Below, one piece after another: positions 1 to 29,596 of a stretch of DNA of 29,596 nucleotides (position 1 is the first letter of the stretch; each line of letters starts with the position of its first letter). The DNA lies in IMG/VR virus record IMGVR_UViG_3300035179_000050, positions 1 through 29,596 of that record; one strand, given 5' to 3'. Source of the stretch: a virus. Both the position numbers and the translations under genes were made by a program. The notes beneath the pieces were generated by a model that saw only the letters and a program-made list of their open reading frames with translations, was not told the DNA's origin and ran no database searches.

Positions 1-377
1 TGCTCGTCTGAGTAGACGGTGAACTTCTGCAGTTGAGAGAGCGCAGCAGTCGTACCTTCCTTCACGGAATCCCAAGCGGTGCCTGACTTCTCAACCGCAA
101 CCGAGAGGTTCTTGATCGCTTGCTCCGCTTCACTGGCCTCTCCTACTGCCCACTTGAGGCCCTGCGCTACCTCCCCAATAGCCGCGGCGGCTGCGCCTGC
201 GACTCCGCCTGCGGCGAAGCCCTGCATCACATCGCCGACGCTGCCAATGGCGCCGCCCATGCTCTGAAATGTAGAACCGAGTAGGCTAGTTGAAGCTCGA
301 ATCTTATCCATTACCGAGGAAGCTTGGTCTACGGCCTTGATGGCCACAACAACATTTCCAAGCGAACGTGTGGACAT
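1..377 (-). CDS. Tail tape measure protein, N-terminal part (cut by window edge)
   Basis: Reading frame open from ATG at 377 down to base 1 with no stop, giving 125 residues. It begins MSTRSLGNVVVAIKAVDQAS and continues with an Ala/Gly-rich helical stretch (about residues 45-75) and amphipathic helices, the usual look of tape measure N-termini (beginning with a short beta strand, then 'a/vDqaS' and helices). It lies directly downstream of the frameshifting tail assembly chaperone gene, the conserved place for the tape measure gene in long-tailed viruses. The protein would set tail length and be chaperoned by the product of 388-914. The rest lies outside the window, so domains further on (peptidase, TM segments) cannot be judged. 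Confidence 0.85.
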   Translation of the reverse strand, partial: MSTRSLGNVVVAIKAVDQASSVMDKIRASTSLLGSTFQSMGGAIGSVGDVMQGFAAGGVAGAAAAAIGEVAQGLKWAVGEASEAEQAIKNLSVAVEKSGTAWDSVKEGTTAALSQLQKFTVYSDE

Positions 378-387
378 TCTTTTTCAC

Positions 388-543
388 CTATGATTGTGGA
401 TGCTGTTTCGCGTAAATCGCCAAGTACCACTGCCGCTGTAGAGGGGTGAGTTCAGCCACCTCGCGGAGGCTCAAGTGGAAATATGTGATGAGAATCTCGA
501 TCGGGCCTGAATAGATGCCGTCTACGAAGGCCTCGATTCGGGT
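388..543 (-). CDS. Tail assembly chaperone, -1 frame extension (T segment of a G/GT pair)
   Basis: This frame has no start of its own. It joins the upstream chaperone gene after a -1 slip at 543-549 and adds 51 codons (TRIEAFVDGIY... to ...AKQHPQS, stop TAG at 388-390). The fused product would be about 175 residues from the GTG start at 914. The segment contains 'LREVAELTPLQRQWYLAIYAK', a typical C-terminal sequence of tail chaperone extensions encoded just before the tape measure gene. In known G/GT systems the T part binds the tape measure protein and the G part coats it. The extension stops 11 bases before the tape measure ATG. Confidence 0.8.
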   Translation of the reverse strand, partial: TRIEAFVDGIYSGPIEILITYFHLSLREVAELTPLQRQWYLAIYAKQHPQS

Positions 544-914
544 TTTGGGCCTTCCGTCAACCCGCTGAGCTCAAACGCCTTCAACGCGATCGGCAGACTC
601 TGCAGAGGCATCAGATACTTGCAGATGTCAGGGTCATGAGAAGCCTTGCTCGCTACGAGTTGCAACAGCTTCAGGTTTGAAACAATCTTCTTCCGGTCCC
701 CAATGTCTGCTAACTCAGCCCCGGCCTCCACCAGTACATCTCTCAGGGCCTCGTCCGAGAGCGGATAGACCTTGACAGGATGCTCCTTCTTGTCGGTGCC
801 TAGAACGGTCACGGTCTCCGAGTACTCGGTGCCTGCTGGAATCATCTCGCCGAGGCGTTTATGCGCCGCTCGAGTGGCCAGCTTTTCTTGTCGTCTCCCT
901 TCTTCTTCACTCAC
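522..914 (-). CDS. Tail assembly chaperone, zero-frame product
   Basis: Encodes 130 residues from a GTG at 912-914. That start overlaps the upstream stop as GTGA and has AGGAGG about 11 bases before it. An ATG at 962 would add 16 residues but would overlap the upstream gene by 52 bases and has no good ribosome site. The N-terminus is charged (EEEGRRQEK), followed by a compact alpha/beta part with PVKVYPLSDEAL, then helices. Position between the major tail protein and tape measure, plus a slippery heptamer six codons before the stop, identify it as the G-type chaperone. It is expected to be a non-virion helper in tail assembly. Confidence 0.8.
   Translation of the reverse strand: MSEEEGRRQEKLATRAAHKRLGEMIPAGTEYSETVTVLGTDKKEHPVKVYPLSDEALRDVLVEAGAELADIGDRKKIVSNLKLLQLVASKASHDPDICKYLMPLQSLPIALKAFELSGLTEGPKPESRPS
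543..549 (-). promoter_or_regulatory. Programmed -1 frameshift slippery heptamer
   Basis: On the coding (minus) strand the bases read C CCA AAA in the zero frame, a full X XXY YYZ heptamer (CCCAAAA). A slip here re-pairs CCA to CCC and AAA to AAA and continues into the 51-codon open -1 frame; zero-frame readers stop at 522-524. Placement just before the chaperone stop matches the known tail G/GT arrangement. A stimulatory RNA structure was not established. Confidence 0.75.
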
Positions 915-1165
915 TTCTTCTCCAACCTCCTTTGTTCTTGCTTCTTCTTGTGGACCTCGCATAACTGCGAGGTGTCACCGCTAAGGATCTCCTCAACCTG
1001 GTATCCTCTAAGCAGGTAGAGTGGCCCCGTCGAGATGGTCTGAAAAACAATCTTGGCGCCATTTTCCTGGATGGCGGCGCGTACTCTCTCGACGTCGGCG
1101 TGTTGAACGCTCATGACCACGCCGAAACTAACGTAGAATTTCCTATCTAGTGATGCGTCTGACAT
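911..1165 (-). CDS. Small protein between major tail protein and tail chaperone
   Basis: 84 residues starting ATG with GGAGAT upstream; it ends KKKQEQRRLEKK, a strongly basic tail. The body (residues 5-65) has alternating strand/helix character (FYVSFGVVMSV, VRAAIQENGAKIVFQTI, LYLLRGYQVEEIL). Its stop overlaps the GTG start of the tail chaperone, so the two are probably translationally coupled. I recognise no family. The gene order suggests a tail-assembly role, but this is inference only. Confidence 0.75.
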   Translation of the reverse strand: MSDASLDRKFYVSFGVVMSVQHADVERVRAAIQENGAKIVFQTISTGPLYLLRGYQVEEILSGDTSQLCEVHKKKQEQRRLEKK

Positions 1166-1228
1166 GAACGGGGATCTCCAATCTCAATCGTCTATCTCAG
1201 AATCTTATCCCAAGAAAGTGGGGAGTTT

Positions 1229-1657
1229 CTAGGTCTTCGAGATGTCCTCGAAGTCGAAGTCCCATGACCACATCGCGAAACCTTCAGGCGAGTCAACCGT
1301 CAACGCTGCGTCGCCGGTGCACTTCTTCAGTGTGATGATCGAATTGGTTTTCTTGTTCTTCAGCTGCACATACAGGGGCGTCACGTCTGACTGCTCGAAC
1401 ATGCCGAAAGCGGTTAGAACATCGGCGGATCCGCCTGCTGCGGTTTCATCGTACCAACCGCTTGCGGAGCCCGAGTAGTCCAAGAGACCCACGCTGACTT
1501 CCTGAAGACGTGAGCCGAGCCCGACGCCGCTCTTCTTGCGGCCCTGGCCGGTCTTGGTATTGATGCTTTCCCAGCGCGATAGCGCCGGTGCATTGGCGAG
1601 GCCGCCCTCAGTGGTCGCGAGGCGGAGTTCGTAGTCTTTGCCGAGATACTTGGTCAT
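1229..1657 (-). CDS. Major tail (tube) protein
   Basis: 142 residues. The start MTKYLGKDYELRL, a central 'SVGLLDYSGSASGWYDE' and a later 'ADVLTAFGMFEQSDVTPLYVQL' fit the tail tube fold, where a strand-rich barrel with a long loop and one helix polymerises into hexameric rings. Length is short but within the range for simple siphovirus tube proteins. It lies between the tail terminator side and the chaperone, the standard position. GGAGCTGAG precedes the ATG. The acidic end (DFDFEDISKT) is probably on the ring surface. Family assignment rests on composition and synteny. Confidence 0.75.
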   Translation of the reverse strand: MTKYLGKDYELRLATTEGGLANAPALSRWESINTKTGQGRKKSGVGLGSRLQEVSVGLLDYSGSASGWYDETAAGGSADVLTAFGMFEQSDVTPLYVQLKNKKTNSIITLKKCTGDAALTVDSPEGFAMWSWDFDFEDISKT

Positions 1658-1672
1658 TCTTGCTCAGCTCCG

Positions 1673-1936
1673 TTAAGTTCCGTAGGCGAAGCCAACGACT
1701 GGCACATCTGTAGTTGCGGCTTGAGTCACGGTGACAACGTTTGTCGCTTCTGTACAGGTGACATCTGCACCGTCAGATTTCTTGCAAAGTTTCACGTAGA
1801 GTATGTCTGCCAGGTCTCCTAGAACGATTGTATTGTCTGTGCTGACGATTGCTTCGAAGGTGATGTACTTCTTCTCCGTGGCTGCGGTGACGACTGTCTG
1901 CTTCGATGAGGTCACGGTTTCTGTTCTTTCTACCAT
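1673..1936 (-). CDS. Small beta-rich tail-region protein
   Basis: 87 residues, rich in Thr, Val and Ala with alternating hydrophobic pattern (TVTSSKQTVVTAATEKKYITFEA is split by loops), consistent with an all-beta small domain. GGAGATGG lies just before the ATG. It sits between the tail terminator and the major tail protein. Two cysteines (KLCKK, VTCTE) could form a pair. No family recognised. It could be a small virion decoration or an accessory tail-tube component; the place in the order favours the tail. Confidence 0.7.
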   Translation of the reverse strand: MVERTETVTSSKQTVVTAATEKKYITFEAIVSTDNTIVLGDLADILYVKLCKKSDGADVTCTEATNVVTVTQAATTDVPVVGFAYGT

Positions 1937-2013
1937 TTTTCCATCTCCTACTTTATTTCATCAAAGCCCCCGACTCGAAGCCGTTAGGGCCATGACCCTG
2001 AGAAACCACACCG

Positions 2014-2451
2014 CTACGCCACGGCGCGGTACATGATGAAGCCGAAGTCCATTCGGACCCGGCATTCCCGAGCGAACTCATTCTGCGGGGCCACATCGGA
2101 ATCGTCTGACTTCTCCACGTTCTCGATACCATACATGGAGCATAAGGTGGCCTCATGGTCCACGATGGTTTGTTCTACCTTGTCAGCGACCGCATCACAT
2201 TCGACTTTGTCACTATGATAGCAGTCGATCTGGATCCGATGGCGCTCCTCCAAGGCACGCAGACTGCTGAACTCTTGGAGACCGATAGCGCCGCTTCGGC
2301 TGCCGCCACTCACAAGAGTCAGGACAACGCTGGGCACCGGGGCGCCCTCACCAAGCGGCAAGTCCCGAAACACTGGAACACCAAGCGAGGCAGCGTCTAG
2401 GATGGCTTTGAATGCGTCTTTAGCATCACGACGTGGGTAAGTTGATGGCAT
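2014..2451 (-). CDS. Probable tail terminator (tail completion) protein
   Basis: 145 residues. The N-terminal helix (DAKDAFKAILDAA), then 'VPVFRDLPLGEGAPVPSVVLTLVSGG', a mid section 'RIQIDCYHSDKVECDAVADKVEQTI' and a final strand 'RVRMDFGFIMYRA' fit the alpha/beta tail terminator fold of the lambda gpU / DUF3168-like group. In that fold a helix pair packs on a sheet and the protein forms a hexameric ring capping the tube. It lies between the HK97 gp10-like gene and the tail tube gene, as expected. Similarity was judged by eye. Confidence 0.7.
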   Translation of the reverse strand: MPSTYPRRDAKDAFKAILDAASLGVPVFRDLPLGEGAPVPSVVLTLVSGGSRSGAIGLQEFSSLRALEERHRIQIDCYHSDKVECDAVADKVEQTIVDHEATLCSMYGIENVEKSDDSDVAPQNEFARECRVRMDFGFIMYRAVA

Positions 2452-2478
2452 ACTCTTCTATCATCCTCACGCTTTTCC

Positions 2479-2844
2479 TCAGACATCCAGCGCGTTCATC
2501 GCACCGACAAGAAGGGCATCCAGGATCCTCTGTGAAAACGCGTCTAAGGTCGGGCGAATGTGGGGCGTGCCAAGTTGGAATCTTGTGCCGAATTCCTGGT
2601 ACCCTCCGTAATCCACGGCGTTACCAAACTCCAGTTCGAACCCGCTCGCCCGCGCATAGATGCTGTCTCTCAATGCACCCGTTTCGACAGGCGCAAGGGG
2701 TCGCGCAAAAACAATCATCTCTGAGCCGACAGCATCGAATTCCTTCTCCACATCAGGCTCGATATTTTTGACGAAAGCCCGAAGTTTCGGCGTGACCGTA
2801 TCCGCTACGATCTTGCATGACCAGGACGGCATATCCAGGCTCAC
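2479..2844 (-). CDS. HK97 gp10-like head-tail/tail component
   Basis: 121 residues. It shows the family signature 'APVETGALRDSI' (about residues 51-62), followed by 'Y..YQEFGTRFQLGTPHIRPTLD' (about 79-102) and a C-terminal helix. The HK97 gp10 family (Pfam HK97-gp10_like) is a small head-tail connection or tail-completion protein found in most siphoviruses. Its ATG overlaps the previous stop as ATGA (2841-2844), so it is coupled to the connector gene. Length matches the family. Confidence 0.9.
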   Translation of the reverse strand: MSLDMPSWSCKIVADTVTPKLRAFVKNIEPDVEKEFDAVGSEMIVFARPLAPVETGALRDSIYARASGFELEFGNAVDYGGYQEFGTRFQLGTPHIRPTLDAFSQRILDALLVGAMNALDV

Positions 2845-3254
2845 TCGATGGACTGCTCGTAAAAAACTGGATCCGTCGTCTTCACGTAGGCTGCGAGATC
2901 GTCTTTCAATTCGCCAGTGAGCACCGCTTGTTTAGGAACTGTGATCTGGTAGTCCCCCGTCCGAATGAGCGGCCCCATCTTGTTCATGACCATGTACTGA
3001 ATCATGTTGGCCACCGCACGAGCGCACACGTCTTTGATGTCTTCGGGTACCCCGCTTGGATAGTCCGCGTCGAAGTCTCGCTTGCAGAAGGTGTTGATGT
3101 GGCGCTGCGCTCGCGGAATCAGCGTGTTGGTTAGGAATGTGTCGAACGCCGCTTCGTTCGCGAAGGGCGTTGGCGGGCTTGTCAGATAGTTCAGGCTGTC
3201 CCACTTGACAAGCGCGTACTGCTTGACTTCCGTTGAGGTTGTCCATGCAGCCAT
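2841..3254 (-). CDS. Head-tail connector (adaptor) protein
   Basis: 137 residues. Helix-rich with 'FLTNTLIPRAQRHINTFCKRDFD' and 'IKDVCARAVANMIQYMVMNK', the layout of the phage gp6-like / DUF-type head-tail adaptors: N-terminal helix, a long helix ending in a conserved 'hI...C.rdF', then a helix 'P..i...c..la..l'. Such proteins form a ring beneath the portal. It is placed between the capsid genes and the gp10-like gene, as expected. The first ATG follows a weak AAAGGTG leader. Confidence 0.75.
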   Translation of the reverse strand: MAAWTTSTEVKQYALVKWDSLNYLTSPPTPFANEAAFDTFLTNTLIPRAQRHINTFCKRDFDADYPSGVPEDIKDVCARAVANMIQYMVMNKMGPLIRTGDYQITVPKQAVLTGELKDDLAAYVKTTDPVFYEQSIE

Positions 3255-3271
3255 GTTTCTTTTTCACCTTT

Positions 3272-3637
3272 TCAGTAACTTGCGGCCCACTCGCAGATCG
3301 GCAGCAGCTTATTCAGCACGAAGGCCTTCAACCGCTCGAGACGGCGCTGCTTCATGATCATTAGAGTGTAGATGTCCGCCAACTCATTCATCACCGGCAT
3401 CTTACCCGCGTGGATCCTGCGCAGTTTGCAGGTGAATAGGCAGGTGAATCGGACTCGTCTCAAGTCGAGGCCGCAGACGGGGCGGCAGGGCATCGTGAAA
3501 GCCCGATGCGGCAGATCACGTCGATACTTCTCAGGCCGTAGTTTGACTTCAAGCCAGCCGAAGATGCTGGGGTTTGAATCCTCGTAGATGATTAGGTCGC
3601 GGGTGCCCGCATCGTAGGTTATGAGCTTCTCCCGCAT
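3272..3637 (-). CDS. Unidentified basic protein with four cysteines
   Basis: 121 residues. The middle contains C-x3-C-x11-C-x3-C (MPCRPVCGLDLRR then FTCLFTCKLRR), a possible zinc site of unusual spacing in a very basic setting. A helical C-terminus follows (ELADIYTLMIMKQRRLERL). No ribosome site stands out before the ATG at 3637, and there is a hairpin-bearing 92-base gap between it and the capsid gene. It occupies the slot between capsid protein and connector. Function unknown; a virion or assembly role is suggested only by position. Confidence 0.65.
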   Translation of the reverse strand: MREKLITYDAGTRDLIIYEDSNPSIFGWLEVKLRPEKYRRDLPHRAFTMPCRPVCGLDLRRVRFTCLFTCKLRRIHAGKMPVMNELADIYTLMIMKQRRLERLKAFVLNKLLPICEWAASY

Positions 3638-3729
3638 GATGAATCACGAATTATCAGGAATGCCCCGGAAGAGAAGTGGGGCCTAAGGGAGGATACACCG
3701 AGCGCTCTTATGGCGCAGCGGATTCGCGT
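3638..3729 (-). other. Intergenic gap after the capsid gene with a hairpin
   Basis: On the minus strand the gap after the capsid stop carries a stem of five G-C-rich pairs (GCCCC at 3662-3666 with GGGGC at 3678-3682, 11-base loop) and a GAGCGCTC palindrome at about 3704-3711. There is no oligo-T run, so a classic terminator is unlikely. The hairpin could protect the highly expressed capsid mRNA end or lower downstream expression. Confidence 0.4.
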
Positions 3730-4581
3730 TTAGACTGTGATTCCAGTGATCTCGTAGATGCTGGTGACGCGTTTGAACTGCGGAATCAGCGCCTCGTAGA
3801 CTCTGAAGAACCAGTCGCCAGTCGGCAGCTGCGCCGGATGCGTAACCACGTTCTGAGCGATCTGCAACTCGAAGTTCTCAGGGTCAGGGACGACCATGAG
3901 GGCGCTCGCGTTGTCAGCGAAGAAGTGACATGTGGCCACATCGCAGAGCTCCTGCGCCTTCTCAAGCACAGTGTCTGATGTGGTTCCGATGTGGAGTCGC
4001 ATGTCTGCCTTCTGCGCCGGCGTGACGATGAGCGTGGGTCTTCCACTGTAGCCTGCAGTTTCTAGGTCGGCGACTGTATCCATGATGTCCTTGTAGGCGT
4101 TCGCGGCGGTGCTCCATGCTCCAGCGCTTGCTTCAGTTCCGTGGCCGACGGATCCCATGAATCCGACAAAGCCTTGCGTGCCTTCCCAGATCAAGAGCTC
4201 CTCAAGTTCAGCGACTCGCCTGCCAGCCTCAGATGCGAAACTGGTGTCGAGCGGTATGCCGAACCGTTGAGACGCAGCGAGATCTCGAGCGAAGATCATG
4301 AAGTCTTTCCAGAGCACAGGTATTCCCAGGGCGCCCGTCGTCAAGCCTACGACGTCGGCGTTGCCTTGGATCGCAGCCATCCCGATGGCGGCCGCGTTCA
4401 TGTCAGTCTGTGTCCAATGCTTGACTTCCGTGATTCCGTAGTCGCCGAGTTCGCGCCTAGGCATCACTTGTCTGCCTACGAGTGGCTTGCGAGCCGCAGT
4501 GATGACGGCTTCCTGGATGAGTTGGTACTGCTCCGGAGTAATCTGCACTTGGTCGAGTCCAACGAACTGTAGTGGTTGCAT
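3730..4581 (-). CDS. Major capsid protein, encapsulin-like HK97 fold
   Basis: 283 residues. The whole length follows the encapsulin pattern: N-terminal 'ITPEQYQLIQEAVITAARK' and 'LVGRQVMP' (residues 14-41), 'LGDYGITEVKH' (45-55), the core 'IPVLWKDFMIFARDL' (87-101), 'GIPLDTSFASEAGRRVAE' and 'LLIWEGTQGFVGFMGS' (108-144), then 'RPTLIVTPAQ' and a final 'FFRVYEALIPQF'. In family 1 encapsulins the same blocks occur in the same order (about 264 residues). Here it is embedded between scaffold/decoration genes and connectors with terminase and portal upstream, so it is a virion capsid protein and not a compartment shell. It forms the head lattice. Stop TAA at 3730-3732. Confidence 0.93.
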   Translation of the reverse strand: MQPLQFVGLDQVQITPEQYQLIQEAVITAARKPLVGRQVMPRRELGDYGITEVKHWTQTDMNAAAIGMAAIQGNADVVGLTTGALGIPVLWKDFMIFARDLAASQRFGIPLDTSFASEAGRRVAELEELLIWEGTQGFVGFMGSVGHGTEASAGAWSTAANAYKDIMDTVADLETAGYSGRPTLIVTPAQKADMRLHIGTTSDTVLEKAQELCDVATCHFFADNASALMVVPDPENFELQIAQNVVTHPAQLPTGDWFFRVYEALIPQFKRVTSIYEITGITV

Positions 4582-4583
4582 GA

Positions 4584-5027
4584 TTACTTCGCCAACCTTA
4601 CCAGGAGCAAACCAGAGGTACTGATAGCCTTGCTCTTCTCAGCCCAGCCAACGATCTTCGTGATGTCAGTGCCAGCAGCTTTGAAGACTTTCCCATGTGC
4701 GCCGACATAGAGTGCGTCGCCTTTCGTTACTGCCAGGGTGTTATCCCATGGTAGGGCAACTACGGCACCGGCGCCGTGGCCGATGCGCACGCAAGCCTCA
4801 GTCGTGAAGTCCGTGACAACGCTGAGGGTGGGTTCCTTGGCGATGAATCCGTAGATCCCTGCGTCGCCTGATGCGCCGACTTTGCAGTGGTCGTCGTCGG
4901 TGTCGCGTACAACGATGGCTCCTGGGCGAGCGTAGCCTGTGTCGATGGTCTTGATACGGAGTTCTTCGTAGATGATTTTGTCAGGCGTTAGGACGGCGCC
5001 TGCTTCTGCGGGTACAACGTATGGCAT
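4584..5027 (-). CDS. Head decoration (cement) protein candidate
   Basis: 147 residues, beta-rich. Pattern 'TIDTGYARPGAIVVRDTD', 'GIYGFIAKEPT', 'RIGHGAGAVVAL', 'VTKGDALYVGAHGKVFKA' and 'IVGWAEKSKAISTSGLLLVRL' matches capsid-stabilising proteins related to DUF2190 and similar head decoration proteins (repeating 'G..v......G..v.G.a' strands). It lies immediately upstream (in transcription) of the capsid gene with a 2-base gap. Such proteins bind the outside of the expanded capsid. Assignment by pattern and order. Confidence 0.75.
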   Translation of the reverse strand: MPYVVPAEAGAVLTPDKIIYEELRIKTIDTGYARPGAIVVRDTDDDHCKVGASGDAGIYGFIAKEPTLSVVTDFTTEACVRIGHGAGAVVALPWDNTLAVTKGDALYVGAHGKVFKAAGTDITKIVGWAEKSKAISTSGLLLVRLAK

Positions 5028-5029
5028 GG

Positions 5030-5593
5030 CTACTTAACCACCCATTTGATGGAGCCGTCCGCTTGCCGGACAGGGTTGCCCATGATGCTCTTGGTTGTGT
5101 CAATGCGACCGTCCACTAGGACATTTGGTGCGGGTGATGCGCCGTCTGCGCCGCGAACATTCTTCACGGTGCCCTCAGGCGGCTTCGCCTTGTCGATGGC
5201 CAGGTGGATGACCCTGAGGTCCTCCACTGACTTGTCCTTGAGCTCCTCCGCCTTGAACTGGCTCCGCTGAGTGATTGAGTCCATGAGGGCTTTCTTCTCA
5301 GCTTCGCGGTACAGGTTCAGAGCGTCGGTGGCTTCCTTGACCTTCTTGTCAGAGTCAGCGAGCTTCGCAGTCAAGTCCTTGACTTGAAGATCCAGCCCGT
5401 CAACCTTGGTCTTGAGCTCGGTGTTCGCATTCTGTAGAGTAGCGATGTCTAATTCGTCGCAGTCAGTACAGTCCTTATCCTTTGTCAATGTTGTTTCTGC
5501 TCCTATTTTCTTACTGTTGTCTTGGGCAGACTTGCCGCCCGTAACTTTGATCAGTGCCCGCAGTAGTCGAGCGGGCAGTTTGGGATGATACAT
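5030..5593 (-). CDS. Probable capsid scaffolding protein
   Basis: 187 residues. Residues about 50-125 form a long charged coiled coil (LQNANTELKTKVDGLDLQ, then KLADSDKKVKEATDALNLYR), followed by a Pro/Gly-rich linker and a C-terminal basic end (KWVVK). This is the usual form of phage scaffolds: long helical dimer plus a small basic capsid-binding C-terminus. It lies between protease and decoration/capsid genes. A short CTDC motif (residues about 41-44) is unexplained. It would be removed from the prohead, perhaps by the protease encoded upstream. Confidence 0.7.
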   Translation of the reverse strand: MYHPKLPARLLRALIKVTGGKSAQDNSKKIGAETTLTKDKDCTDCDELDIATLQNANTELKTKVDGLDLQVKDLTAKLADSDKKVKEATDALNLYREAEKKALMDSITQRSQFKAEELKDKSVEDLRVIHLAIDKAKPPEGTVKNVRGADGASPAPNVLVDGRIDTTKSIMGNPVRQADGSIKWVVK

Positions 5594-5615
5594 CGTACGG
5601 ATACACCGTACCGGT

Positions 5616-6881
5616 CTAGTGTTCGCTCTTTCTCTTGGTCAGTTCCTGCACAACAGATCGATGCACAAGACTGTCAGGTTTGAAGTCCTCTGCCTTGTGC
5701 ATGCGCTCGTGAAGTTTCACAAGCGAGGGTCGATCTAGGGAGCGAAGTTCTCTGAGAAGCTTGGCCACATCGTCGACGCTCATCTTCTCTTGGTAGGGTG
5801 GTTCCTCCTTGCCACTTGCACCCCGGTAGGCTCGGATAACGTCTTCAATGTCGGCTTGGCTAGTCCATTCGTTGCAGACCATGTTAGCGGCGACTTGGCC
5901 TTCCACGATTCGGCAGGTGTTCTGCCCTTTCCATGCCTCATAGAAGATGCAGTGTTCGCATTTCTGTTCGCTGCCTTCTTCTGCTGCGCGTAGTTCCACA
6001 TCGGCAGATGGGAACTTCTGAATATCGTCTTTCTCTTTCGTCATAACGGTATCACTTGAAGAACTGGCCGCTTCGAATCTGCCCTTTCTTTCGCTGCAGT
6101 TCGCGTGGGCTTCCGATTCGGTCCATGACGCTTTCGGATAACGGATAGCCTGCAGCGTCATAGTGCGTTGGCCTTTCAATCGGCCGAGTATGAGGCTGAC
6201 TTTGCCTCGCTTGATGCGACGGAACGATTTCGCTTGGAATCCGCTGGGATCCTTGAGTCGGCAGCTATGCTCGTTCGGGTAAGGGTCGTTGCCTATCCGC
6301 ACGCTTGCACCCATGCCCGCTTGCAGGTTGAGTGTATTCGCATCGACGCCGATGCCGCACTGAGGGAAAGGACAGCGGCCATGCTCCACTGAGGCCACAT
6401 GGTCAAAGACAAAATCCCGTTGCACGTAGTCGTAGGCTTGGCCGTTCCAGGACCCTGGGGTGTGATCCTCGGTGTAGTAGAAGCCGAGGCTGACGTCACG
6501 CCGGATCTTCGAACGTATGAGTTCAAGCTGGTCTTGGTTGAGGCTTTTCTTGTCGAAGCTAAGTCGGCCCTTGACCTTGACGCCCTTGTTGTCCTTCTCC
6601 GTGTGGACTCCGTCAACGAGCCCTTTGATCTCCTGAGGCCGCGTGATGACGCGGAGCGGGGGATGATCCCAGGCAATATACAGGCGGCTGACTCGAGCGG
6701 CCTTCTCGAGCTCGTCGCCAGGCTTGAGAACCCGGCCATCCTCGTAGGGGTAGACGCCTTCACGGACAAGGGTGACGGGTTCAACTGTGAGGTACTCGCT
6801 CGTCTCCGTCACCGTCGCGTCTGCATCGAACGTGAATTTGTCTAGGCAGAACTTCCTTACCGCTTGCGTTTGCTGACTCAT
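5616..6881 (-). CDS. Prohead protease (DUF2213-like) with C-terminal four-cysteine motif
   Basis: 421 residues from ATG at 6879-6881, which overlaps the preceding stop as ATGA; an upstream in-frame start at 6908 is less likely. N-terminal domain (about 1-185) has 'EYLTVEPVTLVREGVYPY', 'YIAWDHP' (His73) and 'RRDVSLGFYY' (Ser131), the conserved His and Ser of prohead protease-like DUF2213 proteins. A second block 'YPKASWTESEAHANC...GRFEAA' (249-272) is a conserved phage motif. Later comes C308-x2-C311-x11-C323-x12-C336, a metal or Fe-S type motif. It should process scaffold and perhaps capsid protein during maturation. The extra C-terminal part is unusual. Confidence 0.8.
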   Translation of the reverse strand: MSQQTQAVRKFCLDKFTFDADATVTETSEYLTVEPVTLVREGVYPYEDGRVLKPGDELEKAARVSRLYIAWDHPPLRVITRPQEIKGLVDGVHTEKDNKGVKVKGRLSFDKKSLNQDQLELIRSKIRRDVSLGFYYTEDHTPGSWNGQAYDYVQRDFVFDHVASVEHGRCPFPQCGIGVDANTLNLQAGMGASVRIGNDPYPNEHSCRLKDPSGFQAKSFRRIKRGKVSLILGRLKGQRTMTLQAIRYPKASWTESEAHANCSERKGRFEAASSSSDTVMTKEKDDIQKFPSADVELRAAEEGSEQKCEHCIFYEAWKGQNTCRIVEGQVAANMVCNEWTSQADIEDVIRAYRGASGKEEPPYQEKMSVDDVAKLLRELRSLDRPSLVKLHERMHKAEDFKPDSLVHRSVVQELTKRKSEH

Positions 6882-7069
6882 TCTTTCATTTTCTCCCAAT
6901 AATCCCATTTTCGGAACACAGCCAAATCCTGGACATCAGACGGATTAGCGACATCTTGGATAATCAACAAGTTGTCCCTGTCCGCCAGGTTGATCACTCG
7001 TAACCTGACTTTGGATTCGAAATCGTGAATTACACCATCAACAACAACACGAATTTTCGACGACAACAA
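6878..7069 (-). CDS. Small protein upstream of the prohead protease
   Basis: 63 residues starting TTG with a strong AGGAGGTGAG just before; the second TTG (7064-7066) has better spacing and may be the real start. 'KIRVVVDGVIHDFESKVRLRVI' and 'NLLIIQDVANPSDVQDLAV' suggest a small alpha/beta domain; it ends WDYWEKMKE. It overlaps the protease start by 4 bases. Not recognised. Conservation of place between portal and protease would hint at a head role. Confidence 0.65.
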   Translation of the reverse strand: MLSSKIRVVVDGVIHDFESKVRLRVINLADRDNLLIIQDVANPSDVQDLAVFRKWDYWEKMKE

Positions 7070-7112
7070 CTCACCTCCTTTCTCTCGCTTTCATTCCGAG
7101 AGAATTGGAATC

Positions 7113-8573
7113 TCACGCGGGGTCGCGTGGGCCTCGTATATCTCCTCGACGCAGGTTCCGAAAGAAATCTAGCAGTGATCTCCCTGGCGGCTCCTGAAGG
7201 GCTTCATCTGCAGACATTCTAGCAACTGGCGGGGCTCCAGGTGTGGCTGGCGGCAGAAGGATCTGCCCATCTAGTTTGCCGCCTGTGACTTCGCTGAGCG
7301 TCTTCAGGTTGCGTTTCGCTCGGACTTCATCGATGAGCATGTACTTCAATTCGCTGGCGGCAGCTTGTGCATCCGCAACTTTGGCAGCGTTCTGGGCCGT
7401 GGTGTCTAGTTCGAAGCTGCTAGCCCACGTAATCCCGTAATCCACATTCGGAGTGAGTTGGCCGATCTCCATGAGTTTGTCGATTAGCGGACCGACCGTT
7501 TGGGACTCGTACAGCTTCTGCTGATCGCTCACGTACTTGTAGTATTCGCGCTGGTTGACTTCGCTGCCCGTGACTGCGCCCGCTTCGGTGCCCTCGAGCT
7601 TGGTCTTCGGAATTCCTGATCCCATGCTGATGCTGCGGAGGATTGGGCTTGTGTAGTCTTCAGGGCTTGGGACTCTGCCTTGGACTCCAAGCATCTCGAG
7701 TTTCTTGTCATCTGGCAGGCCGATGAATGTGCGGACATTCGGGTCGCCAAGCGACGCAAAGAATGTGTCAATCTGTTCTTTGGTGTAGTCCTTTGGGAGT
7801 GTGAAGACCATGAGGCCAGCCGTTCGCCAGTAAACCTGTCCTGCTGCCCATCGCATGTTGCGGTAGACGGTCATGTCATCCCAAACGGTTTCGAGAACGG
7901 GAATTCCTGCCCAGGGGTGCTCGTCTAGGCGCGTGGCCACATGTAGTACGCGTGAGTAGTGAACCTTGAAGCTCTTTCCTTTGCCTCGGTTGATGTTGTA
8001 CATCACCGGCAAGCCGAAGCGGGGGCTTTCAGAGCTCTCATCCTCAGCCTCCACAGTGACGGCTCGGGGGCTGTAGGTGGCCAGGTGATCGATCTCACTG
8101 GCATTCTGGACAGGCGTCTCAAGCCCCGCCATGTCTTTGAAGCCGAGAATGATGATGCTCCACCCGTAGCGACGCTCGTATTGGGCTGCACGTATGAGGA
8201 TGAATTTCGCGTTAAGCTTCTCAAGCAGGGTCTGCGTGGACTCATCAAGAGTCTTGCCAGCGTCAGGCGCCTGCTCAGCCTTCGCGATCGCTTGAACTGT
8301 GAACCATTTGTCGAAGATGTCCTCAGCGACGTCCATGACGAGTTTCTTAGCTACGGGTTCCCGGCGGACTGCGAATGTGAGCGCTTGCGGAGTGATCGTT
8401 TCGCCGAATTTGCCGCCCTTCGCGAGCGATGTGCGAGGTATGTCAATGGCTGACCCATAGCCGGTGATCATTGAGTCAGCGGATGCTTTGGTTCCGACCT
8501 TGGCTTGTGATGCATCCGATGCGGGTTTGACATTAGGCACTTTTGCGAGATTGATTCTTTTCTTCATGCTCAT
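7113..8573 (-). CDS. Portal protein (DUF1073-type)
   Basis: 486 residues, a usual portal length. The N-terminal basic arm is followed by 'REPVAKKLVMDVAEDIFDKWF', 'AAQYERRYGWSIIILGF', 'SRVLHVAT' and a C-terminal 'SMGSGIPKTKLEGTEAGA' and 'QREYYKYVSDQQ', which match the DUF1073 portal family (cf. 'GIP.t.l.G.s.aG.n.tg..d...Yy'). The portal forms the dodecameric DNA gate of the head and contacts the terminase. It overlaps the terminase stop/start by 4 bases (8570-8573), consistent with a single late transcript. The C-terminus is Pro/Arg-rich. Confidence 0.88.
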   Translation of the reverse strand: MSMKKRINLAKVPNVKPASDASQAKVGTKASADSMITGYGSAIDIPRTSLAKGGKFGETITPQALTFAVRREPVAKKLVMDVAEDIFDKWFTVQAIAKAEQAPDAGKTLDESTQTLLEKLNAKFILIRAAQYERRYGWSIIILGFKDMAGLETPVQNASEIDHLATYSPRAVTVEAEDESSESPRFGLPVMYNINRGKGKSFKVHYSRVLHVATRLDEHPWAGIPVLETVWDDMTVYRNMRWAAGQVYWRTAGLMVFTLPKDYTKEQIDTFFASLGDPNVRTFIGLPDDKKLEMLGVQGRVPSPEDYTSPILRSISMGSGIPKTKLEGTEAGAVTGSEVNQREYYKYVSDQQKLYESQTVGPLIDKLMEIGQLTPNVDYGITWASSFELDTTAQNAAKVADAQAAASELKYMLIDEVRAKRNLKTLSEVTGGKLDGQILLPPATPGAPPVARMSADEALQEPPGRSLLDFFRNLRRGDIRGPRDPA

Positions 8574-9925
8574 TGTCCACCGTACACAGCCTCAGGCAAG
8601 GAGGGGCGATCCTCAACATGTTTCATTGCGCAGATGACTGAATCGCAGCAGTGATCATTCACTTTCACAGGCTTGCCCGTCTTCTCATCATAGTGGTAGG
8701 CCCTCATCTGCTGCACAAGCGTGAAGAAGCGTGCATCCACCTCGGGGTTTGGAATCTTGATGAGGCCATTCTCAAGGCGCCAACGGATGCGGCTGATCAG
8801 GAAGGCTTTATCCTTGCTGAAGATGACGGGTGTGACCTTCATACCCATGTTGGTGAGGTCGGCGTTGTCAGCTGCAGCTTCAGAGTCAGGATAGATCGGA
8901 TACTTGCCGAAGTCCTCCTTGATTTCCTGTTTGATCTCCGTGTAACTTGTCTCAGCCCAGATGCGACAGTCCCGAAGGATAATGGTGTCGCCCTGCTTCT
9001 CCCAGAAGGTGTAGACGGCTTGCCCTACGAAACCCCAGTCAAGCCCGCCCCACTTCTCAGTGAGGGGATCAGCAGCAGGAAGCGGGTATTCCTCACCCCT
9101 GCGTGGATCCACTAAGGCGTGGTCGATGAGATCGATGACAATGCCGCTGGCAAGCCTGTATGTGCCCCAGACCCTACCGGTCCTCTCGGCAATCTCTCCG
9201 CCGTACTCGACGCGGATTGTTTGACTGTCAAGAAGAAGTTCGGCTAGCTGCCTTTCTTGCGTGTTTATCCAAGGGCATTCTGACTCGGGCCACTCATGTG
9301 CTTCGAAGCCGAGTTTCTTCGCGTTCTGCCAGAGTCTGACGAACCATTCAAGGTTGACCTCAGCGCTTGCGGTGGATGTTACGATGCGTATGGGTCTTCG
9401 GGAGGCGCGAATTAGCGGCCACGCTGCATTGATCAGATGCATTGGAACGAGAACGGCTTCATCAATACTGAGAATGTCCGAGTCGCCACCACGGATTGAT
9501 TTGGTGCTGGCGGTGAGGACTTCCAGTTTTCCGCCTGCCTTGAATTTGGTGAGAAAGCGTGTTGGTTCCCCATCTAACGCACTAGGGAACAGCTCTTCAT
9601 TCGTAACGAGGGGACGGAAATAGTCATGAAGACGGTTTGCTTGCCAGTATGATCCGGACAGGTGGAAGATGCGTAGGGTCGGGTCCTGCTTGAATAGGTG
9701 AGCAAACGCATTACCTAAACAGTCAGTCTTGCCGCCTTTCCGATGGACCTTGACGATGATTTGGCGAACCTCGCCCGGGTCGAGGGGGCTTGTGATTCGG
9801 CGGACGAGTCGTTGCTGGCCCGGGGAAAGTGTGATGCCACCGTAGAGGTAGGCGAGGGCTATGGGGTCAACTTGTACTAGGGCTGACCTTGCATTCCGCC
9901 AATCGTTTGATAAACCGAGCGACAA
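8570..9925 (-). CDS. Terminase large subunit
   Basis: 451 residues starting TTG at 9923-9925 with GAGAGG just upstream, inside the end of the small-subunit gene. The ATPase part has a Walker A variant 'HRKGGKT' (61-67) and Walker B 'DILSIDEA' (150-157). The nuclease part has 'GGLDWGF' (about 290), 'YPDSEAAADNADL' and 'DHCCDSVICAMKHV', giving the acidic triad of the RNase H-like fold. It cuts and pumps viral DNA into the head. Length and domain order match phage TerL. It is followed by the portal with ATGA-type coupling. Confidence 0.95.
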   Translation of the reverse strand: MSLGLSNDWRNARSALVQVDPIALAYLYGGITLSPGQQRLVRRITSPLDPGEVRQIIVKVHRKGGKTDCLGNAFAHLFKQDPTLRIFHLSGSYWQANRLHDYFRPLVTNEELFPSALDGEPTRFLTKFKAGGKLEVLTASTKSIRGGDSDILSIDEAVLVPMHLINAAWPLIRASRRPIRIVTSTASAEVNLEWFVRLWQNAKKLGFEAHEWPESECPWINTQERQLAELLLDSQTIRVEYGGEIAERTGRVWGTYRLASGIVIDLIDHALVDPRRGEEYPLPAADPLTEKWGGLDWGFVGQAVYTFWEKQGDTIILRDCRIWAETSYTEIKQEIKEDFGKYPIYPDSEAAADNADLTNMGMKVTPVIFSKDKAFLISRIRWRLENGLIKIPNPEVDARFFTLVQQMRAYHYDEKTGKPVKVNDHCCDSVICAMKHVEDRPSLPEAVYGGQ

Positions 9926-10331
9926 CTAACCTCTCTTCCGCTGGAGTTTGTTCAAACAGGTTCTTCCAGTTCTGCACAGAGTCGAGCGTGGTCTGTTGAA
10001 TGACTTGCACATTCTGTTGGATGCCAGGATGCGGTATCAGGATCCTGATCTGGTTGGCGAGGATTCCGTTTATGGCACCGAGGGTGCGCCCGTCCACTTT
10101 CCGGTCGAAAGCCAACTGCACTAGCTGATGGTTGAGCGCCTTGACCCCTGCGACATCATCTATCTTGTACTCGAGAGTGATTGGTTCGGCTGCTCGCTGC
10201 ATCGCCTTGATCTGCATGGCCACGAAGGCTTGCTTGAGGTCGACCTTCGGTTTTGTCTCTTTGGGCGTATCCCCTATCGTCCCTTGGGGGTTCGGTTTAT
10301 TGGAGGGGTTCTTCCTAGGCTTCTTAGGCAA
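9867..10331 (-). CDS. Probable terminase small subunit
   Basis: 154 residues. A Pro/Lys-rich flexible N-terminus (about 1-28) precedes a helical body: 'KQAFVAMQIKAMQRAA', 'GVKALNHQLVQLAFD', 'TLGAINGILANQIRIL' and 'PAEERLVVARFIKRLAE'. It directly precedes and overlaps TerL by 59 bases, which is where the small subunit belongs. No clear helix-turn-helix signature can be named by eye. It would recognise the packaging site and regulate TerL. Confidence 0.65.
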   Translation of the reverse strand: MPKKPRKNPSNKPNPQGTIGDTPKETKPKVDLKQAFVAMQIKAMQRAAEPITLEYKIDDVAGVKALNHQLVQLAFDRKVDGRTLGAINGILANQIRILIPHPGIQQNVQVIQQTTLDSVQNWKNLFEQTPAEERLVVARFIKRLAECKVSPSTS

Positions 10332-11589
10332 CCTGTAGCACCTGCTGTGGCAACGGATAGTTCGCGATGATCAAGTGGCCGATCTTGTGACGTTCTCCCC
10401 CTATGATCTTCTCGACCGACTGAAAGGTCTCCGTGAGGATCATGCCATAGTCATGGAAGAGGCGCCGTACATCCGGGTGGTCTCCGGTGGTCATAAGCCA
10501 CTTGCCCTTGCATCCCTGAAGCGTCTTGAGCACCCTCTCATGATCTGCAAGCGTGAAGATGCCCATGCGGTACTCTTCCGCGTCCAGGTACGGTGGATCC
10601 AGGTAGAAGAATGTGTCAGGCGTGTCCCTGTTCTTGATGACGCGTTCGAAGTCTAGGTGGTCAATTTCAACCATCTTGAGGCGCTCGTGGATGGATCTGA
10701 TGCCTGCGAGGCCGTTCCACATGCTTTCGGGGCGCTTCCGGTCAGTCGTCTCGCTGAACGCCCAGCCCTTGTACGGGTGAGCTGCGAAGCTGGAACGCAT
10801 CAGATACCAGAAGTGTAGAGCTCGCTCCACCGGATCCTGGGGGGCCTTGCCGTCCTTGAGATCTGTTTTCCAGCGTTCATTGAGCTCGCGACTGTAGAGG
10901 AGGAATTCCGCCCTCTTCAGGAACGCGTCTGGTTTGTCTCGAACCGTCTCGAAGAGGTTCACGACTTCGCCGTCTATGTCGTTGTAGACTTCAATGTTGC
11001 TAGGCGGCTTGTTCAGCAGGAGCGCAGCGCCTCCACCGAAGACTTCCACATACGCGGTGTGGTCAGGGATCAGAGGGATGAGACGCGGGACGAGGTTTTG
11101 TTTGCCACCCATGTATGGCAGGAGGCTGAGACGGGGGCCGTTCGATTCCGCCCTCTCGAGATCAGGGGAGGCTATGTTGGCGATGATTCTATCGATCTCT
11201 CCCTGGTCGAAGCCTGTGAGCTCACCCAGGCCGGCGCTGTCAAGTTCCTTGAGGATTTCAGCCAGTTTGTCGTTGTCCCAGTCACCGCTGATCCTGTTCA
11301 GAGCCAAGTTGAGGGCTTTCATGTCACGTTCTTTCGTGATGTCTACGCGCACAATGGGGACCCTGGCAAAGCCGAGTTCGAGTGCATCCTCGAGGCGTTG
11401 GTGGCCACCGATCACCAAGTTGTCACGGTGTCTGACGATGAATGGGTCCACGATGCCGAATCGTCTCATGCTGTTCTTGAGTTTCTCGTGCTCCTCAGGG
11501 GACATGGTGCGCGGGTTGCTCTTCCAGGGCTTCAGTGTGTGTGGATCCACATACTCAATCCTGAGATGGCGTGATGGTTTCGGCGTCAA
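10324..11589 (-). CDS. ParB-like domain fused to Dam-type (D12) adenine DNA methyltransferase
   Basis: 421 residues from a TTG at 11587-11589, which has GAAGGAT eight bases upstream; a longer frame to 11640 would overlap the previous gene. Residues about 10-90 are a ParB/sulfiredoxin-type domain (NPRTMSPEEHEKLKNSM, then 'VIGGHQRLEDALELG'). After a linker comes a D12-class methyltransferase: 'LPYMGGKQNLVPRLIPLIP', SAM motif 'AYVEVFGGGAAL', and catalytic 'YLDPPY' (DPPY), with 'WLMTTGDHPDVRRLF'. It should methylate adenine N6, with the ParB part possibly guiding DNA contact. Likely use: escaping host restriction or marking packaging DNA. Confidence 0.88.
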   Translation of the reverse strand: MTPKPSRHLRIEYVDPHTLKPWKSNPRTMSPEEHEKLKNSMRRFGIVDPFIVRHRDNLVIGGHQRLEDALELGFARVPIVRVDITKERDMKALNLALNRISGDWDNDKLAEILKELDSAGLGELTGFDQGEIDRIIANIASPDLERAESNGPRLSLLPYMGGKQNLVPRLIPLIPDHTAYVEVFGGGAALLLNKPPSNIEVYNDIDGEVVNLFETVRDKPDAFLKRAEFLLYSRELNERWKTDLKDGKAPQDPVERALHFWYLMRSSFAAHPYKGWAFSETTDRKRPESMWNGLAGIRSIHERLKMVEIDHLDFERVIKNRDTPDTFFYLDPPYLDAEEYRMGIFTLADHERVLKTLQGCKGKWLMTTGDHPDVRRLFHDYGMILTETFQSVEKIIGGERHKIGHLIIANYPLPQQVLQVA

Positions 11590-11593
11590 ATGA

Positions 11594-11914
11594 TTATCCT
11601 TCCGAATGGTGCCATACGGGTAAGCTGTGCGACAAAGCAACCAGGTAGATGCCGGTGGCCACGATTGTCTGCAGGTTGATTGTGTGAGTCCCCAAGGCTA
11701 TTTGTGGCGAGGCTTCGATGATGCTGGGCCAGATCCTATACGTTATTTCGTCAAGGATGATTACTAGCAGCGGCGCCAAGTAGCAGACTAAAAGCAGGTG
11801 CCCACGTAGACGCATCCACCTGAGCCTTTTCCTACTTGTGCTTTCTTCAATCTGCATTCGGAGTCGTTTGATCTCGTCCTGAGCCTCACGCAGCTCTTGC
11901 CTCTTTGCGGTCAA
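11594..11914 (-). CDS. Small membrane protein with N-terminal coiled coil
   Basis: 106 residues from TTG at 11912-11914, which overlaps the upstream stop as TTGA and follows GAGGATAACCA. Residues 1-30 are a charged helix (ELREAQDEIKRLRMQIEES), then two hydrophobic segments: 'HLLLVCYLAPLLVIIL' (about 39-54) and 'INLQTIVATGIYLVALSHSL' (about 79-98). It could sit in the host membrane with both ends inside. No family is recognised. A holin-like role is possible but unsupported beyond size and topology. Confidence 0.65.
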   Translation of the reverse strand: MTAKRQELREAQDEIKRLRMQIEESTSRKRLRWMRLRGHLLLVCYLAPLLVIILDEITYRIWPSIIEASPQIALGTHTINLQTIVATGIYLVALSHSLPVWHHSEG

Positions 11915-12066
11915 ATGGTTATCCTCTTTCTCTTCATCTCGCGTCGACAGTCATTACACACTTGCAGGGTTCGGACAGCTAGAAGCGTTCCCTCTCGTAC
12001 TTGTCGGTCGACGGGCTTCAGGAAGTTGCTTGGCAAGTCTCGGCCGCAGTAACCGTCACAGATCAT
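11911..12066 (-). CDS. Zinc-binding mini-protein (C-x3-C / C-x2-C)
   Basis: 51 residues starting ATG at 12064-12066, overlapping the end of the upstream membrane protein gene by 11 bases. It begins MICDGYCGRDLPSNFL and ends with 'LQVCNDCRREMKRKRITI'. The pairs C-DGY-C and C-ND-C make a small treble-clef or zinc-ribbon-like knuckle. The stop TGA is shared with the next TTG start (TTGA). No clear ribosome site; coupling may provide initiation. Function unknown. Confidence 0.55.
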   Translation of the reverse strand: MICDGYCGRDLPSNFLKPVDRQVREGTLLAVRTLQVCNDCRREMKRKRITI

Positions 12067-12295
12067 TGAGAGATTGCCACATCCCGCGTGAAAGGTGCCC
12101 CCAAAGCCATACGATGACGATTGCCACCACGATCTCGATGAAGCCTGCGATCATGCGGCAAACTCGAACGAAGTGGTCAAACCAGAACGGCTGCAGAGGA
12201 TACTCGAGGATCGAACCGAAGCCGTCCAGGATCATGTAGATGCCGAAGAAGACCGCCACAGCGGCCAGGAGCTTCAGCTTAGTCTCGGTGTTCAT
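12056..12295 (-). CDS. Two-helix membrane protein
   Basis: 79 residues. Hydrophobic segments 'LKLLAAVAVFFGIYMILDGF' (about 7-26) and 'MIAGFIEIVVAIVIVWLWGHL' (about 48-68) separated by an aromatic loop with a short basic end. The ATG overlaps the stop of the upstream gene as ATGA (12292-12295). Not recognised. It belongs to a cluster of small membrane proteins between 11.6 and 17.5 kb that may act on the host envelope. Confidence 0.65.
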   Translation of the reverse strand: MNTETKLKLLAAVAVFFGIYMILDGFGSILEYPLQPFWFDHFVRVCRMIAGFIEIVVAIVIVWLWGHLSRGMWQSLNDL

Positions 12296-12648
12296 CGCTT
12301 CTTCTTTGGTCTCCTAGCAAGCTGCTTCGCGAGAGGCGTAGGGATGCCGTTGCATAGCCACGCTTGTTTCTTCCAGGCGGTGCCATCAATGAGGCTGAGC
12401 AGTTCCCAAAGGAAGGTGAGGCCGATCAGTTGCCACCGTTGCTTCACGCCCCAATGGCTGCCATACTCGCGATCGTATTCGTCCAGGGCTTCGTACCACC
12501 AGGCAGGATAGCGCCAGATCCAAGGCCAGCTGATCTCGTAGCAGTAGACATCGCCGTCTTTGTCGGCGGCTCCTGAGCAGCCGAAGCCTAGATGCCAGAA
12601 CGTCCAGTCTGCTAGATGCTCCTTGATCTTAGCGATCGGGTGAAACAT
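12292..12648 (-). CDS. Trp-rich protein of unknown function
   Basis: 118 residues with a very high Trp/Tyr content ('ISWPWIWRYPAWWYEALDEY'), several cysteines (FGCSGA, VYCYEI, WLCNG), a hydrophobic stretch 'WQLIGLTFLWELLSLIDG' (about 72-89) and a basic end ARRPKKKR. GGGAGGTG lies 8 bases before the ATG. The pattern resembles small phage proteins of unknown role in the same neighbourhood as membrane proteins; it may be interfacial. I cannot assign a family. Confidence 0.6.
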   Translation of the reverse strand: MFHPIAKIKEHLADWTFWHLGFGCSGAADKDGDVYCYEISWPWIWRYPAWWYEALDEYDREYGSHWGVKQRWQLIGLTFLWELLSLIDGTAWKKQAWLCNGIPTPLAKQLARRPKKKR

Positions 12649-12653
12649 GTTGA

Positions 12654-12815
12654 TTACACCTCCCTTGGCCAGTCGTATCCGTCATAGTTCACGCAGAGGA
12701 CTCGAAACCAAAGATAGGGACGATTGAAGGACGGCAATACGACGACGAGTTCATCTCTCGGCATCGTGTCAAGTTCTTCCCCGCCGTCAAGGTCAGCGAT
12801 CGGCCAATCCCGCAT
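12654..12815 (-). CDS. Small acidic protein, 53 residues
   Basis: ATG at 12813-12815, two bases after the upstream stop TAG, to TAA at 12654-12656. Sequence begins MRDWPIADLDGGEELDTM and continues 'RDELVVVLPSFNRPYLWF', ending YDGYDWPREV. It has a strand-like core and conserved-looking acidic/aromatic pattern. Its end contains GGGAGGTG, the ribosome site of the next gene. Without it this would be the only long hole in an otherwise packed operon, which supports it. Function unknown. Confidence 0.55.
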   Translation of the reverse strand: MRDWPIADLDGGEELDTMPRDELVVVLPSFNRPYLWFRVLCVNYDGYDWPREV

Positions 12816-12817
12816 CG

Positions 12818-13102
12818 CTACCGTCTTCGTCTTTGTCTGCTTTTACTGATCAGTCGCTTCCAGATCGCGCCTATCTCTTCAGCCCAGTTCTTCACGACGG
12901 CGATGGCTGCAACGATAAAGAAGAACGTCGCTGTGATGGCAACGTAGATTCCTAGGAGATTGATTCCCAGGAAGAGGGCGAAGTCGGGGCCCCAGCCTGC
13001 GAGGCCTGCTGTCAGCAGTAGGCCAAGCCCAGCTCTCCAACTGGCGGTGATCAGGTAGGATCCTGCGATCAAATAGAGGAAGTGTTTGAGATATTCATTC
13101 AT
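12818..13102 (-). CDS. Two- or three-helix membrane protein with basic tail
   Basis: 94 residues from ATG at 13100-13102, chosen because GAGGTG lies 9 bases upstream; a GTG four codons earlier would sit on that site. Hydrophobic parts: 'HFLYLIAGSYLITASW' (about 6-22), 'GLGLLLTAGLAGW' and 'FALFLGINLLGIYVAITATFFFIVAAIAVV' (about 41-71). It ends with 'RLISKSRQRRRR'. The strongly positive C-terminus probably faces the cytoplasm. Family unknown. Confidence 0.65.
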   Translation of the reverse strand: MNEYLKHFLYLIAGSYLITASWRAGLGLLLTAGLAGWGPDFALFLGINLLGIYVAITATFFFIVAAIAVVKNWAEEIGAIWKRLISKSRQRRRR

Positions 13103-13126
13103 GCTTCGATTCACCTCAACCGCTTG

Positions 13127-13480
13127 TTAGCGGCCTTTCGTTGTGCAAGCCCTAGCATGCATGTTGACGTCCTGGATGATCTCATCGATCTGAGGATTGT
13201 ATTGCAGAAAGGCGGGGTCATCGCAGTGGGCTATGCCCCGGTGGCAGTCATGGCTCAGTGTGCGCATGTTCTTGACCCATTGCCCGACCGTCATCTTGGC
13301 TCGGACCTCTCCATCGATCAGATGATAGGGCTTGACATCGTGCGCCTCAAGGTTCGTCTTGGCCTGACAGATCCGGCAGTACGGTGTCTCCCGCTTGCAT
13401 AGGCGCGAGGCCGTTTGCCAGTTCTTCTCGCGTTGGGCTTCCAGCACCCATCGACGCAGGCTGTTGAGACTGAGGATCAT
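13127..13480 (-). CDS. HNH-type endonuclease-like protein
   Basis: 117 residues. It contains 'YCRICQAKTNLEAHDVKPYH' (35-53): a C-x2-C knuckle and the EAHD...H part of the HNH beta-beta-alpha metal finger, followed by 'RTLSHDCHRGIAH' (73-85), where one cysteine of the second knuckle is replaced (LSHDCH for the usual LCxxCH). HNH proteins next to terminase genes often support packaging; here it is far from the terminase, among membrane genes. The ATG overlaps the previous stop as ATGA (13477-13480). Nuclease activity is plausible but the changed knuckle leaves doubt. Confidence 0.75.
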   Translation of the reverse strand: MILSLNSLRRWVLEAQREKNWQTASRLCKRETPYCRICQAKTNLEAHDVKPYHLIDGEVRAKMTVGQWVKNMRTLSHDCHRGIAHCDDPAFLQYNPQIDEIIQDVNMHARACTTKGR

Positions 13481-13947
13481 ATGCGTTCAGCCTTCTTCAG
13501 CGCAAGCCAAGACCTGAGCACGATAACACCCAAAGCGTCAGGCCCTTTCTCCTCGATCTCCTTGACAAGCGCACCGTCAAAGGCTTCGATTTCGTTCACG
13601 GTAGCAAAGCCGAGCTTGATCTTTCCCAGCATTGCAGTGTCGATTGGGTTTCCTGGCCTGCCGCCTATCATCAGTCTGCTAAGGCTGTCCTCGAGGATTT
13701 TGAGGAATGGGCCGAACTGTGTTTCAAGCGTACTGACGCGATCCGTGAGAGCGTTCATCTGGCTTTTCAGGCCCAGTTCTGGATGATCATTTGTACCGCA
13801 GACTTCCTTGTGGACCTCACGCAGTGTCTGTTCGGTCTTCCATGATTTCCGAGCGACAGCGTATAGGCCAACGATGACGCCGCCGATAATTGGCAGCATT
13901 GGCAGGATCATGTCGCTCAGCATCGAGAGATCGAAACCGTCGGGCAT
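13477..13947 (-). CDS. Membrane-anchored coiled-coil protein
   Basis: 156 residues. One N-terminal hydrophobic segment 'MILPMLPIIGGVIVGLYAVA' (about 13-32) is followed by a basic stop (RKSW) and an extended helix with 'EQTLREVHKEV' and 'MNALTDRVSTLETQFGPFLK', typical of a trimeric or dimeric coiled coil, then a small C-terminal domain. Similar anchored coiled-coil proteins occur beside lysis genes of tailed viruses, but no family is recognised. It is followed by the HNH gene with ATGA coupling. Confidence 0.65.
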   Translation of the reverse strand: MPDGFDLSMLSDMILPMLPIIGGVIVGLYAVARKSWKTEQTLREVHKEVCGTNDHPELGLKSQMNALTDRVSTLETQFGPFLKILEDSLSRLMIGGRPGNPIDTAMLGKIKLGFATVNEIEAFDGALVKEIEEKGPDALGVIVLRSWLALKKAERI

Positions 13948-13954
13948 TGTTCAA

Positions 13955-14092
13955 TCAGTCTCCATGCTTCTGTCTCTTCCCAATGCAAGTCCAACAGACC
14001 CAGCCTGCGATAGGCCGAACGCCTCCTATGATTTCATGGCCCTTCAGGAAGCAAAGCCAAAGTTTCGGTGGCCAGAGGAACCAGCGGCACAA
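13955..14092 (-). CDS. Cys/Trp-rich zinc-ribbon-like mini-protein
   Basis: 45 residues from TTG at 14090-14092, with GAGG 9 bases upstream. It reads MCRWFLWPPKLWLCFLKGHE, then 'GGVRPIAGWVCWTCIGKR'. The CFLKGHE ... CWTC arrangement looks like the small zinc-ribbon proteins ('Cf..GH........C..Cg') common in phage genomes. It sits between the multi-helix membrane protein and the anchored coiled-coil protein. Function unknown. Confidence 0.5.
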   Translation of the reverse strand: MCRWFLWPPKLWLCFLKGHEIIGGVRPIAGWVCWTCIGKRQKHGD

Positions 14093-14096
14093 ACTC

Positions 14097-14834
14097 TCAT
14101 TCCTCGTGGGCGACCACAAGATTGTAGAACAGCAAGTTGAAAGCAGCAACCATGATGCCGACGATCACATCAGTCTCGGCGTCGATGTAGGTGCTCACAT
14201 ATCTCAACAAGTCCAGGAGCTCAGCCCACTCCCAATAGATCACTGCGACCGCGATCACCGATAGAAGGAGGGCGATCTCAAGGAGACGTCCGAATCTTCC
14301 TCGGAGGCCGAGCAAGTCTTTGATATTCAATGTGGCAAGAATCGCTATGATGGACCCCGTTGCGAGTCCGTGAGTGTACTTATCCATCGTTCCCTGCGGC
14401 TGTGGGCTACAATACCCGGGCGTAAGACAAGCGTACCATTGGTAGTGTTGGGCCGCACCGTTGAAGATCATCGTCACGAGAACAAAGATTGTTGCCCAAA
14501 CGCACCAAGCGAAGTTTGCCCAGAACAGTTTGTCAACGATATGCCGGTGCTCTGCGTATTTTCGTTTGATGAAGTAACTTGCCCATATCCAGATGAGCCC
14601 AAGCGGGAATAGACGCAGCCAGGGTCCAGATCCTTCATTCTGGTTTAGGGTTATCCCGATCGGATCCTTGAGGAAGGCTTGAACGACAAGGCCGACGTAG
14701 TCTTTGCCGGGTGGCGGTGGCCCCATTCGAGTGCTCCACATGGCGTAGTATTGGATGAACAGAAGTGAGAGCAATATGATTAGGCCGACAGCGATTGCCA
14801 GACCTGTCCGATTCTGTTCACGTAGAAAACTCAG
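14097..14834 (-). CDS. Multi-spanning membrane protein, probable CTG start
   Basis: 245 residues if started at CTG 14832-14834, 225 if at the TTG at 14772-14774. The CTG overlaps the upstream stop as CTGA, has AGGAGTT 8 bases upstream, and restores a complete first membrane helix (TGLAIAVGLIILLSLLF) that the later TTG would cut. Further helices: 'LRLFPLGLIWIWASYFI', 'WANFAWCVWATIFVLVTMIF', 'THGLATGSIIAILATL', 'LLEIALLLSVIAVAVIYW' and 'VIVGIMVAAFNLLFYNLVVA'. Six membrane segments in all. No transporter signature recognised. An envelope-modifying or exclusion role is conceivable. Confidence 0.7.
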   Translation of the reverse strand: MSFLREQNRTGLAIAVGLIILLSLLFIQYYAMWSTRMGPPPPGKDYVGLVVQAFLKDPIGITLNQNEGSGPWLRLFPLGLIWIWASYFIKRKYAEHRHIVDKLFWANFAWCVWATIFVLVTMIFNGAAQHYQWYACLTPGYCSPQPQGTMDKYTHGLATGSIIAILATLNIKDLLGLRGRFGRLLEIALLLSVIAVAVIYWEWAELLDLLRYVSTYIDAETDVIVGIMVAAFNLLFYNLVVAHEE

Positions 14835-15007
14835 AATGTTCTAACTCCTAATCGTTGAGCCTGCACTTTTCCGCAGTTCGGGCACCAGTTGACTTGAGGC
14901 GCGAGGCGAATGAGATCGTTGGCACACCAGCCGCAGCACTCAGGGACGAATAAACTGTACCACTGATAGCCTGCCTTCTGTAGATAGACGGGTGGCCAAG
15001 GAATCAT
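14831..15007 (-). CDS. Zinc-ribbon mini-protein, 58 residues
   Basis: ATG at 15005-15007 (overlapping the preceding stop as ATGA) to TGA 14831-14833. It holds 'PECCGWCANDLIRLAPQ' and 'NWCPNCGKVQAQRLG', a zinc ribbon of the C-x2-C / C-x2-C-G type with a short linker. The N-terminus (MIPWPPVYLQKAGYQWYSLF) is aromatic. It is coupled at both ends, upstream by ATGA and downstream by CTGA. Function unknown; nucleic-acid or protein binding would be usual. Confidence 0.6.
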   Translation of the reverse strand: MIPWPPVYLQKAGYQWYSLFVPECCGWCANDLIRLAPQVNWCPNCGKVQAQRLGVRTF

Positions 15008-15222
15008 CTGTAGTAAAGTCTCCTTATGTCGAAGTACCAGAGTATCGCCGCGTTGCCGAAGCCGAAGAAGCCCATGAAGATTTTGAAGGCGGCATCGCCG
15101 ATCGGAGTACCTGCGGCTAGGGCAGCAATTAATCCAAAGAATATTGCGGCCCCAATCGCCACGAGCGCGATGATTAGTCTAGGCTGATCTGACTCAGCAA
15201 CTTGCGGCTGCGGGTAGGTCAT
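15004..15222 (-). CDS. Two-helix membrane protein
   Basis: 72 residues. 'LIIALVAIGAAIFFGLIAAL' (about 16-35) and 'AAFKIFMGFFGFGNAAILWYF' (about 44-64), then a basic end RRLYYR. The N-terminal part is polar and Pro/Gln-rich. ATG overlaps the protease stop as ATGA (15219-15222). Size and topology are holin-like, and it directly follows a protease gene, but no family is recognised. Confidence 0.65.
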   Translation of the reverse strand: MTYPQPQVAESDQPRLIIALVAIGAAIFFGLIAALAAGTPIGDAAFKIFMGFFGFGNAAILWYFDIRRLYYR

Positions 15223-16520
15223 TTCTCAGTCACGGTGAGCGTGAGTTTCTTCTTCCGTTTCTTCCCTGTTCCCGTGTAGCTTGTCTTCTTGGAGACCGTG
15301 TACGCTGTGCCATAGGTGCAAGTCACCCAAGTCACAAGCTTCTGCACGAAGCAGTAGATCCAAGCCCAGATGTCGCTAGTCCGTTGAAAGTCGGCGTCGC
15401 ATTGCGCTACACCATCGTCGTACTGTTGATCGCAGTTCGTCGGCTGAGGTCCAGACCCGTCTGGGACGCATTTTCCGTCTGTGAAGCTCCAATGCTCATT
15501 TTCAGGGCAGACGTGTGTTTCAGCAGTGATGGCGCGATAATTCTCTGAGCCGCCATACTGGATCCACTTCGCGCAGTTCAGAGTCTCGCTTGGATAATCG
15601 AAGTCGCCAGTTGTTGTCCCTAAGGGCCACTCTGCATCCCAACTGTTTCGTCCATAGAACAGGGCTTTAGTGATCTTTCCGTTGGCGTCTCGCTCCAGTA
15701 CCAAATATGCGAGAGTGTCCCAGCTATGTCCTCCGTCTAAGCCGCCGGTTGGGACTTTCATGTGCCCTGTGAGGTTCTGTGACCAGTCGCTTGTCCAAGG
15801 CGTTCCCATATCTATGACGCCGAAGAAGCGAATGGCTCTGCACATTAGGTCAACCCATTGGCTTTCCATTCCCTCAGGATCGACAAGGGCAAAGTCCTTG
15901 ATCTTGAAATTCTCCGCGTCCTCCATCATGAGAGCTTGGCGCTTGAATGGCCAACTATCAAACTCGGGGTCATTGACATCGTATGGCTTCAGGGCTTCAC
16001 GGCAGATTCCATCTTCCTTCGCTGCGGTCATGACGGTGATCATGTACGCGCCCTCTTGAGGCGGGTTCAGCAATCCGTCGCGGTTGCGTGCATCATTGTA
16101 TATCCAGAGCTTGCAGAGTCCGCCCTTCGGGAATGTTCCAGCTACAAGTTCCAGATTGCCGCACATTCCGGTCGATCCTGGAGCGGTGCAAGACCCCTTA
16201 GGGCCTTGATTGAATCCTTGATTACAAGTGAAGTCCTTGACCGTGCCGTCTGCCATCTTGACGGCTCTCCAGTCCCACGAATCTTCGATGTCAGCTTCAA
16301 GCATCCATCTAGGCATGAAATCTGTTATTGGACGGACCTGGCGAATCTTGGCCTTGTGTTCTTTCTTTGGGAACAGTCTGCCAAACGTCACGACTCCAGG
16401 CTCGTCCTTTCTCTCATCGGGGACGAATTTGCCTGTTCGCACGTTCTTGTGGCGGCTAGGGATGAACCTACCGGGGAAGACTCTGTGGAGTCCTCTCTTC
16501 AGATTGTATTTCACATTCAT
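15219..16520 (-). CDS. Papain-like (C1A) cysteine protease with C-terminal hydrophobic segment
   Basis: 433 residues from ATG at 16518-16520; a TTG two codons earlier is possible and no ribosome site is clear. Residues 1-60 are basic. The C1A core shows 'EDSWDWRA', then 'NQGPKGSCTAPG' with Gln105 (oxyanion) and Cys111, 'KLWIYNDARNRDG' and 'EDGICREALKPYD' as in bacterial C1A proteins, 'DGGHSWDTLAYLVLE' with His265, and 'YGRNSWDAEWPLG' with Asn292. All catalytic residues are present. The C-terminus has extra cysteines, a hydrophobic 'IWAWIYCFVQKLVTWVTC' and a Lys-rich end. It may cut a host surface protein or a virion protein; first gene of a block after a 250-base gap. Confidence 0.85.
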   Translation of the reverse strand: MNVKYNLKRGLHRVFPGRFIPSRHKNVRTGKFVPDERKDEPGVVTFGRLFPKKEHKAKIRQVRPITDFMPRWMLEADIEDSWDWRAVKMADGTVKDFTCNQGFNQGPKGSCTAPGSTGMCGNLELVAGTFPKGGLCKLWIYNDARNRDGLLNPPQEGAYMITVMTAAKEDGICREALKPYDVNDPEFDSWPFKRQALMMEDAENFKIKDFALVDPEGMESQWVDLMCRAIRFFGVIDMGTPWTSDWSQNLTGHMKVPTGGLDGGHSWDTLAYLVLERDANGKITKALFYGRNSWDAEWPLGTTTGDFDYPSETLNCAKWIQYGGSENYRAITAETHVCPENEHWSFTDGKCVPDGSGPQPTNCDQQYDDGVAQCDADFQRTSDIWAWIYCFVQKLVTWVTCTYGTAYTVSKKTSYTGTGKKRKKKLTLTVTEK

Positions 16521-16526
16521 AACCAA

Positions 16527-16776
16527 TCACTAGAAGTTGCGAGCAATCATTGGGCTGCTCGCAGACCCATCACGCGAGTCGACTTTCCCAATCCACCCGG
16601 CACAGAGCCAAGCGATGGGCACGTGACTAGAAAATGGAAAACTTGGCTCAGCATACCCGGGCATCATCGCCTTATGCGAAGCTATTCTAACCCTCCGGAC
16701 CTGGGACCTTGCAGTCTGTATCCCATCATCGGGCTTTTCGGATGCGAATGTGATTCAATCACAAAATACTACAATA
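16527..16776 (-). other. Structured non-coding stretch, possible leader or small RNA
   Basis: No convincing gene. It holds several strong inverted repeats: TGCGAGCA/TGCTCGCA (16538-16545 with 16556-16563, 10-base loop), GAGCCAAG/CTTGGCTC (16605-16612 with 16642-16649), GCATA/TATGC (16651-16655 with 16673-16677) enclosing GGC-ATCATC-GCC-like 16660-16671, CCCATCATCGGG (16722-16733), and the 13-base palindrome GTGATTCAATCAC (16750-16762). The first overlaps the approach to the protease start. The transcribed strand is unproven; minus is assumed because both neighbours are on it. Confidence 0.45.
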
Positions 16777-16881
16777 CTACTTGAGTATCGGGTGCCCACA
16801 AGTCGGGCATACTCGTTTTCGCTCTTTCGGGCCTCTTGGTTCAGGCGTAAGCATCAACGCGATCTGATCATCAAGCGTCAA
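16777..16881 (-). CDS. Very small protein with a CPTCGH knuckle
   Basis: 34 residues from TTG at 16879-16881, overlapping the previous stop as TTGA, to TAG. It reads MTLDDQIALMLTPEPRGPKE and ends 'RVCPTCGHPILK', a single C-x2-C-G-H knuckle. A longer frame to 16965 would overlap the upstream gene by 88 bases. A single knuckle suggests a dimeric metal site or a partner-bound site. Last gene before the structured gap. Confidence 0.4.
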   Translation of the reverse strand: MTLDDQIALMLTPEPRGPKERKRVCPTCGHPILK

Positions 16882-17159
16882 TTGATCACTAGCATTGGAT
16901 GAATGTATGAGAGGCCGCGGTGCAAGAGTTCGCCTTCGTGTAGGCCGGCGAGTGGATAGTGGCAACCGATATGGATTATGACCTCGGCCGTCCCGTCTTG
17001 GGGGCGGTGAGCCTCATTCTCAGCCCGCCGAATCTGATCCGAGCGATCTTCAATGTCACGAACGATGAAGTCCCTTGGGCGCCGGTCCCCGCGACGCCGG
17101 GCAAGAGAAACGAGTTTGCTCAGCCAAGCGGTTCTTCGATTGCGGTGCTTGCTAGGCAT
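16878..17159 (-). CDS. Arg-rich small protein, unknown
   Basis: 93 residues from ATG at 17157-17159 (TTAGGAAAT upstream, a weak ribosome site). The N-terminal half is highly basic ('RNRRTAW', 'RRRGDRRPRDFIVRDIEDR'), the remainder mixed with 'GTAEVIIHIGCHYPLAGLHEGE'. Third-base composition is like the neighbouring genes. The frame has no recognised domain. Reading is less certain than for the genes around it because an opposite-strand frame is also open. Confidence 0.5.
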   Translation of the reverse strand: MPSKHRNRRTAWLSKLVSLARRRGDRRPRDFIVRDIEDRSDQIRRAENEAHRPQDGTAEVIIHIGCHYPLAGLHEGELLHRGLSYIHPMLVIN

Positions 17160-17203
17160 ATTTCCTAAAGCCTCCGCTAGTGGCCACCCAACTCGAAAGC
17201 AAG

Positions 17204-17344
17204 TCAGGCAACCTCAGCCACTTCATTCGTAGGCGACAGCGAGTGAGAGAGACTGTGATGGTGACCCCATTTAAGTGGCGACATGCAGAATGTCATGCCA
17301 GAGATGCGTCGGACACATCCTTTCTGTCCTAGGACCTCCTGCAT
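17204..17344 (-). CDS. Doubtful small reading frame, 46 residues
   Basis: ATG at 17342-17344, four bases after the stop of the upstream membrane protein gene, to TGA at 17204. Begins MQEVLGQKGCVRRISGMTFC, then a His/Ser-rich stretch. The only support is its position in an otherwise packed operon; no ribosome site and no recognisable domain. The rest of 17160-17347 holds nothing else I can name. Confidence 0.3.
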   Translation of the reverse strand: MQEVLGQKGCVRRISGMTFCMSPLKWGHHHSLSHSLSPTNEVAEVA

Positions 17345-17347
17345 GGC

Positions 17348-17539
17348 CTAAGGTACGATGCGCAAGAGCATCAAGATGAAAACAGCGATAAGCCACCAGC
17401 CCGCGAGGCGTCCGATCAAACCCTCCCCGAGTTTCGTGAAGAGATCTCCGATTGATGTCGGGTCCGCTTCTCTGACAACATCCCAAGATCCCAAGCATAG
17501 CACTAGAACGAAGGCGCCGAAGATGATTTCATTGATCAA
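17348..17539 (-). CDS. Two-helix membrane protein
   Basis: 63 residues from TTG at 17537-17539 (TTGA overlap with the upstream stop). 'INEIIFGAFVLVLCLGSW' (2-19) and 'LAGWWLIAVFILMLLRIV' (45-62) are hydrophobic and flank a polar, amphipathic middle (EADPTSIGDLFTKLGEGL). Hairpin topology in the membrane is likely. No family recognised. Confidence 0.6.
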   Translation of the reverse strand: MINEIIFGAFVLVLCLGSWDVVREADPTSIGDLFTKLGEGLIGRLAGWWLIAVFILMLLRIVP

Positions 17540-17934
17540 GACTTCTCTCCCTCGAACTTCGCCTTGAGCCGCTCGTATGTGTCTCGGTCGTAACGTTCTT
17601 GCTCTACGGCTTGTGATTTGTCTTCGATCGCTCTAATCTCTTCTGCAAGCCGCTTGGCGGCCTCAGGCTGACACAGTTCGAGGTACCAATAGAGATAGCA
17701 GTCGACAGATTGAGGCCAGCCAAGGATGACAAGGTCACAGTCCTCCTCATATTCGTATTCTGCTTTCATGAAGAGGACGGTATTGTCGCTGAACTCTATG
17801 AAACCATAAGGGCTCAGTCCGATGTCGTCCACTCTCGACAGGGTCTTGCCGATCGCTTGTTTCGCTGTTATCGGCTGCGGTAGATTCAATTCTTTGATAC
17901 GCTGACCAAGGAGTGCGACGGCTTCATCATTCAT
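17536..17934 (-). CDS. Acidic protein of unknown function
   Basis: 132 residues, GAGGTGAGAGAG just before the ATG. A helix 'DEAVALLGQRIKELNL', a strand-rich part 'LSPYGFIEFSDNTVLFMKAEYEYEEDCDLVIL' split by turns, and a C-terminal charged helix (EIRAIEDKSQAVEQERYDRD) make a compact alpha/beta protein. No motif recognised. It heads the small group with the membrane gene downstream. Confidence 0.65.
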   Translation of the reverse strand: MNDEAVALLGQRIKELNLPQPITAKQAIGKTLSRVDDIGLSPYGFIEFSDNTVLFMKAEYEYEEDCDLVILGWPQSVDCYLYWYLELCQPEAAKRLAEEIRAIEDKSQAVEQERYDRDTYERLKAKFEGEKS

Positions 17935-17969
17935 TCTCTCTCACCTCTCTTAGAACCTATCATGGGCGT

Positions 17970-18182
17970 TCATCGTCTGGTAACAATCATCATCTCAGGC
18001 TTCAGGTCAGCCGCTGGCATGCGGTCTAGACTGTCCACTCGTTCGAGACGAAATTCAGACCCTGGTTCGGACTCGCTGAGAAACTTCTCAAATCTCTGTC
18101 TAGCTTGTTCCGTCGTCAGATCCCGTGCCAGCAAGACGAGACCTGAGTGGCCTCCGTACAGGTCGAAGGACTTGCCGCTCAT
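17970..18182 (-). CDS. Small alpha/beta protein
   Basis: 70 residues. Starts MSGKSFDLYGGHSGLVLLAR, then a helix 'TTEQARQRFEKFLSE' and a strand 'SEFRLERVD', ending 'LKPEMMIVTRR'. Its ATG overlaps the RHH gene stop as ATGA, so the two are coupled and might be partners; a small RHH gene followed by a small gene can be an antitoxin-toxin pair, but nothing in this sequence shows a toxin. Unknown. Confidence 0.6.
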   Translation of the reverse strand: MSGKSFDLYGGHSGLVLLARDLTTEQARQRFEKFLSESEPGSEFRLERVDSLDRMPAADLKPEMMIVTRR

Positions 18183-18328
18183 GTTTGATCAACCTTCTCC
18201 ATCACGGTGCGCCTGATAAAGCCGCTTCGATCCTCCCTGTGCTCCTTGCAGTAGTCATCCAACTTCTTCAAGTCATCCGGAGATAGGTTGATGATGACCC
18301 GCTCCGTGAGACTTTTCTCCCTCTTCAT
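18179..18328 (-). CDS. Ribbon-helix-helix DNA-binding protein
   Basis: 49 residues from ATG at 18326-18328, with GAAGGT 7 bases upstream; an open frame extends further up but overlaps the preceding gene. 'SLTERVIINLSPDDLKKLDD' then 'REDRSGFIRRTVMEKVD' gives one strand and two helices of the MetJ/Arc-type RHH fold (strand RVIINLS, helix DDLKKLDDYCK, helix RSGFIRRTVME). It likely dimerises and represses nearby promoters. Coupled to the next gene by ATGA. Confidence 0.8.
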   Translation of the reverse strand: MKREKSLTERVIINLSPDDLKKLDDYCKEHREDRSGFIRRTVMEKVDQT

Positions 18329-18353
18329 TTGCTGACCTTCTGCACGACCTCCA

Positions 18354-18767
18354 TCATTCGATGTACACGACTCCATGTCCGCCACAAGCCGGGCAGGCAT
18401 GACCATCCCTCTTGTCGACGCCCGTGCCATCACACTTGTCGCATGTTTCCGTCTTGGGTTTCGTGATTTTCTCTCGAGCTGCCTCACTCAGCGGCGGTCC
18501 GCCTGGAAAGAAACTGGAAAGCGGCGGCGTCGGGTTGCCAGGATGGTGCCGAACTATGTACTCTCTCCAGGCTTGTCGGCAGAGATCAGCTTTTGACCAT
18601 CCATTGTGTTTCTCTCGCTTGAGGAGTTCCTTCTCCATCTCCAAGAGCTTAACCCCCTCCTCATTCACTGGAACGTCAAATGTGCGTTGGACGCGAGCTC
18701 CTGGTGTTTGTTTGTTTGTTTGTTTTAAAACATGGTCCGGTTGGTTGGTTGGTTGGTTGTCACTCAT
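18354..18767 (-). CDS. DnaJ-type zinc-finger protein with putative RHH-like N-terminal part
   Basis: 137 residues. After a Gln/Asn/Thr-rich low-complexity start (residues 1-22, encoded by two tetranucleotide repeat tracts) comes 'QRTFDVPVNEEGVKLLEME' and 'WSKADLCRQAWREYIV', suggestive of an RHH-like fold, then a Pro-rich linker and 'CDKCDGTGVDKRDGHACPAC' with GGHG following (C109, C112, C125, C128). This C-x2-C-x-G-x-G pair is the DnaJ central zinc-finger repeat. In the host it could act as a DNA-binding or protein-binding adaptor. Its ATG overlaps the stop of the upstream gene. Confidence 0.7.
   Translation of the reverse strand: MSDNQPTNQPDHVLKQTNKQTPGARVQRTFDVPVNEEGVKLLEMEKELLKREKHNGWSKADLCRQAWREYIVRHHPGNPTPPLSSFFPGGPPLSEAAREKITKPKTETCDKCDGTGVDKRDGHACPACGGHGVVYIE
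18706..18725. repeat. Tetranucleotide tract (GTTT)5
   Basis: Five exact GTTT units on the plus strand, read as AAAC on the coding strand within codons about 14-20 of the DnaJ-type zinc-finger gene. A change by one unit would shift the frame of that gene. Confidence 0.95.
18739..18758. repeat. Tetranucleotide tract (GGTT)5
   Basis: Five exact GGTT units on the plus strand, read as AACC on the coding strand, covering codons about 4-10 of the same gene and ending 9 bases inside the ATG. Gain or loss of a unit would move the rest of the gene out of frame. Confidence 0.95.
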
Positions 18768-19108
18768 TTTCCAAGACCACCGGTATTTCCACTGTAGACT
18801 AACGCCTTCATCACCCTGGCGATAGTACGCACGTTGAGGTCTGGGGGCAAGCCGTACTTCATGGCTAGCGCTTGAAATCGGTCTCTTTGCTTATCCGAAT
18901 CGTCTACTCGCAACTTCACGAATAGGTTCCCATTCTCGAGTAAGCGCATGCCGACAACGGTTCCAAGGAAACGCGACCCTACTGAGACAGGTTCACCAAG
19001 CCTGATCGGGGCCTCGGGGATCCTCTGAAAGATCAGACTGAGTGTACCGCAGAACTGAGTCTCGACGCAGTGATTACTGCAGGGACACAAATCACATCTA
19101 GAAGTCAT
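18764..19108 (-). CDS. Protein with N-terminal cysteine cluster
   Basis: 114 residues. The first 20 hold C-x2-C-x-C-x3-C and a fifth Cys (RCDLCPCSNHCVETQFC), a probable zinc or Fe-S site. A beta-rich middle follows (VGSRFLGTVVGMRLLENGNL, then 'FVKLRVDD') and a helical end with 'LPPDLNVRTIARVMKALVY'. It overlaps the zinc-finger gene as ATGA. No family recognised; the C-terminal part could contact nucleic acid. Confidence 0.65.
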   Translation of the reverse strand: MTSRCDLCPCSNHCVETQFCGTLSLIFQRIPEAPIRLGEPVSVGSRFLGTVVGMRLLENGNLFVKLRVDDSDKQRDRFQALAMKYGLPPDLNVRTIARVMKALVYSGNTGGLGK

Positions 19109-19109
19109 C

Positions 19110-19505
19110 TCAAGCAGCCTCTTTGGGGTGGGATCCTGTGAGGACTGCGAGTGCGTGAAGGAACGCCTTCACCAGTTCCCTGTGCTTGAGCAGTTGTTCT
19201 TCAGTGAAGTATTGTGGCGGCGGTATGCCTTCCTTGATGGTTTCGCTTGCCTTGAAGGCGTCATGATCTCGCTGAGTCTGCTTCACATGAAAGGGGCCCT
19301 GCACGTCGATTGGGACTCCGTTGAGCCAGAAATCGTAGCGGCCATCCTGCGACTTGAAGGAGACTGTGTCGAACTCGCGGCTGAGTTCTTCGAGGATCCG
19401 GCGCATCACCCGCTCCAATTTGGTATCTTCAAGTTTGCGTGGGTGTTTCGGCGTGTACTGGTGAGTTGTCGTCCAGCGAGCATGACTCATCGCGATGCGG
19501 CTCAT
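19110..19505 (-). CDS. PD-(D/E)XK-like nuclease domain protein
   Basis: 131 residues. After a basic N-terminus a helix 'KLERVMRRILEELSREF' leads to 'YDFWLNGVPIDVQGPFH' and 'QRDHDAFKASETIKEGI', which resembles the restriction-like core of Vsr/DUF559-type proteins (strand with D, then D/E-x-x/Q, a conserved H and R/K before a helix). The exact catalytic set (D of YDF, D of IDVQG, H, K of FKAS) is a reading by eye. ATG overlaps the previous stop as ATGA. If active it may nick DNA in recombination or restriction. Confidence 0.5.
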   Translation of the reverse strand: MSRIAMSHARWTTTHQYTPKHPRKLEDTKLERVMRRILEELSREFDTVSFKSQDGRYDFWLNGVPIDVQGPFHVKQTQRDHDAFKASETIKEGIPPPQYFTEEQLLKHRELVKAFLHALAVLTGSHPKEAA

Positions 19506-20227
19506 GGCTTCGGGAACTCCTTCATGCGATACAGGTCACCGAGTTCTCTGACAATGCTATCCTTCACGAAGATTGGAATCTTGAGTGCGTCTGCTTGACC
19601 CATGAGGGAGGCGACCCAATGCGCTTCGAGGGGAACCCTTCTGCTTCCCGTCAGTTTTCCGACGACGATCCAGTCTAGCAGTTCGCCGAGTTTCTTGGGG
19701 ATTGAGATCAGTCCGAGAAGGGGTTCGCAGGAGAGGAAGAATTTGCCGTTTGAGGGAATGTCTTCTGCAACCAGTTTCTCCAAGAGGGGAATCTCGCTCT
19801 GTTGAGTGACCGTAACGCCAAGCCAGACATTCTCCGGGAAGGTGCTATCGTCAGGAATTCCCTCGGGCGATTTCGTGAGCAACTGAAAAATCACATCGTC
19901 AGCACTCGGCTCGCGTATCTTGTCGAGGACAGCATCACGCCACTCTGCCCGAGTCCACTCCGCGAACAAGTCAGCTACGGAGCATACGAAGATGAGCCAT
20001 GTTTTCGGAAAGGCCCTCACGATCCAAGGCTTGCGCCAGTGATTGTCGGCCTCCGCCGGACCCTTAATCTGCCCAATCTCAGAGAGCCGGTCAGGGTGAA
20101 ACGTTGGCTCAAATGAGCGGTGGAAACGCTCGTAGCCCCGCTTCGCGTAGCAGTACCAACATTCATGCTTGCATCCTGAAACGGGATTCGTTGTGAAGTC
20201 GCAGGTTTCGATCTTTGTCCGATTCAT
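19502..20227 (-). CDS. DUF5131 (phage Gp37/Gp68-like) radical-SAM-like protein
   Basis: 241 residues from ATG at 20225-20227 (ATGA overlap; 11 codons shorter than the longest frame). It has 'TNPVSGCKHECWYCYAKR' with Cys19, Cys23, Cys26 spaced C-x3-C-x2-C as in radical SAM enzymes, then 'LIFVCSVADLFAEW', 'FQLLTKSPEG', 'ENVWLGVTV', 'KFFLSCEPLLG' and 'DWIVVGKLTG'. These are the landmark blocks of the DUF5131 family, frequent in phage genomes. The chemistry is not known; a [4Fe-4S] cluster at the cysteines is expected. Length is normal. Confidence 0.88.
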   Translation of the reverse strand: MNRTKIETCDFTTNPVSGCKHECWYCYAKRGYERFHRSFEPTFHPDRLSEIGQIKGPAEADNHWRKPWIVRAFPKTWLIFVCSVADLFAEWTRAEWRDAVLDKIREPSADDVIFQLLTKSPEGIPDDSTFPENVWLGVTVTQQSEIPLLEKLVAEDIPSNGKFFLSCEPLLGLISIPKKLGELLDWIVVGKLTGSRRVPLEAHWVASLMGQADALKIPIFVKDSIVRELGDLYRMKEFPKP

Positions 20228-20388
20228 TGACGGCTCCTCCGAGCGATGACTTCGGCGCAACTCTCCGAACAGAAGTACGTGTGATAGGTGACGCCGCCAA
20301 TCTGGACGGTTCTAGGAATGGCGTGAGATCTCGGCGTGATGACCTTGGAGCACGCTGGATTCTGGCAGCGCAGAGAAGAAGTAGTCAT
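20224..20388 (-). CDS. Small zinc-finger protein
   Basis: 54 residues from ATG at 20386-20388, which overlaps the stop of the next upstream mini-gene as ATGA. 'LRCQNPACSKVI' and 'YHTYFCSESCAEVIARR' give C-x4-C and C-x3-C pairs, like a TRASH/MYM-type zinc module. It precedes the DUF5131 gene with ATGA coupling. Function unknown. Confidence 0.65.
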   Translation of the reverse strand: MTTSSLRCQNPACSKVITPRSHAIPRTVQIGGVTYHTYFCSESCAEVIARRSRQ

Positions 20389-20507
20389 GTCATCATCTTC
20401 CCGCATCTGCTGCAGAACCAGTTCCCGTCCCGGCGCCTGTAGTCTTGCATGGCGCCACACTCACTGCACAACAGGTTCCTTACCGGGGCGGATTGATCGG
20501 CGCTCAA
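20385..20507 (-). CDS. Zinc-ribbon mini-protein, 40 residues
   Basis: TTG at 20505-20507 overlaps the stop of the methyltransferase gene (TTGA), and its TGA overlaps the ATG of the next gene (ATGA). It reads 'NLLCSECGAMQDYRRRDGNW' then FCSRCGKMMT: a classic two-knuckle zinc ribbon (C-x2-C-G ... C-x2-C-G). The two coupled junctions and perfect ribbon make it a real gene despite its size. Confidence 0.7.
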   Translation of the reverse strand: MSADQSAPVRNLLCSECGAMQDYRRRDGNWFCSRCGKMMT

Positions 20508-21403
20508 GCAGCGGCAGCCTCCGTGATCGGCGCCGCCAGTAGTTTCTCCGTATGCTTCGGCTCTGTGAATCTCAAGATCGCTTGCGCGATGGCGGTTGCT
20601 GTTTCAACATTCACCGCATCTGCCACCGCTTTGATCGCGACCGTGCGATTCGGCCACTTGTAGTCCGCTGGGAAGCCTTGAATCATTCCAAGTTCCTTCG
20701 TCGTTAGAGGCCGAAACTCGCCGACATGCGAGATAGCGAAGAATCGATTTGTACCCGTCACCGTCCAGCATGGTAACTCGGTGCTGCGGTAGGATTCGCC
20801 GTGACGGTTCGGATAGTCGCGTCGACCAAGGAAAGGCTCGTCATTGGCCAGGATCGGGCGAACGGGTAGCCATGGCTGCAGAGGCTTCGAGAACAAGCGC
20901 CCCTGGATCAGTTGGCTCCCACGCTTGGCCAAGGGCCAACTCCGATGTCTCAACTCAGGGATTGGGTAGTTGCCTGCGAACATGCGAAAACGAATCTGGC
21001 GAGCCCCATAGTCAGCTGCATTGAGCGTCTTAGGCCGCCGCGTCCAAGGCAACTTCAACGCGACCGGCGGAACATTCTCGAGGACCCACCACTTTGGCTT
21101 CACTCGATCCACGATTTGTAGGAAGCGATTCGTCAGCGTCATGTCTTCGGTGCGACGGACAGTCTTGTTGGCCAAGCTGAAGGATGCGCAGGGAGTTGAA
21201 CCGAGCAGGACATCACATTTCGGCAATTTGCTTTCGTCGAGTTTCAGGATGTCCTCCTGCCAGACCGTGACATCTGGATGGTTCTGTTCGTAGGTGCGGA
21301 GTCTTGCCTCATCAACGTCGACGCCCAGCACTACCTCGAAGCCTACTCTCTCGAAGCCGAGACTGAACCCGCCCGCCCCGCAGAAGAGATCAACGACTTT
21401 CAA
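20504..21403 (-). CDS. C5 cytosine-specific DNA methyltransferase
   Basis: 299 residues from TTG at 21401-21403 (TTGA overlap). Motif I 'DLFCGAGGFSLGF' (5-17), motif II/III 'VLGVDVDEARLRTYEQNHP', motif IV 'GSTPCASFS' with catalytic Cys72, motif VI 'WWVLENVPP' (ENV), motif VIII 'ARQIRFRMF' (QxRxR) and motif X-like 'PLTTKELGMIQGFP' are all present. It would make 5-methylcytosine at a specific site; the target cannot be read. No matching restriction enzyme lies beside it, so it is an orphan methyltransferase of the viral protective type. Confidence 0.92.
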   Translation of the reverse strand: MKVVDLFCGAGGFSLGFERVGFEVVLGVDVDEARLRTYEQNHPDVTVWQEDILKLDESKLPKCDVLLGSTPCASFSLANKTVRRTEDMTLTNRFLQIVDRVKPKWWVLENVPPVALKLPWTRRPKTLNAADYGARQIRFRMFAGNYPIPELRHRSWPLAKRGSQLIQGRLFSKPLQPWLPVRPILANDEPFLGRRDYPNRHGESYRSTELPCWTVTGTNRFFAISHVGEFRPLTTKELGMIQGFPADYKWPNRTVAIKAVADAVNVETATAIAQAILRFTEPKHTEKLLAAPITEAAAA

Positions 21404-21768
21404 GCAGATCCCTTTGCGATTGTTCCTTGGAGGAGTTGACGGTGAACACTTGACATCGTGGTCCGACGCTTCTTGGCAAGTTCTTTCACAGCGTTCTTGT
21501 CGGCAACTGTGAGCCTAGTCGCTAGAATGGCGCTCAAACGGCCGTGACTTCGTTTCTGCATTCTGCGTGAGAGTGCCGGCAGTTTCCGAATGTTCTGCCA
21601 GGGTTCACGGAGGACGGTCCTGAGACCAATATCATCGAAAGCGGCCAAGTCTTCGCGAGCAATCTGAAGCATCCGGAGAATGACGCGACTCTCACTGATG
21701 TCAGCGACTCGATGCGCCTGGTAGATCCAAGTCTGCATCTCGACGCTGAATCTGACGCCCCGACTCAC
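21400..21768 (-). CDS. RHH-like regulatory protein, first of a tandem pair
   Basis: 122 residues from GTG at 21766-21768 (GTGA overlap). 'GVRFSVEMQTWIYQAHRV' then 'SESRVILRMLQIAREDL' aligns with the start of the neighbouring protein (21765-22163), which has 'GIAIPHELHAVIQEYAM' and 'VNHVIVRMLQVARLHI'; an RHH-like strand-helix-helix is likely. Further on 'KRSHGRLSAILATRLTVADK' is a basic helical part. It may be a DNA-binding protein that regulates the operon. Coupled to the methyltransferase by TTGA. Confidence 0.6.
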   Translation of the reverse strand: MSRGVRFSVEMQTWIYQAHRVADISESRVILRMLQIAREDLAAFDDIGLRTVLREPWQNIRKLPALSRRMQKRSHGRLSAILATRLTVADKNAVKELAKKRRTTMSSVHRQLLQGTIAKGSA

Positions 21769-22163
21769 CGTGTGAATGCCACATCCCTCCGAATTCTCAC
21801 GAGTTTCTCGTGATGCTTTGAGTGGCCAGCGAAACCGCTTTGTTGAATCTCCACGGCACCATTCCGAACGAGGGTTCGGAAGCGGCTGTGACGGGCGGTC
21901 GGCAGACCTAGGAGCTTGACTAGCCTTCGCCGGGACAAGAGGAACTTGCCATGTGTGATTTCAGAAAGCCGGGGAACTTGTTGCGAGACATGTGCACAAT
22001 CGGCCGGGTAGCCTACCCCCTCTGCCGTAATGATATGTAGTCTCGCGACCTGAAGCATTCGAACGATCACGTGGTTGACGCTGACATCGCACTTCATAGC
22101 ATATTCCTGAATGACAGCATGGAGTTCATGCGGGATTGCGATACCGCGCTTCACGCAAGGCAT
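21765..22163 (-). CDS. RHH-like regulatory protein, second of a tandem pair
   Basis: 132 residues; AGAGGT about 8 bases before the ATG. N-terminal 'RGIAIPHELHAVIQEYAMKC' and 'VSVNHVIVRMLQVARLHI' match the same region of the gene downstream. The C-terminal half is different and very basic ('THGKFLLSRRRLVKLLGL', 'KHHEKLVRIRRDVAFTR'). The pair probably arose by duplication. Possible DNA-binding factor; family unnamed. Confidence 0.6.
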   Translation of the reverse strand: MPCVKRGIAIPHELHAVIQEYAMKCDVSVNHVIVRMLQVARLHIITAEGVGYPADCAHVSQQVPRLSEITHGKFLLSRRRLVKLLGLPTARHSRFRTLVRNGAVEIQQSGFAGHSKHHEKLVRIRRDVAFTR

Positions 22164-24146
22164 TCACGCGACCTCTTTCTGTCTGACGCGATCGCGGAAT
22201 TCGGGTGACTCTGAATATTGCCACTGTGCGGGCGTGCCTTGCCGGTCGAGGATGCCCTTCGAGACCAACATGGCCAGAGCTTTTCCTACGCTCTCCCTGT
22301 TTCCTCCCGAATCGCTGACATCGTATCTTCTAACGAGCTCCGTGACAACGGTGCCGAGTCGCTTCGGTTCCTTGAAGAATCCGTCAACGCCACGAGCGAG
22401 AATCTTGCCTTCCCAGGTGGACTCCTCAGCGTCGAACTTCTCAGTGTTCGCGATGACATCGAGACTCGTCAGCGTCCGGCGGAGCGTAGCCTCAACCGGG
22501 ATGACCGTCCTGCTATTCGCGGGAACACTCGTTTCGCTTGTCCCGCGCGTTCCGCTTGGAACACTTGTTTCGCGCGTTTCGCTTACTCCGCTCAGTTGCC
22601 GGCTAGTTTCAATCTTTTCCTGATGTTCCGCGTCGGCTGCTTCGGCCATGGCTTGACTGGAACGCTTGAACATGTCACGCTCCATGGTCACGCTCCGAAG
22701 TTCCTTGGTGAGACGCCCGATCTCAGCTGACGCTTGGTCCAGAAGGGTGCCCTTGTGAGCGGCTAAGGCCTTGACGTCCTGCACCTCAGAACGCAGTGTC
22801 TCGCTCTCCTTGGCTTCGGCTTGTGCTTCCTCGGTGACCGGGAACAGTTTTGCGAGTCTGCTGATGTACCGGCCTCCCTGATTCTCTATGAGCTTCGGTA
22901 TCTTACGATTGATATCATACGTGAAGTCGGGCACACTCTTCGGTTTGATCTCGAGGAAGAGGCTTGCGTGCTCGGAATCCTGAGGGCCTTTGGTCTCTAG
23001 GAGCTCTACGAACGCCCGCTGCTTCGCCTTCAGCTTCTCAAGGTTCTTCTGTACGAGCGGATGCGACAGTAGATCGCTGACTCCACCCTTCATTGTTGCG
23101 TGCCGGACTGCATCGTCCAGTTTGCGTTGGAGATCCGCTATCTTCGTTTCATACTTGGCCTCGAAACGGTGCGCGGCCGTGTCACGTTCCTTCTTGACTC
23201 TGTCGAGTCGCGCCTGCCATTGGGCCTCGAACTTGACTTTGATGCGATCCTCAATCTCTCGGACATGTGGAATCTCGGGCGCTAGTTTCTCTCGAGTGAT
23301 GGCTGGGAGTTTCTGTGCGAGTTGTGCGATGACGTCAGCCAGTTCCTTGGGGGCAGGCGGCACCACTTCTGGTGTCTCGCCCACGTGTTTGGTCACAATT
23401 GGTCCGACATGGACCACGACCGGCTTAGCGACAAAGTCACCGGAGATATAGAACTCGCCCCTCTCGAATGTGGCAAGTCTCGCGGTGACGTCCTCTGGGA
23501 TCCTTGCGAACTTGTGGACCACTTCTTTGTCAGGGTCCCAGTCGAGTTGTCCGATTGCTTTGCTGCGGCATAGCGCGATCACGCCCTTGGCCACAGACGG
23601 TGGTCGTTGTGTGACCACGATGAGGCCCACGCCTCGCTTCCGACCTTTCTTGGCAAGCTTCATCATGGCCGGGCCGCAGAGGGACTTGGCGAAATTGTGT
23701 TCCGGCGCGAGCTCGTCAGCCTCCTCAGCTATGACCAAGTAGGGCTTGCGTTGCGTGGTCTCGACCGCTAGGAATCGGTCGACGAATCGCTGAACGAACT
23801 CTTGGAAGGTAGCGTCGTCTAGGTTGATGTCGCTGCCGTCGATGATGACACTGAGGTCGTCGGCCAGCGTTTGATCGGCCAAAAATTCCGCTGCCTCTGG
23901 CACCAAGGGCACATCTCTGCCGATGATCAGGAAGGGAAACTTCTCGCGGAGGCTTGCGTACTCTCCCTCAACGTCGATTATGATCAGACCTGCTTTGCCG
24001 AACGCCTGCTCCGTGATGCGTCGACAGGTGTGGCTCTTCCCGGCGCCACTGGTGGAACAGAGAAATGTCCGCCCGGTCACAAGTTCCTGCAGGTCAAGTT
24101 CAACGTTGGCGCCCTTCGCGGTCTGGCCGAGAAGAACCCCGGTCAT
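22164..24146 (-). CDS. HerA/FtsK-like (DUF87) ATPase with long coiled coil
   Basis: 660 residues. N-terminal ATPase: Walker A 'STSGAGKSHT' (31-40), 'LIIIDVEGEYASL' (54-66) typical of HerA/DUF87 proteins, Walker B 'YLVIAEEADE' (136-145), and 'LIVVTQRPPSVAKGVI' (175-190). After residue about 270 comes a long charged helical region with repeated Glu/Lys/Arg heptads and a C-terminal winged-helix-like part (EEST... to 'LAMLVSKGILDRQGTPAQW'). HerA works with NurA in archaeal end resection, or as a DNA pump in viruses. TerL is present too, so packaging is less likely. It is coupled to its neighbours by ATGA. Confidence 0.85.
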   Translation of the reverse strand: MTGVLLGQTAKGANVELDLQELVTGRTFLCSTSGAGKSHTCRRITEQAFGKAGLIIIDVEGEYASLREKFPFLIIGRDVPLVPEAAEFLADQTLADDLSVIIDGSDINLDDATFQEFVQRFVDRFLAVETTQRKPYLVIAEEADELAPEHNFAKSLCGPAMMKLAKKGRKRGVGLIVVTQRPPSVAKGVIALCRSKAIGQLDWDPDKEVVHKFARIPEDVTARLATFERGEFYISGDFVAKPVVVHVGPIVTKHVGETPEVVPPAPKELADVIAQLAQKLPAITREKLAPEIPHVREIEDRIKVKFEAQWQARLDRVKKERDTAAHRFEAKYETKIADLQRKLDDAVRHATMKGGVSDLLSHPLVQKNLEKLKAKQRAFVELLETKGPQDSEHASLFLEIKPKSVPDFTYDINRKIPKLIENQGGRYISRLAKLFPVTEEAQAEAKESETLRSEVQDVKALAAHKGTLLDQASAEIGRLTKELRSVTMERDMFKRSSQAMAEAADAEHQEKIETSRQLSGVSETRETSVPSGTRGTSETSVPANSRTVIPVEATLRRTLTSLDVIANTEKFDAEESTWEGKILARGVDGFFKEPKRLGTVVTELVRRYDVSDSGGNRESVGKALAMLVSKGILDRQGTPAQWQYSESPEFRDRVRQKEVA

Positions 24147-24343
24147 TTCTTCATCTCCTTGGCCTCTTTGTCGATTCTAGCCAACTCTTTCAGAAACGCC
24201 TCTTGACCGTACTCTCTAACGGCAGCGACTAGATCGAATACATCTAGGATTGCGACGGGCGTCCTGAACCTCCCTGACTGAAACATCACGACTAGAGGGC
24301 ACGCGAGCTTCTCACCAATTTTGGTGAATAACCAGTCGCTCAT
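24143..24343 (-). CDS. Small protein upstream of the HerA-like ATPase
   Basis: 66 residues. 'LFTKIGEKLACPLVVMFQSG' and 'RTPVAILDVFDLVAAVREYG', then a charged helix ending 'RIDKEAKEMKK'. ATGA overlaps at both ends (24340-24343 and 24143-24146). It could be a partner of the ATPase given the strict coupling, but no family is recognised. Confidence 0.6.
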   Translation of the reverse strand: MSDWLFTKIGEKLACPLVVMFQSGRFRTPVAILDVFDLVAAVREYGQEAFLKELARIDKEAKEMKK

Positions 24344-24858
24344 CTCGTATTGCCCTCCAGCATCTTGGCGACATCTTCGAAAAGTGCGGGGTTTGGCACG
24401 TAGAAGCCAGCGGATGACGCGATTACGCGAGGCCTCCCTCCGCGCATGATGTGGTTCTCAAGCGCGTTCTTGCTAGCGACTTCGTTCACGCGCCGATCTA
24501 CCGAGCGCTTGGATGGTATCTTCCAGTCTCGTGGCCAGCTGCCTTCTCGGATTGCTGCGCGGATCTTCTCGACGACACGGTTGTAGATATCGTGGAGTTC
24601 CGCGGGATGGTGATTCTCGCTGAGGTAGCCTCTGATGGCGAAGAACGCGAGCCACTGGAGGGTGACGATGAAGTTCTTGTCGTCGAACCATCCAGGGATG
24701 AACGCGGGGGTCTGAACGTGGCCCTTCTCGATTGCCTCTTCGACGCGTCGGAGCGTGTTGATCTTGGTGGCGAGTCGCCCGAGGTCCTCGCGGTCCTCTG
24801 GTGTCAGGTTGCCGCAGAAGTCGAAGAGATGCTTCTGGCGAAGATCAGGAGCACTCAT
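24340..24858 (-). CDS. Helical protein of unknown function
   Basis: 172 residues, largely helical: 'RRVEEAIEKGHVQTPAFIPG', 'WLAFFAIRGYLSENHHPA', 'YNRVVEKIRAAIREGSWPRD', then 'IPSKRSVDRRVNEVAS', which looks like a helix-turn-helix or winged-helix recognition part, and a final 'PALFEDVAKMLEG'. The basic segment after residue 110 may bind DNA. Not recognised. A replication or regulatory role would fit its neighbours. Confidence 0.6.
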   Translation of the reverse strand: MSAPDLRQKHLFDFCGNLTPEDREDLGRLATKINTLRRVEEAIEKGHVQTPAFIPGWFDDKNFIVTLQWLAFFAIRGYLSENHHPAELHDIYNRVVEKIRAAIREGSWPRDWKIPSKRSVDRRVNEVASKNALENHIMRGGRPRVIASSAGFYVPNPALFEDVAKMLEGNTR

Positions 24859-25004
24859 GGCCCTGGTCCCTCGTACTGTTTGCAGTTTTCACGCCAGGAT
24901 CCCGACGCCGCGTTTTCAATCAAGGTTAGGAGGTAGGCGATGGGGCCTGTGTCCAAACAGTTGTGCGAGTGAGCGTTTCGTCCGCCGTGGGTTCCCCGCT
25001 TCAT
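24855..25004 (-). CDS. Small protein, 49 residues
   Basis: ATG at 25002-25004 overlaps the previous stop as ATGA, and TGA at 24855 overlaps the next ATG. It begins MKRGTHGGRNAHSHN, continues 'CLDTGPIAYLLTLIENAASG', and ends 'CKQYEGPGP'. A helix-prone middle and two cysteines. The longer frame to 25181 covers the C-terminal part of the upstream gene and is unlikely. Function unknown. Confidence 0.5.
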   Translation of the reverse strand: MKRGTHGGRNAHSHNCLDTGPIAYLLTLIENAASGSWRENCKQYEGPGP

Positions 25005-25378
25005 GCCCTGCCGCCTCCAGCTAGGAATCTCTGAATAAACATGTCCTGCTCGCCCGAGAGTCGGTACTTGAAGCCGCCATGTTCCAGTGCCTTGTTCGGT
25101 GCCGCCAGAAGCGTGTCTCTGAGTAACGGGTTCGACTTTGAGAACGCCCAGTGGCCAGGCTTGTCCTTGAAGGGCTTCCACTCGAGCTTGAGTTCTATGC
25201 CTGGGACCTTGGTCGTGCCGGCAGGAGGGTTTGTGCTATTCTGGATGACGTAGGCCTTGTGTTCCAGGGATCCTAGGATGCCTTCGAGTGCCTTGGCCAC
25301 CCGGCTGAGTTCGGCGGTGTTCTTCTGTATTTCAGTGGCCAGGGCTTGGGCGACATCGTCAAGTCTAGGGTCGGTCAT
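25001..25378 (-). CDS. Unknown protein with N-terminal helix and mixed C-terminal domain
   Basis: 125 residues. N-terminal helix 'RLDDVAQALATEIQKN', then 'AELSRVAKALEGILGSLE', and after a Pro-rich linker 'GIELKLEWKPFKDKPGHWAF', then 'RYLLSGEQ'-like 'KYRLSGEQDMFIQRFLAGGG'. ATGA overlaps on both sides. The aromatic/basic middle hints at nucleic-acid or protein binding; there is no named family. Confidence 0.6.
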   Translation of the reverse strand: MTDPRLDDVAQALATEIQKNTAELSRVAKALEGILGSLEHKAYVIQNSTNPPAGTTKVPGIELKLEWKPFKDKPGHWAFSKSNPLLRDTLLAAPNKALEHGGFKYRLSGEQDMFIQRFLAGGGRA

Positions 25379-25818
25379 CCCATGGTCGCCTGCCTGTCGA
25401 ACTCCGCGAGGCTTGCTGGGATGGGAATCTGCTTCGCGAGTTCCAAGGATTCCTTGTCGTGTTGAGGGATCTCACAGAAGTCGCCGCCATGGCACCGGAT
25501 CTTCGGCTCACCGTCGTCGTTGGACCCTATGTGCATGCATTCATGGACGATCGTGCGATGCCGTTCAGCTGTAGTCATCGCGTCCCATTCAGCCGTCCAG
25601 AAGACGAGGAGAAAATGGATTCCTGACACGGTTCTAATTGCGTTGGGAATCTTTCGGCATGAGGCCGCTTCTCGATCGGCGGGGGCCTTCCCCTTGGCGA
25701 GTACCGCCACGACCTTGAACTCGGCCACCGGTTGGAAGGCTTGATGGCCAAGGACATCGTCGACGGCTTTCTGGAGGTGCGGATTGTGCGTGTACTTCTC
25801 CTGCGACTCCTCAGCCAT
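25375..25818 (-). CDS. Putative phage metallopeptidase
   Basis: 147 residues. A zincin motif 'TIVHECMHIG' (HECMH, residues 92-96) is preceded by 'GIHFLLVFWTAEWDAMTTAE' and followed by 'IRCHGGDFCE' (His110, then DF) and a helix 'ESLELAKQIPIP'. This matches the putative phage metallopeptidase family (HExxH, then H..DF). The zinc ligands would be His92, His96 and His110. Substrate unknown; such proteins occur in early phage regions. It ends coupled to the next gene as ATGA. Confidence 0.75.
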   Translation of the reverse strand: MAEESQEKYTHNPHLQKAVDDVLGHQAFQPVAEFKVVAVLAKGKAPADREAASCRKIPNAIRTVSGIHFLLVFWTAEWDAMTTAERHRTIVHECMHIGSNDDGEPKIRCHGGDFCEIPQHDKESLELAKQIPIPASLAEFDRQATMG

Positions 25819-26085
25819 CTACGCGATCTCCTTTGCGAATTCCCCCTTGTGACGGCACGGCATCACGTGTCCTGGTTTCGAGCACTCTGGTCCAATCGCG
25901 CCTCGGCCTGAGACTTTGATCTTTGACAAGTCGGTTAGGCGTAGTCCACAGCAGGTGCAGTGCACATCATGGAGATCAATGCCCAATTCTGTCAACATTT
26001 TCATTTTGACTTGGGTTTGGATTTCTTTTCGAGAGTAGACGAGGAGTTCGCGTCCGGATGTGGGATCCATCCACATGCGAGCCAT
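25819..26085 (-). CDS. Zinc-binding protein with a DUF6011-like end
   Basis: 88 residues. The C-terminal half reads 'VHCTCCGLRLTDLSKIKVSG' and 'RGAIGPECSKPGH': two cysteines (C-x2-C), 'LTD.S', then 'GIGPeC'-like ending, as in the DUF6011 type of small zinc proteins in phages. The N-terminal half is a charged helix with 'RELLVYSRKEIQTQV'. It starts right after the stop of the zinc mini-gene and ends one base before the metallopeptidase ATG. Confidence 0.65.
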   Translation of the reverse strand: MARMWMDPTSGRELLVYSRKEIQTQVKMKMLTELGIDLHDVHCTCCGLRLTDLSKIKVSGRGAIGPECSKPGHVMPCRHKGEFAKEIA

Positions 26086-26247
26086 CTACGCCGGAACCTC
26101 CGTTCTCGGTTGCGCTGGGCAATGCTGCTTGTGTTCATCTTTCGCTTTGCGAACGGCACCTGGTTTGTATGCCGTGTCCCGGTAGATTTCTTGGTTGCAG
26201 CGTTCACAGGCCAGAATGACCGGCTCGACGGTCATCGTGCCGGTCAT
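26086..26247 (-). CDS. Zinc-finger mini-protein, 53 residues
   Basis: ATG at 26245-26247 overlaps the RHH stop as ATGA; a second in-frame ATG at 26233-26235 lies inside a 12-base tandem duplication. Sequence includes 'LACERCNQEIYRDTAY' and 'AKDEHKQHCPAQ', giving C-x2-C and a later H-x3-H-C, a possible zinc finger. The stop TAG is followed immediately by the ATG of the next gene. Short but well framed. Confidence 0.6.
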   Translation of the reverse strand: MTGTMTVEPVILACERCNQEIYRDTAYKPGAVRKAKDEHKQHCPAQPRTEVPA

Positions 26248-26426
26248 CGTGCCGGAACCTCCACGGTTTGGCGCTCATGGAGGAGAAATCTTCGGATCGC
26301 TTCTTCCGTGACCTGTGAGACGCTTCGGTATTTCTTCAGCCCGAGTTGGTCACGCTTCTCTTTGACCAGGCGCTTCAGTCCTGTAATCAGTTCCGTGTCA
26401 ACTCGGACGTTTCCCTGTCTCCCCAA
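26244..26426 (-). CDS. Ribbon-helix-helix repressor-like protein, minus side of divergent pair
   Basis: 60 residues from TTG at 26424-26426, with GAGG about 11 bases upstream, matching the spacing on the other side. 'GNVRVDTELITGLKRLVKEK', then 'RSVSQVTEEAIRRFLLHE' gives strand-helix-helix of the RHH fold (NVRVD strand, first helix, RSVSQVTEEAIRRF second helix). It is the first gene of the long minus operon, so it probably regulates that operon and the divergent gene. It ends with a zinc mini-gene coupled by ATGA. Confidence 0.75.
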   Translation of the reverse strand: MGRQGNVRVDTELITGLKRLVKEKRDQLGLKKYRSVSQVTEEAIRRFLLHERQTVEVPAR

Positions 26427-26520
26427 TATGCATGCTACCTCTTTGCAGCAATCTTGCAGCGGAATGACTATATAACAGTTTGCTGCACCCTTGTAGCAAA
26501 GAGGCTACATGCACATGCCC
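26423..26520. promoter_or_regulatory. Divergent TATA promoter with a large near-symmetric operator
   Basis: A TATATA at 26469-26474 is flanked on both sides by nearly the same sequence in inverted order. To the left, minus-strand reading has GCTGCAAGATTGCTGCAA, GAGG and TTG start; to the right, plus has TTTGCTGCACCCTTGTAGCAA, GAGG and ATG start. About 40 bases on each arm match in reverse with few changes, including GCATG and CCTCTTTGC. TATA-to-start distance is about 40 bases each way, with the transcription start expected about 25 bases from TATA. Repeated TTGCWGCA boxes are candidate repressor sites. Confidence 0.8.
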
Positions 26521-26688
26521 AAGAAGCAGAAGGTGAAATGGGGCAACGTTCACGTCTCGGAGGATCTGCTTGAACTCGTCGACGAGTACCTCAAAGGTGA
26601 TAGGGCAAAGAGAAGAGATCTGCACAGCAGGACGGATGTGGCCTCGGAAGCGATCAAGGAGCTCCTGAGAACCGAAGAGATCCTCTAG
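26515..26688 (+). CDS. Ribbon-helix-helix repressor-like protein, plus side of divergent pair
   Basis: 57 residues from ATG at 26515-26517 (or ATG at 26509, two codons longer), GAGG about 11 bases upstream. It starts MPKKQKVKWGNVHVSEDL, continues 'LLELVDEYLKGDRAKRRD' and 'SRTDVASEAIKELLRTEE'. The strand GNVHVSEDL, then two helices match the RHH pattern of the minus partner (GNVRVDTEL ... VTEEAIRRFL). It shares TATATA with the minus gene. The TAG stop at 26686-26688 overlaps the TAG of a convergent gene. Confidence 0.75.
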   Translation: MPKKQKVKWGNVHVSEDLLELVDEYLKGDRAKRRDLHSRTDVASEAIKELLRTEEIL

Positions 26689-26864
26689 GCCGGATTCCTG
26701 AGTCTCAGCCGAAAGTCGACAGCCGTCCCGGTTACGATGTCATCGATCAATGCATCAAGTTCAGCCTCAAGGATCGCCAAGAACCGTTCTTTTCCGCCGT
26801 GTTTGCGCGTGAACTCCCGCATGTAACTCACGGCCTCAAAGGCGCCTTCGGCTCGCGGATTCAC
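26685..26864 (-). CDS. Small protein, 59 residues, convergent with the plus RHH gene
   Basis: GTG at 26862-26864 overlaps the upstream stop as GTGA; TAG at 26685-26687 overlaps the TAG of the opposite gene (CTAG). Reads 'NPRAEGAFEAVSYMREFTRK', then 'KERFLAILEAELDALIDDIV' and 'TAVDFRLRLRNPA'. Mostly helical and charged. The tight tail-to-tail overlap suggests the two transcripts interfere. No family. Confidence 0.6.
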   Translation of the reverse strand: MNPRAEGAFEAVSYMREFTRKHGGKERFLAILEAELDALIDDIVTGTAVDFRLRLRNPA

Positions 26865-27091
26865 AGGTTGAGTCTCCTGGCGTGGCCTTCCAGGACGGCC
26901 ACGATGTAGTCCTCAGGCTTCGCGGCGCTCTCCACCGCCACAAGGAGGTTGCATATTCGCCTGTAGATCCAGTAGGGAATCATGACCTGGATATCGCCAG
27001 GCGGGTCGCAATCCACAGATCGCATACCCCCAGAAGGGGATACATACCATTCATAGCCAATGAGAGAACCACACCGTAAGGAGAGACCCAA
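26861..27091 (-). CDS. Unknown small protein, minus strand start of a short unit
   Basis: 76 residues from TTG at 27089-27091 with GGAGG 10 bases upstream. N-terminus 'GLSLRCGSLIGYEWYVSPSG', then 'RSVDCDPPGDIQVMIPYWIY' and a helix 'RRICNLLVAVESAAKPEDYI' with 'VAVLEGHARRL'. An ATG start at 27025 or 26983 would be shorter. A minus-oriented TATATATT lies at about 27168-27175, some 80 bases upstream, so a leader of about 50 bases is expected. Function unknown. Confidence 0.55.
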   Translation of the reverse strand: MGLSLRCGSLIGYEWYVSPSGGMRSVDCDPPGDIQVMIPYWIYRRICNLLVAVESAAKPEDYIVAVLEGHARRLNL

Positions 27092-27155
27092 ACGAAACTA
27101 GCCTCCCGAGTCCGACCTTAAGGAAGAACGAGAATACTCCTGCGTCCCTGCTCTT

Positions 27156-27205
27156 TATGGCACCACAAATATATAGGGCATGGGCCATTTACCTTTGCTT
27201 GAGGA
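27156..27205 (+). promoter_or_regulatory. Promoter of the AbrB-protease operon, possibly bidirectional
   Basis: TATGGCACCA (27156-27165) lies just upstream of AAATATATAGG (27167-27177), in the position where an archaeal BRE or activator would sit. The TATA centre is about 35 bases before the TTG start; GAGGA at 27201-27205 is the ribosome site. The TATA box read on the minus strand (CCTATATATTT) could also serve the gene at 26861-27091. The TATGGCACCA motif recurs at 28498-28551. Confidence 0.6.
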
Positions 27206-27208
27206 AAA

Positions 27209-27394
27209 TTGGTTAGGTTGCAAAAACGATTCGCTTACAAGTACAAAGACAAGGAACACTACAAGCATGTCGTAACGATCCCTGAAGAGACTGTGGACCG
27301 TCTAGGCTGGAGAGAAGGAGAGGAACTGCAACAGACAGTCGATAAGGATGCGCTTGTCATACGAGGGATGAAGAAAGATGCCAAGCACAGATGA
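27209..27394 (+). CDS. AbrB/SpoVT-type DNA-binding protein
   Basis: 61 residues from TTG at 27209-27211 with GAGGA 3 to 8 bases upstream. The core 'KHVVTIPEETVDRLGWREGE' followed by 'ELQQTVDKDALVIRG' is the swapped-hairpin AbrB fold (VTIP..l...lgw..Gd.l). AbrB-type proteins dimerise and bind AT-rich operators; archaea carry many, often as antitoxin-like repressors. It overlaps the protease gene by 17 bases, so the two are translated together. Good candidate for autoregulation through the TATGGCACCA motif. Confidence 0.85.
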   Translation: MVRLQKRFAYKYKDKEHYKHVVTIPEETVDRLGWREGEELQQTVDKDALVIRGMKKDAKHR

Positions 27395-28319
27395 AGACGA
27401 TGCTACTAAGGACTTGGATAGGCAGGCGAACGAGATCATTCAAGCAAGAGGACGCCCACTTCTTGTTGTCTACTATCCAAACGGATACGGAACAATGAGA
27501 GACCCGGAAGATGTAAGGGATCTATACGGGGAGTTTCGAAGACGGACATGGACCAGAGACAAGCTCAAGCCCTCTCTTGATGTTCTACTGCATACATTCG
27601 GTGGCAACCCGACTGCTGCATATAGGATTGCACAATTGATTCGCGACTTTGCTGAACATGTCATCTTCCTTGTTCCTGAACATGCTTACAGCGGAGGAAC
27701 CTTGACTTGTCTTGCCGGGAACCAGATCCGACTCGGTGCCCACGCTGGGCTATCTCCAATCGACATCACAATGGGGGGTCCTGAGAGCAGTAAAGGGATA
27801 CAACTCCTCAATATCGACTACTTCCAGGATTTTGCTTGTGAATGTAGGAGACGAATGGAAAAAATGTTGAAGGAGGATGGACGCACGAACAGCACAACAG
27901 ATGTCGATTCTGCCCTGCTTGTAGAGATGACGAGGCAGGTCAAGGCCTTGAACGTTGGGCTTTTCTTTAGAGAACGTACCCTAACTGGCCACTATGCCAA
28001 GCGCCTTCTAAGCGACTATATGTTGCGAGATGCCTTGAACAAGGAACACTTGAGTGATGAGATCATAACGCAACTGCTGTTCGAGATGCCATCACATTTG
28101 TTTGAGATGGATTACCACATCCTCAAGGAGATTAAGCTGCCCGTGGAAGAAATGAACGAACATGAATCAGACATAACAAAGGGACTAGTACGCGTTCTGG
28201 ATGGCATGACAAGGACTCAAGTTATATGCAAGGATGTGAGCGAGGACTATAAGATGCCTTTCTTCAGGCTATATGGTGGTGAGGAGGATGGCGACGATTC
28301 AAGTCGAAAAGAAAAGTAA
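27378..28319 (+). CDS. SDH_sah-type serine protease (ClpP/crotonase class)
   Basis: 313 residues, ATG at 27378-27380. The fold signature: 'KPSLDVLLHTFGGNPTAAYR' (oxyanion loop GGNPTA, residues 75-80), then 'FLVPEHAYSGGTLTCLAGNQ' with probable nucleophile Ser105, and 'GAHAGLSPIDITMGG'. The pattern 'sGGT...A...I..g....lsPID' is that of the serine dehydrogenase proteinase family, related to ClpP and SppA. C-terminal half is helical with a long charged part. No signal peptide and no membrane segment, so a cytoplasmic protease. With an AbrB gene in front it may form a stress- or invader-responsive unit. Confidence 0.85.
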   Translation: MPSTDEDDATKDLDRQANEIIQARGRPLLVVYYPNGYGTMRDPEDVRDLYGEFRRRTWTRDKLKPSLDVLLHTFGGNPTAAYRIAQLIRDFAEHVIFLVPEHAYSGGTLTCLAGNQIRLGAHAGLSPIDITMGGPESSKGIQLLNIDYFQDFACECRRRMEKMLKEDGRTNSTTDVDSALLVEMTRQVKALNVGLFFRERTLTGHYAKRLLSDYMLRDALNKEHLSDEIITQLLFEMPSHLFEMDYHILKEIKLPVEEMNEHESDITKGLVRVLDGMTRTQVICKDVSEDYKMPFFRLYGGEEDGDDSSRKEK

Positions 28320-28473
28320 GCATGTGTCTACACTCGAAGCGCAAGAGCAGATGTACAAGAGACGACTAGAAGAGTACCAATGGAATCAAGGGCTTACCCT
28401 TCAAGAGATGCTCGACCGCGTCAATGATCCTTCAAAGTTCAGCTCTAGGTCAAGGAGACATGTGACGCGCTAG
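28288..28473 (+). CDS. Small charged protein, third gene of the AbrB-protease operon
   Basis: 61 residues from ATG at 28288-28290, with GGTGAGGAGG next to it; it overlaps the protease gene by 32 bases. Reads 'MATIQVEKKSKHVSTLEAQE' then 'MYKRRLEEYQWNQGLTLQEM' and 'DRVNDPSKFSSRSRRHVTR'. A charged helix with a basic tail. Overlap suggests a partner or substrate adaptor of the protease. Function unknown. An oligo-T run follows it. Confidence 0.65.
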   Translation: MATIQVEKKSKHVSTLEAQEQMYKRRLEEYQWNQGLTLQEMLDRVNDPSKFSSRSRRHVTR

Positions 28474-28477
28474 CAAT

Positions 28478-28497
28478 CCTTTTTCTCCCTCTTTTTG
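28478..28497 (+). terminator. Oligo-T terminator after the AbrB-protease operon
   Basis: Two T-rich runs, CTTTTTCTCCC and CTCTTTTTG, begin just after the stop at 28471-28473. Archaeal RNA polymerase terminates at oligo-T without a needed hairpin. Confidence 0.65.
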
Positions 28498-28551
28498 TGG
28501 TACCATAATCCTTAATTACGTCTATGGCACCATAATATCTGTGGTGCCATA
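28498..28551. repeat. Three TGGTRCCATA-type motifs, operator candidates
   Basis: TGGTACCATA (28498-28507), TATGGCACCATA (28523-28534, a near-palindrome) and TGGTGCCATA (28542-28551) lie within 54 bases, and a fourth copy (TATGGCACCA) is at 27156-27165 upstream of the AbrB gene. Spacings from start to start are about 25 and 19 bases. TATA-like AT-rich bits between them (CATAATATC) may serve the gene at 28597. Confidence 0.7.
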
Positions 28552-28596
28552 ACCGCTGGCCAGTGGAAGGTCGTGGTCTCCGCCCGGAGACGAGAT

Positions 28597-29253
28597 ATGA
28601 TGAGCTGCTATCGTCGGCGTCATCTTGCAGTCTGTCTCCTCATGATTGCCCTGTGTCTGATCATTCAGCCAGCGTCCGCCGGCTCGGGTTTCTGGGACGA
28701 AGAGGTCAAGAACCCTAGCGGCGTCTGCAAGTACAGAACCTTCTTCAATCTGCCTGACGTAATTGTCACCAACACCAGTCAGCTTGTCGAGGTCACGTTC
28801 AAAGTTCTTCAGATTGGCGGCACCACCTCCGCCGTCAAGACCCAGAACATCGAGATGCAGATAGATGCAAAAGGGAAGACTCGGACGTTCACGATCGCAA
28901 ACGAAGTTCGTGAACTCAACACGAACGACACCTGGGGACCAGTCCAGTACCACTTCATTGTCGTAGACAAGGATTTTGATCTGCAACCACAGGAGGCATT
29001 GACCGCGATCATCACCATAACAGTCGTCTTCAACGAGAAATGGCCAGGTGGAGAATGGGGGCACAGCACAAAGAAGGCCGACATCAACGCGGAGCTCAAG
29101 AGCTCCACGGTTCCGACCACGATGGACTACATCGGGCGATTCCTCGCTGTTGTTATGCCATATTTGACGCCGTACACAATAGGAGCAGTAGCCGTTTTCG
29201 TCTCGGTAACCATCATCATCAAGATCTATATCGGCGGACGAAAACGTCGTTAG
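28597..29253 (+). CDS. Secreted, C-terminally membrane-anchored surface protein
   Basis: 218 residues from ATG at 28597-28599 with GGAGAC 7 bases upstream. An N-terminal signal sequence (RRRHLAVCLLMIALCLIIQP, then ASA/GS cleavage after about Ala28) is followed by a beta-rich ectodomain (29-178; 'VTNTSQLVEVTFKVLQIGG', 'TRTFTIANEVRELN', 'EALTAIITITVVF') with one Cys and no repeats, then a hydrophobic segment 'TPYTIGAVAVFVSVTIIIKI' (191-210) and a basic end GGRKRR. Single-span type I topology. Not recognised. It could be a virally encoded cell-surface protein, such as an exclusion factor. Three motif copies lie upstream. Confidence 0.75.
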   Translation: MMSCYRRRHLAVCLLMIALCLIIQPASAGSGFWDEEVKNPSGVCKYRTFFNLPDVIVTNTSQLVEVTFKVLQIGGTTSAVKTQNIEMQIDAKGKTRTFTIANEVRELNTNDTWGPVQYHFIVVDKDFDLQPQEALTAIITITVVFNEKWPGGEWGHSTKKADINAELKSSTVPTTMDYIGRFLAVVMPYLTPYTIGAVAVFVSVTIIIKIYIGGRKRR

Positions 29254-29255
29254 AC

Positions 29256-29261
29256 TTTTTT
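29256..29261 (+). terminator. Oligo-T after the surface protein gene
   Basis: A run of six T directly follows the TAG stop (29251-29253). It fits an archaeal-type terminator without hairpin. Confidence 0.5.
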
Positions 29262-29324
29262 CAAGGGAGCACCGGCACCGTCATAGGAAGACTACGATGT
29301 CGGTGTGTCCAATTAGGTGCTCTG

Positions 29325-29471
29325 TTGAGACAGGCGAACGAAAATGACGGCATTATACAGACCCCGCAGAAACGGGACCTATACCTTTATTTGATCTCCG
29401 AAACAACGCTCGGAAAACAGGGAGATAAGACGAAAGTAAGGTCAGAAAGGTTAGCCGAAAACAGAGAGTGA
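29325..29471 (+). CDS. Possible small protein, 48 residues
   Basis: TTG at 29325-29327 with AGGTG 5 bases upstream, ending TGA at 29469-29471. Reads MRQANENDGIIQTPQKRDLY-like sequence followed by 'LYLISETTLGKQGDKTKVRS' and 'ERLAENRE'. Charged and helix-prone, a plausible small regulator, but the codon signal is short. Confidence 0.4.
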   Translation: MRQANENDGIIQTPQKRDLYLYLISETTLGKQGDKTKVRSERLAENRE

Positions 29472-29596
29472 AACACTAAATATGACGCAACGAGCGTAGA
29501 GGCCGACATAGGACGTTTGAGGGAACAGATGTGAGGGTGTCGACTATCGCGGGTGGCTCTGTTCCAGAGTCATAGCATCTTGTTCCGGTCTCCCTC
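29472..29596. other. Right edge, nothing recognised
   Basis: 125 bases with an ACTAAATATGAC segment at about 29475 that could be a weak TATA, then no reading frame long enough to judge. The next gene, if any, starts beyond the edge. Confidence 0.5.

Follow-up and report, generated by a model that had tools for sequence, protein, structure and literature searches.

A predicted self-regulating RHH repressor switch around a single bidirectional TATA box in a probable archaeal tailed virus

The mnt and arc genes of phage P22 encode proteins of the RHH fold and are associated with divergent promoters. Together they make up the repressor gene pair of immI, an immunity region of that phage (PMC2629481). 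Small RHH repressors have also been described in archaeal viruses, where AvtR (AFV6 gp29/gp30), SvtR and F55 of SSV1 occupy transcription start sites through paired sites; gp29 and gp30 of AFV6 are two RHH genes under one footprint, and F55 maintains the carrier state (PMC5569661). A TATA box that serves two directions is known from the halovirus HF2, whose bidirectional promoter T-40936 / T-40979 has one TATA box surrounded by inverted repeats, with start sites that, by name, lie 43 nt apart and an integrase module on one side (PMC8707807). In Pyrococcus furiosus, shared TATA boxes are near-symmetric, have the arrangement BRE-TATA-BRE and direct starts ~49–50 bp apart; most of these promoters give antisense RNA that the authors assumed to be non-functional (PMC6640164). 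Here we describe a locus in an IMG/VR virus record of 29,596 nucleotides (hereafter, the window), which carries the tailed-virus genes for the major head protein, portal and large terminase. An 82 bp control region between two divergent small genes, RHH-A and RHH-B, is, in our assessment of its sequence, likely to be a switch of an archaeal tailed virus in which RHH repressors control their own synthesis from one bidirectional TATA box.

The control region and its symmetry

RHH-B (26509–26688, plus strand) is a single gene for a 59-aa RHH-like protein that starts at the ATG at 26509 or at 26515, and its stop overlaps a convergent gene (26685–26864, minus strand) whose 59-aa product begins MNPRAEGAF and has no Pfam match. 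RHH-A (26244–26426, minus strand) encodes a 60-aa RHH-like protein, starts with TTG and heads a leftward early operon, overlapping the next gene of that operon via ATGA; a perfect tandem 12-bp repeat, CGGTCATCGTGC (26229–26252), lies across the end of RHH-A and the start of that gene. The operon includes a HerA-like ATPase (22164–24146, minus strand; Pfam DUF87, 1.9e-9). Elsewhere in the window, 10324–11640 encodes a ParB N-terminal domain fused to a D12-class adenine methyltransferase.

A single symmetric TATATA (26469–26474) lies midway between the divergent start codons of the two small genes. The window contains only one other TATATA, at 27170 upstream of another gene, and 26469–26474 is the sole place with a match of at least 7/8 to TTTATATA on either strand, the octamer at 26468–26475 reading CTATATAA rightward and TTATATAG leftward. 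The P. furiosus TATA box extends from −30 to −23 and is accompanied by a YR initiator (PMC6640164). Using the TATA-to-start distance from the same source, transcription starts were predicted at 26498 on the plus strand (a C/A initiator 23 bp past the TATA 8-mer) and at 26444 on the minus strand (a C/A initiator 24 bp past it); the two are 54 bp apart and mirror each other about 26471. The flanking BREs, GAATG and AAACT, are weak, each matching RRAAA at 3/5 positions by eye (consensus from PMC6640164). The three virus contigs compared below hold four TATATA in 121 kb, all ~15–40 bp upstream of a start codon. By its sequence, TATATA thus placed fits an archaeal TATA box common to both directions.

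The symmetry extends well beyond the TATA box. In an ungapped scan of the whole window that took in all odd and even axes, axis 26471 ranked first among ~59,000, with 26 of the 35 outer pairs matching (mean 8.6, sd 2.6; next best 21); the axis sits on base 26471, half a base off the centre of TATATA (26471.5). A repeat search returned the same region as inverted repeat I1, with two 35 nt arms that are 74% complementary and separated by 21 nt: the left arm (26426–26460, minus strand) contains the leader, a GAGG and boxes 1 and 2, and the right arm (26482–26516, plus strand) boxes 3 and 4, the leader, a GAGG and start codons. The gapped local score at the axis, 28, is the window maximum (next 21). 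Shuffling equalled it at axis 26471 in 2 of 5,000 trials, but 3 of 40 shuffles of the entire window produced a 28 at one axis or another, so that taken by itself this test is marginal on the scale of the window. The boxes described below are palindromic and look mirrored in either orientation, so part of the symmetry follows from them. Outside the boxes 16 of 28 pairs match, chiefly in AAAGAGG and ATGCA; the palindromic boxes are the main cause of the mirror, and the leaders contribute too. The similarity ends at the start codons of the two RHH-like genes.

A preliminary description of this region had proposed mirror-image arms around TATATA that carry TTGCTGCA-like boxes, GAGG ribosome sites and start codons at equal spacing. 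The arms are real, as the axis scan and the alignment of the arms demonstrate, and GAGG ribosome-binding sites are present on both, at 26501–26504 on the plus strand for the right gene and at 26438–26441 on the minus strand for the left gene. The spacing of the start codons is equal in a rough sense but not exactly: the left ATG (26433–26431) mirrors the ATG at 26509 yet is out of frame with RHH-A. The start of RHH-A must be the TTG at 26426–26424, the only one available to this gene, whose mirror partner, one nucleotide out of register, is the second right ATG (26515). The boxes, too, are present, but are better described as four copies of the self-palindromic TTGCWGCAA.

These putative operator boxes are arranged in pairs, two per side and 11 bp apart within each pair. 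Box 1 (TTGCAGCAA, 26443–26451) is a perfect TTGC-W-GCAA palindrome covering −7 to +2 of the predicted leftward start, and box 2 (TTGCAGCGG, 26454–26462), with two mismatches, covers −10 to −18 of the same start; box 3 (TTGCTGCAC, 26480–26488) and box 4 (TTGTAGCAA, 26491–26499), with one mismatch each, cover −18 to −10 and −7 to +2 of the predicted rightward start. The boxes therefore stand at identical offsets from both predicted starts, spanning −18 to +2, and the putative tandem sites of each pair are about one helical turn apart, as for RHH repressors. A motif-agnostic array search over all 256 palindromic 9-mers at a phase of 10–12 bp selected TTGCWGCAA, with an array score of 28/32 against a shuffle maximum of 25 (n = 1,500) and an other-window maximum of 24 (n = 720). 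The window has no other TTGCWGCAA pair at 11 bp spacing, and the box consensus is found nowhere else in it, which means that no lysogeny gene in the window carries the operator; of the window proteins that were searched, none was recognisable as an integrase. A scan for TTGCWGCAANNTTGCWGCAA returned four unrelated contigs, by estimate about the number expected by chance. A different box, GGCACCAYA, occurs three times (27159–27165, 28526–28532 (+) and 28540–28548 (−)), adjoining two rightward promoters and including the inverted pair TATGGCACCATAATATCTGTGGTGCCATAA. It looks like a candidate operator for a second regulator, which may be the product of the MazE-like gene at 27209.

The RHH-like proteins, related contigs and the host

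With the HerA-like ATPase as anchor gene, we found as relatives two virus contigs, L002 (55%) and L004 (61%; IMGVR_UViG_3300031707_000030), and a Hadesarchaea MAG contig (L008). The ATPase has a long conserved C-terminal extension that is common to L002, L004 and the MAG contig. The window, L002 and L004 form the comparative set, and in three of three contigs divergent RHH-like genes lie upstream of HerA; relatives identified through TerL did not extend to the RHH region.

The preliminary description had assigned a small RHH gene to each arm. For the right arm this is probable: RHH-B is recovered by a leave-one-out HMM with an E-value of 1.5e-4 among 4,617 ORFs, and its Smith-Waterman comparisons with the RHH proteins of L004, which pass the Pfam cut-off themselves, give z-scores of 5.0–5.3, although its own Pfam RHH_1 value is only 0.62. 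The assignment of RHH-A as an RHH protein is weaker, with a leave-one-out E-value of 0.03, no match to Pfam RHH_1 and an NCBIfam YlcI/YnfO N-terminal hit of 0.0015 that falls below the cut-off. In the ranking given by an HMM of the four L004 RHH proteins, only L004's own ORFs and three encoded by genomes of the Hadesarchaeon's phylum came ahead of the two window ORFs (E 0.41 and 0.43 among 4,617 ORFs). Single-sequence AlphaFold models, of low confidence (pLDDT 65–68), have a strand at 14–17 followed by helices in RHH-B and two helices only in RHH-A. Sequence and fold searches of the PDB returned no match for either protein, and scans of viral contigs with each of them found no relatives. The two were also proposed to be copies of one repressor gene, inverted and duplicated. 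RHH-A and RHH-B have no BLASTP match to each other and a Smith-Waterman z of 4.3, so that gene duplication is not established in the window, and the mirror stops at the start codons; as judged from sequence, the promoter/operator arms could have arisen by inverted duplication or by convergence onto one operator.

The L002 contig keeps the gene order of the window, namely the MNPRAEGAF gene, the convergent RHH gene, the intergenic region, the divergent RHH gene and HerA. The two RHH proteins encoded there share 53% identity (E 8e-16), which makes an inverted gene duplication clear in L002; a viral-contig scan with this pair found nothing beyond L002 itself. The intergenic region contains two separate TATA-like elements, so a single TATA is not universal. 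Paired GTGCG half-sites occur at only four places in 45 kb of L002: three belong to the RHH intergenic region, lying within it or at its edge, and the fourth precedes an integrase. This last pair (2759–2771) stands beside the TATA-like TTATTATAG, upstream of the integrase-like gene (1595–2725, minus strand), which was recognised by PHROG at 4.9e-4. The MNPRAEGAF protein, our synteny anchor, is 75% identical between L002 and the window and the stop of its gene overlaps the convergent RHH stop in both, whereas the RHH genes beside it and the operators are dissimilar. By eye, the small genes that follow RHH-A in the window and its counterpart in L002 look alike, a similarity that was rejected at z 0.2.

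In L004 a 76-bp interval with RHH genes on both sides has a central TATATA (7843–7848) that is unique in ~46 kb. Three TTRCCTAG boxes, two of them 11 bp apart, are present, with none elsewhere in the 22-kb locus. In all, four RHH genes (7412–8236) are placed two on each side of the one TATATA, with a ParB-like gene behind the leftward pair. The same symmetric design, sought in these related contigs, thus recurs as a single TATATA in L004 but not as a strong mirror, and L002, with two TATA boxes, departs from it. That one TATA box is placed to serve both directions, as had been suggested for the window, is borne out at the sequence level by the geometry of the interval, the rarity of TATATA and the layout of L004.

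One alternative is an ordinary pair of promoters placed back to back, of which only one is strong or uses TATATA, the mirror being the product of palindromic boxes together with the usual GAGG and ATG. Palindromic boxes look mirrored in any array, the whole-window gapped test is marginal, and L002 works with two TATA boxes. Against this stand the 16/28 match outside the boxes, the status of TATATA as the interval's only TATA-like octamer at 7/8, the same single TATATA in L004 and the little room that an 82 bp intergenic space affords, and we regard such an ordinary pair as rather unlikely.

RHH proteins of the ParG/omega type are centromere-binding proteins that recognise tandem short repeats. 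If the RHH proteins of the window were of this kind, the boxes would be the centromere of a plasmid-like virus, and autoregulation a by-product of partition or maintenance. Tandem short repeats are known targets of such proteins, and a ParB-like gene comes after the leftward RHH genes of L004; but no ParA- or ParB-like gene adjoins the RHH genes in the window or in L002, the boxes are only four and sit on the predicted starts, and the L002 sites recur at the integrase promoter, all of which makes a partition locus improbable.

As for the host, the HerA homologue in the Hadesarchaea MAG contig, which may itself be a mis-binned viral fragment, is the main hint that it is archaeal. A search of 28 genomes from the Hadesarchaeon's phylum did not recover the MNPRAEGAF gene, an absence that is weak evidence. 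The virus is, on the strength of its sequence relationships, probably an archaeal tailed virus. A bacterial virus, in which TATATA would be a symmetric −10 element with divergent starts ~18 bp apart, is very improbable: symmetric −10 elements do make bidirectional promoters in bacteria (PMC10268837) and the host assignment is indirect, but no sigma-70-type promoter was found in 26200–26900, the HerA relatives include an archaeal MAG contig, and in both L002 and L004 TATA elements of archaeal type precede the starts by the expected distance. There is only the faintest chance that a DNA or RNA hairpin (a replication origin, a recombination or an attachment site), not a promoter, was selected, since although the single strand folds at −21.8 kcal/mol (z −4.6), any inverted repeat would give such a structure, the arms hold GAGG and start codons, no Rfam match was found, each predicted transcript would hold one arm only, and L004 retains TATATA and boxes without a strong mirror.

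A model for the switch

In the reading that we prefer, the symmetric TATATA would allow TBP/TFB and the RNA polymerase of the host to assemble in either orientation. The leftward transcript, from ~26444, would cover RHH-A together with the rest of the early operon, such as the genes for the HerA-like ATPase and a methyltransferase, and the rightward transcript, from ~26498, would cover RHH-B alone and meet the convergent MNPRAEGAF gene. One or both RHH proteins, as dimers, would bind the paired TTGCWGCAA boxes; with the boxes lying over −18 to +2 of each start, RNA polymerase would be blocked and the TATA box left untouched. The outcome would be an autoregulated two-way switch with a logic like that of P22 mnt/arc. 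The archaeal host, the start sites, the pairing of protein with box, repression and the role in lysogeny are parts of this model that we infer. Since the leftward transcript would lead into the early operon and the rightward one would carry RHH-B alone, the transcript layout suggests, by analogy, that RHH-B is the repressor and RHH-A has a lytic role. A divergent RHH-gene switch region is conserved upstream of the HerA operon in the three virus contigs. Of the two functions put forward earlier, a lysis/lysogeny role is plausible, if indirectly so, through the half-sites at the L002 integrase promoter; nothing points specifically to copy-number control.

A stronger version of the model is speculative, and we hold it to be possible but unlikely. 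Because one TATA box and two mirrored operator pairs would serve both directions, pre-initiation complexes of opposite orientation would exclude each other, and an RHH protein bound on one side would both repress that side and send the polymerase to the other. TBP orientation would then act as a toggle, and the 90-bp mirror would suffice as a bistable switch between lysis and lysogeny. Like the immunity regions of phages, it would have evolved anew, with different operators, in each virus lineage. Turnover of immunity regions in archaeal viruses is in itself suggested by the sequences, in that the neighbouring gene is conserved (75% identity) versus RHH genes and operators that are unalike.

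Comparison with described systems

Bidirectional archaeal promoters have mostly been treated as antisense-RNA noise. Two related virus contigs seem instead to make use of the symmetry, with one TATA between repressor-like genes and operator boxes on both sides, and, if this is true, the arrangement would be among the smallest genetic switches known in archaeal viruses. Within the set, L004 resembles the window in its divergent RHH genes, central TATATA, repeated boxes with an 11-bp-spaced pair and downstream HerA operon, and differs in its TTRCCTAG boxes, in having three rather than four of them, in its mirror, which is not a strong one, and in its four RHH genes.

The HF2 promoter is similar in belonging to a tailed archaeal virus (for the window, we infer this host and the use of the TATA box in two directions) and in combining one two-way TATA with inverted repeats, but no RHH genes are described there, and the genes served and the repeats differ. 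Compared with the shared promoters of P. furiosus, both directions in the window lead to genes, the BREs are weak and the starts are predicted ones. The immI region of P22 differs in its bacterial sigma-70 promoters, its antirepressor and its antisense RNA, and has no shared TATA. The viruses of AvtR, SvtR and F55 differ in being filamentous, rod-shaped or spindle-shaped, and neither a single shared TATA nor a mirror array is described for these repressors in the review consulted (PMC5569661). Shared-TATA promoters and RHH repressors of archaeal viruses are thus already known, each in its own right; what is new, within the literature searched, is the combination of one TATA box with mirrored operator pairs and an RHH-like gene on each side.
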